Source: Trissonchulus latispiculum
Lineage: Eukaryota > Nematoda > Enoplea > Enoplida > Ironidae
Length of the DNA stretch: 64,000 bases
Direction of reading: 5' to 3'
Assembly: GCA_030248195.1 (NCBI GenBank)
Contig: JASAND010006790.1
Span: 1-64,000 of the forward strand
Both the position numbers and the translations under genes were made by a program. The notes beneath the pieces are model-generated. The model did not search any database. It worked only from the letters and a program-made list of their open reading frames with translations, and was not told the DNA's origin. Of this stretch, positions 1 through 64,000 are shown piece by piece; the first letter of the stretch is position 1, and each line of letters opens with the position of its first letter.

Positions 1-260
1 ACATCTTTAATACTAATAGCTTAACATTTAGAACTGATTTAGTATTGATTTGCTTACCCCAAATCAGAACCACATGAGACAGTTAATTTAGATAACAATT
101 CTTTATTTAGATTTAGATTTATTTAGATTTTTAATTCTTTCTTTGATTTTTTACCTAGGTATATATTAAGTTTCTTTTTGATTCAAATTATCTCATTTAC
201 CTAACACATTGAGACTTTTCTCTCTATTTCAGATCTTATTTTGGCAAACCTGCTGCAAAG

Positions 261-3200
261 ATGAGTGTTAATTTGACGCAGCAGTTTTTGAATGGTAACT
301 TATCTACAGTCGATCTGCTAAATAAACTTCAGACACTGGAACATGAGTATGAGGGACTTCAGGCGAATCTTGGCATTCTCCAAGTCAATTCTGATATATT
401 CTTTCTCATTACCATGGCTATAGTTGTATTTTGTAAGTATATATTTAATTTATGTTATCCTTATACAGTTTATGCTAGTTTCACTCAACTTTCAACTGTA
501 CATAGGGAATGATGTATATATTGATCTTTAGTCCTCTGCAACTGTCTATTTGTTTATTTAGTTTGTATTGTGTATTTTTATATTTTATATGCAGCATGCT
601 TTCCAATACTTTTAGTAATGCAGTGCGGTTTCGCATTTCTGGAAGCTGGTTCTGTCCGCAGCAAAAATGCCACAAACATTTTGATCAAAAATCTTCTGGA
701 TTCTTGTACGGTTAATTTTTCATAGTTTGTGTTGCCAAAAATTAATTTAGTGACGCAAGTGAAATGGTTTGACTAGTTTTAACGTAAGACACTGTCTTTA
801 CCTTTAGGCAATACTAACATATAAATTAAACTTTCATCATCTATTAAAACAACTGTCAGCTCAGCCCACAAAGATCACGCTCAACTAAAATAACTTAAAA
901 AATTAACCAGTTTTTGATTAGTACAATACAAATACAGTACTATTTCCTCAATTGCATCTGCATGTGCACGCACATATGTAGGATGAATTTCGGAAAACCT
1001 GACAGATTGGGTTAGGTGGGATAGATGTCCACAAAGGTATTTTAAGGATTTACCAAGAGTATACTTGTGCTTAAGCTTTTTTGACAATTTGTATAAAATA
1101 AAAGCAAAGGGGTTTTGATAAGAAACGATTTGATAGGACTGAGCAGGGGTGTACTGATAGGACTGCGATTTTTCGTTAGCTCAGCTAAAGTTTATAACAA
1201 GGTTAACTACAGGAGAAGTATGCATTCCTAATAATTTTAGAATATTTTGGCTGATGCTTAAATGCATACATACTTCAGGCCCGAATTTTTCGGGTCGGAG
1301 GTGCTGTAGTGACATCCTTCTTTCTTTCGTTTATAAACTTGTAACGGAAGCATTAGTAACACAAAAATAGAAGTAGACAAGCATCCACATATATAGTTCA
1401 AAGCTGAAACCAAACCAGAAAGGTTTGTTGTCTGTTTTAGGTTTCTCTTGTGTGGCCTACTGGATTTTTGGCTGGGCCTTTGCCTTTGGTACGCCGAGCA
1501 ATGCGTTCATTGGCTACGGTCAGTGGTGTTCCCATCTTCTACCAGATACGGAATACCACAGCTGGTTCTTCCAGTTTGTCTTTGCCGCAACGGCCTCCAC
1601 AATAGTCTCTGGAGCCGTGGCTGAGCGATGCGAATTTGTAGCCTACGCTGTCTACTGTAGCTTGATTACAGGTTAATAGCTAATGTCAATTATATATTGC
1701 TAGTTTAGTTAAGAAATTAATCATTGAGCCTCTGATAACGCAGTGGTTTTTACTGAGCTATAAGTGAAGGATCATGCCAAGTCTAGCGCTTGCAAATAAT
1801 AAGCTCTAGCACCCATTTCAAATCCGTCCTCGGCAAATTACCGAGGCTGTCAATGGCCGCCTGCCAGGTGAAGCTCCACTCCACAGTACCCCCTACGGGG
1901 GACGGGAAGTTAGTTCTGATAGCCTTATAGAACACATCGGGTAATTGCTATGACAATTAATTCAATGACAATTGTCAACATCTTCGTTCCCTCAAAAATG
2001 TATACGTTCTAAGCTGTCACTACATCTAACTGCACAATACACTGGGGTGAGGTGGATGTAAAAAATTAATCATTGTATAATGCATGCTGTTGCAGAATTA
2101 TTTGCGATGCTATCTACGAAATGCTTTGTTTATTAATTTAAAGCTAAGACCACTCACAATATTAAATTAGCTTCGAGCAATATAAAATATAAGGTGCCAA
2201 ACTGTCGAGCATTCAAACAGATCGAGAAACGAGCCAAGGAAAACGTCCATCCGAATTTTATGAAATGATGGTAACGTCAGTTTTGAATATCCAATTGAGT
2301 TTGTAGTTGAATGTTAAAATAGCTTGAATTTAATCTATTTTTGTAGGATTTTTATATCCTGTAGTTACTCATTGGGCATGGGCCGACGGTGGATGGTTGA
2401 AAGAAAACGGCTTTGTGGTAAAATTATTGGGTTGTAAAGTATAATGAGGATTGTACAGCTTAAAAATTTTCCATTTATTTATGCATTTAACTTTTCTGTT
2501 TTTTAAATTTCTCATTCTTTCAGAGCTTCATACTCCACCGGTTTACCCACTCTAGTTTAGTGCTTTGAAATGACAACTAAAACATGTCTCAGCTAACTCA
2601 GTAACTCAGGAGCACGCTTGTCCACACTTCACTGAGGTCAGTAGTTGCTTAGGTAGTAGTTAGTAGTAGTTTCGGTGACGCAGCATTCACTATATACATA
2701 TGTACTAGCAGATCAGTAGATTTTTGTGGTCTATATTTTGTATTTTAGGATTTTGCCGGAAGCGGTGTTGTTCATGTGACAGGAGGGACTTGCGCTATAG
2801 TTGGAGCCATCCTTTTAGGTCCAAGAATTGGTCGATTTGCCAAAAAAGGGCATCCTCCACCTAAAGAAATAAGAGGCCACTCAGTACCTGTAAGTATAAA
2901 TATGTCAAAGCTGAATTAATGTCAAAATAAAGCATAAAATAAAGCAAATAGAGCAAGGAATATATATATATAGAGGTGAATTATAAAAACGTATTACCCG
3001 GTACTGATAGCTGCGCCTGCGGTGGGAAGGTAACAGGAGTCTGTGTTCTGGAGTAATGCCTGATGGAGGGCTTCCACAGATGTAGTCAACATTTGAGTGG
3101 TCCCTCCTGGCTTCGGGCTGTGAATCCGGAGATTAGCACCGGCAATATAAATGACGAATATAGCAAACTATACATTAATGTTAATTTTGATGTATCGCCG

Positions 3201-6200
3201 TTCATTTTTTGTTGAATTTGTGCTATTTCAGTTCGCCGCTTTGGGTGGTTTTATTCTGATTTTTGGCTTCTTTGCCTTCAATGGCGGTTCTGTAGCCAAG
3301 ATTTCGGAATTGGGAAACGGCGCTTCTGTGGCCAGATCTGTTCTCAATACCATTCTGAGTGGCTCCTTTGCCGCCTTCACAACCCTGATTCCAGTTCGCA
3401 TTCGTCACCACAAATGGAGTCTTCTGGTTACCATTAACGGTGCTTTGACTGGAATGGTTAGTTGCGCTCGTTTTAATTATATGGGTAAATGACGAACCTC
3501 GTCTAGATTCTACTCTTTCAGACTTGCAAACTGTGACTCATAAACAGCATTTTGAAATCAGTACTCAGAATTAGAAACTCAGAAGTGAGTCAGGGGCAAA
3601 ATTAATAATTTCGAACAAAATTGCTACTGGCTCTGGGTTCAGACAGCAGAAGATAAATTTCCGAAAAATAAAGGTTTTGTATTCATGGATTATTAATTAA
3701 GATGTATGAAAGAATATTCTTACATTAGTACTTCTTGTTTTTGAAATTCGTCTTTTAATTGTGACTGAAGGAGTAAGTAATCCATGGCGTGTACTAAATG
3801 ATTTTACAGGACTGTATAGGACGAAAACCGACAGTACTGACAATATGACGTCACAACGTGACGTAGGTGTTGGTTTTGTATTCATGGATTATTAATTTCA
3901 AGTTGCGTATGACAAACTTTATTACAGAGTAACTCTTTAGAGAGATCTGTGAACCTTCACCCTAACGCGTATAAGTTAATTATATACAAATAAAGTAAAA
4001 TAGAATCAGAAATGAGACTAAGCCTAAGCCTAAGCCTAAGCCAAATTTTTTTTCAAAGACAGTGGTAGTGGTGAACCGTCACCCTAACGCGTATAAGTTA
4101 TATAAAGTATAACATATAACGGTATAACGCGTATAAGCCTCAGCCTCAGCCTCAGCCTAAGCCTAAGCCTAAGCCAAAGCCTGAGCATGAGCCTAAGCCT
4201 AAGCCAAACCCTAAGCCTAAGCCGAAGCCTTCATCTAATTTATTTTTCACAAGCCTTCATTTAATTTATTTTTCACAACTAAACAATTTATCTTCAACAA
4301 ATTACTCTAGTAGTGGTGAACCGTCACCCTAACGCGTACAAGTTAATTTATATACAAATAGACTAAAATAGTATCAGAAATGAGACTGAGCCAAGCCTAA
4401 GCCTAAGCATAAGCCAATTTTTTTTCAAAGACAGTGGTAGTGGTGAACCGTCACCCTAACGCGTATAAGTTAATTACATACAAATAGAGTAAATAGTATC
4501 AGAAATGAGACTAAGCCTAAGCCAAAGCCAAACCCTAAGCCTAAGCCGAAGCCTTCATTTAATTTATTTTTTACAACTAAACAATTTATCTTCAACAAAT
4601 TACTCAAGTAGTGGTGAACCGTCACCCCTAACGCGTACAAGTTAATTTATATACAAATAGACTAAAATAGTATCAGAAATGAGACTAAGCCAAGCCTAAG
4701 CCTAAGCATAAGCCAATTTTTTTTCAAAGACAGTGGTAGTGGTGAACCGTCACCCTAACGCGTATAAGTTAATTACATACAAATAGAGTAAATAGTATCA
4801 GAAATGAGACTAAGCCTAAGCCAAAGCCAAACCCTAAGCCTAAGCCGAAGCCTTCATTTAATTTATTTTTTACAACTAAACAATTTATCTTCAACAAATT
4901 ACTCAAGTAGTGGTGAACCGTCACCCTAACGCGTACAAGTTAATTTATATACAAATAGAGTAAAATAGTATCAGAAATGACACTAAGCCTAAGCCAAAGC
5001 CAAACCCTAAGCCTAAGCCGAAGCCTTCATTTAATTTATTTTTTACAACTAAACAATTTATCTTCAACAAATTACTCAAGTAGTGGTGAACCGTCACCCT
5101 AACGCGTACAAGTTTAATTTATATACAAATAGAGTAAAATAGTATCAGAAATGAGACTAAGCTAAGCCTAAGCCTAAGCCTAAGCCTAAGCCGATTTTTT
5201 TCAAAGACAGTGGTAGTGGTGAACCGTCACCCTAACGCGTATAAGTTAATTACATGCAAATAGAGTAAAATAGTATCAGAAATGAGACTAAGCCTAAGCC
5301 AAAGCCAAACCCTAAGCCTAAGCCGAAGCCTTCACTTAATTTATTTTTTACAACTAAACAATTTATCTTCAACAAATTAGTCAAAAGCATTTCTCTATGT
5401 CACTAACAATCCGTAACCTCAAATCTAATTGCTCAAAACAGTTTATCTCTGAATACACACAACAATCCTAACCTCAACTCTATTATTAAGGAATAATCCA
5501 ACGATACCACAAAAACTGTGTAAATAATCCATAACAACAACCCTAATCTGGACAGTAATCCTTAGATCTCAAACCACATACAACAGTAATCCACAACAAC
5601 CAGAACAATTCTTTCAGTAATCCACTGCGACCAGACAGAAAACTTGCATAATCCACGATGCCGGAACACAAATGGGCCGTAATCCATGAAACCTATACCA
5701 AAATTTTCAGTAATCCATAAAGCTGATGGCAAAATAAAGGGCTGTTGTCGATCCATTGAGAATTGTTTCATTATTAGCAATGTTTGATTGTTTCCGAAAT
5801 TTTGTAGTTAAGCGTCTGGTTTTGTTTCGTATTTGTGTATTAGGTAGCCATCTGTGCCAGCTGTGATCAAGTTCAGCCCTGGTCAGCTGCAGTGATCGGA
5901 GCAGTCGCAGGATTCGCCTACGCCTTGTGGTCAGCAATTGTGAAACTTCTCAGAATTGACGATCCGCTAGATGCGTTTGCCGGTCAGTATATAATTTCTA
6001 AAATAACGTATGGTCACCTCATAAATTTTAACTACAAAATCATTCTGCCTATTTCTCATTATTTGTTTAGAATTCTGAATTGATTCTGATTATGAATTGA
6101 ACCGCTGCAAACTTTAATTAATCAATATTGTTCAATATATATATATATATAATGGATGAACTTTAATTTTCGGAAAGCAGTTGCAGAGATTTATGTAAAT

Positions 6201-9200
6201 TTATACTTATATTTGATGTAGGTACGTTTTCAATTTGTTGTATTTAGTGCACTTTGGTGGAGGAGTTTGGGGCTTGATCGCATCGCCTTTGTTCGACATA
6301 AACCACGGAATTGTTTACTTTTGGAATAAAGGCGCCTTCCTGGTTAGTTAATAGCCGACTGCTCAAATAGTTAACTTCAAAAAATTGACTGTATTCTTAA
6401 GTATTAAGCTCAGTCTACTTATGTACAAAGCAACTTACAGATAATATAGTATTTATATCTACACTACACCGACAGTGTTATATACTTCGGCACATATATA
6501 TCGAAAGTAAAGAAACTAGTTGGATTTTGTATATATTTTGCTAGATATATTATCCTTTTTCTTCTACAGTCCAATTGTCTATTAGTTTGCATGTATTAGG
6601 TTTGTATTACATAGGGAATGGATTATTTAACTTCAAATCTTCTACCTGATTTGGTGTCATCAATGCCCTAACAGAGTTTATTTTTCAGCGTTTGGGCTGG
6701 AACGTTCTGGGTGCCTGCGCTATCATTGGATGGAGTGCAGCTTTATGCGTCCTCACTTTTGGACTATTGAAAGTATTCAAGCTCCTTAGAGTTTCCGAAG
6801 AGAATGAACTGAAAGGTTTTATGATATATATTTGTATATTATATTGTTACTGTATAGTACACACTTTGTCTCAAAGTGGCCAAAGTGGTTCATTTTTGAC
6901 ATATTCGTATTTATGTATATTCTTACCAAACAGCGCAATCGCGATTGCCACAAGTGATAAACTATAGTAAAGTGAAATGAACAGTGCAAAATGAACCAAC
7001 AAAATTATGTACTAAAGTCTGACCAAAAATTCTTGGAACCGAAATGTGAGCAGCTGTCCTGAGCTATCATTTGAAGGTAGCCTATACAATGTATATATTT
7101 TTCGAATCCTCAGGCACCCGAGATTTCGAAAATCCGAAAAATTCCGAAATTCCGGATTTCATTCACGGAAAATTTAAAATTTTTAGTTTTTCGCCAAATT
7201 TTTATCGCAATCAAAATTTGGTTCTCACAGTCGAATAGAGCTGGTCCCGCTACACATTTTTGCTCTTAGAAGCTTTTCACGAAAATGCACCCAATTTCCG
7301 GAATTCCGGGTTTTCTAAATTACCGGATTTTAAAAATTTCCTCCAATGCCCACAAGATGGGTATCATTCGAAAGCTCTTATCGGGCTGAACAACTTTTGT
7401 AATAGAACGAACTCGTGAAAATGCACTCAATTTCCGGAATTCGCGAAAACCGGATTTTCCGGATTTTAAGAATTTTCTCCAATACCCACAATATGGGTAT
7501 CATTCGAGAGCTCTTGATGAGCTGAACAAATCTTGTAATAGAACCAACTTGCAGAAATGAGCCCAGTTCTCGGAATTCACGAAAAATTTTCAAGCTAGAG
7601 TGAAATCCGAATTTGTCAATTCCGGGATTTTGGTGCATTTTCAGACATTGGTTCTATTACAAGATTTGTTCAGCTCATCAAGAGCTCTCGAATGATACCC
7701 ATATTGTGGGTATTGGAGAAAATTTTTAAAATCCGGAAAATCCGGTTTTCGCGAATTCCGGGAATTGAGTGCATTTTCACGAGTTCGTTCTATTACAAAA
7801 GTTGTTCAGCTCGATAAGAGCTTTCGAATGATACCCATCTTGAGGGTATTGGAGGAAATTTTTAAAATCCGGTAATTTAGAAAACCCGGAATTCCGGAAA
7901 TTGGGTGCATTTTCGTGAAAAGCTTCTAAGAGCAAAAATGTGTAGCGGGACCAGCTCTATTCGACTGTGAGAACCAAATTTTGATTGCGATAAAAATTTG
8001 GCGAAAAACTAAAAATTTTAAATTTTCCGTGAATGAAATCCGGAATTTCGGAATTTTTCGGATTTTCGAAATCTCGGGTTCCTGAGGATTCGAAAAATAT
8101 ATACATTGTATAGGCTACCTTCAAATGATAACTCAGGACAGCTGCTCACATTTCGGTTCCAAGAATTTTTGGTCAGACTTTAGTAATAAACTTAATAGAG
8201 ATACGTACCGACAAGAGTTTATAATACCAAGAGTAAGACACTCAGCTCTTCCCAATAGAATACGCTTGCAAGATGCTCGAAACATTAAGGCCGAAATCTC
8301 GGGGGGGGGGCTTCTCAGCTTGTAAGCATACAACGCTGACATTTTTTAAAAACGGGCGTTTTCGACAAATTAAATACTATAACTTGAGCTAGGAAAATCG
8401 TACAGCAATAATTCTTATATCAATTATATTGCGTAGAACGAGATCTTTTTAAGGAAATAAAAATTATGTAGTTAGCTTCAAGCAATCTCTTACAAAATCG
8501 GCAATAAAGCATCCTTTCCACGAAAATTAGAGGAATTTCACCATTTCTTCAACTTAATCTCCTTAAACGGGCTATTATCTGCCTTCAAAACTGTCAAATT
8601 TCTTGTATTTTTACTTGTATTTCGAATAGCCGGCGAAAAGTGACACCGGCCGGCCGGTACAGGCCGGTCCGCCGGCTCGCGAGCTGGGCCCACGAAAAAT
8701 TGGGCCGGTGAACAACACTAATTTTATAACGCTAGGAATTTTATTAAAAATGTAAAATATATACGTGGTCACAAAAGGAGGTTCGCCGCTGGTCGCCTCA
8801 AGACGTGACGTTAACACATAAAACATAAAAAGAAAAGAAGGAATGGACAAATTTACTTAAACAGTTAGCAGCTACAGTTCTAGAGTATTTTTGATTTGCT
8901 ATCTATCAAAGGGCCTGGGCTGGTGCAATTTAAACTTTGATTGAACAGTTATGGCTGTGGTGCTCATACTAAACAATTAAGTTTTTTGCTTTTTGATAGC
9001 ACCGTTTGCTTAATTTTCTAGGTTTGGACATTGTGAAACATGGGGAACCAGCATATCCTCTCAGTGCCTATGGACATGGTTGGGGTGAACCATGGGATAT
9101 TCTTAGTACCACAAGCACAGTAGCTGGTAATTTTGTACTTTTTAGCATTGTACTTGATACTGACTACTTTACGCCTTACACGTGTGTAGGTGCAATATTC

Positions 9201-9839
9201 AAACAACGGCCAAATCTCTACCACCTGTTTCTGCTTCCTCTTTTTCTCCGTTATTGGCTTGACGTGCGTGCGCTAGCTCGGGTCGTTATCCACGATGTGT
9301 CTGAGGGAGTTCCTAATAACAGTACGTGACTGATTTGTCAACTTTTCTCTATCCGACATTCGCTTCTTGTCCGCCCTTTGAAAATGGACGGACAGCGAGG
9401 AAGGGGCTCCATGCAAATGCCTAGGCATGCGGAGCTCCGATCGAACAAGAACGCTCCCACAACTGTCAAGACTTGACTGTCTTTTCTATGTCAAATTTGA
9501 GACCAGGCTGTATCTGTTATCCAAAGTAGTATGTGATTAACTGTTTTAGATGGCCAGGTAAAATCTGCGGGGAATCTAACCTCGGAGCACCCCGAAATGG
9601 AATGGCACCTGAAACAGCAGGTAACCCAGAGAGAAGGAATGGGCAACGTGCCAAGACGAAAACCGTCCAATTTTCCAGCAGATCCGGAACCCGATCAAGT
9701 CTACGAGACCTATCATTCTGGGATGAATCATCACGCATCCACTCTTCCCCATGGCAATGCCTACTCGGTATATCCCTTTTATCCGGGATATAGACCGCTT
9801 CCAGCCAGCGCCTACTACCATGGCTCAAATCACTACTAA
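261..9839 (+). CDS. amt: Ammonium transporter (Amt/Mep family), 11 coding exons
   Basis: Membrane channel/transporter that moves ammonium or ammonia across the plasma membrane. Coding exons: 261-432, 616-705, 1441-1671, 2347-2417, 2749-2889, 3232-3456, 5844-5982, 6248-6342, 6689-6815, 9022-9126, 9550-9839. All have GT/AG borders and compatible phase, giving 561 residues. Visible landmarks: [17 protein letters not shown] near residue 60; [16 protein letters not shown]; the family signature [13 protein letters not shown] starting near residue 189, with the first pore histidine in [14 protein letters not shown]; and [10 protein letters not shown] near residue 357, with the second pore histidine. 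The hydrophobic segments fit the usual 11-helix fold. The last exon is a hydrophilic, Pro/Tyr/His-rich cytosolic tail ending YYHGSNHY. The ATG at 261 lies 30 bp after a 3' splice site (AG at about 229-230), so a non-coding 5' exon probably lies upstream. Family assignment is firm; subfamily (AMT1-like rather than Rh) is inferred from motifs. Confidence 0.93.
706..3231 (+). other. Transporter introns 2-5
   Basis: Introns at 706-1440, 1672-2346, 2418-2748 and 2890-3231. They are AT-rich and contain only short chance reading frames. I recognise no second gene, RNA gene or intact transposon in them. Confidence 0.5.
3940..5390. repeat. Composite satellite with TTAGGC-type hexamer tracts in transporter intron 6
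   Basis: A unit containing GGTGAACCGTCACCCTAACG recurs near 3950, 4070, 4313, 4440, 4612, 4738, 4911, 5084 and 5216. Two monomer lengths of about 127 and 172 bp partly alternate. Between the cores lie runs of CCTAAG, i.e. TTAGGC on the other strand, drifting to CCAAAG and CCTCAG. The longer monomer also carries an AT-rich segment (TTCATTTAATTTATTTTT...). TTAGGC is the nematode telomere hexamer, but here the tracts are short, degenerate and internal to a gene, so this is a satellite and not a chromosome end. Confidence 0.8.
7012..8183. mobile_element. Foldback (near-palindromic) element in transporter intron 9
   Basis: The left end CTAAAGTCTGACCAAAAATT is mirrored by AATTTTTGGTCAGACTTTAG at the right end. 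The two arms stay complementary almost to a centre near 7.6 kb, giving about 1.17 kb of hairpin. TA dinucleotides at 7010-7011 and 8184-8185 flank it, as expected for a TA-inserting (Tc1/mariner-like) non-autonomous element. No transposase frame is present. Both arms carry the same internal motif twice (gaattccgg and ATGGGTATCATTCGAAAGCTC-like), so each arm is itself duplicated. Confidence 0.75.
8184..9021 (+). other. Remainder of transporter intron 9
   Basis: Nothing coding recognised. A GC-rich patch near 8635-8710 is full of CCGG/GGCC motifs (ggccggccggtacaggccgg). It resembles the GC-rich ends of small hAT-like elements elsewhere in the window, but I cannot define borders. Confidence 0.35.
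9240..9490. other. GC-rich hairpin-bearing patch in the last transporter intron
   Basis: Lies in intron 10 (9127-9549). It contains the stem TGTCCGCC...GGACGGACA and the inverted pair GGGGCTCC / GGAGCTCC. The string GCTTCTTGTCCGCC recurs at about 46629-46642 beside another GTCC...GGAC hairpin. This could be an intronic structured RNA (snoRNA-like) or a dispersed repeat; I cannot tell which. Confidence 0.3.
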
Positions 9840-10403
9840 GAAAAATACAATGAATATCTTCCACATGACAGCATTATTTGGTATATTCAAAAACTGGATG
9901 TTTGTAGCCTGTTGTAGTAGTGACGTATTTGAAGAACTATGAGACCACCTACTAATATTTTTGCCTATGCTAGGCTAATCTAACAAAGAAAACGCAATAT
10001 CTGTTGGTTTAATCAACAATATAAAAAGTCTATAAAACAACCTTAATGCTAAGAGTTAAAAGAGTACAAAAAGTATATACAAAACAAGGCAAAGACAACA
10101 CCATTCCAACAACCTTGTTTGCTAAAACGGTATATTACACGCTTAACTTGTACATAAAAGAATACAATCCAAAATGTAAAATAAGGCACTATAAACTGCA
10201 ATGGTTTAGAAATGTGCAATAAAACTAAAGATTTCCAACACAAAATTGCATAGCATGTCAAAGTAGGTATTCAAAATTAAAAAACAAGTCCTCTTAAATT
10301 CTAATTTCACATCTTAAAGCTAACTGACAGCAGTCAATCTCAAAGCATCCGGCAACAAGGTTTCGTTCTATGAAATTGGGAGTAAATAGTCCATGTTTAT
10401 TTT
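9840..10403. other. Convergent 3' ends of the transporter and merlin genes
   Basis: The 564 bp between the two stop codons must hold both 3' UTRs. An AATAAA reads on the minus strand immediately downstream of the merlin stop (near 10392-10397). The small frames in this stretch have no recognisable product. Confidence 0.5.
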
Positions 10404-13400
10404 CTAGAGTCCGTCAAACAGAGCCACACGAGACTTTGTAGATCCAGCACCAGACTAAAATAAATAAACACTGAACACTTTACACAGCACAAATATTCCT
10501 GCACATTTTTTTCTATAAGTATACTTTACAGTCCGTGCACATCAGCGTTGCTACAAAAACCGAAGCACTAGCAACAAGTTCGATAAACGAAAAAACAAGT
10601 TTTCCAGAGAAAAGTCGCACAATACGGCGGAACTTGCTTTGCTTCAGGGGTTATTAAAGCCGAAAAGAAAATATGTGCAGATTCTTGGAATATCAGTAAC
10701 CTTTAAAACAGCGTGGTATGTCACTACAAACTAGGATTAATCAAACACGCCACAGCAAATATATAACCAGAATGTCACAAGGACAATCAAATGCAAACGT
10801 GCAAACAGGATACGCACATTTTGTGTTTTTAGTAGAATTTTATCCAAAAACACCACCAAACCGTTATTATAATTTATAAAGTTGTGCAGCTATCTACGCC
10901 AGCTGTATTGCAGTATTTTGCGAAGCAAAAAAATGCAGACATGTTTTTGTATGACATTATTGATAAAATCATTCGCCAGTTTTGCACAGAAGTCTGAAAG
11001 CATACATTTTTAGAGGAACCGTTTTGAAGATGATCAACAGTTATATACAGTGCAATAAAAACATAGTACAGTAGAGTTTAATATAGAACATCCCCTAGTG
11101 AATTATTAAAATTATCTTTGTAGTCTGGAAAATCATCCAGATCCGGCCTAGAGAAATTTCAGTCCGAGTCGATTTCTCACCCACCCCAACCCCATTCCGA
11201 AAACGATAAGCGAAATTTCACACAGCAAACCGAGCTGACCATTACCCTAGGCCTTGTGGAGCGCCCAGTCGAGGTAGCGCCAGCAGTTGCTAACGCTAGG
11301 CACTCATCCAGCTAGAATTAATCAGTCAGGAATAGAAATGGAATGGAAGGAATGGAAAAAACATCTGCAAAGTGGTGCCACCATCTGATTTGAAAAACTA
11401 TGAAATTTATGCTTTATTTTGTGGGCTTTATTTTGTGGGACGGAAAAAGAAGCCGTTTGTAAACTTATGAGTTTAAGGTGGTGATTCCCTTTGGTCACAT
11501 AAAATTTGCACCATTATTACTCATTCATTACTTGGAGTTAAGAAGCCATTTTTATATCAAAATGCAGCTTGACATTTTCTCTTTTTAATGCATACAATGA
11601 AGCTAATGTTGCTCTTCTAAAATATTTTTAACACATCTTAGAAGAAATATAATTTTCCAGTTTTTTTACAGACTCAAGTAAATTTTTCGCGAGACATCGG
11701 TTAGATCATTCGATACCTTCATCAAATAGCTGGGAACGAATATTTATTTATTGTGAAATCGCTCTTCGTTGTGGAGAAATCAGCTGAAACGTGTGCGTAA
11801 CCTGTATTTCGCCTACTTTATCCAAATTTGTCAAGCGATTACCTTAGCTAGAAAGCAGCAATCGGGACAACTAAAAAAAACGTCCCTGGGTATATTTGTG
11901 CAGAACACATCTGTTAAGAAGAAACTCTCCAGCTTGCATGGTGAATGCTCCACAATCTTCGGAAAAAATTGGTCGTGTTTTTGCAAAAACTACATTTTTT
12001 ATGATGACAGCCTACGGGATAGCTGTTGGAAGACGATCATGCGTCGGATAATTTGTCCTTACGAGACCTTCAGATCGACGCGCTTAGTTTGATTTTACGG
12101 CTTCTGATTTCTGCAAAAATGACAAGTTTTCGACGCCAAAACAAGAAAATCTACTATATCTCGCGGTAGAGAAAAGCTAGAAGGTTGCTTTAAAAAGCTT
12201 TATGAAGCTCAACGAGATCTTTCGAATGAATATAGTCATAACTGTATAGCTGCTACCAAACTTTCAGAAATTGGGAAAAGCCGCCCTGACCGGAAATCTC
12301 GAATTTCTGATCGGGATTGCGCGGAGGGTGTTAGAACGCTAAAAGAACGTATTTCGGATAGTTTCGTCAAATTTCATTTTGATTTACGCCGCCAACTAAC
12401 AATATGTGCCCAAAAGGAATCACCACCTTAAATTTAATAAAAGGCAACAAGGCAAACTCTTTCAGCCAGAACGCTAATTCTCCACTTCTTGTAAGCAATC
12501 GCAGTTGGCCATTCGTGATTTTGATCCTCGACTTTTGCAGAGGACTCAGGGAGAAGCAAATTTTGATTCAATTTCCAAAAAAAACAAGGAAAGAAGCAGA
12601 AAATACACAAAGGGGGGAACTAATTCAATTAATTTATAACTATTACTAAGGTAAAGTATTTCAGACGTACCTTCCTAAGGGTGGAATATTTGTCATCGTC
12701 CTGAGAGGACTCAAAATAGAGTCTATCCGAGTCGCTCTCTCGACCATCCACTTTCAATCCTTCAATTTCAGATCTAAGCTCACTCAGCTGCTCTTGTAGA
12801 TGGTGGCTTCGTTGAAAATATTCCAGTCTAGAAATAATATTACTAGTGATGTGCGCCGGAGCTCCGCTCCGACGGAGCTCCGGAGCGGAGCTCCGATTTT
12901 CGGTGCTCCGGAGCGGGCTTCTGCTCCGGAGCTCCGGAGCTCCGGGTACCCGGAGCAGCCTTTTGGAAGCTTTGAAAGTGCTAAGAAAAATTCGAAAGTA
13001 TGATTTTTCTGTGAACTCCACGATTTCTCCTTGCAGCACGTAAGAATGGAATGAACGTTACATAGTTATCGTACTTCTGTTTTTAAAAATGTTTCAGTTT
13101 TCTTTTTTCTTGAGACAAGTTAAACTTTTTCATTTTCTAAATAAAAGAAAAATGAAATACAACTCTACTCTAATATATGTATACATTTAAGAATTATTTC
13201 CGTAAAACGTTAAAATTTCACACTTGTTATTAATTATATATTCAATTAAATATTACATTTCCGTTAAATCTATTCCATGTAACCTTTCAACATCTGCATC
13301 TGTTTTCTTTGCTTTCATCAAATCTGTCTTTTCTAATATTTATATCTTTCAGATTGAAATTCTGATAGATTAAATTTATATAGTATTTTAATTTGATAAT

Positions 13401-16400
13401 ATACATCCTCATGATAAGTTAAATACGTAGTGGGTAAATGACATCTGGTCCACTTCTGTCAAATTTGCAATATTTCATGCATGAATTTGAAAAGTTTGGT
13501 ATACATTTGATGAAATTGCTGCGAGAAATATTGAGTATATGTGGAATATGTATAAAATTAAATTTCCCAAATCTTGAAAAAAGTGAAACTTTTAAATAAA
13601 CTGCAGTGTAAACTATGGGCTTTTATGTAAACGCAACACTATGCACAATCAATTAACCCAAAAATTCTGTGAAATATGGTCAAAAGCTGAACTTATTTCA
13701 GATCAAAAATACAGCTAACTCCTATGCAGCAAAGAAAATCAGCATCTAAAAATAAACAGTTAAGCGATAAAAGTATATATATACAGTGAGTAGGCATGCT
13801 TTTTATTGAATAAACAAGCAGTTTTCAGCTTAAACCAAAATTTTTACATTTTGCCTCCACTAGCAGTCGGAGCTCCGCGGAGCTCCGGAGCTCCGGAGCT
13901 CCGGTGCTCCGACAGCCCGCTCCGGCCGGAGCTCCGGAGCGGGCAAATTGGTCGGCGCACATCACTAAATATTACTATTGATGGGATGAAAATGCATAAG
14001 CAAAAAACAAAAAAGAATGCTTCCGAAATTAAAACAAACAACTCTCAGAATGACTAAACACTAATTCCTTTCAGTTTATACGATGATCTGTTCTGCTCAT
14101 GTATTCAATCCTCAATAAGAAAAGCACAGTCAATCCTTCTAGACCCTCAGAGCCATCCAAAGTAATACAAAAGAAGAAAGGACAGTTAGAAATGGGTGTC
14201 TGCAAGTAGAATAGTGATAATTTACTTTTACTGGTGTATACTTAAGAACAGAGAGTTTAGACATGTTGCTGAGGAGTATTAGTATTACAAACCTTTCCTT
14301 TTCCAGCTCAGCCGACAACGATTTCAGGTCGCGTTCGGTCATCAGTTCAACACTGTTGGCCCCAGACAGATGGGCACCACCAGACGACAGGGCTTGACTC
14401 AAATGGTGATCATGCTGGGAGCCAGCGGCACCGTTAGGAGCAGCACCATAGCTGGGCGCTGCAGCGGAACCAGCACTATAGGGAGACCCAGTTGAACTGA
14501 GATTACAATAGGAATAGCCTAGACTACAGGCAAGACCATGTCCACCCGGCGTGCCACCAGAACCGGTCCCGTGGCTCAGGACCACAGAAGTAGAGACTCC
14601 CGGAGTGCTGCTATTACTAATACTAGACGATGGTGGTGGAAGGGCACTGCTGCTCCCGGCTGAGGAATAGGAGGGCATAAATTCGCTGCCAGCTGTGCTG
14701 CAATTCGCTGCATCCGATTCGTAGGGAAGGCTGGCATAGAGTGGCTGCAATGAAATACAAAAAATCACATCAGAACTAGCAGACAAAAATAGGCGGAAAA
14801 GTTGAAAATAAAATGGAAAAGAATTGTAACTGATGTAATGATTATGCGTATTACGTTCTAACAAAACCTCGTATTCAGTAAATCCCTCTCTACCGTGTAA
14901 GGATTAATCATGAGTTCTCTCAGTTTATCCTTGGCCACTCGTTCGGCCTGTCTGGCTCTCGTCAAATCTTCCTTCAACTTCTCTGATTCACGGGCCCTAA
15001 AATAAATACATAATCTGGTACGGCAAAGATCAATAAATAGATCTAAAATGATGTTCCATGAATAAAACTAAAAACAAAAAAAACAATTTTTGCAGGCAGC
15101 AAAATACGACTTGTGTCGAAAAACACATCTGAGTTTTTCCTGCTTATTCCCAAATCAAAAGTTAGAAATTTTAAAGAAATAAGGCAACAGGAAACCAGAA
15201 ACAGAACAGTTATTCAGATGTTACCGTTTTTCAGACTCTTCAAGAATTCTGGCCGCGATCATCTGAGCTTCCCTCGATCGCTGTTCTATCAGAATTCTTT
15301 CTTCTTGACTCTGACATAGAAAAGAAGCACGAATAGAAACGGGCAGAAAACATCAATGGTCAACAAAATCTTAAAGGTGATAATGGGACACCTCCTACAT
15401 TCACTATTGAAATGTAAATGTGTACAATTGTGTGGGAAGAAAACAGGAGACTGCGTAGCTGGCTCCTTTTCCACGGTTGAATTCATCATTTGAGATGGCA
15501 CTCAAGGCTAAACGTCTGTTTAAGGATGAAGAATTAGAGTCATGCCCCCGGGAGGTGAAACCCATTAGCGCCGTTGGCCAGACGGATGCCAGGGGACACC
15601 TGTGGCGATCTCCACCCATGCCCATCGGATTTCCCACGGAGGTGGTTCCAAGCCCCCCCCTGGGACCTCTTTTCAACTACCCCACCACCAAATGGAGGGG
15701 GTATGCTTTGTCGACCAGAGCGACCCCCACCAAAAGGGGAACCTTCAAATATTGTTGGCGCGGGCGGAGCACCGTTACGCAATGCCAAGAAGAGAAGTCC
15801 TCTAGTGGCTTACTCTTCTTCTTATAGTGCAATTATACATTCTTGGTAGAAGGGTTCTCCGGGGCATACTTTTAAATTACGTAGAAGAAATCATACGAAA
15901 TACAAAAAATGGTGAAGCTATGAGAAATCAACAGAAAATTTTAAAAATAATAAACTGAATTTCCGAAATTAAAAGACGTCGAATATGGCATTTGAAGTCG
16001 GGCAGAAAAATTCATGTCAACTGCCAACGTCACTAACCTTAATGACAGAGATTCGAATTCGCTGAATTTCAGCCTCAGCTTCAGAGGCACGCTCAGCTAA
16101 AATCAAAGCTTCCGCTTCGGATATTCTAGCCTTCTCAGCCAACAAATCAGCTGTTTCCTCGGAACGCCTCTGAAAAGACAGTGACAGTTCCATCTAAATC
16201 CTAGACTACTACTCGGATGGGATTTTCCTGTCGTAAAAGCAGGCAACTAATTACAATACCAATAATATGCAAATTACATACCATTCACTCATTTCTGCCG
16301 TATGTAAGAAAGTACTGCATACCAAAGCTTCTTGTGCTGCCTGAACCTGCTGCTGTAGCTGAATAATCTCTCCCTGCAAACGTTCACGATCCTTCTCCAG

Positions 16401-19400
16401 TTCCATGCGAAGACTCTGCTCATACTCAAAACGCTGTCGCTCTTCCTGAAAAAAACTTGAAATAAATGAAAATATCTAAAAGTAACGAACCTACCTCGGT
16501 TACTCCAAGATCAGGCCGGCCTCTGGCCCGCTTGGCCCTCCAAAAATGACGAAGAGACTGCACATTACATACGTATATACGTAGATCTAAAACTGTTTAG
16601 CTGTAACCAACACTACAGACCTGTTTTCTCAGTCGTTCTTCCTTGGCCTGAGCCTTCATCTGCTGCAGTTCCAGGGAGTCAGGCTGTCGACGTCGCAGAT
16701 ACAGATTGTGATAGCCCACACAGAGATCAAGGATCTACAACACACACACACACAAATCCTGCCAAAGTTACTGACAACTCTTGAAATTTTTCCAGCTTCA
16801 ATACAAATTGAATATTATGAAACTTTTGCAACCGCAAGACGCAAAGTGGATTTGAACTAAAAAGAATTTTTAGAACATTAAAAATTAAGTTACTGCAGTA
16901 GGCAAGTTAGCGCCCACCTCATCCTACCACCTCCACAAACAGCTCGCATTTTGAGATATTTTAGTATGTACTGCATCAGTCAGAGCTATCATTAAACTAC
17001 TTAAACCATACCACATTATTAATTCTAGAAGATTCCGTAAAGAATCGGACACAGCCTTTGTCCTGCATTTTCTCTGTCGTTTTAATGATGAACTAAACAA
17101 AACAAAGTAAACATCAACAGCTGACAAAATCTGAAGCCTACCAAACAGTAGCGATGCACTGCAATGTGCTTACCAGATTAGCGTGTACTCGATATAGATT
17201 ACAAAATAAAAAGTCAAAGGAATACTTAAAAGGAAACAAGAGGTTAGGATTATCTGCAATGAACTAATAAGCAGACCTCATGCCATTCTCGCTTTGGGCC
17301 AGGGAACTGGTCATGACTGGAGTCGAGAAGGGTCGGCGACTCCCGGAAGCCAACCCCAGAGCTGAAATCTGCGAACGCACTATCCGACAGCGCCTGCCCT
17401 CCCAAGACTCCTGGAGGGAGTGCGGCAAAAGATATCTGGAATCCACGGAACTGACGGGCAAAAGAAGAGAACCTCTATGCCTGCCGACCGTCTGTCCCTG
17501 CGACTACCCTGAAAACCTATCCAGGGGGCAGTTTCATAAAAATTCGGCTCGCATGCGAGTACAGGCATGCTAGTACTCGCAAGCCTAGTGCGAGTTACAA
17601 GTGCAAGTTTCATAAAAATTTTCAGGAACTCGACAAAGCTTAGCTAGGATTCTGCTGCTACTACTAGCACTAGAACTGCTAGTACGAGTTCCAAGCATGC
17701 TCATACATGGGCAAGGTCAAATGAGTTAGCCTACACCAGATTTTTGTCGTGCGTGGGTCCTTTAATGTTTGGTTGGGTTGGAGGGGGTAGGGCTTTCACT
17801 GAAAATTTGCTTCGACACCTTGTTTCTATGGGTATAGAGGTCGGGGAAAAAAACCAACCCGCAAGTGGTGGGGAAAAAAACCAACCCAGTGGTGGGGAAA
17901 AAAACCAACGATATTTTGGGTCTTTGTATGTCAAAAAAACCAACCAGTTTGGGCGATGGGGATGAGCTAGCGGGCTCAAATTTTGGGTCTGGGTAAAATC
18001 CGGCCCCGGCTCCGGCCCCGGCCCACCTGGGTAAAATCCGGCCCCGGCTCCGGCCCCACTTCACATAGGAGACTGAAACTGGGTAAAATCCGGCCCCGTC
18101 TGAAAACCGGTTTTTGCAACACATAGATATGTATATATGAATTTATGATATATTCTGGCCAGAGTAAATTTCGCAATAGAATTAAGTGGCCGAATATATA
18201 CAATATAAGTAGGCATATGTTGTTGAGTGTCATTGTTAAGTTCAAAAGGTCACCTATCCCATAAATGATGATGAAATTGAAATTAACTTCATTGAATAGA
18301 TCTGAAGATATGCGAAGTGGTGAAAAACAAAGTGGTTTTATCCAGAGTGGGTCTACGTTAGGAGAATCTTGGTGACCTGTGTACCATATTCTAACTAAAA
18401 TCTAAAATGTAAAAATGCAAACTACAACATTATGTGGTAGGGATTGCATTGTGAACAATATACGAGAAATAGATTTACGTTTAACCTTTCGACAGCAATC
18501 CCCTGAAGGGTTGACCTATAAAGCATATAGGTCAGAGCGGGATTAGGACCTGAAGTACTCATCATCAGAGAGATCCAGTACACTTTTTTAAAAAATATTT
18601 GTAAACGTATGTACTGGTTAGGCCAGCCATCCCGTAGGATGACCTGAGTACAACGAGCCTAATCCTACCCGTTTCAGATTACTTGGATATTTGGAAAGCA
18701 AAAAGATAAGGAATCCAAACGTAGAAATAATAAGACTTTCCAATTTTGCAAATTAAAACGTTTGAAGCGGACCGTGCAGAGTGAACTAGAAAAGATGATG
18801 GGCGGGAAAGCCCATTAAGTTACAGGGGGCAAAAGCCCAAGTTACAGGGGGCAAAAGCCCAAGTTACAGCGGGCAAAAGCCCAGATTACAGTGCATAGTT
18901 GAAGTGCAAGCTTGATGGTGTAGTTACAGTGACACAAAGCAGTACATCAAGAGAATAAATGAAACAAAAATACTAACCAAACAATACACAAAAATAGGAA
19001 AACATGAGATTATGTAAACAAAAAGACAACACGAGTTATGAGATGGCGTTTAATAGTTTTACTTTATCTGCTATATATATTTGAGGATATTCCAGTTTTA
19101 ATGTGACTGTTTTTAAGGGTAGAGTTACGTAGCATGCGTTTTATTGATTTATGGGAGTAACCTCTATCTATTAGTGTATTTTTTATTTTATCAACGTTAT
19201 CAATGGAGTCACTGAAGTCATCGCATATTTTAAAGCGACGAGATATTTGGCAGTTAACTGTATTTTCTATAATTCTAGGAGATATGTTTGATCCCATAGC
19301 TGGAAATCTATTAATAAGAAACGGAAAATCATCTCTTTTATCCTACAGCTTAGTTACAAACTTATTGTTAATAATGCTTATGCTAAGATCTAATACCTCT

Positions 19401-22400
19401 GCAGCAGAATTCGATGTATTAACTTTATTTAATTCAAGTTCAGCAGGATACATATTATGTTGAATGGATTCAAAATAATTATGATCCATAACAATGTTAG
19501 GTCATCTATGTACCTTTTAGCATGTTCCAGTAACTTTGTATTACAGTCATTTTTGTTATTAATTACATACCTATGCTCCATTTCATGAAGGACCAAGTTA
19601 GCTATATTAGGAGCAGTATTGCTACCCATAGGTATACCTACAATTTGCTTGAACACGTAATTACCGCAAGTGAAGTATATACAGATTATCTAGTAGGAAC
19701 TTGATGTGTTCCATAAGTTTAGTGTACGTAACAGTGTTATTATCAAGTCCTATTCCCCAGCGCATACGGTTTCGCATGGTTGTATAAATTAACTTGTCTA
19801 ATGAAGATATTATGGTTTCGTGTTTTAAGTTAGTATATAATGTAGTAAAATCATATGTGTTTATAGTTTTTAAGTTATCAGTAGAATTTAACTTTTTTAA
19901 TGTATCTAGTATTGGCTGGTTATTATCTATACTTGCAATAATAGTTCGAAATTTGATAGGTGATTTATGGAACTTAGGTATTAAATAAATATGAGGTAGC
20001 TGACTTATGCTATTATTGGGTATATTGTTAGAACGACAGTAATTTTGAATACTACCAGTGATAGAATACGTTGATTGTAACACCATGGTATAAGTGTTAT
20101 TGTTATGTACTGACAGAATACCTAGTTCCTTAAGTACTGAAGATATACGTATAGTAATTCTTGCAAACAATAGCTGTTTTGATTAGCTTTATCTACAGGA
20201 CAAAACACGTATTTATCTTGAAGTCTTTTGAGTTTACATTTAAATTCATTATATATTCTACCATCATGGTTAGGCGATTCAGGGAGGGAATAAAGTTTTT
20301 GTTTAATAATTTTTAATATGTTATTCGACTATTTAATAAGATTATCTATATTCCATCTATATTTTTTATTTAACTTTTTCACATATATACATTCCGAATG
20401 CATGAGATATATCGTTATAAATATTATCTTTGTTTACCTTTTTATAAAACCTGTACTTAGGTCCATACTTAAGAATGGTTGCGACAGACGGATCATTAAT
20501 AACACTTAAATTTCCTGTAATTATATGATTATGATATCCATCTTTATATGTACTTAGATGACAACCACATTCTAATTTATTATCCAAAAATTGTTGAACA
20601 AAGTCATCCACATTAACTTCATTTATAGTTTGTCGATAATTATATATTAAACTACTTATGGGACAATCATACTGATAATATATCCGAGGTTGCGGCGCGT
20701 TTACCTTAATATTCTTATAAGGCCAGTTATCAATGTTATCCTTAAAGATTTTATTGAAGTTTATTTTATCGATAATATATACAATCATACTTTAAAACTA
20801 TGCATTCCTGTCTAGGTTTTTTACGCACAACATTATTTTTGATTAAATTTAGCTTTCCTTCACACATATCCCGTATTAATTCATATTTATGGTGATTAAT
20901 ATTATACTCGTTTACTTGAATAATAGATTTAACTTGTGCCTTATTGGCTTTATTTATGAAATCATAGATAAATTTATGCGTACTATCATCCTCGTACAAC
21001 CGTACAACCATAACCAGCGTACAGTAAGCCAATTATAAACAACGTTCAGTGTCAAAACTAAAGTGCGCAACAAAAAGATTCAGTGTCAAAAACAACAATG
21101 AACCACTAAAAACTGTACAAACCTTTTTATTTTTGAAAGAAATATTTCTAATCTCTCCCCAAGAAAATGTCATCTTGGGCCTGAGGTTGTCAGATTTTTC
21201 GTAAATATTAAGTCCAAACGGAGTCACACCGAGCAGCAGATCACTGCCATTCTTGTTCTGCAAAGATAACGACCAAAAACAAGAATATCACAACTGGCTC
21301 ATAAAATTACAGTATTTCACCGAAGCCAAGCAGTATTTACAATGCCATAAACGTTAACCCTAATTATATAGCACTCTCTTCAGTTTCCGACTTTGCCCCT
21401 TTTTGCAAAAGCAGGGCACATGGGCAGGTGTTTTTAATTATTTTATGAAAACTAGAATTAATAATTACATTACTCTTACAGTAATGGAAAAATAGGTAAC
21501 ACCAAACATGTCCAGATCCTGAGCAATCTTCAGATATTCCAATTCCGCATCCTCTCTAAAAAGTGAGAACTGTTTATCAGATTCAAACACCAGTACCCCT
21601 ATAAAACTATGCACTGGCACAGACATTGCGACTGTAGAACAAATTCTACCATACCAACCAGCTAACTACCACCAATCTACCACTAATCTCAAATTTATCG
21701 ATCAACCACAGGGAGTATTATCACAATTTTACGGAAACCGGACAGGAATAGAACTGAAGCAGGAAATATACAAATATTTAACAGAGTAATTCATAATATA
21801 CAAGTCTTACAAACCTTGAATGTCCTTTATTGTTGGCCCACCAAGTCAGTATTCTGTCCTGCCACATTTCAGTGGTCATCTGATACTGTTCAATCACCCG
21901 TTTCGGAAGCAGCTCCTCCAGCTCCAGCTGATCTTTGGATCGCTCGCTGCCATCCACGTCCCCATACTAAACAGAGGAGACAGATCACTGGAGATCAGGA
22001 AAAGGAACAATGAAAAACTCAGGAAAAACAGCAACACTTAAAGTGCTGGTTTGGGTTCGTGTATTATTGGGCTTTAAAGGCGCAATTGTCGTTGAAATTC
22101 ATTCAAATTTACTACAATTACATCATTTAGACTAGAAAAGATTTTAGAAAAGTTGCGGCGTCAAATTTGCGTTTTGAAGAAATTTGCTTTAATCCGCTAT
22201 ATATAACTTGCACTGTGGGTACCCTACACGGACGAACTTACAATCATTCGAATCGTCTTAGAGCTATAACCTTGCTCTTGAGAGTATTCTTCAACTCCTT
22301 ACGGTTTAAGAGATAACAGCGAAAATTTATTTTAGAGAAACTGGCCATTTTTCGAAAAACCGAATATTGCAAGATTTCGACAGTTTCAAGAGCGCTGGTC

Positions 22401-25400
22401 CGTCAGTGAAGTATTGATCGCATTTGTAGTCCTAAAGCATATGTTATGCCCAACGGAGAGCACTCTGCGGAATCTGTGCCTACGCACAGCATCGAGAAAA
22501 TGTGAAATTTTGAAAATCGCAACCAGATTGTTTTGAACACGGATTTCTCTCAACTCATGCAACCAATTAGAAAACGGCATTAGACACGCAGTTTGGGACA
22601 ATTGCTGAGGGCTATTTTTCCTGGTTTCGCGTTTTATCTTTACGTTCGAGAGAAATAAGCATGCAAATGTGAAAATTTTGACGAAAATCAGACAAAATGT
22701 ACATTTTTCTCAAAATCTTGGGCTTACCTGATCAGCAAAAGATTTCAGAAAAAACAGCCCTCGGGAAGCCGTTTCTTTTGAAGCCTGAACTTGTCGCTTT
22801 TCTTTAGCTTTTCTACATTTCGAGAAATCCATGTTCAAAAGTTGTTTTCTTTTTATCGCATGTTGCAGTCGAAGAGTTGAAATGAGACAAGCATACCCTA
22901 CCTAACTGTAACAAGCACATTCTAAGCTTTAAAATGATATAAAAATTATCGTTGAATTCCAAGAATTGAGCAAATTACAGTCTTTCAAAATTTGCTGCAA
23001 ATACCCGAACCAGCACCTTAAACGGAATGTAAAATGCGTAACAAGTAACAGGTCTGTTTGGAATTGGATTGCAATCCAGAGATGAATAGCGACTCTCTGT
23101 AACATAGTGCAATTAACCAGTTCACAATCAAAGAATAAAGATAGCGCACGTATACATGCGAACTGGCAAGGGGAGCCGTGCAGAATAAGTCCTGAAGAAT
23201 CACAGAATAAAGGAAAGTTTTAGTGAAGTAAACGCTACCGTCACTACACTGGGCTTTCCTCAGTTACAGTAGGGCAAGTATTTTCAATGTTTCATTTTGA
23301 CTGGATCAACCTAGTTCACCTATCACCTCTCCAAAGTTAGGCTTTCAATCAACCAACCTAATTCAGGGTTGGCATGGAGATGGAATGTAACAGTCTCAAG
23401 AAAGATGGTCTTTTTAACATCCAATCTTGAACGACACAGGAACACAGTAACAGTTTTCGACAAAGAATTTTACAGGTTCAGTGTTCGGCTAACACTTTAA
23501 AACAGTAAGTATATAACAACTGAACTCGTAATAATTGTAAGACTGGTCTCTACCTTAGCCTGGACAGCATAAGAAGCAAGGAGAACAGAAGCCTCAGGTG
23601 GACTGTAGATGTCAGAACAGACTATAGCCTGCTGTATTTGAAGAAAGAATAGATGCTGTGTTAAGTCCTGAATCAATTCTTCCACGCTCTCAGGGACCAG
23701 CTTGACCAGGAACAGGAAATGCAAAGGCTCTGTTTTGTTTAAAGGCTGGGAGAAAAGCTATAAAATAAGAAACAACAGACTGTCACACCGTTTGTTTTGT
23801 AATACTGCATAAAGCACAGTACACAAAAATAAGGTAAGAAATTAAAATAGTCCTACCCAGAATGAAAAATTATTATGCTGTTGCAAAACTGCCAACTGCC
23901 AAACCTGGCAAAAACGATGCCATGTTCTTGTATGACGGACATGCGGGCTCAACGTAGTCGCGCCCGTCGATATGGGGGTAGTAGTAATAGGTTCGCACCA
24001 CAGGTCTCGCCTGGCGGAGGTGGTGGTGTAAAGAGGCTGGGAGGATCGGGAGGCTCTGGCGGAGGTGGTGGTGTAAAGAGGCTGGGAGGCTCTGGCGGTG
24101 GTGGTGTAAAGAGGCCGGAGGCTCGGGAGGCTCTGGCGGAGGTGGTATAAAGAGGCCCGGAGGCTCAGCTGTAGCTTCTGGGAGACCGGAACCATGACAG
24201 ACCCATGCTTAAAATTTAAATTTCTCTATTTTCGTAGGGGAAAGCTTTAAATAAGGGTTTTCGACCATGCGGAATTCGAAAATGAACCAAGTTATCCTCC
24301 ATTTCTTAAGCTCCGTTCTGTACCTAGCCCTAGACCGGAACCCTAGCTTAAAATTAAAAGTTGTCCCTTTTCGACGGGAAAAGTTTGTATATATGGTTTT
24401 CAGGCATGTAGAATTCAAATATGAGCTTAGTTTTTCTCTGCAACTTGAGCTCATTTGTACGTGGCTAATAATCTGTGATGAAAATGCAAAAGTGGTTTTC
24501 TGATTCTTGCTTTGACGATAATTTCCGTTAGGTTAGCCAGGCTAGCTGGCGGAAAAATTTTATTTAAAGAAATATACAGCAGGGTTTACAAGTGACTACA
24601 CATACAAGATACAAAACACAACAGTAAGTCAATGACTACAATCATAATGGTTACACGGTGTAATGAACCACTCAGGCACTGTCCATCGTTTACAGGGGTG
24701 ATTGGGCTGCCATTCTGTGAATTCCACAGTTCGGGCCTCACAATCCATGGGTCCTAGAGCAAATGCAACGTCCAACCGTGCGACATCCATAGACTGGAAC
24801 GTTTTATGACTTTGTTGCTGAAGCTTCCTTAGACGGGAATAAATCTTCCAAGTAACACCTCTCTGCAATGGCTGATCAGGTTCAGGCAAAATCATCATAA
24901 GATCGTTCTGTCCTGATGTTCGCAATGCTTCACGCAGTAGAATTGATGTGTTGGCGCCATAACGATTAAGTGTTATCACTTCGTAATTCCCATCATGTTC
25001 AGTTGTGAGGGCCTTGAGATCGGCAACTACGTTTGGCGAAAATAGCCCCACTTCCAACAGGTAATCCAATACTGGTTCCGCTTTCATGTCATTACAAAAT
25101 ATCGTAAACAAGATCCATAATAGCTACAATAAAATGCCAAGTGTATAATAGCATCTAGTAGAAGAAAACGCAACACACAACATTTGAAATAACGAACAAC
25201 ACACTACAAAACTAACATTGAGGCACCCTGCTGTGATTGCACCTGTCCATATTAAAAATTTAACGCTTGGGTCCCCTGCTGTGTTTGCACCTGCCTCAAA
25301 ATTTCAAACGGTTTTAAAACGATCATTTGGCTCTAGCAGTAACAATACAATAGAAAGAGAAACCAATGTTCAGGTAATAGTTTTACAGAGGTTTTGAGTT

Positions 25401-28400
25401 TTGAGGTTTTGAGCTTAGAGGTTTCTTGAGGTTTGAGGTAAGAGGTTTCAGTTTTTCAGGTTATAATGTTGGCTGGATTGAGGTTTGAGGCTTTGAGGTT
25501 AGAGGCCTGGAGATTAGAGGATCTGAGGTTGAAGGTTTTGAGGTAAGAAGCTATGAGGTAAGAAGCTATGAGGTAAGAGGTTTTGAGGTAGGAGGGTTTG
25601 AGGTAACAGGTTTTGAGCTTAGAGGTTGAGGTAAGAGGTTGTGAGATTAACAACTAATAATAATCAAAACAGCAACTCGAACCGTTTTATTTTAGAGCTA
25701 CTGCAATATATGTGGAATGACATTCGGCCGGAAAGATGCATTGGTGCGGCACATGGATACCAAGCATTTCGAAAAGGTAATGCGGCTCCAATACAGATAT
25801 TAGCACATTTTGCTTGAGTGCAAGTATGCCTTGTCTTTAGTCGAGTTCTTATTTCATGTGTCGAGTTTTTTGTTTCAGGTCAGGATTCAGTGTGGTCATT
25901 GCGAAAAGATACCTACCAGCGCCACTTTCGAGAACAGCATGAGCATTTGAGGAAGTTCATCTCTGAAGAATGTAATCGTGCCTTTACAAGAAAGGATGAA
26001 CTAGCCGCACATCATAATGAACTAGCTGCACATCCTAAACGGATTCATATCGATGGTGGCCAGGCTCGGGAGGGAGAACCTAAGCATTGCTTCGACTGCT
26101 CCCGGACATTCTCCCGGTCAGATAAGTATCAACGCCATCTCAGGGATCAGCATGGGCAATCATTGCCGGTTGCCTGTATAAAATGTGGTCGCGTGTTTGC
26201 CAGGCAGGATCTTTGCCGGCATTCTCCACAAACGTTAGTATCAAAGTTCTGGAGGAATAAGGGTTGTATTTATTAACATCGTACTTGCCAAATTCAGCAA
26301 TGTGAGGCAGTCCATAACTATCAAAGTATTCTATATTGATACCAACATAGAGTGCAAGTCTTTAGTCCAGTGATGAAATATTGGCCATTGTGAAATAATC
26401 GTACAGTAGCTCCATTGAGCGTTTATCGTTTAGATTGATAGTAAACACCGTCCAGCTTCGTCAGGGCAATTTCTTTACCAAGCTTTCCAGTAAGCACAAC
26501 GTTGACGATCGGCATTTGCAGCACTGTCCACCAGCTTCACACGTTGTTCGTATCCTGTCCACAAACTTCTTTACAACCCGGTCGTTGTCACACCTTCTCA
26601 GGTATTCCACAACAGATTCGAGACTATGCCCTTGGCATCGTTTGAGCAGAAAGTAGATGCAGTATTCTCCACAAACGTTAGTATCAAAGTTCTGGAGGAA
26701 TAAGGGTTGTATTTATTAACATCGTACTTGCCAAATCCAGCAATGTGAGGCAGTCCATAACTATCAAAGTATTCTATATTGATACCAACATAGAGTGCAA
26801 CCCAGTATTGGCCAGGCTGATCTGCGGGGTCGGTGTTGGCAGCAAAGCAGGCAGGTCTTGACTAGATGTTTGGTAGACAATCACTGGCAAATACACCAAT
26901 GAAGTCTTTACACCGTTTCATTGTCTCTCTAATCTCTTAGTATTCATATTGCGTAGTCAAAGAATGGTGTTCTATTGGCATCAATGGCAAGCAAGTTATC
27001 AAATTCTCCATTATATGATTATGACGATGCCGGTTGCCTGTATAAAATGTGGTCGCGTGTTTGCCAGGCAGGATCTCCTAATGGCACACTACAGACGAAT
27101 TCATTCACATGGAACAAAGAAGCGGGGACCAGAACCAACAACACCACCCGAACAACAACAAAAACGATGAAGACCACCGAGCCGACGGAGGAGAATGAGT
27201 CGCCGACAGTGTTTGGAGATGAAGCAATAGATTTGGTTTATCAAGCAAACTGGCATTTCATCAGAACTCACCACCGAGAGACAAAATTAGAATGACGATA
27301 CAACTACCAGCTCAATCACATGGATATGGATGAGATTAAGAGCTATTGTGAAGACACTTTTAGCAAACAGAGGGCCACTGGCAAGTGGAGTATCTGCTTT
27401 GGCTATGTTTTGCGGAACGTAGTTACTGACGAACTGACCTATTTCTACGCCAGCGGAAATACGAATGTGCTGAAATACCCGATGACAGTTGGAAACCGAG
27501 CAGACTTTGATAAGCTTCTGAATCAACTAGATGTAGTGGATGTACTGGAATGGGATCGTCTGCAACGACCTGGATCAAGATATTCAGTGGAAAGAATCGC
27601 AAATGTGAGAATTATTGTTGACAAACTCAATGTTCCCATTTTGTAAAGATATGTGTTATATGTAAACAAGTTATTCTGTATGTATAAATGCCTTTTTTAC
27701 CTAAAATAAAGCCATCCGCCACGTTGTGGCTTCAGGCGGAACCTCCGAAGAGGTTTGATGTTTCCGTTCAGTCAAGGTGAATAGCCAGCACCGTCAGCTT
27801 CCTTCTTTCTGGAAACGAGCAAGCGTCAGCAACTGTTGACTTCTCGGCCCATCCTTTAAAGATAATATGGTAGCATTCATCCGTGATAAGCAAATACATT
27901 TTGTCATCATTCGTCCAGTTTTGGAACTTGAGCAGCATGAAATCTCTGATATCTGATGACTCCACAGTGCCACCATTGATTGCTGTAAGTTCCGCTTCCA
28001 CACACCTTAAGTTGGCAGTGGATAAGATCAGGGGCGTATCCAGGATTTTGAAAAGGAGGGGGTCCAACCTGAAAAGGGGAGGGTCCCGACATAGTTTTTT
28101 GGCAAAAATGGCCAAATTTGGGCCAAAAATAGCCGGAAATTTAAAATATCTTCCGAAAAGGGGTGGGTCCGGACCCCCTGGACCACCCCCCTGGATACGC
28201 CCCTGGATAAGATATAATCTCGTTTCGTCTGATATTCCATTGTCAGTCAGTTTCTTGTCAGATTTTAGCGCCTTTTATTACTTCTTCATGAATTCATCAC
28301 ATAGTTGTTGCACAGTGCAATCAGCAAGCTGTGCATGCTCTTCCGTCTTTAGTCCAGTGATGAAGTATTGGCCATTGTGAAATAATCGTACAGTAGCTCC

Positions 28401-31400
28401 ATTGAGCTTCCAGGCGATTCCACTGAATAGCTCATGATCCATCATAACGTAACCGTAGGGGTGCAGGTATTCATAGAGCGAATCCAAGTCCACAGCTGAT
28501 TTGGCCTTGTTTGAGAGTACAAGGTTGCATATCCTATAATTCTCCACGCTAGCATCTATCCTTTCAGCGAGTTTATGGGCATTTTCTATCGCATCTAAGA
28601 TTGAGGTTGAACCAACAGTTGAAAGCTCAGCTCTTGAATATCAGAAATGTGCAGCCATCATGCAGTATAGCCACGCTGAATCGTTTAGGTTGATAGTAAA
28701 CACCGTCCAGCTTCGTCAGAGCAATTTCTTTACCAAGCTTTCCAGTAAGCACAACGTTGACGATCGGCATTTGCAGCACTGTCCACCAGCTTCACACGTT
28801 GCTCGTATCCTGTCCACAAACTTCTTTACAACCCGGTCGTTGTCAAACCTTCTCAGGTATTCCACAATAGATTCGAGACTATGCCCTTGGCATCGTTTGA
28901 GTAGAAAGTAGATGCAGTATTCTCCACAAACGTTAGTATCAAAGTTCTGGAGGAATAAGGGTTGTATTTATTAACATCGTACTTGCCAAATTCAGCAATG
29001 TGAGGCAGTCCATAACTATCAAAGTATTCTATATTGATACCAACATAGAGTGCAACCCAGTGTTGGCCAGGCTGATCTGCGGGGTCGGTGTTGGCAATAA
29101 AGCAGGCAGGTCTTGACTTGATGTTTGGTAGACAATCACTGGCAAATACCCCAATGAAGTCATTACACCGTTTCATTGTCTCTCTAATCTCTTTAGTATT
29201 CATATTGCGTAGTCAAAGAATGGTGTTCTATTGGCATCAATGGCAATCAAGTTATCAAATTCTCCATTATATGGTTATGACGAAGCCTTGAGGGAAATCC
29301 GCAGCAGGCAAAGGCTCCTTCAGATTCCTGCAGAGGCTCAGGTCACCTTCTCAAATCAATTTCATAGCTCCAGTATCCACGTTATCTGCAGTATCCTCTT
29401 CTGCAGTTATATGCAAAATTTCAGACGATTTCAACTTATCTGTAGCTAGTTATAAGCCGTGCTGTATTTCAGCAGCACTCTACTGCACCGCAACCAGATG
29501 CAAGCTATACTGTCAATGTAACTATATTAATTTGCCATGTCCAAGCTATCTACACACCTAATTTAATATGTTTAACCGCCTACTGTAAGCCTACAGCCTA
29601 CAGCCTATAGCGTTCTATGGTTGCTGCATACACGACCGCACTGCGCTGCGACTATGCTCATCGTGTTCAGCGACCCCGATAATCTTTATATGCGTCCCAC
29701 TAAATAGCTCAAAACTGCATATTTAGGCCTATTTTTGACTATTTTCTGTGGAGTTGGGACTTAGAAATTTTTCCGAAAATGGCCATTTGGACCGACTTCC
29801 TTTGGGCCGGCCGCCTGAACGGTCCAGAACCTAAATCAAAAATCGGCCAACGTTATGCACTAGTATCCAAGGCCGCACCCAGGAGGGGGGGGTTCAAGGG
29901 GTCTAGACCCCCCCCTTTTGGGATGACAAAATGGAAAATTTTTGCTATTTTTATGCCAAAAACAGCTATTTTTAAAAAATTTTCGCGCCTTCGGCGCGTT
30001 AATTCACTTTTTGCTTGAAATAAACGTCCAATGTACTGTTTTTGGGCAAAAATGCAAACATTTTTCAACTTCTGGGGGGCTCCGCCCCCCAGACCCCCCT
30101 TGCGTTTTACCTTGGACCCCCCTTTTCAAAATCCTGGGTGCGGGCCTGCTAGTATCCCCTACGTACTTGTTCATGCAACAAACCGCGTGTCTCTAGCTTG
30201 TTCCCTTGGCCCTGTGGGCGAGACACAAAATGGCCGTTTTTTGGCCAAAACCGCCGTTAGGCCACTTTTGGCCGGCCGCACAGGTGGCATGCCGGGCCGG
30301 ACAGCGAAAAAATATAGCGCGGGGCACATGGGACCATATCGGCATTCAGAAAATATAAACCTTTCCGGCTGAAAACGCCAACATCTTTCAAACACCTATG
30401 CACAAAATAGCCCTTTTCCAAACGTGACTAACACAGAAAAAAAACAAACGGACCTAACTTGTCCGGAAGTGAAAATTTTAAAAGTTTTTTGCAACTTGTT
30501 GTACTCGTCGTGTAGATTCCAACGATACCAAACTTGCCGAGTTTCGTTCAGTATTGAGCTGGCACGGTGCTCGAACCAGTCTCAAAGGGCCGCGCAGCGC
30601 CTTTTACACCCATATTATAGGGGGCCGCTCCCGCGCCCCCTATAATATATATAATCGAAGAACGTCCAGATTCAGGTCCACAGGTAGTAAAGTAAAAAGA
30701 TTACCATGAGAATCGATTGCTGCTTCAGGCAAATATATATACCTTTTTATTTAGGGCAAGCCAGGCACAAGTTCCCTTTGTCGTTGTAAACTGTAATCCA
30801 AAGTACCACACTTCTCTAATTCCAATGGTCCTACAGACTTGATCGAATAACTCTCCACCCACAGCGTCACGCTAAAGTAAGTAAGTATATTTATTCGCAC
30901 AACACAGCTGCACACATACAAGGTAGTGAATAAAGAATTTATTAGTTTATCATAAGTCTTTCGGAGCAGTAGAATCTAGGGTTTCGCTAGCATACATTTA
31001 CACGGAGTCGGATTCTGGGGGTCTACCCCGACTGAACCCCTGAAAAATTGCAAAATTTTAAGTGGGCCTACCCCAAGATTTTCAAAAGTTGCTAATGTTT
31101 AACACTTTTAGCTAAATATTGGTAAAAACTGATTTTACCAATTTTTAAGAAATTTTCTAAAAAAAAGCTAAAATTTCCTAAAAGAGTTCACTTTTAAATT
31201 TCGGGAAAAATTAAATTAAATTTAAATTCCGGGGAAAAAAGAAGATTTCTGAAAATTATTTTTATAAAGTTTAAACTTTTTTATAAAGTTTTTGGTATAT
31301 ATATAAAAATCCATGAGGGGTCCACCCTTTATTCGCTTCTCGCTGAGGGGTCTATTAGTTTTAGTCAGTCTGGAGGGTCTGCACCCCCATGCCCGCCCAT

Positions 31401-32600
31401 GTTATATATATATACCAGGGTATTTTTTAGCGGGAAGGGGCCGACCCCCCAAATTGACCTCCCCCGAAAATGCCTTTCCCCCCGAAATCGCCCCTCCCGG
31501 GATTTTTGCCCCCCCGGGATTTTCTAGCGGCCCAAGTTTTTGCCAAAAATAGACAAATTTTCAGAAATCTTCTTTTTTCCCGGAGAGTTTTTTCGTAAAA
31601 ATGGCTGCTTTAAGCTAAAAGCCTGATATTTCTGAGAAATTTTTACCTTTCTACGTGTAAAATACGCCAAAAATACCATTTTAATTTTTGCAAAAAATCC
31701 CCCCCGAAAATTTCTCCCCCCCCCCCGGGGAAGCCCCCCCAAAAAACCTAAAATACTCTGTTGTACTATGATTATAAGCCGGCAAGGAACCACTTAAAAT
31801 TTCCTTCAACGTTCGGGTGTTATGTCGTGATTTTCACATATATATGAAATAATTAAAGGTCAAGATGAAGAAGAAGTTGAATCTGTGCTTTTGGCCGACG
31901 GCTTCACACCTCTCCAAATTATTTTGCTATTTTTCAGAAAATAGTGTGTAACTAACTACCTAAAAATTCTTAATTTAATCGCTTACATATATATACATTA
32001 TTTCTATTGGTAACAAAATTACGTATTCCGACGTAATTTAGAGGCTGCTTCTTTATAAGTAAAATTAAAAACTCTTATTTATAGCAAAATTTGGAGACGT
32101 TTCACCAAATCAGATCTACAAAATTAAAACATTGAGCAGTTACAAGAATGTTCCGTATTTATTGGTTTTTACTTAATGGTTTTGACTGCGAAGCCCTCCA
32201 GAAACGGTAAATATGTGGAAATGCGCATTGGAAAAAGTTCCGACGATTTGGTAAAATTCGTCCAAAATTTTGGTGTAACGTTACACAGTCGCCAAAATAT
32301 TTTTGATATTTGCCCGAAAAAACTGTGTAATTAGACGTGTTTTTGAGCAAAAACACTGAGTTGAGTCAAGAAAACAGTTACAACTTACAAAAGATAACCA
32401 ATATGTATGGATGACCAACCCGACATGACGTGCGTAATAGAAAAAAAGGAAAAGCTCAAAGAAACAACAGTACGTAGTACGTAAATGTAAAATATTGTAA
32501 ATTAGATACGGTGACTCACTTCAATACCAAATTCCAAATCGGCATCCATTGTGGTGACGCGGACACTCACGCATTTCTTTGTTTTAGTTTGGAGAGCCAT
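10404..32600 (-). CDS. NF2: Merlin / neurofibromin-2 (FERM-domain cytoskeletal linker), 16 coding exons
   Basis: Membrane-actin scaffold of the merlin/ERM family; in animals it acts upstream of Hippo signalling. Exons 5' to 3': 32600-32520, 30871-30743, 23757-23554, 21966-21815, 21555-21480, 21257-21123, 17092-17012, 16734-16621, 16557-16495, 16445-16323, 16169-16038, 15310-15225, 14996-14894, 14744-14293, 12827-12671, 10454-10404. The splice phases agree and give 712 aa (human merlin is 595). FERM covers about residues 1-305: [68 protein letters not shown] coiled coil (305-493) carries [15 protein letters not shown], which is merlin-like rather than ezrin-like. A Ser/Gly/His-rich linker (494-625) is longer than the usual proline-rich one. 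The C-terminal domain ends [12 protein letters not shown], close to the vertebrate merlin tail. Exon 9 (21 aa, basic) has no obvious vertebrate counterpart. Confidence 0.93.
10455..12670 (-). other. Merlin intron 15
   Basis: A 2.2-kb intron between the last two exons. AT-rich, with no convincing gene. Frames such as 11769-12092 look random. Confidence 0.45.
12844..13967. mobile_element. Non-autonomous hAT-type element in merlin intron 14
   Basis: Flanked by perfect 8-bp direct repeats AATATTAC (12836-12843 and 13968-13975). Ends with inverted TAGTGATGTGCGCCG. Both subterminal regions (to about 12960 and from about 13865) are packed with GGAGCTCC palindromes, typical of transposase-binding subterminal repeats in hAT elements. 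The interior is AT-rich and non-coding. The right-hand target duplicate lies only 8 bp before the exon 15 splice acceptor. Confidence 0.85.
15449..15790. pseudogene. GC-rich coding-like patch inside merlin intron 11
   Basis: Much more GC-rich than its surroundings and open in several frames. On the minus strand, one frame with Gly/Pro/Ser-rich text (e.g. [20 protein letters not shown]) is continued by another ([19 protein letters not shown]) across a C-run near 15654-15661. That pattern looks like a coding segment with one frameshift. I do not recognise the protein. It could be a retrocopy fragment, an alternative merlin exon or chance GC-rich DNA. Confidence 0.3.
17278..17525. pseudogene. 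GC-rich coding-like patch inside merlin intron 6
   Basis: Sharp GC-rich block bounded on the minus strand by an acceptor-like TTTTCAG (about 17510) and a donor-like ATGAG/GTCTGC (about 17277). A minus frame stays open across it (ending [11 protein letters not shown]). It has the same composition as the 15.45-15.79 kb patch. The product is unrecognised. Confidence 0.25.
17535..18115. repeat. Cluster of three minisatellites in merlin intron 6
   Basis: 17535-17700: inverted and direct copies of GCATGC/ACTCG motifs and two TTTCATAAAAATT strings. 17840-17945: three tandem copies of a GGTGGGGAAAAAAACCAAC unit. 17985-18105: three copies of GGGTAAAATCCGGCCCCG with a GGCTCC spacer. None is coding. 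Confidence 0.6.
18815..18892. repeat. Short tandem repeat next to the Penelope-like element
   Basis: About four copies of a ~20-bp unit GTTACAGGGGGCAAAAGCCC. They lie just beyond the 3' side of the minus-strand retroelement at 19.06-21.03 kb and may belong to its terminal repeat. Confidence 0.6.
19064..21032 (-). mobile_element. Degenerate Penelope-like retroelement (reverse transcriptase)
   Basis: Five minus-strand frames line up as one broken protein: 21032-20766, 20788-20366, 20170-19661, 19656-19429 and 19297-19064. Landmarks in order: [21 protein letters not shown]; the RT core [14 protein letters not shown]; motif [12 protein letters not shown]; motif [16 protein letters not shown]; motif C RYIDDL; then LDLSISI and DKRDDFPF. 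These match the reverse transcriptases common in invertebrate Penelope-like elements. Several stops and frameshifts, including a TAG directly before DKRDDF near 19334, show that it is dead. I see no GIY-YIG endonuclease. It lies in merlin intron 6, starting about 90 bp from the exon 6 donor. Confidence 0.75.
21967..23553 (-). other. Merlin intron 3
   Basis: 1.6 kb of moderately AT-rich sequence. No repeat borders or coding signal recognised. Confidence 0.4.
23935..24165. repeat. GGN-rich minisatellite in merlin intron 2
   Basis: Tandem copies of a 35-50 bp unit built on GGCGGAGGTGGTGGTGTAAA followed by GAGGCTGGGAGGCTC, four to five times with internal length changes. Open in both directions only because the unit lacks stops. 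Confidence 0.7.
24629..25087 (-). CDS. Uncharacterised 152-residue protein, probably part of the virus-like element
   Basis: Uninterrupted minus-strand frame from the ATG at 25087 ([16 protein letters not shown]...) to a TGA at 24629-24631. An AATAAA-type signal follows near 24565. The protein is acidic at the N-terminus and rich in Trp/Pro/Cys/His at the end ([18 protein letters not shown]). No signal peptide or membrane segment is visible and I do not recognise the family. The compact intronless frame and its position beside zinc-finger, protease and TBP-like genes suggest it belongs to the same element, but only context supports that. Confidence 0.55.
   Translation of the reverse strand: MKAEPVLDYLLEVGLFSPNVVADLKALTTEHDGNYEVITLNRYGANTSILLREALRTSGQNDLMMILPEPDQPLQRGVTWKIYSRLRKLQQQSHKTFQSMDVARLDVAFALGPMDCEARTVEFTEWQPNHPCKRWTVPEWFITPCNHYDCSH
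25385..25655 (-). repeat. 15-bp minisatellite encoding pentapeptide-like repeats
   Basis: A degenerate 15-bp repeat (AGGTTTGAGGTAAGA-like on the + strand). On the minus strand it translates to successive five-residue units ending in SNL or SYL (for example [13 protein letters not shown] and [13 protein letters not shown]), resembling pentapeptide-repeat proteins of the (A/S)(D/N)LXX type. One stop near 25455 interrupts it, and the same unit resumes beyond. No flanking gene is evident, so it may be plain minisatellite DNA. Confidence 0.55.
25695..27646 (+). pseudogene. Broken C2H2 zinc-finger protein of a Polinton/adintovirus-like element
   Basis: Zinc fingers appear in order: [20 protein letters not shown] (25698-25776, between a plausible 3' and 5' splice site); a frameshifted finger (CGHC...QRHFREQH, about 25890-25945); a degenerate one missing its first cysteine; [20 protein letters not shown] (about 26090-26152); and [20 protein letters not shown] (27039-27104). 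The chain then runs through an in-frame TGA (27293) into a 108-residue segment with [46 protein letters not shown] and a stop at 27646. From memory, similar text precedes or accompanies the family-B DNA polymerase in cnidarian Polinton-like elements; I could not check this. An 815-bp insertion splits finger five. Clearly non-functional here. Confidence 0.6.
26214..27028. repeat. Patchwork insertion made of protease/TBP-gene pieces
   Basis: Inserted in the last zinc finger and bounded by a 46-bp direct repeat (about 26168-26213 and 27029-27074). It consists of three blocks copied from 28.35-29.29 kb in altered order: 26219-26356 matches 28917-29057, about 26357-26420 matches 28350-28407, and 26428-27025 matches 28680-29284. 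The copies differ by a few percent, so the event is not recent. Confidence 0.8.
27768..28240 (-). pseudogene. Small ORF of the virus-like element, interrupted by a MITE
   Basis: The frame starts at an ATG at 28240, is broken after 11 codons by the 177-bp element at 28029-28205, and resumes to a TGA at 27768-27770 just past the sequence ending AIHLD. The frames on the two sides are in phase if the element and one target copy are discounted, so this was an intact gene of about 95 codons before the insertion. Recognisable strings are [18 protein letters not shown] and [19 protein letters not shown]. Function unknown. It lies directly downstream of the TBP-like gene on the same strand. Confidence 0.6.
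28029..28205. mobile_element. hAT MITE, 177 bp
   Basis: Perfect 16-bp terminal inverted repeats CAGGGGCGTATCCAGG and an exact 8-bp target duplication GATAAGAT (28021-28028, 28206-28213), the hAT hallmarks. Poly-G/poly-C subterminal stretches. Non-coding. Confidence 0.92.
28278..28770 (-). pseudogene. TATA-binding-protein-like protein with two TBP repeats (one frameshift)
   Basis: The first half runs from the ATG at 28770 to a stop at 28627 and contains [16 protein letters not shown] and [12 protein letters not shown]...LIF, aligning with the first repeat of TBP (the NPKRF...LIF region). A neighbouring frame carries on to the stop at 28278-28280, with [23 protein letters not shown] and [16 protein letters not shown], aligning with the second TBP repeat (YEPELFPGLIY...GK..LTGAK). 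TBP proteins bind the promoter minor groove and recruit polymerase; viral versions are known from large DNA viruses. The start overlaps the end of the protease frame by about 55 bp, a compact viral arrangement. The single shift near 28630-28645 suggests decay. Family match is by eye. Confidence 0.68.
28716..29203 (-). pseudogene. Adenovirus-type cysteine protease (adenain, C5-like) with one frameshift
   Basis: The N-terminal frame (29203 to about 28980) has [12 protein letters not shown], then [18 protein letters not shown] with the catalytic His, and EYFDSYGLP with the acidic partner. The remainder lies in another frame, with the oxyanion glutamine in FLQNFD and the nucleophile in [15 protein letters not shown], ending at a stop at 28716-28718. 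Motif order and roughly 160-residue length fit adenain-like proteases, which mature virion proteins in adenoviruses, Polintons and adintoviruses. The shift sits near 28972-28985. The same bases occur in the partial copies at 26.2-27.0 kb, so the change predates the duplication or is a real recoding site. Confidence 0.75.
29290..30742 (-). other. Distal part of merlin intron 2
   Basis: Apart from the MITE at 29878-30148 I see no gene. GC-rich text at 30200-30330 and 30585-30640 has GGCCGG and GGGGGCCG palindromes like other element ends here. Confidence 0.4.
29878..30148. mobile_element. hAT MITE, 271 bp
   Basis: Ends CAAGGCCGCACCCAGGA and (inverted) CAGGCCCGCACCCAGGA. Exact 8-bp target duplication CTAGTATC at 29870-29877 and 30149-30156. 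G-run and C-run subterminal tracts; non-coding. Confidence 0.9.
31416..31760. mobile_element. Poly-G-ended MITE, family CAGGGTATTTTT
   Basis: The left end CAGGGTATTTTTTAGCGGG and the right end (inverted) CAGAGTATTTTAGG match the element at 35935-36704. Internal text CCAAATTGACCTCCCCCGAA is shared with about 36380. No clean target duplication was found. Confidence 0.6.
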
Positions 32601-32648
32601 CGGTTTCTTATCTAGGTAAGTTACATCCGCGCCCTAGACAAACACATA

Positions 32649-33109
32649 CATAGGTGTGGCTGGCGAAAAAAGTGGGGGTGGGGGTTCAGAAAAAAGTAGG
32701 GAGGGGGTTTGGCGAAAAAAGGGGGAGGGGGAGTCGCGAAAAGTCGATTTGGGGGGAGGGGTAAGAAAAATTTTCTAGGGGGGGTCGGCGAAAAATTTCT
32801 AAAAAAGTCGGTTTTTCGTTAAAAAAAGAAAAATTTTCTCAATTTACAGCTATTTTTAACGATTTTTAGCGTAATTAAGCGAATTCTAGCAATTTTTCGC
32901 TAATTTTTGGAATTTTTTTGGAAAAATTTCTAATTTTTAGCTAAAAATTTTCAAAAATTTAGGTAGGGGTTTGAAAATTTTTAGGGGGGAGAAGTCTGAA
33001 AAAATCGATTTGGGGAGAGGGGTAAGACAAACTTTTGGGGGGGGGGGGTTGGCGACCCCTCATGTGGGGGGGTGGGGCCCCCCCACCCCCCCCCCCTAAC
33101 ACACCTATG
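32649..33109. mobile_element. hAT MITE of the CATAGGTGTG family just upstream of merlin exon 1
   Basis: Inverted ends CATAGGTGTG. Flanks AACACATA (32641-32648) and AACACAGA (33110-33117) form an 8-bp target duplication with one mismatch. Long G-runs throughout. It begins 49 bp beyond the merlin start codon on its 5' side, so it may supply promoter or 5' UTR sequence to that gene. Confidence 0.8.
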
Positions 33110-33344
33110 AACACAGACTTTGCATTGAGTAGTGACGCACTTATATATGCAATGAAGTCAGGGGGAGCATGACGGAAAAGAAGGGGTCAAAAACATGGTC
33201 GCCCACTCCCCAACCATAGCAGCTGCCTTGAATGACCCATTAGAAAGAGCAAGTCTAGAACTACACCATGCAGTACCAGATTGGTTTCTAAGTTTAATTC
33301 TGTAAGTATATACAGTAAGTATATATACGTACGTACGTATATAT

Positions 33345-34373
33345 GTCACGGACTAAGAGCTAGCGCAGACAGGGCACTAGTCTGTCCGGACAATGCACTA
33401 GCTATGTCATTGTCCCGACTATGAGCTAGCCACAGCAGGATATCTTACTACACGAAATTTCATATGATAGTTACGCCTGTGTGCAAAGGCTACGAATTAT
33501 ATACTAGTGTTGACCATAACAGATGGACAAGGTCAAAAGGTTAGTCACTGAAAAATGTTACATTAATTGCACTTCACAGATTATAACAATTCTATTTCAC
33601 AACAGCGGTCTTCTATTTCTATTCGTTTATATTTCTATTCTATTTCTAGAACACGCTGAACTTTTTTTATCATTGCACCAACTTCAGAAAATGTATCCTT
33701 CGTTCAGTAGAACCGCTTAAAAGTGTTTTGCTTTGATCCCCAGTTTGACTGCTGTACCAGACGAAGGATACTTTTCAGAAGTTGGTGCAATGATAAACAA
33801 ACATCTATTCTTTCCAACAAAATTGAAAAACTTGAATTCTAAAAATTTTTAAAAATTCAAAAATTTTGAAAATTTTAAAGGTTTTTGTAGTCGTGAAGCA
33901 TCCAGGACTCTACCCTTCATACACATTTCAACAAAATCGGTTGAGCTGTTAACTATTTGTGTGATGGGAGTTATTGCAGAAAAGATCCATAACAAATTCA
34001 TGTCTTTAATAAATTATTGTAAACAAAAACATCTTACTTATTCAAGCAGGTATTAGAACCACTTAGTTCCACATTTCACAAATAAAATTTAAATTACTAC
34101 AAATGACGTTTCTGCACTGAAGTGTAATAGTTTGTTAAATCCATTTCATATAACCTTTTTCCAGTGCCTGACTTTTTGACCTTGTCCAACTGCTACGGTC
34201 AACACTAGTATATAATATAATTCGTAGCCCTTTGCACACAGGCATAATTATCATATGAAATATCGTGTAGTAAAATATCCTGCTGTGGCTAGCTCATAGT
34301 CGGGACAATGACATAGCTAGTGCATTGTCCGGACAGACTAGTGCCCTGTCTGCGCTAGCTCTTAGTCCGTGAC
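33345..34373. mobile_element. Foldback element with ~200-bp inverted ends
   Basis: The left arm from GTCACGGACTAAGAGCTAGC (33345 to about 33545) is mirrored by the right arm (about 34172-34373) ending GCTAGCTCTTAGTCCGTGAC, with scattered mismatches. A second inner inverted pair (CATTGCACCAACTTCAGAAA near 33674 and its mirror near 33775) lies within it. Flanks are (AT)n, so the target duplication cannot be read. No transposase frame. Confidence 0.75.
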
Positions 34374-34382
34374 ATATATATA

Positions 34383-35923
34383 GCGCGGCGGGAAATAAAA
34401 ACCCAAATTTTCGAATTTGGGCTGTAACTTTTTTATTAAGCGATAAATCGAAAAACTAACGATAACTACAATGCAGGAAAAACCCACGGGCGGCAAAAAA
34501 CCCAGCCGAAGTTTGTGCTGGAAGCATGCCAGAACATTTTTGACTATACCATTCGAAAGAGCGGGTCATTTTTAGTACGTACATCAGCATCAAAAAATAT
34601 CAATATTTTTGCAAAACTTTATGTCAAATTGACTTTTGAAAATTTTGTATGTGTACCACGTTGTAGGCAAGTTTTGGAAATTTTATGAAATTTGCTTAAT
34701 TTCTGCAGTTTTAACTAGGGATGCACCGGGGCCTGGGCCCCGGCCCCGGTGGTCAGGCCCCGGTACCGACCGGGGCCAAAAATTAGCAATTTTGTAAATT
34801 TTTGACATTTTTTGACCAAAATTTTTAAATTTCGAAAGTCAAAAAGTGTTACAAAGCGTTTGTTTTCCAGCCGATATGAATGAAAACAACGATAGTAATG
34901 TTTGCATATCAAAAATATTGCAAAATTTAAATTTTCAACAAAATTTTAGAAAATTTTCTATTTGGACCCCCAATTTCCGGGGCCACGATGAGGTCCTGGC
35001 CCCAGCCCCGATGCATCTCTAGTTTTAACATCCTATCACATAGAAAACATGTTTTTATTGCATTTAAAGCTAAACCAGACCTATTTTAGTGAAAAATTGG
35101 CGATTGACGAAATTGAAAAATTTGGCTTGAAATGGCACCATGTCAGATTTTGGCCACCTGGACCACACATTGTGGACACATAGAAGGTTGAACCTAGGTA
35201 AAATCTATACCAAATTAATCAGGAGGCTCTATTGAGCTCAGAAATGCATGAATCTTTCCTTTGCTGGTAATGGTTAGAAAAAATTTTCATTTTGAAATTT
35301 GGGTTTTTTCCCGCACATGGGTTTTTCACGCCGACTCAAGGTGACCCCCAGGTCGCACCACAGGCAGTAGAGCCAAATTGCATACAGCATCGTGAACTTC
35401 GAGACATGTCCTCTGTACATTATAATCCGTTTTGGGCTAGGTCTTTCCAGTAGTTCAGGATGACCTCCCAAAGTTGACCTGTTGACCCTGTCTGTCTGAC
35501 CATAGGTGTGGCTGGGCAAAAAATCTGGGGGGGGGGGTTCCGACGGAGGGTGGGGGGGGGCCGCCAAAATTCCCAAAAAACCATAAATTTTAGATTTTTT
35601 TGCCATTTTTGGCCACTTTTTGGTCAAAAATCGGGGGGGCCTAGCTAAAGTCTGAAAAATCTGGGGGGGGGGGGTCGCGAAAATTTATCAATTTGGTGGG
35701 GGGGTCCCCCCGCCCCCCCCCCCTAACACGCCTATGTGTCTGACCCCCAAGTTGGGACCAAAAAATTTGCTGAGACGCAGCGTGAGCTACAATAATACAG
35801 CCTCTAGGGTAGTTTTGGACGCTCTTTCAGATAGGCTATTAAAATCCTGTCTAGCTCATATGGGTGACTCACACTGGCGTTAGGTTTTTCCAGCATCTCG
35901 GACAGGGTGTTTTCCCGCCGCGC
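34383..35923. mobile_element. TA-flanked inverted-repeat element hosting a nested hAT MITE
   Basis: Ends GCGCGGCGGGAAA... and ...TTTCCCGCCGCGC are inverted, each bordered by TA (34381-34382, 35924-35925), consistent with a Tc1/mariner-type non-autonomous element. The interior is non-coding and contains the GGGGCC-rich block near 34720-34770 and the MITE at 35501-35736. Confidence 0.6.
35501..35736. mobile_element. hAT MITE of the CATAGGTGTG family, 236 bp
   Basis: Ends CATAGGTGTGGC / (inverted) CATAGGCGTGTTAG. Perfect 8-bp duplication TGTCTGAC at 35493-35500 and 35737-35744. Second member of the family seen at 32649-33109. Confidence 0.9.
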
Positions 35924-35934
35924 TATAACTTGAC

Positions 35935-36704
35935 CAGGGTATTTTTACAGGGGGGGGGCGCACAGGAAAACTTTTATGGAAAAAATCGGAAAAAAACCGG
36001 AATAATAGTTTTAACTACAAATTTTATCCCGATATTTTTCCGATTTTTTCCGGATGTCTGAAAAAATCGGAAAAATATCGGAATAAATTATCCGGGTTTT
36101 TTCCCGATATTTTCTAACTTTGGAAAAAATCGGAATAATTTCGGAAAAAAACCGGAAAAAACGGTAGGAAAAATATCGGAAAAAATCGGAATAATGGAAA
36201 AGTTGCACAAAAATCGGAAAAATCTCCGGATAAAATCGGAAAAAATTGGGTAAAAAATCGGGAAAAAATCGGAAAAGTTGCACAAAAAAATCGGAATAAT
36301 TACCGAAAAAATTGGAAAAATGAGTTCTGATTTTTTTCCGATTTTTTCCGAAAAAGGTTTTCCTGTGGCGGGGGGCCCTCCCCCGAAATTGACCTTTCCC
36401 CCCGAAAATGCCTTCCCCCCCGGGATTTTATTTTGGTCTTCCACCTTAATGAGGTTTACATTTTCTCCAAAATTGGTCAAATTTTCAAAAATTTTCCGGC
36501 TTCGCCGGAGATTTTTACCTAAAAATGGCTATTTTGGCTTAAATCCTGGCATTTTTGAGAACTTTTTGCGTTTCTACGTGCAAACTACGCCAAAAAATAG
36601 CAATTTTTGGCTCATTTTTACCAAAAAATCTTTCCCCCCCCGGAAATTTCTTCCCCCCCCCCGGAAGCCCCCTCCCCCGAAAAAAATCCCTAAAAAATGC
36701 CCTG
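35935..36704. mobile_element. CAGGGTATTTTT-family element with an internal foldback
   Basis: Inverted ends CAGGGTATTTTT / CAGGGCATTTTTTAGGG with a 6-bp direct repeat CTTGAC outside (35929-35934, 36705-36710). Inside, 35961-36367 is another foldback with CACAGGAAAAC ends filled with CGGAAAAAATCGG repeats, giving spurious Phe-rich frames. Confidence 0.6.
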
Positions 36705-36899
36705 CTTGACCAAAGTTGACTTTCCAAAGTTGGCCAACATGCTAAGGATTTTTGATAGTTTGCAAGTATATATATCTAAGTTCTAACCAACTATCAAACT
36801 TAGGCTACTAGAAATTCGTATGCGGGCAAAATTCTACTTGTTCTATCACATGACAATAGTGGTTTTCCTCTACGTGAACCCAGGAAAAATTGACTTGAA

Positions 36900-38310
36900 A
36901 GACTTGAAAGACTCCCAGACTTGAAAAACATGGTGACCATACCCATAGGTGTAAGGTGGGGGGTAGGGGGGGGTAGCCCCCCCCAAGCCTTTTTTCAACC
37001 CTCCCCCAAAACTTTTTGGGGGGGGACGTCCCCCCCCCCCAACTGGCCCCTCAACCCCCCCCCCCCCAAAGGAAACAAAATGATTGTCATGTTGCTAACA
37101 CATATGTCAAATTTGGATTCTGCGTCCCCAAAAATCCTCTGGCCTCTAGGCCAGGTTTTCCTCAAATTCTGGGATTTTATAAATAAAGCGTTTCCCCAGG
37201 TGTTCGGAACCATGGAGGTGGAGGGTCGCCAGATCAGAATTGGTTGGTCGGACAATAAAACTGACCTCAAATTTGAATCCCTTATAAATCATTTTTGTTG
37301 AGATCCGCCTTCAAATAAATTTTCCCACGGGCTCAACTCCCGAAAACCGGGTTCGGCGCCATAGAGGCCTAGGATTGAGAGCTACCATAAAATTTGTAAA
37401 ATTTTCACTGAAACCGCCACTCTCAAAAACCCCCGCAGGTAAATTTTCGTTAAATTTGGTCGAATATTTTTTATCAAAATCCTTTTTATCCCCTTATATG
37501 TATATAGGATTGCCAAATTTTGGGAGTTTTAGAAGTTTGCTTAATTTCTGCAGTTTAAGCATCCTATCACAAGAAAATGTGTTTTAGTTGCATTTAAAGC
37601 CAAGCCCGGCTTATTTTATCCATTTTTGACGAAGTTGAAAAATTTGACTTGAAAGACTTGAAAGACTCCCAGACTTGAAAAACATGGTGACCATACCCAT
37701 AGGTGTAAGGTGGGGGGTTGGGGGCGTAGCCCCCCCCCCCCAAGCCTTTTTCAACCCTCCCCCAAAACGTTTTGGGGGGGACGTCCCCCCCCAACTGGGG
37801 GGGGGTGGGGGGGGGGGTAGTCGCGCCGAAAGCGCGAAAAATGGCCAAAAATTGGGTATTTTTAGGGTAAATTTTCAAAAAATTTTCAAAAATGTCGAAA
37901 TTTTTGGCTTGAACTGTTTATTATTATGAGAAATACACGTTTTTAACTGTATTATGGATCTTATGACTCAATATTGACCTTATTTTGGACTTGGAAACAT
38001 GTTGGCAATCAAGTTTTCGAGTTTAAAACCACTGTCTAATGTTAAAATTACTTTATGGTTAGATGTTTTTCATCATTAGAAACGGCTGAAAATACGATTT
38101 TTGGCATAAAAAATGAAAAATTTTTTTGGGGGAGGGTTGGGGGGGTCCTGGGGGGGGGTTGGCGGGGTCGCCAGAGGGAGCCCCCCCAGAAAATGTTGGG
38201 GGGGGGGGGGAGCCTCCCCCACCCCAAATCTCCGTTACACCTACCTGAACGGGAGGTCAAATTTCACTGACCCTTTGTGGAAGCAAATTTGGGTGCCCCT
38301 TGTGAAAATA
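36900..38310. repeat. Dispersed long repeat, copy 1
   Basis: Blocks 37050-37430 and 37545-38275 recur almost unchanged and in the same orientation at 56775-57150 and 57155-57840. Within copy 1 the block near 36900-36990 is itself repeated at 37640-37715. It contains G/C homopolymer runs that vary in length between copies. Apparent frames such as 36921-37301 are shared repeats, not genes. Confidence 0.85.
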
Positions 38311-40343
38311 TGAAGTGAAAAATTCCGGCGAAGCCGGAAAATTTGTGGAAATTTTAGTCATAAATCCTATATAATTTTTGGGCAATTTTTTACCCCTTGT
38401 GGGAGCAATTTCGCGACCCCTTGCTGTGAGAAATAGAATGCTTTAAAACCATTAAAAATTTCAAAATATATATGTGTAATGGAATTGGTAAAATCTGAGA
38501 TTAAAATCTGTTTAAACCGATTAATAAATGGGCAAAATTAGTGAAATCGGTAAAGAAGAATCTCCATGCAATGGACTTGCGAAGAAGATCAACGATTATC
38601 ACTATGGAATATGATTAATAAATGATGTCCAAGCAATAATTGTATGAATTGTTTTGTGTTTGCCAAGCCAGAGTTGTCTAGTACTCAATATTAAGGAAAA
38701 TTCTTAAATAGGGACCAAGGTTTGCACTCAAGTAGGACAGAAATCTTAGTAGCGTTAACAATTTCAGGTTTAATTAAGTTTAAATATTGTCTAAATTACT
38801 AACAATACTAATCTAGAAGTGTAGATGAAGGATTAATTCGGTCACCTATCTCCTAGTAACCGGAGTTGTCACTCCACTCGACTTCAAACGGCAGTATCTT
38901 GACAAATCATAAAGAATCTTTGAAAATCAGTGAGTTGTTACTCCCCACGAAGGAAAACATCAGTAATTTGACTAATCTTAAGTGTATTAATGAGTTGTCA
39001 CTCATAACTGAGCCAAGAATGATGGCCCTTTTGGCCACCTTACACGCTCCCCATTAACTAAACATGAATCTACAGAAAGGCATTGACTTACAATAGAAAA
39101 TTACACGTTCTCTAAGCGGAAAATTGGCCGTAAAATAGCCTATAAAGTGAAAATTTACGTTAAAAACGACGAATATCAGAAGATGGTTCGACTCTAGGCA
39201 TTAAAATAGCTAAGTATGTAGCTGCATAGGTTTAATTAGGGCTAATTAGTACTAATTATGCAGTAATTAGCCAATGTTAACAATTTTGGGTTGAAACATG
39301 ACTTGGGCTCAGAAGGAGAATTTGATGCTGATTTCAAAAATCCAAACCCGACGTTTTAACTCCAAAAATTGAGAAAGTTATGGTTAAAAATGTTTTTATC
39401 AAGATTACACTTTTGTTGTGTAATCTTAACACTCCAAAAAGGAGTGTTCTAAAAAGATTTTTGTTTTGGTTTGACTTAAGTCAAACCTTTTCTTTTCTTT
39501 TTTCCTTTTCTTCCTTCTGTTGGGCCTTTCTTCAAGAACCCAACAGTTGTCTTCTCCTCAAGCTTCGGCCGAAGACAAAGCCAGCAAAGAGGAAAAGGAA
39601 AGTCTACGTGGTTTTCAGCCCAAGTCATGACAAGAAGGGGGCCGTTGCCCTTTAATAATAGTAATATTACAATAATAAGTAGCTAGGAATGCGTAAGTAA
39701 GTATATATTAGGTAATTGTGTAATTTATTTGTTCTGGAAAATTATACAATTCGCGTAACAATTAGTTAAAGTTCTAAAATTTAGTAAAATTGTCCCTTTG
39801 GTTGCGTTTATGTGTTAAAGAAAGTTTCCCAAAATTTTGCTAGAATTCGGGGCCCAAAATATATCAAAAAAGGGTCAGTTGGAGGGCAATAATTCTAAAA
39901 TCTCATTAATATTGACCCTCGGCGGTCAGCTGGCCCGCCTCGCCGCTGCGCCCCATATGTAAAAGGTGGCAAGCTTCTAGAAAGTTCCAGAACTTTCTAG
40001 AAGCTTTGCCTTAGAATCAAAGGAAAATCCGCCTCCAAAGTCACTAATGACCTGTCATCGGGCTGCCAGCAAAACTGTCAGTGTTCGTCAGTTTCTAATC
40101 AGTGTTCGTTTGAGTGAGACCGAGAGCGGTTGCTTTCCCCCCTCCCTTCTAGTGCGCTCTCCAGTGCAGTTGTTGCCTGCATGGGGGCTAAAGTGCACTC
40201 TCCCCGGTTAGGTGAAGAGACATAGGGACTTTTCTGACCTTCGGGTCAGAAAAGAAATTGAGAAATACAACGAACACTACAGATTTAGGGCCATATAGGC
40301 TTGCTATGCCTGGCCAACAACCGAGAATAAAAACCTAGGATTT

Positions 40344-40605
40344 ATCGGCCATTTTGGCCAATTTTTATGTATCTTTGAGACCTTTTGGTCATATCTTTTT
40401 TGTACTCGTGAGGCCTTTGGCCATTTTTATGTACGACTTTTGGGCCTTCGGGCCATTTTTTCTATATTTTGTGAGGCCTATGGGCCATTTTTACGCGCAC
40501 CTTTTTGGGCCGTAGAGCCCCTATTTTATCAGCATAATTGGGCCAGAGGCCAGTTTTATTTCTCTAGCATGCGTGGGCCTTTGAGCCACCTTTTTTAGTT
40601 CGTTT
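40344..40605. repeat. Tandem array of eight ~33-bp hairpin units
   Basis: Units begin near 40344, 40377, 40409, 40442, 40473, 40507, 40540 and 40575. Each has a mini-hairpin followed by a T-rich spacer often reading ATTTTTATGTA. Stems: GGCC/GGCC in several units, GACC/GGTC in unit 2, GGGC/GCCC in unit 6 and GGC/GCC in unit 8. The unit sequence drifts while pairing is kept. Confidence 0.75.
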
Positions 40606-41540
40606 AATTCAAATGCTTATTCTTATCATTTTATTATTTTAATAATGGGGCAACTCATGTAAACTCCTCCTGTTCGACGGAGGTCTTGAGAATTGTTCCC
40701 ACTTTCGTTTTTCTGTTTTTATAGCCGACACTCTCTTATTATCGAGGTTTGCTGACCTCCGCCCCTCATTATTCTGTTTTATTTAGTTGTTCTTTCAGTT
40801 GCACTTTTCGGTCAAGCTACGACCAATACTTTTTACTATTTTTATAAGGCCCGTTTGACCATTAATTTCGGGGTTTTAACGTAGAATACGGGATTTCTAA
40901 GTGGGGACCCAATCCCTGAGTTTGAGCTAGAGGGTCCCTTTGCTACGACCCTAGATTGTTAAGCTAGTAATAAGAATATTCACCCCACAGCCGGCAACTA
41001 GGAGTTGCCGGCCTTATTGTTTTGTCATGGCTTTGTTAAGCCCCAAAAATTCATTGTCTGTAATTTGTAACTGTTTGCTGTAGGTCGGTTCTAAAATTGA
41101 TAGGTTACCAAAAGTATGAAAAGAGTTTTAAAATGAAGTCCTAAAATAATCACTTGTCTTATAATCCGTTGTTTTTAATAATTAACAATCAAGCGTTTCA
41201 CGGGGAATGACCGGCTTCCCCATTAGTTAATTTAGTTGTTGACAGTAGTTTGGTTTTTAGTAATGATTGCTTAGCAATCATTACTCACACGGCTTTCCAA
41301 AGTTACCAAAGTTCTGCAAAGTTGCCAAAATCCAATGCTAAAAGTCGAGTTTTAGGACTCTCAAACTCGCAACAAATTCTAATAGCTAAGAATTACAATA
41401 GAATGTCACATTAGAATGTGCGTTTGTAGGCCCAGTTAAGGATATAAACGACTCCATAAATTAGATTTAGGGTACCTGAATTACTCCTAGGTGTGTGCAT
41501 GTGTGTGTGATTGGGATTAGTTAGGTGAGTACCTACTTAA

Positions 41541-42766
41541 GGGGGGGGGGGGGGTCGCGATTTTTCGACCATCTCCGATTTTTCTCATTTTCACATATTT
41601 TGTAGCCTCATGGGTCCGCAAAACAAGACATGTGCGTTTGTTGCAAAACTTTTCCTATCATTCACAATAGCCCTCCAAAGGTGACCCCGACATGTGTTAA
41701 ACATAGGAAAATGAAAAAGTTAGGAAAATTTTTCTGCTACCAAAAGTTTGAGCGCTGTGTAAGAGCAAATCGGCTACCACGCGGCGTCAACCTAATTTGG
41801 ACTAGGTAAAGTGCTAATATCTATACGAGATTATTTTCCGTAGGGTTGCTGATTTTATACGAATTTTTAAAGTCCGGAGAAGTAGATTTTTGCTCAAAAT
41901 CGCGCTACGAGTGGGTAGGTCAGTCGACGTTTTGTCCTGTCCTGAACTAACCCTTTGATGTAGAAACTTCGTGTTTAGATATTAGCACAGTAAATTGTTA
42001 GAGCTTTATTTTGCATATAACCAATCCCTATCAGACCTTTTCAGTAGCTCACAGTTTTGGTAGCAGAAATTCCATTTTTCCTCAAAAATCGTCATTTTTC
42101 GAAAATTTCATGTTTGCTGCTTCATAAGTCAGTCAAATCTTAAGGTATCTCAATAAAATTTGGCATGCTAATAGGCTGGCATAAAACCTACCTGTATGTA
42201 AAGTTTCATGCCAATAGCCTGTGTCTATCTCTGGTGACATACTACGATAGCATGGCGGACACCTATGGGCAAAAAATGTCAAATGTTCAACTTTTTCAAA
42301 TATAGCCATATTTTATATCAAATTGAAGCTCTCGATGACCTGAACATTTTATCTTCTTGCACCAAGTCTTTACAAAGCAGTATGAGAAAGTTAGAGCGAG
42401 TTAAAGTTTGAAGCAAATGACAGTCGGAATAAGCTTTACCAAATTGTCCAAACGCCGTGTCTCGCTCATTGCTTGGCTTGCCACTGCAATTTATGCGGTA
42501 ATAAACACTTACAGGTAAAGGCTTTAAATTGATGTATTTGTCATGCCGCAGTCTCTTGTCATCCTATGTGTACGCGACTTCGAAGCCCTCAGGGAGGCAT
42601 ACTAACGTAAATACTAAATTGTATGGATTTGAACTGCAATATCTCTAGCCAGGATTGACCCTGGACCCTAAAAATTTGTCTTGTTTTGCGCACATATGGG
42701 GGTATATAATACCCAAAAATGAGCGAAATCGGTGACTATAAAATTTGGTACCTGGCGACCCCCCCC
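41541..42766. mobile_element. TTAA-flanked non-autonomous element (Kolobok- or piggyBac-like)
   Basis: TTAA on both sides (41537-41540, 42767-42770). Inverted ends G-run then GGTCGC on the left and GCGACC then C-run on the right, with weaker similarity continuing inward (CGATTT, CTCATTTT). TTAA targets fit Kolobok (which has GG termini) or piggyBac. No transposase frame over 1.2 kb. Confidence 0.7.
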
Positions 42767-42779
42767 TTAAGAGGTTGCG

Positions 42780-43260
42780 TGTTTGTACGTGTGTGTGTGT
42801 GAGATTGTACGAATGATATGGTATGGTAGGCGTGATTGGTATGAATGACTGTATGCTTGCTGACCTGAGTGTATAGTCTAACTGTCGTATAAATGAAGTG
42901 AAAATGTCTGTTGTGTGAAAGTTGTCTGAATGTCGTACGAATGAGGATCGAGTGCTTAATTACTTGTGTGATCGGAACAATGTGCAAGCATTGTAGGACG
43001 AATGTCTAACTTAGCAATAGGTTTACGACTATTAAGCGCTAGTTAGTCAGAAAGTGTGTAAGTGCTGTGTGTGTGTAGGATATGATTGAATAAGTGATTG
43101 TTCCTATCTGTAACGATTGTCTGTGTGTATAGTTGTGTGAAGCACCAGAATAAGTTAGGACTCCAATAGTACGCAGGAAAACAATAAAAAGTAAGGTAGT
43201 TCTAGTGGATAAGTCCTGTATACATGACTGGAAGTTTGTGAACGAATGATTACGTAGGTA
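42780..43260. repeat. GT-rich degenerate repeat
   Basis: Stretches of GTGTGTGTGTG and repeated GTACGAATGA-type strings. Non-coding; minus frames here are His/Thr-rich by composition. Confidence 0.45.
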
Positions 43261-44273
43261 ATTTAGGTTTAGGCTCAAAGTGCAAATATGCAAACGAGGC
43301 CCAGACCGAGGGACCTAGGGTCACGGGGACCCCGTATTAGGTCCTTACCAGTCGGAATAGGGATATCCTCGTTTCGTCCGCGTAGGTCACTCTTTGTCAA
43401 AAGTGCGGACGAATCGCATGAAGGAAGATTCTCTAATAGTTGATTTTTCACTCAGTCAAAAGCAATGCATTGCCTGTCCAAAAAACTGTCGTTTTCGCAA
43501 AATCCGCATGAAATGTATGAGAACAGTACGTAAGACCAATGATGAAGGTAGTTTTAAAGTTACAATACCGTCCCTGTTAATTTGTGAATCGTAGTAATAA
43601 TAATCAACAAGGTACCTGAAATGAAGGAAACAACAGGTAGTTACGTAGATGTTATGAATAGCGTAGTGGAATTAGGTGTTAGGAATAGCTTAACAGAACC
43701 ATTATCTGATACAGGCAAAACTACCAAGGTCAATGAAATAGTCAGTTTCCGAAATTTGATGTTTGTTAAAATAGGAAGTTGTTACCTTCCTCGTTTAGGA
43801 CCCGGGAAGTTGGAGGTCCTAAACTTAGCTATTGCACTTTTGTCAAGCAAACGTGCTGACTCTTTTCTAATTAACTAATGTTGTTACAAGCAGGAAGTTG
43901 TCATCTTCCTCGTCCGGGCCTGGAAAACAAAAGGTCCTAGATTCAATTACGCTCGGACAAATTAACGTTACGCGTTTCGAGACAACTAATATCCGCCTGT
44001 TTCGAAAAGGGCTCAAAATAGCCTCAATCTCACTTTTCCAGTCTGGGATGCACAGAAGCAAGACGTGCAAGGCAAAGTCACGTTGTAACTGCAATTTCTT
44101 GCACAAGAGTAATAAGTAATACTTCGTCCCAAAATTAAATTCTACTACAGTGATATTGGCAAAACTGTTCAAAAACTACGATATTTTCGCCAAGCTTTCA
44201 AGTTTCTCAGCAAACTCAAGTTCACAAGTCTAACTCCTATTCAGAAAGCCAAAAATGTGAGTAATGGTTGCTG

Positions 44274-44284
44274 GGTTCGAATCC
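44274..44284 (+). promoter_or_regulatory. tRNA-type B-box sequence
   Basis: GGTTCGAATCC is an exact RNA polymerase III B-box, set in a T-arm-like context (TGGGTTCGAATCCCGCACC). No matching A-box or tRNA body lies upstream, so this is at most a tRNA-derived fragment. Confidence 0.35.
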
Positions 44285-45936
44285 CGCACCTATAACTTGT
44301 ACTAATGGGTTTTAACCCATTTGATTCAGGTGCGGAAGGACAGTCGCTCTGCCACAGTTCGTATCCTGAATTCCAGCCCTCAGTGGATCAGACGTGTAGT
44401 GACGATTCTGTAGTAATTATCAGTGTGTGAGATTAGTCCGGAGAAGGACCAGATTATTGGATTATTCGAAGATTTGCCCCGTTGACTAACCCTGTTTGGA
44501 ATCAGACTAGCTGAAGGTACATTAGAGGCTGAGTACGCCTGATTAACGACTTGGGGCAGAGACGATTGCAAAGACAGCACCAGAATCAACAGTGGGACCT
44601 GAAATCTAACCAAAACGAACCGAACATTACTTTCAATCTCTCTAAAGTAACTCTTTCTCTCTCATTTCAAAAGATGAATCTATTCGAGTTAATTGTCAGC
44701 CTTATTGAAGGGGTTATCACCCCTTGTCTTTGGTCTAACTAGTTCCGTGGTAATTTCGAGTCAGTCAGAAGTAGAAGATATAAAGAAGAGATTAAAGAAA
44801 AGCATACCTTGTACTAACACCGTAACCGTTCCCAGGAAACTCCCAACCGGACCGACCCTTGCGTTATCCCCCCAGGTGACCGAACAGCATCCGAATGTGC
44901 TATTGTTACTGGCATTTCGGGCTCACCCACAGACCGGAATCTTGTACTACTAACCACTTTAATCTAGTTAAATTTATCTTTTCCGTAGCTAATGTTATTA
45001 TTATACTATTGTCCTTGGTAAGGAGGACGGATAAACAGTCTTAACTTAAAACACGAGCACAAGCACATAGGGACCGCACAGTAGAGTTTAGTGGTAGATT
45101 AGAAGAAGAAGACAAGAGGAAGAAAGAAAGAACCAGTTGGTTGAGTTAAAGAGTCAAGACCTTGTCCCTAACAATAATTACTAATTTGGGTAAACTGAGT
45201 ACTGGCAACTCTGGCAAACTATTGTACTGTTTGCCGTTAACCGTATACCTGTATTGTAAGTTGCCATTTGCACTGTTGGCGGTAACATTGTCAATTGTAC
45301 GCTTGTACTCACCGTTATTCTTATTATAATTGGTTTTGCTATTTGCGTAAATAAATTGCAGTGCCTTATAGTCAGCCGTGTGAACTAAAGCAGCTATCCT
45401 GATCAGGACTCTGGAACCATATCTGACCCCTGAACAAGTAAGTGATTATAATCTGACCCCTTGGACCCTACAAAGACAGCAATCAGCGATTCCGGATCTT
45501 GATTTGTCAATCAAGGTCTATCCACTAGAGTTCATTGTCACTGAACCAAACCACCCTCTGGAAAGCAAGTGTCGACCCCGCTTGCTAACGACATCAACGG
45601 AGCCTAACCCCTACCAAACGAACTCACGATCAAGACCCCACCCAGGTTGGCCGCAGGGAATTCTCAGTTTTGGACACATCACCTTCTGAGAATCCGGTGC
45701 CTAAGTTTATCGCTACCGATAAACGTGCTGACTTCCGTGCTTTGAAGTGGTTGTTACCCCGAGCCTGCGTCTTGTTAGACCGAAACGGAGCAGAATCCTG
45801 CCGAAAAGAAATTGGAGCTAAATCCTAGCCACTTCATTACATATGTCAACTCTGAGCATTATTGAAGCGTCCAGCTTCAAAATTTGAGTTGCATGCTATG
45901 TTTGCAAAAAAGCTATTGTAAGGAACTATACCCTGT

Positions 45937-45938
<2 letters not shown>

Positions 45939-46002
<64 letters not shown>

Positions 46003-46012
46003 TATATATATA
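45939..46012. repeat. (TA)n microsatellite
   Basis: Pure TA dinucleotide repeat over about 50 bp, then a short TACACATA break and more TA. Confidence 0.95.
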
Positions 46013-46713
46013 ACAAAATGTACAAAAATAAAACAAAATCATTTCATATAAAATGCACAAATATAAACTGATTGTATTTTGTAGTGTAGCTATTACGTAC
46101 CTTAATATATTTGTATATATGGTAACTGTCGGCCATAACGCTATATCTATTTGTCAAACCTGTAGTGCCATAATTGTTTACTGTAGCCCTGTCATAATTG
46201 TTTATTACACTTTATTACACTGCGTATATAAGTCCCCATGTCATTATTCAGTTATATACATTATAATAATATTAGGCATGGCGGGTGAAAAAGGTCCCGC
46301 TGTGTCTAATTTTATTTCTAAATAAAATGATCAAATTTCTTCTTTTTAGCAGGCGGACTTTTCCTACTTTCCTATTTAAGGCTCGGCCACTCCCCTCTAC
46401 TCCTTTCCTGCAGCCCTTTTTTTCAACCCCTGCCTTCCGAGCAGGCAATGGTAGATTTCCGCCATCTTAGTCGCTGCAGGTCTGCGGGGGGCAGACTGTG
46501 TTGCTGAAAGACAAAGCAGCTTGCCCTGGGGGCGACTGAGGTTATATCAGTTCGCCTGACATCGGCCAATAACCGTACGCCGGCTTGGCTTGGGGGTCAC
46601 GTTTTCTATCCGTGATCTTTGCTTCTCCGCTTCTTGTCCGCCTTTTAAAAAGGACCGCGGAGAGCAGCACCATACAGGCCTCCAGTAGTGCCTAACCGGT
46701 GTCTGGGCCCGAA

Positions 46714-47550
46714 CTAAAAAAACCAATTATAAAAATGTTTTACACTTTTCGAAAAAACCAATTATAGTAATGTTTTAAATTTTTCAACATTTCTACATTT
46801 TCTAACTTTTACAAGAAATCAACCAATCACTATTTCACATCTCAATGCAAACAAAACTGTTTTTTAAGTTTTTAGTTTGGTAACATAAAACTTTACTATG
46901 GTTGTAACAAGTTAGAAAAAAGTAGGAAACTTGACCTAATGTTTAAAAACTTATAATTGGTTATTTCAAACTTTAACGATTGATTGTACAATGTTGGCTG
47001 ACTGTAAAAAGTTGATTTTAACTTTAGTTGGTCAAATTTTCCGTGCTCATACAGTTCCTGTTTTTTAAATTAACTTTTCATAGTCCAACAAGTTTTTACA
47101 ATTATTTCACGATCAACCAAACATTAAAGTTTGAAATAACCAATTATATATATATTTAAATTGTTTAAATTTTTCAACATTAGGTGAAAAGTTAGTACTT
47201 TTCCTACTTTCTTCTAACTTTTTACAATCAATTTTACAACCATAATAAAGTTTTAAGTTATCAAACTAAAAACTTAAAAACAGTTTTGTTTGCATTGAGA
47301 TGTGAAATAATAATTGGTTGATTGCTTGTAAAGGTTAGAAAATGTAGCAAATGTTGAAAAATTTGAAACATTATTATAATTGGTTATTTCGAAAAATTTA
47401 AAACATTATTACTATTGGTTATTTCGAAAAGTTTAAAACGTTTTTATAATTGGTTATTTCAAATTTTAATGTTTGGTTGATCGTAAAATGATTGTAAAAG
47501 GTTTGCTGACTATATTTAAAAAAACAGGAACTGTATGAGCATTGAAAATT
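46714..47550. repeat. Nested inverted repeats with AACCAATTATA modules
   Basis: 46714-46905 is mirrored by 47275-47460 (GAAATAACCAATTATAAAAA-type modules). A second pair, near 47030-47060 and 47515-47550 (containing CAGGAACTGTATGAGC), is also inverted. AACCAATTAT/ATAATTGGTT occurs at least six times. Looks like two overlapping foldback elements just upstream of the LTR. Confidence 0.65.
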
Positions 47551-47804
47551 TGAATTTGATAATGAAAATTGAAAAGTAGGTTTCAGAATTTCAGGAAAAC
47601 TGTTGAATAATTCAAGTTTAACCGTAGTTCTACAGTTTTCCTGAACAAAATACGGAATTTAAGAATTTGGAAAATAGGAAAGGGAAAAGTTTTGGGTTTT
47701 TTGTTTTTTAATTTTGGTGTGGGAAATTGTGTGTTCTGTTTGGGATATACATTTAAACTTTCACATATACTTATATACACCATATTAAAAGTTGTCTACT
47801 AATG

Positions 47805-48355
47805 TGTTTACGTAATAACGGTTGATGTGCCTCAGGTGGTGCGGTGAACGGCCAACTATTTTCATTCAATCGTGTTGGTCGTTCGTCGGCTGACAAATGG
47901 CCTGTCAACCGATAGTGTTCCTTTTATAAGAAAACAGAAACCCATTAAAATTCACCCCCATTCAAACTTAAATTTCACCTCTTATCACCCCTATTTATTC
48001 CTTCAGGGCATTCTGTTTTCCTATAAAAGGAAATGCTCATTCACTGTAAGTAGTCATTGTCTGAAGAATAAAAGACATTACGGACTTGTTGAATTTCCAA
48101 ACTTGGGTTAATCTTGAATACCAGACAAATCGACTACTTGGGTGAAACGAGCTAACAGCAACTTGGGCCAATCAACTTGGGTTAATCTACGTATACTTAT
48201 ATACGTAAAGAACTTGGGTAAACCCTCAGCTATAACGACTAATTTGGGCTAATCAAACTTGGGTTAATCTAAACCTCAGCTAAACTACGTAACCTTATTT
48301 AACAAACTTGGGCAAACCCCACAACTTCAGTACTTACGTACGTCTAACCGTTACA
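47805..48355 (+). repeat. 5' LTR of the Gypsy-class element (left border approximate)
   Basis: The right border is firm: it ends ...CGTTACA, then TTTT, then the primer site. TATAAAAG at 48022-48029 and AATAAA at 48067-48072 place U3, R and U5. U5 holds eight loose copies of AACTTGGGTTAATC. The left border near TGTTTACG (47805) is a guess because no 3' LTR is available for comparison. Confidence 0.6.
48022..48029 (+). promoter_or_regulatory. LTR TATA box inside a 20-bp inverted repeat
   Basis: TATAAAAG at the usual distance before the presumed R start. The surrounding TTCTGTTTTCCTATAAAAGG (48011-48030) is mirrored at 47921-47940 with one mismatch. Confidence 0.6.
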
Positions 48356-48359
48356 TTTT

Positions 48360-48377
48360 TGGAGGTTCCACCGAGAT
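48360..48377 (+). other. Primer binding site complementary to tRNA-Gln
   Basis: TGGAGGTTCCACCGAGAT complements the 3' end (including CCA) of eukaryotic tRNA-Gln over 18 nt, judged from known tRNA-Gln sequence. It starts 4 nt after the LTR end, as in many Gypsy elements. Confidence 0.75.
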
Positions 48378-48379
48378 CC

Positions 48380-51300
48380 AATCTTGCCGTGGACTCGGGA
48401 AAATTATCTCAACAACTGTCAGAAAAGAGTACGACTCAAGCGACCGGATCCACGCTAGAGTCGGAAAATTGTGACAAGAAGTTGCCAGAAGAACTCCCAG
48501 CCTCTGCGACAGAATTACAGATTTCGGGACAGTCTACCCAGACTGATTACCTCGTGGCCCGTTCCCACGAATTTACAGAGAGAATCCAGAAGCTCAGCAC
48601 TAAAATAGCTGAGTCAACTGAACGATTGCAGGAAATACGACAGTATACAGCATCAATTTCCCCGGGAAGAAACCCAGAGACCACTGCTAAACTGAAGACT
48701 GAAGATTCCACTTCCGACAGTGAAGATTCCGCGGAAACAGCCTTTTCCGGTTTTAGCCAATCTGATATTGACGAAACCGAGAGAATACTCACCCACATGA
48801 CTACGCCACCACCAGGACAAGTACCAGATTTTTCCCAACTTCAAGCGGCCCTACAGACCCTCCCTGACAGCCTGAAGCGAGCTATGTCAGGACTAAGTGG
48901 TGTAACCAGCCTTCTGGGACTAAAATATTCCGGACAGGCTCAAGAAAGTTGGAAGGAATTCATAGATTCGTTCGATATCATCGGAACCGCACATAACTGG
49001 GCTCCAGATGATAAAGCCAGGATGCTCCCAGTCTGTCTGCAGGGACAGGCAAGGGATACTTATGCTGCCCTGGATGCCGCTACTAAGGCTAACTACAGCA
49101 ATCTAATAAGGGCGTTAAAAAGCGCCCTGGAGCCAGCAGAAATGGCTCGGTTTAAGAGTGCTCAATTACATCGACGCACGCAACAACTACATGAAAGAGT
49201 CTCCGATTTCGGAGCAAATATCAAGAAATTAGTAAAGGGAGCCTACCCAGCATTTGACGCCGGCCACCAAGAGCAACTCTGTCTCGAATTCTTCATTGCG
49301 GGCCTCCTACCGCATTATGGTCGACTCGTCATGGCAAAGGAACCTAAGAATTTTGAAGATGCGCTGAAATATGCCAAACTCATCGAAGCTGGTGAATATT
49401 TAACAGCCGGCCTTACCCCCTCAGGTACTGCACCTGCTGGAGCTATGGTAGAGGCTGTGACCACAGCAAGAACAAATAACCCGGAAGACAAAGCTTGGAA
49501 AGAAGCATTCAAAGAGATTAACGATAAATTGCAGAAACTTACCATGGACCAACAGCGCCAAAATGGATACGTCCTAGGCTTAATGGAGAGGTCGCCAGCT
49601 CCTTCCCAATCGCCTCAAGAACGAAGAGAATCCAACGTTCGGTCCAACAGCGCACGAGGCTGGACAACAGACAGTCGTATTATCTGTCACTACTGTAAAA
49701 AGCCGGGTCATTTTGTTATCAACTGTAGGAAACGGAAGCGTGACCGTGAAGCCCAGGGTTCAAACAGTGGCACCAATAACTGGCGCCAAAGCCCTACAAA
49801 TCAATCAAACTGGAGGAATCGTGGAAACAGTAGACCAAATCCGCCGACTGGGGTGTCTCGTAATCAAACCAATCAGCGGTCCTACGCCGTCGGGACGAAT
49901 ATTACAGAATCGCTAGAAAATGAAGAAGCCAATACCGATATTGCCGACTTACAGGAGACAATCAAAATGCTCACAGAACAGAACCAGCAACTGCTAAATA
50001 ATCAATACTCGGATTTTGTGGGGAGCATAACTGTTCTACCTACTGTGACCAATAATCGGCAGAACGAGACATGCGAGCATAACAAGGACTCACACGGACC
50101 CGATTTAGACGCAACCCCAGACAGAACTCCAGTTTATGATAAAGGGACAGCTGAGAAGTCTCAGGTGGCCAAGTCTACAAGACGGAGATCACGCCAAGGA
50201 CGAAGAAGACATACAAAATCCTGTGACGGTGAGCAGGGAGAATCCCGGCGAAGTAATGAAAATCTGCACTCGGTCGGCTTCTTCGGCGGTCAATTTCCCA
50301 AGTTAATCCTCCTTGTTCTAGCCATCTGCCTGATAACACCAGTTACATCAGTCCGAAGCATCAATGAAATGGCAAGCGGACCGATGGTGTGTCAAACGGA
50401 GCAAGGCAGAGCTCTGTGGCGATTGCCTGGACGCCTCCAGTGCAGTTCCACCACGACCCCTACTCGCAGAGAGTTGGAGGATGTAGAGTTAACTCTCTAC
50501 AAACGGAACTACGTGAAATATAAGTCCCAAGCCTGGAAATGTACTATCGTGAAACAGACTGTTCGTACATTCACCTACTTCTTTGCGAACTACCACTTAA
50601 AAGAGGAAGAAAAGCACGATTTGAGAGTAACAGGAACCGAGTGCGAATCTATGAGGAGATTCCACCAGTGTGATGCGGGACCTCTTACATTACGTGGTGG
50701 CCTATGGCAGACAGACAACGAAGTGAATTACGAATATTCTGGGGGAGGTATTAACTGCTGCCATTGGCACAGTTACACCGCCACCAATTGCTTCATGTAC
50801 GAAGCATTTGTCTACAAGCGTCACAGTAGTGACAGTATGGAATCTACAGCCGGATGGGTAGAACACTGCGACTACAGATCTGGTGGTTGCCAACTCCGCG
50901 ACGGAAGCTACCTACTATGGGAACCAAACCAGGACGAGCGATGTGAATTCCTCGAATGGCAAACATTGTCAGGCGAAATGTGGGGAACTAACTGGTTAGC
51001 AGACAATGACCAATTAGCACTTACGTTCAAAAGCGGAAAATTTGCAAAAGATTGTGTCGGCCGCACCATTCAGCTCACTGATCAAGGTATCCCCGTGCGA
51101 CTGAAAACACCAGACTACAAAACTAAACGATCAACATCAAACTTTACGACCCCAGAACAACTGATGGCTAAACTCCAGAAAACAGAAAATGTAGGACCCC
51201 AGCTTAAACAGTGGGCTATCAACAACGGGATCGTAACGACTGATCTAATGGCTTCGTCATTACAAGCACAAGAATTTAAACTTGAACGGAACCTAAACTT

Positions 51301-54300
51301 TGCCTTCAAACAGGCAATGAACGCTGCCTGCCGCTCTATGGCAACAATAATGGAAGTCCTCAAAGCGGATATGATGGCAAATCCAACCCTAGCGATCAGA
51401 GCGATCTTAGGCCGGAACGACATTATCGCACGGGCAGGAGGAAACGTCATATCCACATGGCCATGCCAAGAAATCGAACAGGGATTTTACCACTTCGAAC
51501 CAATGAACGAGTCCTGTAGCATGGAAATCCCAATCAAATTCCTGCTGAATTCACAGGAATACTCAGCCTATCTCGATCCTATTACCAATATTGTACATAA
51601 AAACCCTTATCCAGTCGACTGCCGACTGAATAGAGAAATCCCAGTGCAGTTGCATGGGAAAATGTACACATATCAGAGTGAAACAGGCGACATAACGCCG
51701 TTATTACACATTCCAGAACTAAGGGCATTCTCCTGGAATACGACCGAACCTTGGAGCTTCCAACCTACCATCTTTAGTCAAATAGTCATGTACAATTTTT
51801 CCGAAATTACTTCGGAAATTAGCCTAAATGAAATTATCGGAGGTCTCCAATACCAACAGAAGATACTGCAGGAACTCAGTGATCGCACCACTCGAAAATC
51901 ACCTAAACAAGCTGCCCAAGGAGTGGTTACCGGAATCATGAATAAAGGGTTCTTTGGATTTCTCCATGGATTCTCAGTTAGCCCCTGGCAGTTGTGGGTA
52001 TTCCTAGTCTGTGCTTACGTCACCCTCAGCTTCCTGTTACTACACTGCTGCCCAAATAACATCCGGGATGGTCTTACCTTCAACCTACCACGTTCATGGC
52101 CTCATTTTCGGAGGTGGGCACATAAACGTAAGCGCTCTACTTCCAGGGCCCTAATGCTAAGGTTTAGAAGACAAAAGCGAAGCAGCCCAAACGGAAGTTC
52201 TAATAATAATGAAGACTTAGATGAGCAGGAAATGGTCATTCTACCACCATCCTGCCCACCAGCATCAGCCCCCAGTCTCATAGAAAGGGTACGACGCATG
52301 TCTACTCCGGCACGAGTCCCTACAATACTACATATACCTGCTTTTACTCCGGAAGAAGATACAGCGATCAATGATATTCCAAGAACGGAGCATTTGTACC
52401 CACAAAAGGACCTCAAAGTAGACCAACATACGCAAGTTTCACCAGCAATGACAACTTTCCTACCCTCGCATGCGCCAAACATAACGACGCGTACCACGTA
52501 CTGGCCAGATACGTTAAACTCACCAAATCAACGAGAAACCACTAACTGCACCGGACAAAGCTCAACGGCAATACCAATTAAGATAAATTCTATGCCAATA
52601 AAGGCCCTGGTAGACACTGGCTCAACTATTACTCTAATTGACGAAACTATCTACCGAAGACTACAACTCCACAGTTCAACAACACTGGCTCAAGAAAAGT
52701 CAAATGTATCTGCAACTAGCATGACAGGGCACGAGCTGGCTATATCCGGTAAATCTGTCATACCACTACAAGTTGGAAGTCAGATTTTGGACCACTCGAC
52801 ATACATAGTCTCGAAATCACCTCACGAATGTATCTTAGGGACTGACTTCCTCAAACGACTGGGTCCTATCACAATTGACTTACAAAACGAAACAGTAACT
52901 ATTCACAAACAAAAGAACGCTACCACAGAAAAGCATCCTACTGCCATCATTAACGAAACCATGACGATACCCCCTAGAACTCAGGTAACATTCTCTTGCA
53001 AAGTCAAAGGATCAATCTCTGAGGGCGTTCTTGAACCTAACCCTCGCTTCGAAGCTGCAACCGGTCTATATGTAGCAAGAGCACTTGTTAAAAATGGGCC
53101 TCAAATTCCAGTCAGGGTTATGAACACCAGCCATGCACCAATAAAAATCTATGCAAGGACAAACATTGGATCTATATGTGCCATTCAGCAGATCAGCAGC
53201 AAAGTGGACAACGAAGGAGAATCGGAGCCGCATCCTCTATCTGGTATTGACCTGAGTTCCGCAGAATTAACATCACCACAACAAAATAAACTGTTACAGC
53301 TACTTAATCAGTACATTGATGTTTTTGCGAAAGATGACAACGACGTTGGCTGCGCTACCGCCATCAAACATTCTATTGACACTGGTGATCATAAACCTAT
53401 TTACCAACGCCCATATAGGACACCAGTCTCGCTCCGCTCAACTGTAGCCCAGAAAATCCAAGACTGGGTCAAACATAAAATCGTCGAACCGAGCTCATCT
53501 CCGTGGGCTTCCCCAATTGTCCTAGTTTCCAAAAAAGACGGTACAATTCGTATTTGTGTGGACTTTCGAAAAATAAACGCCATAACGAAACGTGACGTCT
53601 TCCCTCTACCAAGGATCGACGACCTCCTAGACTCATTAGGAAAAGCCAACTTCTTCAGTACTCTTGACTTACAGTCAGGATACTATAACGTACAGATGAG
53701 CGATCAAGATAAAGAGAAAACGGCATTCATCTGTGAAGAAGGACTATTCCATTACAACGTCATGCCATTCGGCCTTACAAATGCACCTGCCACTTTTCAG
53801 AGATTAATGAACATTGTTCTCTCTGGATTGCAGACTAAGTTCTGCTTATGCTACCTAGACGATATTATCATATTCTCTCCTACGTTCGAACAACACTTAT
53901 CTGATATCTCGAACGTACTGCAACGGCTAAGAGATCACCGCTTAAAGCTGAAAGCCAAGAAGTGTCACTTTGCTTGCCGTACCGTCAGCTATCTTGGACA
54001 TACAATCTCCAAGAATGGACTGCAACCAGAAAACGATAAAATTGCCAAAGTTCGCGATTATCCTGCGCCAACCAACCTTACAGAATTAAGGAGCTTCCTT
54101 GGCCTTGCCTCATATTACAGAAGATTCATTAAGAACTTTGCCCAGGTAGCCTACCCACTCTACTCTCTATTAAAAAAGGAAAACCAATATCAGTGGACAG
54201 AAGACTGTGAACACAGCTTTTCAACCCTGAAAGAGTGCCTCACTACCGCACCAATCCTTGCTTTTCCAGATACAAACCGTCCGTATATCTTACAGACGGA

Positions 54301-55621
54301 TGCCAGTGGATTTGGCTTGGGCGCGGTTCTCTCCCAACTTGACGCCCTCAATAAAGAACATCCAGTGGCCTATGCCAGTCGCACCCTAACAAAGGCGGAG
54401 AAAAACTACCCTGTCATAGAACTCGAAACGTTGGCTATAGTGTTCGGGGTAAAATACTTCCGCCATCTCATATACGGGCAAAAGATCACCATTATCACGG
54501 ATCACAGCCCTCTGCGGTGGCTTATGACGGTAAAATCGCCAAGCGGACGCCTAATGAGATGGATACTGCAGCTACAAGAGTACAAGCTTGATATACAATA
54601 TAAACCCGGAAAGAAACACGGTAACGCTGATGCCATGTCACGACTACCTTCCCACTTACCAGGAGTAAATGATACAGCGAACATAGTTTTGGCAATAACT
54701 CTCAAAGACGTCACTTCCTTGCATACAATGCAACGAGAACAATCCGATATTAAGCAATTCCTTGACTACCTACAAACTGGCTCCCTGCCAGAAGACCTAA
54801 CGCAAGCAACTCGCATTGCAATTAAAGCAGCACGCTTCTTCATAGAGGACGGACTCCTGTATCATGAATATCCCCATGCCAACAAACCAGGAAAACTATT
54901 TGTCCAACTAGTTATTCCGACAATCCTCACATATGAAGTTTTTAAAGCATGCCACGAAGACATCACAGCGGGACATTTGGGTTTTGAAAAGACCTACCTA
55001 AAAATCCTGAGCCGTTATTGGTGGAATACTATAAGGAAAGACATCAAGGACTGGTGCAAAAGCTGTGAAGCCTGTATCCGCAAGAAGAATCCTCCGAAGG
55101 CAATACGTGCCCCGCTGGTGTCAATCCCTGTCGAAGGTCCGTGGGATCGCGTAGCCGTTGACATACTTGGACCACTGCCTCAGACAGAAGAAGGTTACAA
55201 ATATATAATAGTATTTACGGAATACCTTACCAAGTGGGTGGAAGCATTTCCGCTTATTGACACCAAGTCGGAAACCATAGCTAAGGTCTTCGTCGAGCAA
55301 ATAGTCTGCCGCTATTCTTGTCCAAAAGAACTGCTTTCAGACCGTGGGGCAAACTTCCTCAGTACCCTCATGGCTGAAACATGTAACCTTCTAGGAGTTA
55401 CTAAGATCAACACCACAGCTTACCACCCACAGACGGATGGCCAATGTGAACGATTCAACGGGACGCTCATGCAAATGCTTAGCAAGTATGTCTCGCATAC
55501 GCAGAAAGATTGGTCCAGCTTTATCAACTTTTGTCTCTTTGCATATCGAACCTCAGTGCACTCATCCACTTTAGACACTCCTTTCTTCCTAAACTTTGGC
55601 CGTGAAGCAAGACTACAGTAG
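48380..55621 (+). CDS. Gag - envelope-like glycoprotein - Pro - RT - RNase H - integrase polyprotein
   Basis: Residues are counted from codon 48308; the frame is open from before the primer site, and the first in-frame ATG is at 48797. Order: acidic coiled-coil-like N-terminus; Gag capsid (about 205-395, ESWKEFIDSFDIIGTA); CCHC knuckle (C460, C463, H468, C473); basic linker; hydrophobic signal/TM1 (663-682); Cys-rich ectodomain with NFT, NES, NTT and NFS glycosylation sites and a dibasic KTKR at 938-941; TM2 (1227-1249); aspartic protease DTGS (1436); RT with YLDD (1849); RNase H (first Asp 1998); integrase HHCC and D2285, D2345, E2381 (DD35E spacing). It stops within integrase after FLNFGREARLQ, losing perhaps 150 or more residues. 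Glycoproteins of LTR elements usually follow pol; here it sits between gag and protease with no stop. Glycoprotein family unassigned. Confidence 0.85.
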   Translation, partial: NLAVDSGKLSQQLSEKSTTQATGSTLESENCDKKLPEELPASATELQISGQSTQTDYLVARSHEFTERIQKLSTKIAESTERLQEIRQYTASISPGRNPETTAKLKTEDSTSDSEDSAETAFSGFSQSDIDETERILTHMTTPPPGQVPDFSQLQAALQTLPDSLKRAMSGLSGVTSLLGLKYSGQAQESWKEFIDSFDIIGTAHNWAPDDKARMLPVCLQGQARDTYAALDAATKANYSNLIRALKSALEPAEMARFKSAQLHRRTQQLHERVSDFGANIKKLVKGAYPAFDAGHQEQLCLEFFIAGLLPHYGRLVMAKEPKNFEDALKYAKLIEAGEYLTAGLTPSGTAPAGAMVEAVTTARTNNPEDKAWKEAFKEINDKLQKLTMDQQRQNGYVLGLMERSPAPSQSPQERRESNVRSNSARGWTTDSRIICHYCKKPGHFVINCRKRKRDREAQGSNSGTNNWRQSPTNQSNWRNRGNSRPNPPTGVSRNQTNQRSYAVGTNITESLENEEANTDIADLQETIKMLTEQNQQLLNNQYSDFVGSITVLPTVTNNRQNETCEHNKDSHGPDLDATPDRTPVYDKGTAEKSQVAKSTRRRSRQGRRRHTKSCDGEQGESRRSNENLHSVGFFGGQFPKLILLVLAICLITPVTSVRSINEMASGPMVCQTEQGRALWRLPGRLQCSSTTTPTRRELEDVELTLYKRNYVKYKSQAWKCTIVKQTVRTFTYFFANYHLKEEEKHDLRVTGTECESMRRFHQCDAGPLTLRGGLWQTDNEVNYEYSGGGINCCHWHSYTATNCFMYEAFVYKRHSSDSMESTAGWVEHCDYRSGGCQLRDGSYLLWEPNQDERCEFLEWQTLSGEMWGTNWLADNDQLALTFKSGKFAKDCVGRTIQLTDQGIPVRLKTPDYKTKRSTSNFTTPEQLMAKLQKTENVGPQLKQWAINNGIVTTDLMASSLQAQEFKLERNLNFAFKQAMNAACRSMATIMEVLKADMMANPTLAIRAILGRNDIIARAGGNVISTWPCQEIEQGFYHFEPMNESCSMEIPIKFLLNSQEYSAYLDPITNIVHKNPYPVDCRLNREIPVQLHGKMYTYQSETGDITPLLHIPELRAFSWNTTEPWSFQPTIFSQIVMYNFSEITSEISLNEIIGGLQYQQKILQELSDRTTRKSPKQAAQGVVTGIMNKGFFGFLHGFSVSPWQLWVFLVCAYVTLSFLLLHCCPNNIRDGLTFNLPRSWPHFRRWAHKRKRSTSRALMLRFRRQKRSSPNGSSNNNEDLDEQEMVILPPSCPPASAPSLIERVRRMSTPARVPTILHIPAFTPEEDTAINDIPRTEHLYPQKDLKVDQHTQVSPAMTTFLPSHAPNITTRTTYWPDTLNSPNQRETTNCTGQSSTAIPIKINSMPIKALVDTGSTITLIDETIYRRLQLHSSTTLAQEKSNVSATSMTGHELAISGKSVIPLQVGSQILDHSTYIVSKSPHECILGTDFLKRLGPITIDLQNETVTIHKQKNATTEKHPTAIINETMTIPPRTQVTFSCKVKGSISEGVLEPNPRFEAATGLYVARALVKNGPQIPVRVMNTSHAPIKIYARTNIGSICAIQQISSKVDNEGESEPHPLSGIDLSSAELTSPQQNKLLQLLNQYIDVFAKDDNDVGCATAIKHSIDTGDHKPIYQRPYRTPVSLRSTVAQKIQDWVKHKIVEPSSSPWASPIVLVSKKDGTIRICVDFRKINAITKRDVFPLPRIDDLLDSLGKANFFSTLDLQSGYYNVQMSDQDKEKTAFICEEGLFHYNVMPFGLTNAPATFQRLMNIVLSGLQTKFCLCYLDDIIIFSPTFEQHLSDISNVLQRLRDHRLKLKAKKCHFACRTVSYLGHTISKNGLQPENDKIAKVRDYPAPTNLTELRSFLGLASYYRRFIKNFAQVAYPLYSLLKKENQYQWTEDCEHSFSTLKECLTTAPILAFPDTNRPYILQTDASGFGLGAVLSQLDALNKEHPVAYASRTLTKAEKNYPVIELETLAIVFGVKYFRHLIYGQKITIITDHSPLRWLMTVKSPSGRLMRWILQLQEYKLDIQYKPGKKHGNADAMSRLPSHLPGVNDTANIVLAITLKDVTSLHTMQREQSDIKQFLDYLQTGSLPEDLTQATRIAIKAARFFIEDGLLYHEYPHANKPGKLFVQLVIPTILTYEVFKACHEDITAGHLGFEKTYLKILSRYWWNTIRKDIKDWCKSCEACIRKKNPPKAIRAPLVSIPVEGPWDRVAVDILGPLPQTEEGYKYIIVFTEYLTKWVEAFPLIDTKSETIAKVFVEQIVCRYSCPKELLSDRGANFLSTLMAETCNLLGVTKINTTAYHPQTDGQCERFNGTLMQMLSKYVSHTQKDWSSFINFCLFAYRTSVHSSTLDTPFFLNFGREARLQ

Positions 55622-55940
55622 CGGCGCCAGGAATTTTTGAAGGGGGGGGCCCGACCCAAAACTCCGGCGACCTTTTTTTGGGAAATTCAAAATTTTTGCC
55701 ACATTTTAGCAAATTTTACCTTCATTTCCCAAAAAATTCTCATATTTTAGCAAAAATTTTTCGATTTTTAGCAAAAATTTTTCGATTTTTGGCAAAAATT
55801 TGCCGATTTTTTAAAAAAAGTCTTAAAAACACTCAAATTATGCATATAAACAGCTGAAAAATTTTTCAAGGGGGGGGGGGCCCGACACCCCAAAGGGAGG
55901 GGCCCAAATCGCAAAGGGGGGGGACCGGGTCCCCCGGGGG
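55616..55940. repeat. Poly-G MITE-like sequence abutting the truncated integrase
   Basis: Starts CAGTAGCGGCGCCAGGAATT, resembling the ends of the hAT MITEs in this window, and carries G-runs at both ends. It creates the stop codon that closes the retroelement frame. No matching right terminal repeat or target duplication was found, so this may be a recombination junction. Confidence 0.5.
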
Positions 55941-55949
55941 CAAGGTGAC

Positions 55950-56740
55950 TTAATCCACTATGCTGGCGACATCGCGAAAATTCAGCGGTTATATAGCGGA
56001 GAAATTTGGCGAAATGTCGCTAGGACTCGACGCCTGCGACAAAAGCGAAATTATCGCATATAATATATATATATAATAATAATATATATATAACATATAT
56101 AATAGTAGAATATCGGGGATAAGTTGTCCAGAGTGTTCGCGAGCGCGACAATCGCTGACTCTTGACGAGTGTCGTGCAAAATTAATGAAATATCGCTAGT
56201 TCCCTAGTGTTCAACGACAATCGTCAACGTCAAACATCCGCGATTGTCGCGAATGGTCTTTGCACGACATCGCCAATACTTGTGATAATCTCGGACTAGT
56301 TTTGGCGACACCGCGCCAAATTTCTGCGATAATCGTAGAATTTTCGTGATCTCTAGACGAATAATGGCAACATGTCGCAAAATGGTCCTATTTTAAATTT
56401 ATTATATTGTAGCTTTTAAAAGGTATTACGTATATGCAATTATATAGTACATGTGGGCTAATTTTGGCGTATTTTAGGTCTAGAACAAATTTGTCAATTT
56501 CTAAGTCCTGTTTTCGCATAGGAAAACCATTGACAGAAGCTTTTGAGTAGGTTTAATGTACTGTACATCGGAAAAAGAGCATTTTAGCTAAAACGTTTGA
56601 GTACAGTTTATGGGACCCTCCCCCAAATTTTGGATTTTGGTGGGGCCTCCAAAGCCAAATTTGGACTTTCTGCTCGCTCCCCCCAGCCCAAACAGATGGT
56701 ACACCTAGAAAAATATGTCAAAAATCCTGGGTGGGGGTTA
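55950..56740. other. Non-coding stretch rich in TCGC/GCGA motifs
   Basis: 55960-56380 has repeated GCGACAATCGC / GCGATTGTCGC-type inverted motifs and a (TA)n block at about 56063-56100. No gene. Confidence 0.4.
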
Positions 56741-56759
56741 AGTTGGTCAAAATTTTGAG

Positions 56760-57845
56760 GGGGTTAGCCCCTCAACCCCCCCCCCCCCAAAGGAAACAAA
56801 ATGATTGTCATGTTGCTAACACATATGTCAAATTTGGATTCTGCGTCCCCAAAAACCCTCTGGCCTCTAGGCCAGGTTTTCCTCAAATTCTGGGATTTTA
56901 TAAATAAAGCGTTTCCCCAGGTGTTCGGAACCATGGAGGTGGAGGGTCGCCAGATCAGAATTGGTTGGTCGGACAATAAAACTGACCTCAAATTTGAATC
57001 CCTTATAAATAATTTTTGTTGAGATCCGCCTTCAAATAAATTTTCCCACGGGCTCAACTCCCGAAAACCGGGTTCGGCGCCATAGAGGCCTAGGATTGAG
57101 AGCTACCATAAAATTTGTAAAATTTTCACTGAAACCGCCACTCTCAAAAGCCCCAAGTGTTTTAGTTGCATTTAAAGCCAAGCCCGGCTTATTTTATCCA
57201 TTTTTGACGAAGTTGAAAAATTTGACTTGAAAGACTTGAAAGACTCCCAGACTTGAAAAACATGGTGACCATACCCATAGGTGTAAGGTGGGGGGTTGGG
57301 GGGTAGCCCCCCCAAGCCTTTTTTCAACCCTCCCCCAAAACTTTTTGGGGGGGGACGTCCCCCCCCCCAACTGGGGGGGGGGGGTAGTCGCGCCGAGGGC
57401 GCGAAAAATGGCCAAAAATTGGGTATTTTTAGGGTAAATTTTCAAAAAATTTTCAAAAATGTCGAAATTTTTGGCTTGAACTGTTTATTATTATGAGAAA
57501 TACACGTTTTTAACTGTATTATGGATCTTATGACTCAATATTGACCTTATTTTGGACTTGGAAACATGTTGGCAATCAAGTTTTCGAGTTTAAAACCACT
57601 GTCTAATGTTAAAATTACTTTATGGTTAGATGTTTTTCATCATTAGAAACGGCTGAAAATACGATTTTTGGCATAAAAAATGAAAAATTTTTTTGGGGGA
57701 GGGTTGGGGGGGGGGGTCCTGGGGGGGTTGGGGGGGGGGTCGCCAGAGGGAGCCCCCCCAGAAAATGTTGGGGGGGAGCCTCCCCCACCCCAAATCTCCG
57801 TTACACCTACCTGAACGGGAGGTCAAATAATTTCACTGACCCTTG
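56760..57845. repeat. Dispersed long repeat, copy 2
   Basis: Near-identical to 37.05-38.28 kb, same orientation, about 19.7 kb away. It lacks a 110-bp segment present in copy 1 at 37430-37545. G-run lengths differ. Confidence 0.85.
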
Positions 57846-57857
57846 TGGGCACCTTGC

Positions 57858-58276
57858 CAGACTGGCTTATCCCTTGGCAATTTTTTATGGGGGGGGGCTT
57901 CATGGGGGGCCCCCCATCGATGGGGGGGGGGCTCACCCAAAATGGGGGGGGGGCATATTTTAGAAATTTTTTTCGAATTTTTGTGGGTTTTTTGCGTACT
58001 AACTGCTAAAAATCGCTAAAAAATGACTAATTTTAGGTGTTTTTTAAGCTAAAATAGCGAAAATTTAGTCAAAAATCCGGCGAAGCCGGAAAATTTTTTG
58101 AGAATTTAGGGTAAAAATGGTAAAATTTGGCAATTTTTGGGGTTATGGGGGGGGGAGGTCGGGATTTATGGGGGGGGGCTTTTCATGGGGGGGGGCTCCT
58201 CGAATGGGGGGGGGAGGTCGCCGAATGGGGGGCGGCCCCCCCCCACCCCCCCCCCACTAGGGATAAGCCAGCCAGA
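57858..58276. mobile_element. Poly-G inverted-repeat element
   Basis: Ends CTGGCTTATCCCT and (inverted) CTGGCTTATCCCTAGTGG with CCAGA on both outer sides. G-runs throughout; non-coding. Confidence 0.55.
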
Positions 58277-60090
58277 TTTCGGCCGTTAAAGCCAGTAGGA
58301 CTAAGTTTTGTGACAAAACCCAGTCAAATTTTATTGATATTTAAGTAAAACTAGTAATTTTCTCAAAAAATTTCGAGCCTTCGGCTCGAATGTGATAGAA
58401 ATTTACTTGTATTTCGAGACTGTCCAGTTAGGTGGTTGTATACACCTATAGTTACATTCTGTAACTTAGTACGCATATGTTTCATTTATAATTAATTTTT
58501 AACAAAGCAAACAACAGCACGCATCCTAAAAATTAGCGAAATTTTGAAGGCCTGAATTTTTTGGACGATGGCCTAAAGAATTTCGGCCGTTGAGTCCATT
58601 TGGTCTAAAGGTAGGCGACGATGTCAAAAATTATGGGAGAGGTGGTTAATGGGACCAATTTGTGGGAATACGGCCTAAGGAGTCTATTTGAGGAATCTGC
58701 ATAATTTTTTGAGGGTTTAAAAATGGTTGGAAGGTAACCGTCCTTCCTTCCTCTTTGTACATCTATGATCATACTTTCTCATTCTCACCTAGCCGAATCC
58801 TACCTCTAGCTTCTCCTCTAACAAATATATATATTTTTTTTGTTTTTTTATCAACATCGTTTTTGTTCTCTCTCTTTTTTTTTTATTGGGTGTATATATG
58901 GGGAAGCGAGGGGGGGGGGGATGGGGGGGGAGTGGGGGTCGTTATTGTCGTCAGTTGGAGCTCAGTGGGGTGTGTAGGGAATGCTTTTTATGTGTGTTAT
59001 CGAGTTGCGTGGGGGGTAAAAAAAGTCGCCAGCCTTTTTGGGGTTTGGTGGGCCGCAGGGGGTTGGTTGGGGGAAAGTCAGCTGCATCGATCAACAAAAG
59101 GACTACGAACCAACAAGAGATGAAATTATATATGTGTAAAGCAACAAGTGGTATCAGTTATATGGTGAGGAATGGGAGAGAGGGGGGGAGGATGGGTGGG
59201 GAGATGAGGTGGGCAGTAGGGCCAAGTGGGTTTAAGAGGGGGTGAAAAGAAATAGTATAATATATGGTGGGGGCGTAGAGGGGGTAAAAGGGTGGGCAGT
59301 TGGGCGTCAAGTGGGTGGGGGTGGTTAGTGCATATATATATATATATATATAATATATATGTGTATATATATATAGGTAAAAAGGCGTCTGCGCGGCCCC
59401 CTGGAGACCGTGTTGGCCTGGTGCCAGCTAATTAGAGGTCCGGGAGTGGTAAAAAGGTTACCATCGTAAACAACTCGAGTAGTACTACAAGTACCACCAT
59501 ACTTTTGGTTCGAATTCGAAACTTCGAATTTTTGCACTAGGCGATAGTTACCGTGCGTTTGTTTTTTTTTCTCGGTGAATAACGCTTATTGGAAATGCAT
59601 TTTACGGCGAAGTGTTGGAACGATGTGGGCATTTTGGCACCATACTACTATTATATGTTGGTAGACAGGATCCCCCCATGCTACCTTTTTTTGGTCATTT
59701 TGGCACCTGGCCAATTTTGGCTCTGTGCCAAGGTCCCAAAGTCGGACTTTCGCTATTTTTCGCAAATTTTGGTCACACTTTTCTAGAACTGGGTAGAAGC
59801 TGGAGAGGTCTAGTATCTTTTGTTGAAAACTACCAGTAGGGGTGCATAAAGTAACGAGGGGGATTTTTTAATTTTGCTCCCTAGCTTTCAGGAGATGGGC
59901 CCAAAGTTTGCATTTTTTTGGCCTGTTTTGGCGAAAAGTTTCTAAGTCCCACTTTTACTAGAAATGGCCTAAAAGTCACTAAAAATGGCGTTTTTCGGCC
60001 TTGGGGTGGGACCCATATATAGTAAATCGGGGTCGCTGAAAACGATGAGCATACTGCTGAGGTCGGTGGATGTGACCCCTGACCCACAGC
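58277..60090. other. Low-complexity region without a gene
   Basis: G-rich stretches (58900-59320), a (TA)n tract (59332-59375) and unstructured AT-rich text. Frames here are open because of base composition. Nothing recognised. Confidence 0.5.
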
Positions 60091-60097
60091 GCCCACC

Positions 60098-61740
60098 CAC
60101 AGTGGGTCCGGTGTGGGTCAAAAATGAAAGTCTTCAAAAGTGGTCAAGTTTGGTATCAAACGAAAGCCCTTGGCGAGGCGATCAACTTTTGTCATTATGC
60201 CACCCACAAAAAGTGGCCCCACCGACCTGTGGGTGGGTGCCCCACCCACAGTGGGTCCGGTGTGGGTCAAAAATGAAAGTCTTCAAAAGTGGTCAAGTTT
60301 GGTATCAAATGAAAGCCCTTGGCGAGGCGATCAACTTTTGTCATTATGCCACCCACAAAAAGTGGCTCCACCGACCAGTGGGTGGGTGCCCCACCCACAG
60401 TGGGTCCGGTGTGGGTCAAAAATGAAAGTCTTCAAAAGTGGTCAAGTTTGGTATCAAACGAAAGCCCTTGGCGAGGCGATCAACTTTTGTCATTATGCCA
60501 CCCACAAAAAGTGGCCCCACCGACCTGTGGGTGGGTGCCCCACCCACAGTGGGTCCGGTGTGGGTCAAAAATGAAAGTCTTCAAAAGTGGTCAAGTTTGG
60601 TATCAAACGAAAGCCCTTGGCGAGGCGATCAACTTTTGTCATTATGCCACCCACAAAAAGTGGCCCCACCGACCTGTGGGTGGGTGCCCCACCCACAGTG
60701 GGTCCGGTGTGGGTCAAAAATGAAAGTCTTCAAAAGTGGTCAAGTTTGGTATCAAATGAAAGCCCTTGGCGAGGCGATCAACTTTTGTCATTATGCCACC
60801 CACAAAAAGTGGCTCCACCGACCAGTGGGTGGGTGCCCCACCCACAGTGGGTCCGGTGTGGGTCAAAAATGAAAGTCTTCAAAAGTGGTCAAGTTTGAAA
60901 GCCCTTGGCGAGGCGATCAACTTTTGTCATTATGCCACCCACAAAAAGTGGCTCCACCGACCAGTGGGTGGGTGCCCCACCCACAGTGGGTCCGGTGTGG
61001 GTCAAAAATGAAAGTCTTCAAAAGTGGTCAAGTTTGGTATCAAACGAAAGCCCTTGGCGAGGCGATCAACTTTTGTCATTATGCCACCCACAAAAAGTGG
61101 CCCCACCGACCTGTGGGTGGGTGCCCCACCCACAGTGGGTCCGGTGTGGGTCAAAAATGAAAGTCTTCAAAAGTGGTCAAGTTTGGTATCAAATGAAAGC
61201 CCTTGGCGAGGCGATCAACTTTTGTCATTATGCCACCCACAAAAAGTGGCTCCACCGACCAGTGGGTGGGTGCCCCACCCACAGTGGGTCCGGTGTGGGT
61301 CAAAAATGAAAGTCTTCAAAAGTGGTCAAGTTTGGTATCAAACGAAAGCCCTTGGCGAGGCGATCAACTTTTGTCATTATGCCACCCACAAAAAGTGGCC
61401 CCACCGACCTGTGGGTGGGTGCCCCACCCCCAGTGGGTCCGGTGGGGCTCAAAAAATGAAAGTCTTCAAAAGTGGTCAAGTTTGGTATCAAATGAAAGCC
61501 CTTGGCGAGGCGATCAACTTTTGTCATTATGCCACCCACAAAAAGTGGCCCCACCGACCTGTGGGTGGGTGCCCCACCCACAGTGGGTCCTGTGTTGGTC
61601 AAAAATGAAAGTCGTCAAAAGTGGTCAAGTTTGGTGTCAAATGAAAGCCCTTGGCGAGGCTATCAAGTTTTGTCATTATACCAGCCACAAAAAGTGGCTC
61701 CACCGACCTGTGGGTGGGTGGCCGGCGTGGGTCAAAAATT
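60098..61740. repeat. 149-bp satellite array, about 11 copies
   Basis: Monomer from CAGTGGGTCCGGTGTGGG to GTGCCCCACC, repeating every 149 bp near 60099, 60250, 60399, 60548, 60697 and 60846. One monomer has a 10-bp deletion at about 60896. Two variants differ together at three sites (AAAC/AAAT, GGCC/GGCT, ACCTG/ACCAG). The last two copies (from about 61440) are more diverged. Because 149 is not a multiple of 3, the overlapping frames across it are repeat artefacts. Confidence 0.95.
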
Positions 61741-61883
61741 AAAGTCTTCAAAAATGGTCATGTTTGATATTAAACGAAAGCCCATTTGCTCACATTTGCC
61801 CTGTCTATTGCATTGTTCAAGCTCCTTATCTGCGTTAGCGCACTGCTGGAAAGGGAACCTTTAAAATGACAGAAGGACAAGAA

Positions 61884-62613
61884 ACAAAAATGCTCCTCTG
61901 GAGCATGAAAAAAGTAATATGGGTGATGGTGAGGTTGCAAAAGTAAGAGAGGACTAGTCTTTAAAATGCTTAATATGGGGCTAGGTTCAAAAATAGAAGA
62001 GGACTAGGTTGTGAGCGAATTAATATGGGCACAGCTTCGCCGAACAACCCATATTCGCGGTTTATAAATGTATATCAGTATGCATATCCATCCACGCTAC
62101 GTTTAGTTTATAGTTAGTCAAACTTTTCTTCGAGAAAAGTCTTATTCATTTATACGGAAAATTTATATTTCAAGAATAATCTTAGGATTCTGACCTTCTA
62201 TTTCCTCCCTGCTTCAACCAATAGCTTTAGCCTCATGCCCTTAGATCTGTTCTCGTCGCTTGCCGCAGTTCAACCCGACCAAATGATGATAATTTACGCA
62301 CATACGTATTCCTAGCTAGTCTAACAGAGTACGTATATGCAAACAACTGTATTCAATGAGTACGTATTCAATTTCTTATTACTGACTTAAATTGATAGCT
62401 CTGTATGCGACAAAAGCTAAGAGGAAGCGTGAAATCCCGCGAATATGGGTTGTTCGGCGAAGCTGTGCCCATATTAATTCGCTCACAACCTAGTCCTCTT
62501 CTATTTTTGAACCTAGCCCCATATTAAGCATTTTAAAGACTAGTCCTCTCTTGATTTTGCAACCTCACCACAACCCATATTACTTTTTTCATGCTCCAGA
62601 GGAGCATTTTTGT
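61884..62613. mobile_element. Foldback element with ~175-bp inverted ends
   Basis: Left arm ACAAAAATGCTCCTCTGGAG to about 62058 (CCCATATTCGCGG). Right arm from CCGCGAATATGGGTTG at about 62437 to 62613. Arms are nearly complementary; the middle is non-coding AT-rich. No clear target duplication. Confidence 0.8.
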
Positions 62614-63573
62614 ATATATATATATATATATATATTCGAGCACATTTTCGATGAATAAATGTCATCTATATATATTTTTACATTATATTTACGAATTTTG
62701 ATGAATAATTTAATCGAATGTATGTTGACTTTTAAAGGAGATTTACTGCCAAATAAAATTTAATTTCTTAATTAGTTAAGCTGAATTTTCAATTAAGCCT
62801 AAATAAGTAGATAGAAACTGATTCCACGAAATTTTTGCGAGCACCAAAAATTGCTCTTACAGCTTTCGGCAAAATAAGTCAGAAACTTGTTTAGTTTTAT
62901 CTGGCTTGTCTGATAGTTTTTTTAGTCATAATCAAAAAGTTCATTAACTTTACTAGAGCTCCAGGAAAAGTTGCAACATTTTCAAAATATATACAAATTT
63001 AAAAAAGCAATGATGCCATTTACATTTTTAGAAAACAAAAGATATCTACTACCATTTTAGTTTCCTTTTATTCTTTCTGCATTTCAGACAAAATTAAAAT
63101 AATTTTTTTGAAAATTACTGTTCTTGTACAAATTCCGTGTTGTAAAATCTAATCTGGTTACGAACCTATAACATCTCAACATCAGCTACAAAATTGGACT
63201 TGTTTAGAACATCGGCGTTTAATTCCTTCGCTTGTAATTATATCTCAGTATAATTACTTTGTAATTGGAATTTTTTGATTAAAATACAAATGTTTTCTGC
63301 CTGGTTGCAATATATAAATTTTCGTCCATTAAGCGTATAAGCCAAAAGTAATTTTCACAAGTTTCAAAGAAAGTAGATTTGCACAATTTCTCCAAGTTGA
63401 ATTAAGCGAATTTTCTTCTTTTTGGCTAGCTTCATCAGGGTTTTTTAATTTTAATTTTTAAAAACAATAGACATTATTATTACAAATTCTAAACATTCTA
63501 AGTAAAGCAATAGCGCCGCAGGCGAAAAATTTTGAATAAATCATATTCTGTTTATATAATAAATATGGTCTAA
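62614..63573. other. AT-rich stretch, nothing recognised
   Basis: Starts with (TA)n at 62614-62634. No coding or repeat signal beyond composition. Confidence 0.5.
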
Positions 63574-64000
63574 TATCTTATAAAGATATGGTCACCTAGT
63601 TTGCTTAAAGACATTGACGCTGTGGAGGGAGTACAGCGTGCATTTACAAAACGACTGTATGGCCTTGAAAATTTTACTTACAAGGAAAGACTTAAACGTT
63701 GCAACCTACAATCATTGGAAATGAGAAGGTTAATGTATGATTTATATTTGATGCATAGTATAGTGTATAATGCCTTTGATTGTTCTTTTGATGATTATTT
63801 TACATATTCGCCTGACGCAGGGACAAGGGGCCATAATAGTTTGTCTATTAGACCTAAGCGATATAAAAAGTCTAGAGCTAGCCATTTCTTTTTCTATAGA
63901 ATTTGCAATGTTTGGAACTGTTTACCGGACAGTATTGTTACCTGTTCCTCTCTGAGCACATTTAAGTCGAAATTGTTAAAGCATGAAGCTCAGCTGCACA
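63574..64000 (+). mobile_element. LINE (non-LTR retrotransposon) ORF2 C-terminal part, continues past the window
   Basis: Open frame from 63574 to the end: WSPSLLKDIDAVEGVQRAFT, LYGLENFTYKERLKRCNLQS, LEMRRLMYDLYLMHSIVYN, RASHFFFYRICNVWNCLPDS, LSTFKSKLLKHE. This is the familiar region downstream of the RT domain in many LINE clades (vqR.fT...Y..RL..l.L..LE.RR...R..fF..R....WN.LP....s...FK..L). No RT core is present, so the copy is 5'-truncated at about 63570, as LINEs usually are. Confidence 0.75.

What the first reader, a model, noticed from the sequence alone, without database searches (positions are those of the whole stretch)
48380..55621. Envelope-like glycoprotein embedded between Gag and protease in one uninterrupted retroelement frame
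Seen: CCHC knuckle, then a hydrophobic signal/TM, about 540 Cys-rich residues with N-glycosylation motifs and a KTKR site, a second TM, then DTGS protease, YLDD RT, RNase H and DD35E integrase, all in one frame without a stop. Known: in errantiviruses, other env-bearing Ty3/Gypsy and BEL elements and vertebrate retroviruses, env follows pol and is made from a spliced or separate ORF. Inference: the chain would cross the membrane twice, leaving Gag and Pol both cytosolic and the glycoprotein outside. This would be a new element architecture and perhaps a new mode of envelope capture.
Basis: partly seen in the sequence, partly recalled or inferred. Interest (0 to 1): 0.92.

Follow-up and report, generated by a model that had tools for sequence, protein, structure and literature searches.

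The report
Virus-like envelope protein inside retrotransposon polyprotein
In a roundworm genome, a large family of jumping genes carries a viral membrane-fusion protein in the middle of its single long reading frame, between the shell protein and the enzymes, instead of at the end where retroviruses usually keep it.

Summary
Window 48293-55621 (+) is one stop-free frame: Gag with CCHC knuckle, signal/TM, ~550-residue Cys-rich ectodomain, second TM, protease, RT, RNase H, integrase. The middle domain is a class III fusion glycoprotein: Pfam Monjiviricetes_fusion matches 15 of 15 aligned Env, and their profile finds only herpesvirus gB among solved structures (best E 3.6e-8).

It is not a one-off. 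The host (a nematode by cuticle collagens, 734 Mb) gave 72 Env matches; in 30 of 30 loci read, Gag lies directly upstream of Env; protease follows in 29. Ten of ten chosen flanked copies have LTR pairs (94-100% identical). Of ten more distant elements sampled, eight have a class III Env upstream of RT (Gag knuckle seen before it in five), one an unrelated putative Env, one none, by deletion. Database proteins repeat the layout, one from Gag to integrase in one frame. Env is under strong purifying selection (omega 0.03-0.05). No conserved splice sites flank it in the window's family. A probably spliced accessory gene follows pol in 8 of 10 copies.

Best reading: a Gag-Env-Pol polyprotein threaded through the membrane, then cut by signal peptidase, furin and viral protease. 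Processing is inferred. The window copy itself is truncated inside integrase.

The parts
47881..48355 (+). 5' LTR remnant; LTR end set at about 48355
   Evidence: 73% match of a relative's LTR at 47881-48031 and 82% match of LTR end plus leader at 48344-48717; exact left edge not determined
48360..48377 (+). primer-binding site TGGAGGTTCCACCGAGAT (resembles the 3' end of tRNA-Gln, recalled)
   Evidence: exact match in window; same motif at the end of the 5' LTR in 10 of 10 flanked copies, two with one T-to-C change
48293..50203 (+). Gag part of the frame; first in-frame ATG 48797; capsid-like region from about 48926; CCHC knuckle 49682-49732
50279..50335 (+). first hydrophobic segment: Env signal peptide / anchor
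   Evidence: hydropathy, mean 2.08 over 19 residues
50336..51985 (+). Env ectodomain, class III fusion glycoprotein
   Evidence: PF24664 E 6.4e-8, BDV_G 2.5e-6, gB 7e-4
51119..51130 (+). KTKR, furin-type site
   Evidence: a [RK]x[KR]R site at the same place in 12 of 15 aligned Env
51986..52042 (+). second hydrophobic segment: Env transmembrane anchor
   Evidence: hydropathy, mean 1.96
52571..52864 (+). aspartic protease (VDTGS)
   Evidence: RVP / gag-asp_proteas
53450..54007 (+). reverse transcriptase (YLDD), left edge approximate
   Evidence: RVT_1 E 3.7e-33
54269..54583 (+). RNase H
   Evidence: RT_RNaseH E 2.2e-40
54914..55429 (+). integrase zinc-binding and core domains
   Evidence: Integrase_H2C2 E 1.6e-21, rve E 1.9e-8
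55430..55621 (+). end of frame inside integrase; C-terminal part, accessory region and 3' LTR not found in this copy, followed by G-rich repeat-like sequence
   Evidence: P0006's integrase C-terminal part matches only 55367-55606; sequence read

Best explanation
This is a copy of a Ty3/Gypsy-type LTR retroelement whose single polyprotein is Gag-Env-PR-RT-RH-IN, Env being a class III (gB / mononegavirus type) fusion glycoprotein. Shown: the order, the single frame, the class of Env by profile, selection on Env, LTR-bounded young copies. Inferred: the chain is made on the ER; Env's signal peptide starts translocation and anchors the C-terminus of Gag, the second TM stops it, so Gag and Pol stay cytosolic and Env is luminal. 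Signal peptidase frees Env's N-terminus, furin nicks the ectodomain, and the viral protease cuts on the cytosolic side. Gag, Env and Pol thus reach one membrane together, and Gag needs no separate membrane-binding domain. A probably spliced gene after pol, seen in 8 of 10 flanked copies, may serve RNA export, as CERV does in Cer1 (analogy only).
For: Frame and domains. Gag upstream of Env in 30 of 30 loci, PR after it in 29. Deeper elements: 8 of 10 with a class III Env upstream of RT, a Gag CCHC seen before it in 5 of those 8. Database relatives P0004, P0005, P0006 with Gag-Env in one frame, P0006 through integrase. Class III; weaker support. Env omega 0.03-0.05 in the 8 of 15 pairs with countable dS. 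Both hydrophobic segments found in 19 of 29 further loci of the family. No shared splice donor near Env in 12 copies. LTR pairs in 10 of 10.
Against: No RNA or protein data. A fixed 1:1:1 Gag:Env:Pol ratio would be unusual for a budding particle. Gag carries no ATG for its first 168 codons in the window, so the true start is unknown. An acceptor-like AG inside Env is shared by 12 of 12 window-family copies, and L051 and L052, of one deeper family, have good donor matches inside Env. Hydropathy found only one segment in 8 of 29 loci and none in 2.
Confidence: 0.62

Rival explanations
1. Same gene order, but Env is made from its own spliced or internally started mRNA, and the shared frame only keeps the genomic RNA free of stops (escaping decay, as proposed for Cer1).
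For: Retroviruses use a spliced env mRNA; the 3' accessory exon B here is preceded by acceptor-like sequence in 7 of 8 copies, so these RNAs are probably spliced. The Cer1 paper notes that no stop between gag and pol would avoid decay (passage). Donor-like sites inside Env in L051 and L052.
Against: No conserved donor, and no conserved acceptor at the Env start, in 12 aligned copies by a simple consensus scan; no stop after Env, so a spliced Env would still run into Pol unless spliced again.
Confidence: 0.25
2. Env no longer serves entry; it is a membrane anchor for Gag or an internal fusogen (endosome or cell-cell spread within the gonad).
For: An element fixed in a genome can spread by the germ line alone; position directly after Gag fits an anchor role (inference).
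Against: 14 Cys invariant in 15 of 15 and a furin-type site kept in 12 of 15; omega of the whole Env about as low as that of RT. A mere anchor would not need this.
Confidence: 0.1
3. One-off insertion of a viral gene, or an assembly artefact.
For: The window copy lacks its 3' end.
Against: 72 Env matches on many contigs, 14 rows with an open frame of 2,442-2,643 codons and no stop in the match; relatives on other database contigs.
Confidence: 0.01

Closest known systems
Cer1 (C. elegans Ty3/Gypsy element)
   Different: The passages describe no Env in Cer1; here an Env lies between Gag and protease. Sequence kinship with Cer1 not tested.
Tas, Roo and Cer7 (BEL/Pao with env) and Anakin (Pao with chuvirus glycoprotein)
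   Same: LTR elements that took a viral glycoprotein; one nematode Env is described as gB- or herpesvirus-like (PMC9094657 says Tas; PMC7642597 says Cer; passages)
   Different: Env downstream of the polyprotein (stated for Roo, Tas, Cer7 in PMC7642597); BEL/Pao pol
Lokiretroviruses
   Same: Env similar to Mononegavirales fusion glycoproteins (PMC9040795, passages)
   Different: Vertebrate retroviruses with dual RNase H; gag-pol-env order recalled, not read
Flavivirus C-prM polyprotein (recalled)
   Same: Capsid followed by a signal-anchored glycoprotein in one membrane-threaded polyprotein
   Different: Positive-strand RNA virus; analogy of topology only

Membership tests
Ty3/Gypsy (Metaviridae) LTR element | pol order PR-RT-RNase H-integrase | tested here: met
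   window pieces and P0006
Ty3/Gypsy (Metaviridae) LTR element | LTR pair and primer-binding site | tested here: met
   10 of 10 flanked relatives; the window copy keeps only the 5' side
Ty3/Gypsy (Metaviridae) LTR element | RT falls in the Ty3/Gypsy clade of a reference tree | not tested
   no reference RT set on hand; the RT tree made holds only this genome's elements and P0006
Class III viral fusion glycoprotein | profile similarity to gB / mononegavirus G | tested here: met
   PF24664 in 15 of 15 at E 0.01 or better (at least one, L051, is under the curated cut-off); PDB profile search, 15 of 15 distinct hits named glycoprotein B, GP110 or BALF4. The window's Env alone reaches gB only at E 0.01; P0004-P0007 do not match PF24664 at 0.1
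Class III viral fusion glycoprotein | class III fold | tested here: inconclusive
Class III viral fusion glycoprotein | membrane fusion activity, trimer | not testable with these tools
   needs protein
Retrovirus / errantivirus layout | env downstream of pol in its own ORF | tested here: not met
   Env between Gag and PR in the same frame
Cer1 family | single gag-pol frame plus spliced 3' gene | tested here: inconclusive
   single frame met; 3' ORFs in 8 of 10 flanked copies, absent from C8840 and C18640; splicing only inferred from acceptor-like sequence
Cer1 family | sequence kinship of RT and accessory protein with Cer1 and CERV | not tested
   Cer1 sequence not on hand

The most novel reading that the evidence does not exclude
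A whole clade of nematode retroviruses uses a Gag-Env-Pol polyprotein, threaded twice through the membrane, as its only way to make Env, with an internal env slot that has held at least two unrelated fusogen types (class III, and a putative class I-like one in C13648) while a spliced regulator took the usual env place.
Probability: 0.4. Interest if true: 0.93.

Novelty: new variant of a known kind. Interest (0 to 1): 0.86.

Why it matters
In the retroviral and env-bearing LTR layouts described in the passages I read, env follows pol. Here a fusogen sits inside the polyprotein frame, is kept under strong selection, recurs in divergent families, and belongs to a family with copies whose two LTRs are identical. 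If the polyprotein is really made and cut, this is another way for a retroelement to coordinate shell, envelope and enzymes, and it changes where one should look for env genes in genomes: a search of the element's 3' end would miss these.

Tried and rejected
Led nowhere: viral contigs and genome-contig scans with Env found no relative. SL1 RNA family search found nothing and is uninformative by the tool's own note; the SL1 and telomere pattern searches did not complete. The repeat pair at 37-38 kb and 57 kb was considered as LTRs and rejected: I saw no TG...CA ends, it is G-rich, and the copies lie 19.6 kb apart. 2A-like NPGP sites: none in the longest frames scanned. The Env model is low-confidence, so I rest the class on profiles. 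The putative class I-like Env of C13648 has no Pfam match under E 0.1 and no PDB sequence match; it rests on its RSKR plus hydrophobic stretch, signal and TM in one copy, and the search for more copies did not complete. RT tree: 6 of 13 inner branches are well supported and the deep ones are not, so I cannot say how Env types moved between lineages. In one search the row labelled C13648_PR is a duplicate of C15434's PR by my script error and is ignored. dN/dS: 15 pairs chosen by me among 15 of the 30 loci, not independent; 7 pairs had saturated dS for Env and were left out.

Not in print, as far as searched: (open-licence PubMed Central only; subscription papers and repeat libraries not searched). 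Listings with abstract starts were seen; of the papers, passages of PMC10309623, PMC9094657, PMC3315495, PMC7642597, PMC9040795 and PMC8556966; and outline with abstract plus section 9 of PMC10309623.

Full report
WHAT IS THERE. The window's + strand is open from 48293 to 55621. Read in pieces, it gives Gag with a CCHC knuckle, a middle domain, an aspartic protease, then RT, RNase H and integrase. Pfam matches: weak Retrotrans_gag and CCHC for Gag (below cut-off), Monjiviricetes_fusion (6.4e-8, above its cut-off), BDV_G (2.5e-6, 0.4 bits below) and Glycoprotein_B (7e-4, well below) for the middle, RVP/gag-asp_proteas, RVT_1, RT_RNaseH, H2C2 and rve for pol. Two hydrophobic segments flank the middle domain; its four sequons at residues 313, 435, 512 and 531 of the piece recur at the same or nearly the same spacing in related copies, while those of Gag and Pol vary more. 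Gag and PR also hold sequons, so their mere presence is no evidence.

HOST. The genome (G000, 733.8 Mb, 21,732 contigs) holds many genes with the cuticle collagen N-terminal domain: 150 scored candidates of 285 found at first look, all 150 over the cut-off in the table. That this domain marks nematodes is recalled.

COPIES. An Env search of the genome gave 72 matches from 68 scored of 1,014 candidates, so the number is a lower bound. Fourteen rows have an open frame of 2,442-2,643 codons with no stop in the match (the split match on C16260 set aside). In the 30 loci cut out (the best-scoring), Gag lies directly upstream of Env in 30, PR downstream in 29 (L021 has none), and Gag, Env and PR hits share one frame in 19 (one of these, L014, has stops in its Env match); the rest carry frame shifts or truncations. 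I did not read the other matches.

ELEMENT ENDS AND AGE. For ten copies, chosen for long frames and room on the contig, I took the two flanks apart. All ten have an LTR pair, aligned over 616-918 bp (C17756 is cut by the end of the piece), 94.0-100% identical, two of them 100%. At the end of the 5' LTR all ten carry TGGAGGTTCCACCGAGAT, two with one base changed; it looks like a tRNA-Gln primer site (recalled). The window copy has the same site at 48360-48377, a diverged 5' LTR, no 3' LTR and no accessory region found, and its frame stops where the relative's integrase match ends. It is thus a 3'-truncated copy.

ACCESSORY GENE. [quoted passage not shown] C8840 and C18640 do not. Before B there is an acceptor-like sequence in 7 of 8; for C17118 none was in the stretch printed. 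Four of these ORFs tested have no Pfam match at E 1. Position and likely splicing recall CERV of Cer1, required for export of its genomic RNA (PMC10309623, section 9); kinship was not tested.

DEEPER FAMILIES. An RT search scored 112 of 6,118 candidates; about half have only 51-57% identity, and many lie in frames of 2,400-3,183 codons. From ten of these I read the stretch 0.9-3.6 kb upstream of RT. Six have an Env 38-45% identical to the window's and two an Env about 22% identical that still matches Monjiviricetes_fusion (5e-12 and 3.5e-14). In all eight the frame is open through the stretch; a Gag CCHC knuckle stands before Env in five of them (L053, L055, L056, L059, L060), while in L051, L052 and L054 the stretch holds no recognisable Gag. 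PR itself was read only for C14947, C13648 and C15434. C13648 has, after its CCHC, a different membrane protein with a signal, an RSKR followed by a glycine-rich hydrophobic stretch, and a TM; I call it class I-like by its look only, since no library matches it. C15434 has no Env there; its RT is sister to that of the Env-bearing C14947 (support 100/100). Comparing pieces, the linker that precedes Env in C14947 is followed in C15434, after about 80 residues, by the second half of the protease, without its DTG. I read this as a derived deletion, not an ancestral empty site.

OTHER GENOMES. The protein database returned five relatives: P0004 (994 aa, Gag then the first half of Env), P0005 (1,844 aa, Gag-Env-PR), P0006 (3,203 aa, Gag-Env-PR-RT-RH-IN), P0007 (Env-PR) and P0008, which is irregular: PR, then the two halves of Env with about 280 residues between them, then PR-like sequence. 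Their Env parts are recognised by blastp to the window's (29-41% identity); only P0008 matches PF24664 itself. Their hosts are not named.

SELECTION. Nei-Gojobori estimates on 15 pairs of copies: for the 8 pairs where dS of Env could be computed, omega of Env is 0.03-0.05, below PR in 8 of 8, below Gag in the 6 where Gag was countable, and lower than or within 0.01 of RT in the 7 where RT was countable. In the pair L003/L005 Gag is far more diverged (dS 2.2) than Env (0.30), which suggests recombination.

EXPRESSION. In 12 aligned window-family copies no GT conserved in at least 11 has a mean donor score above 0.6 bits, and no well-scoring conserved acceptor lies near the Env start; one acceptor-like AG inside Env, near residue 524, is shared by 12 of 12 but may follow from conserved residues. 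In single sequences, L051 and L052 have good donor matches inside Env. The scans use a simple consensus that I wrote and cannot exclude weak sites. Gag's start is unclear: no ATG for 168 codons here, and no Met in the longest frame that runs to the end of each of ten 5' flank pieces (97-179 codons).

MECHANISM. From this I infer a polyprotein threaded through the ER membrane: Gag and Pol outside the lumen, Env inside, cut by signal peptidase, furin and PR. Both hydrophobic segments were found in 19 of 29 further loci, one in 8, none in 2 (L018, L024); several of those have shortened frames. Env's signal would also anchor Gag, useful where, as described for Cer1, Gag has no matrix domain (PMC10309623, passage). 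Shown: frame, order, class by profile, selection, LTRs. Not shown: RNA, cleavage, topology, particles.

NOVELTY. PMC7642597 states that Roo, Tas and Cer7 carry the envelope-like protein downstream of the polyprotein (passage). Searches for the Gag-Env-Pol order found no such element ('gag-env-pol' with 'retrotransposon': 0 papers, listings, with passages only of the papers named). I rate it a new variant of a known kind: an env-bearing LTR element with env in a new place and probably a new way of making it.

Noticed in passing
L063 (C13648), 1387-2436, - strand: The element with the class I-like Env carries, after pol, an ORF with a NADAR domain (3.8e-16) followed by a GDSL-lipase-like domain (1.2e-5, below cut-off). 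C15434's frame after integrase gives a weak NADAR hit (0.0027, below cut-off). A literature search for NADAR with retrotransposon listed 104 papers, of which the 8 shown looked unrelated by title.
   Followed up: partly
L057 (C13648), 182-2011, - strand: Different putative Env after Gag: signal, RSKR plus glycine-rich hydrophobic stretch, TM; no Pfam match under E 0.1 and no PDB sequence match.
   Followed up: partly
P0008, residues 660-766 and C-terminus: Protease-like sequence both before and after Env, and about 280 residues between the two Env halves; P0006 too has two protease-like stretches.
   Followed up: no
window 36885-38280 and 56767-57848: Two copies, same direction, of a G-rich interspersed repeat, 94-99% identical over most of their length, on either side of the element; not its LTRs.
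   Followed up: partly
window 59988-61783: Tandem array of about 149-bp units, mostly over 90% identical to each other.
   Followed up: no
window 46717-47553 and 7005-8189: Long inverted repeats: an AT-rich one just upstream of the element and a 1.19-kb stretch that matches its own reverse complement at 95%.
   Followed up: no
window 3949-5402: Tandem units holding short runs of GCCTAA, the nematode telomere motif (recalled).
   Followed up: no
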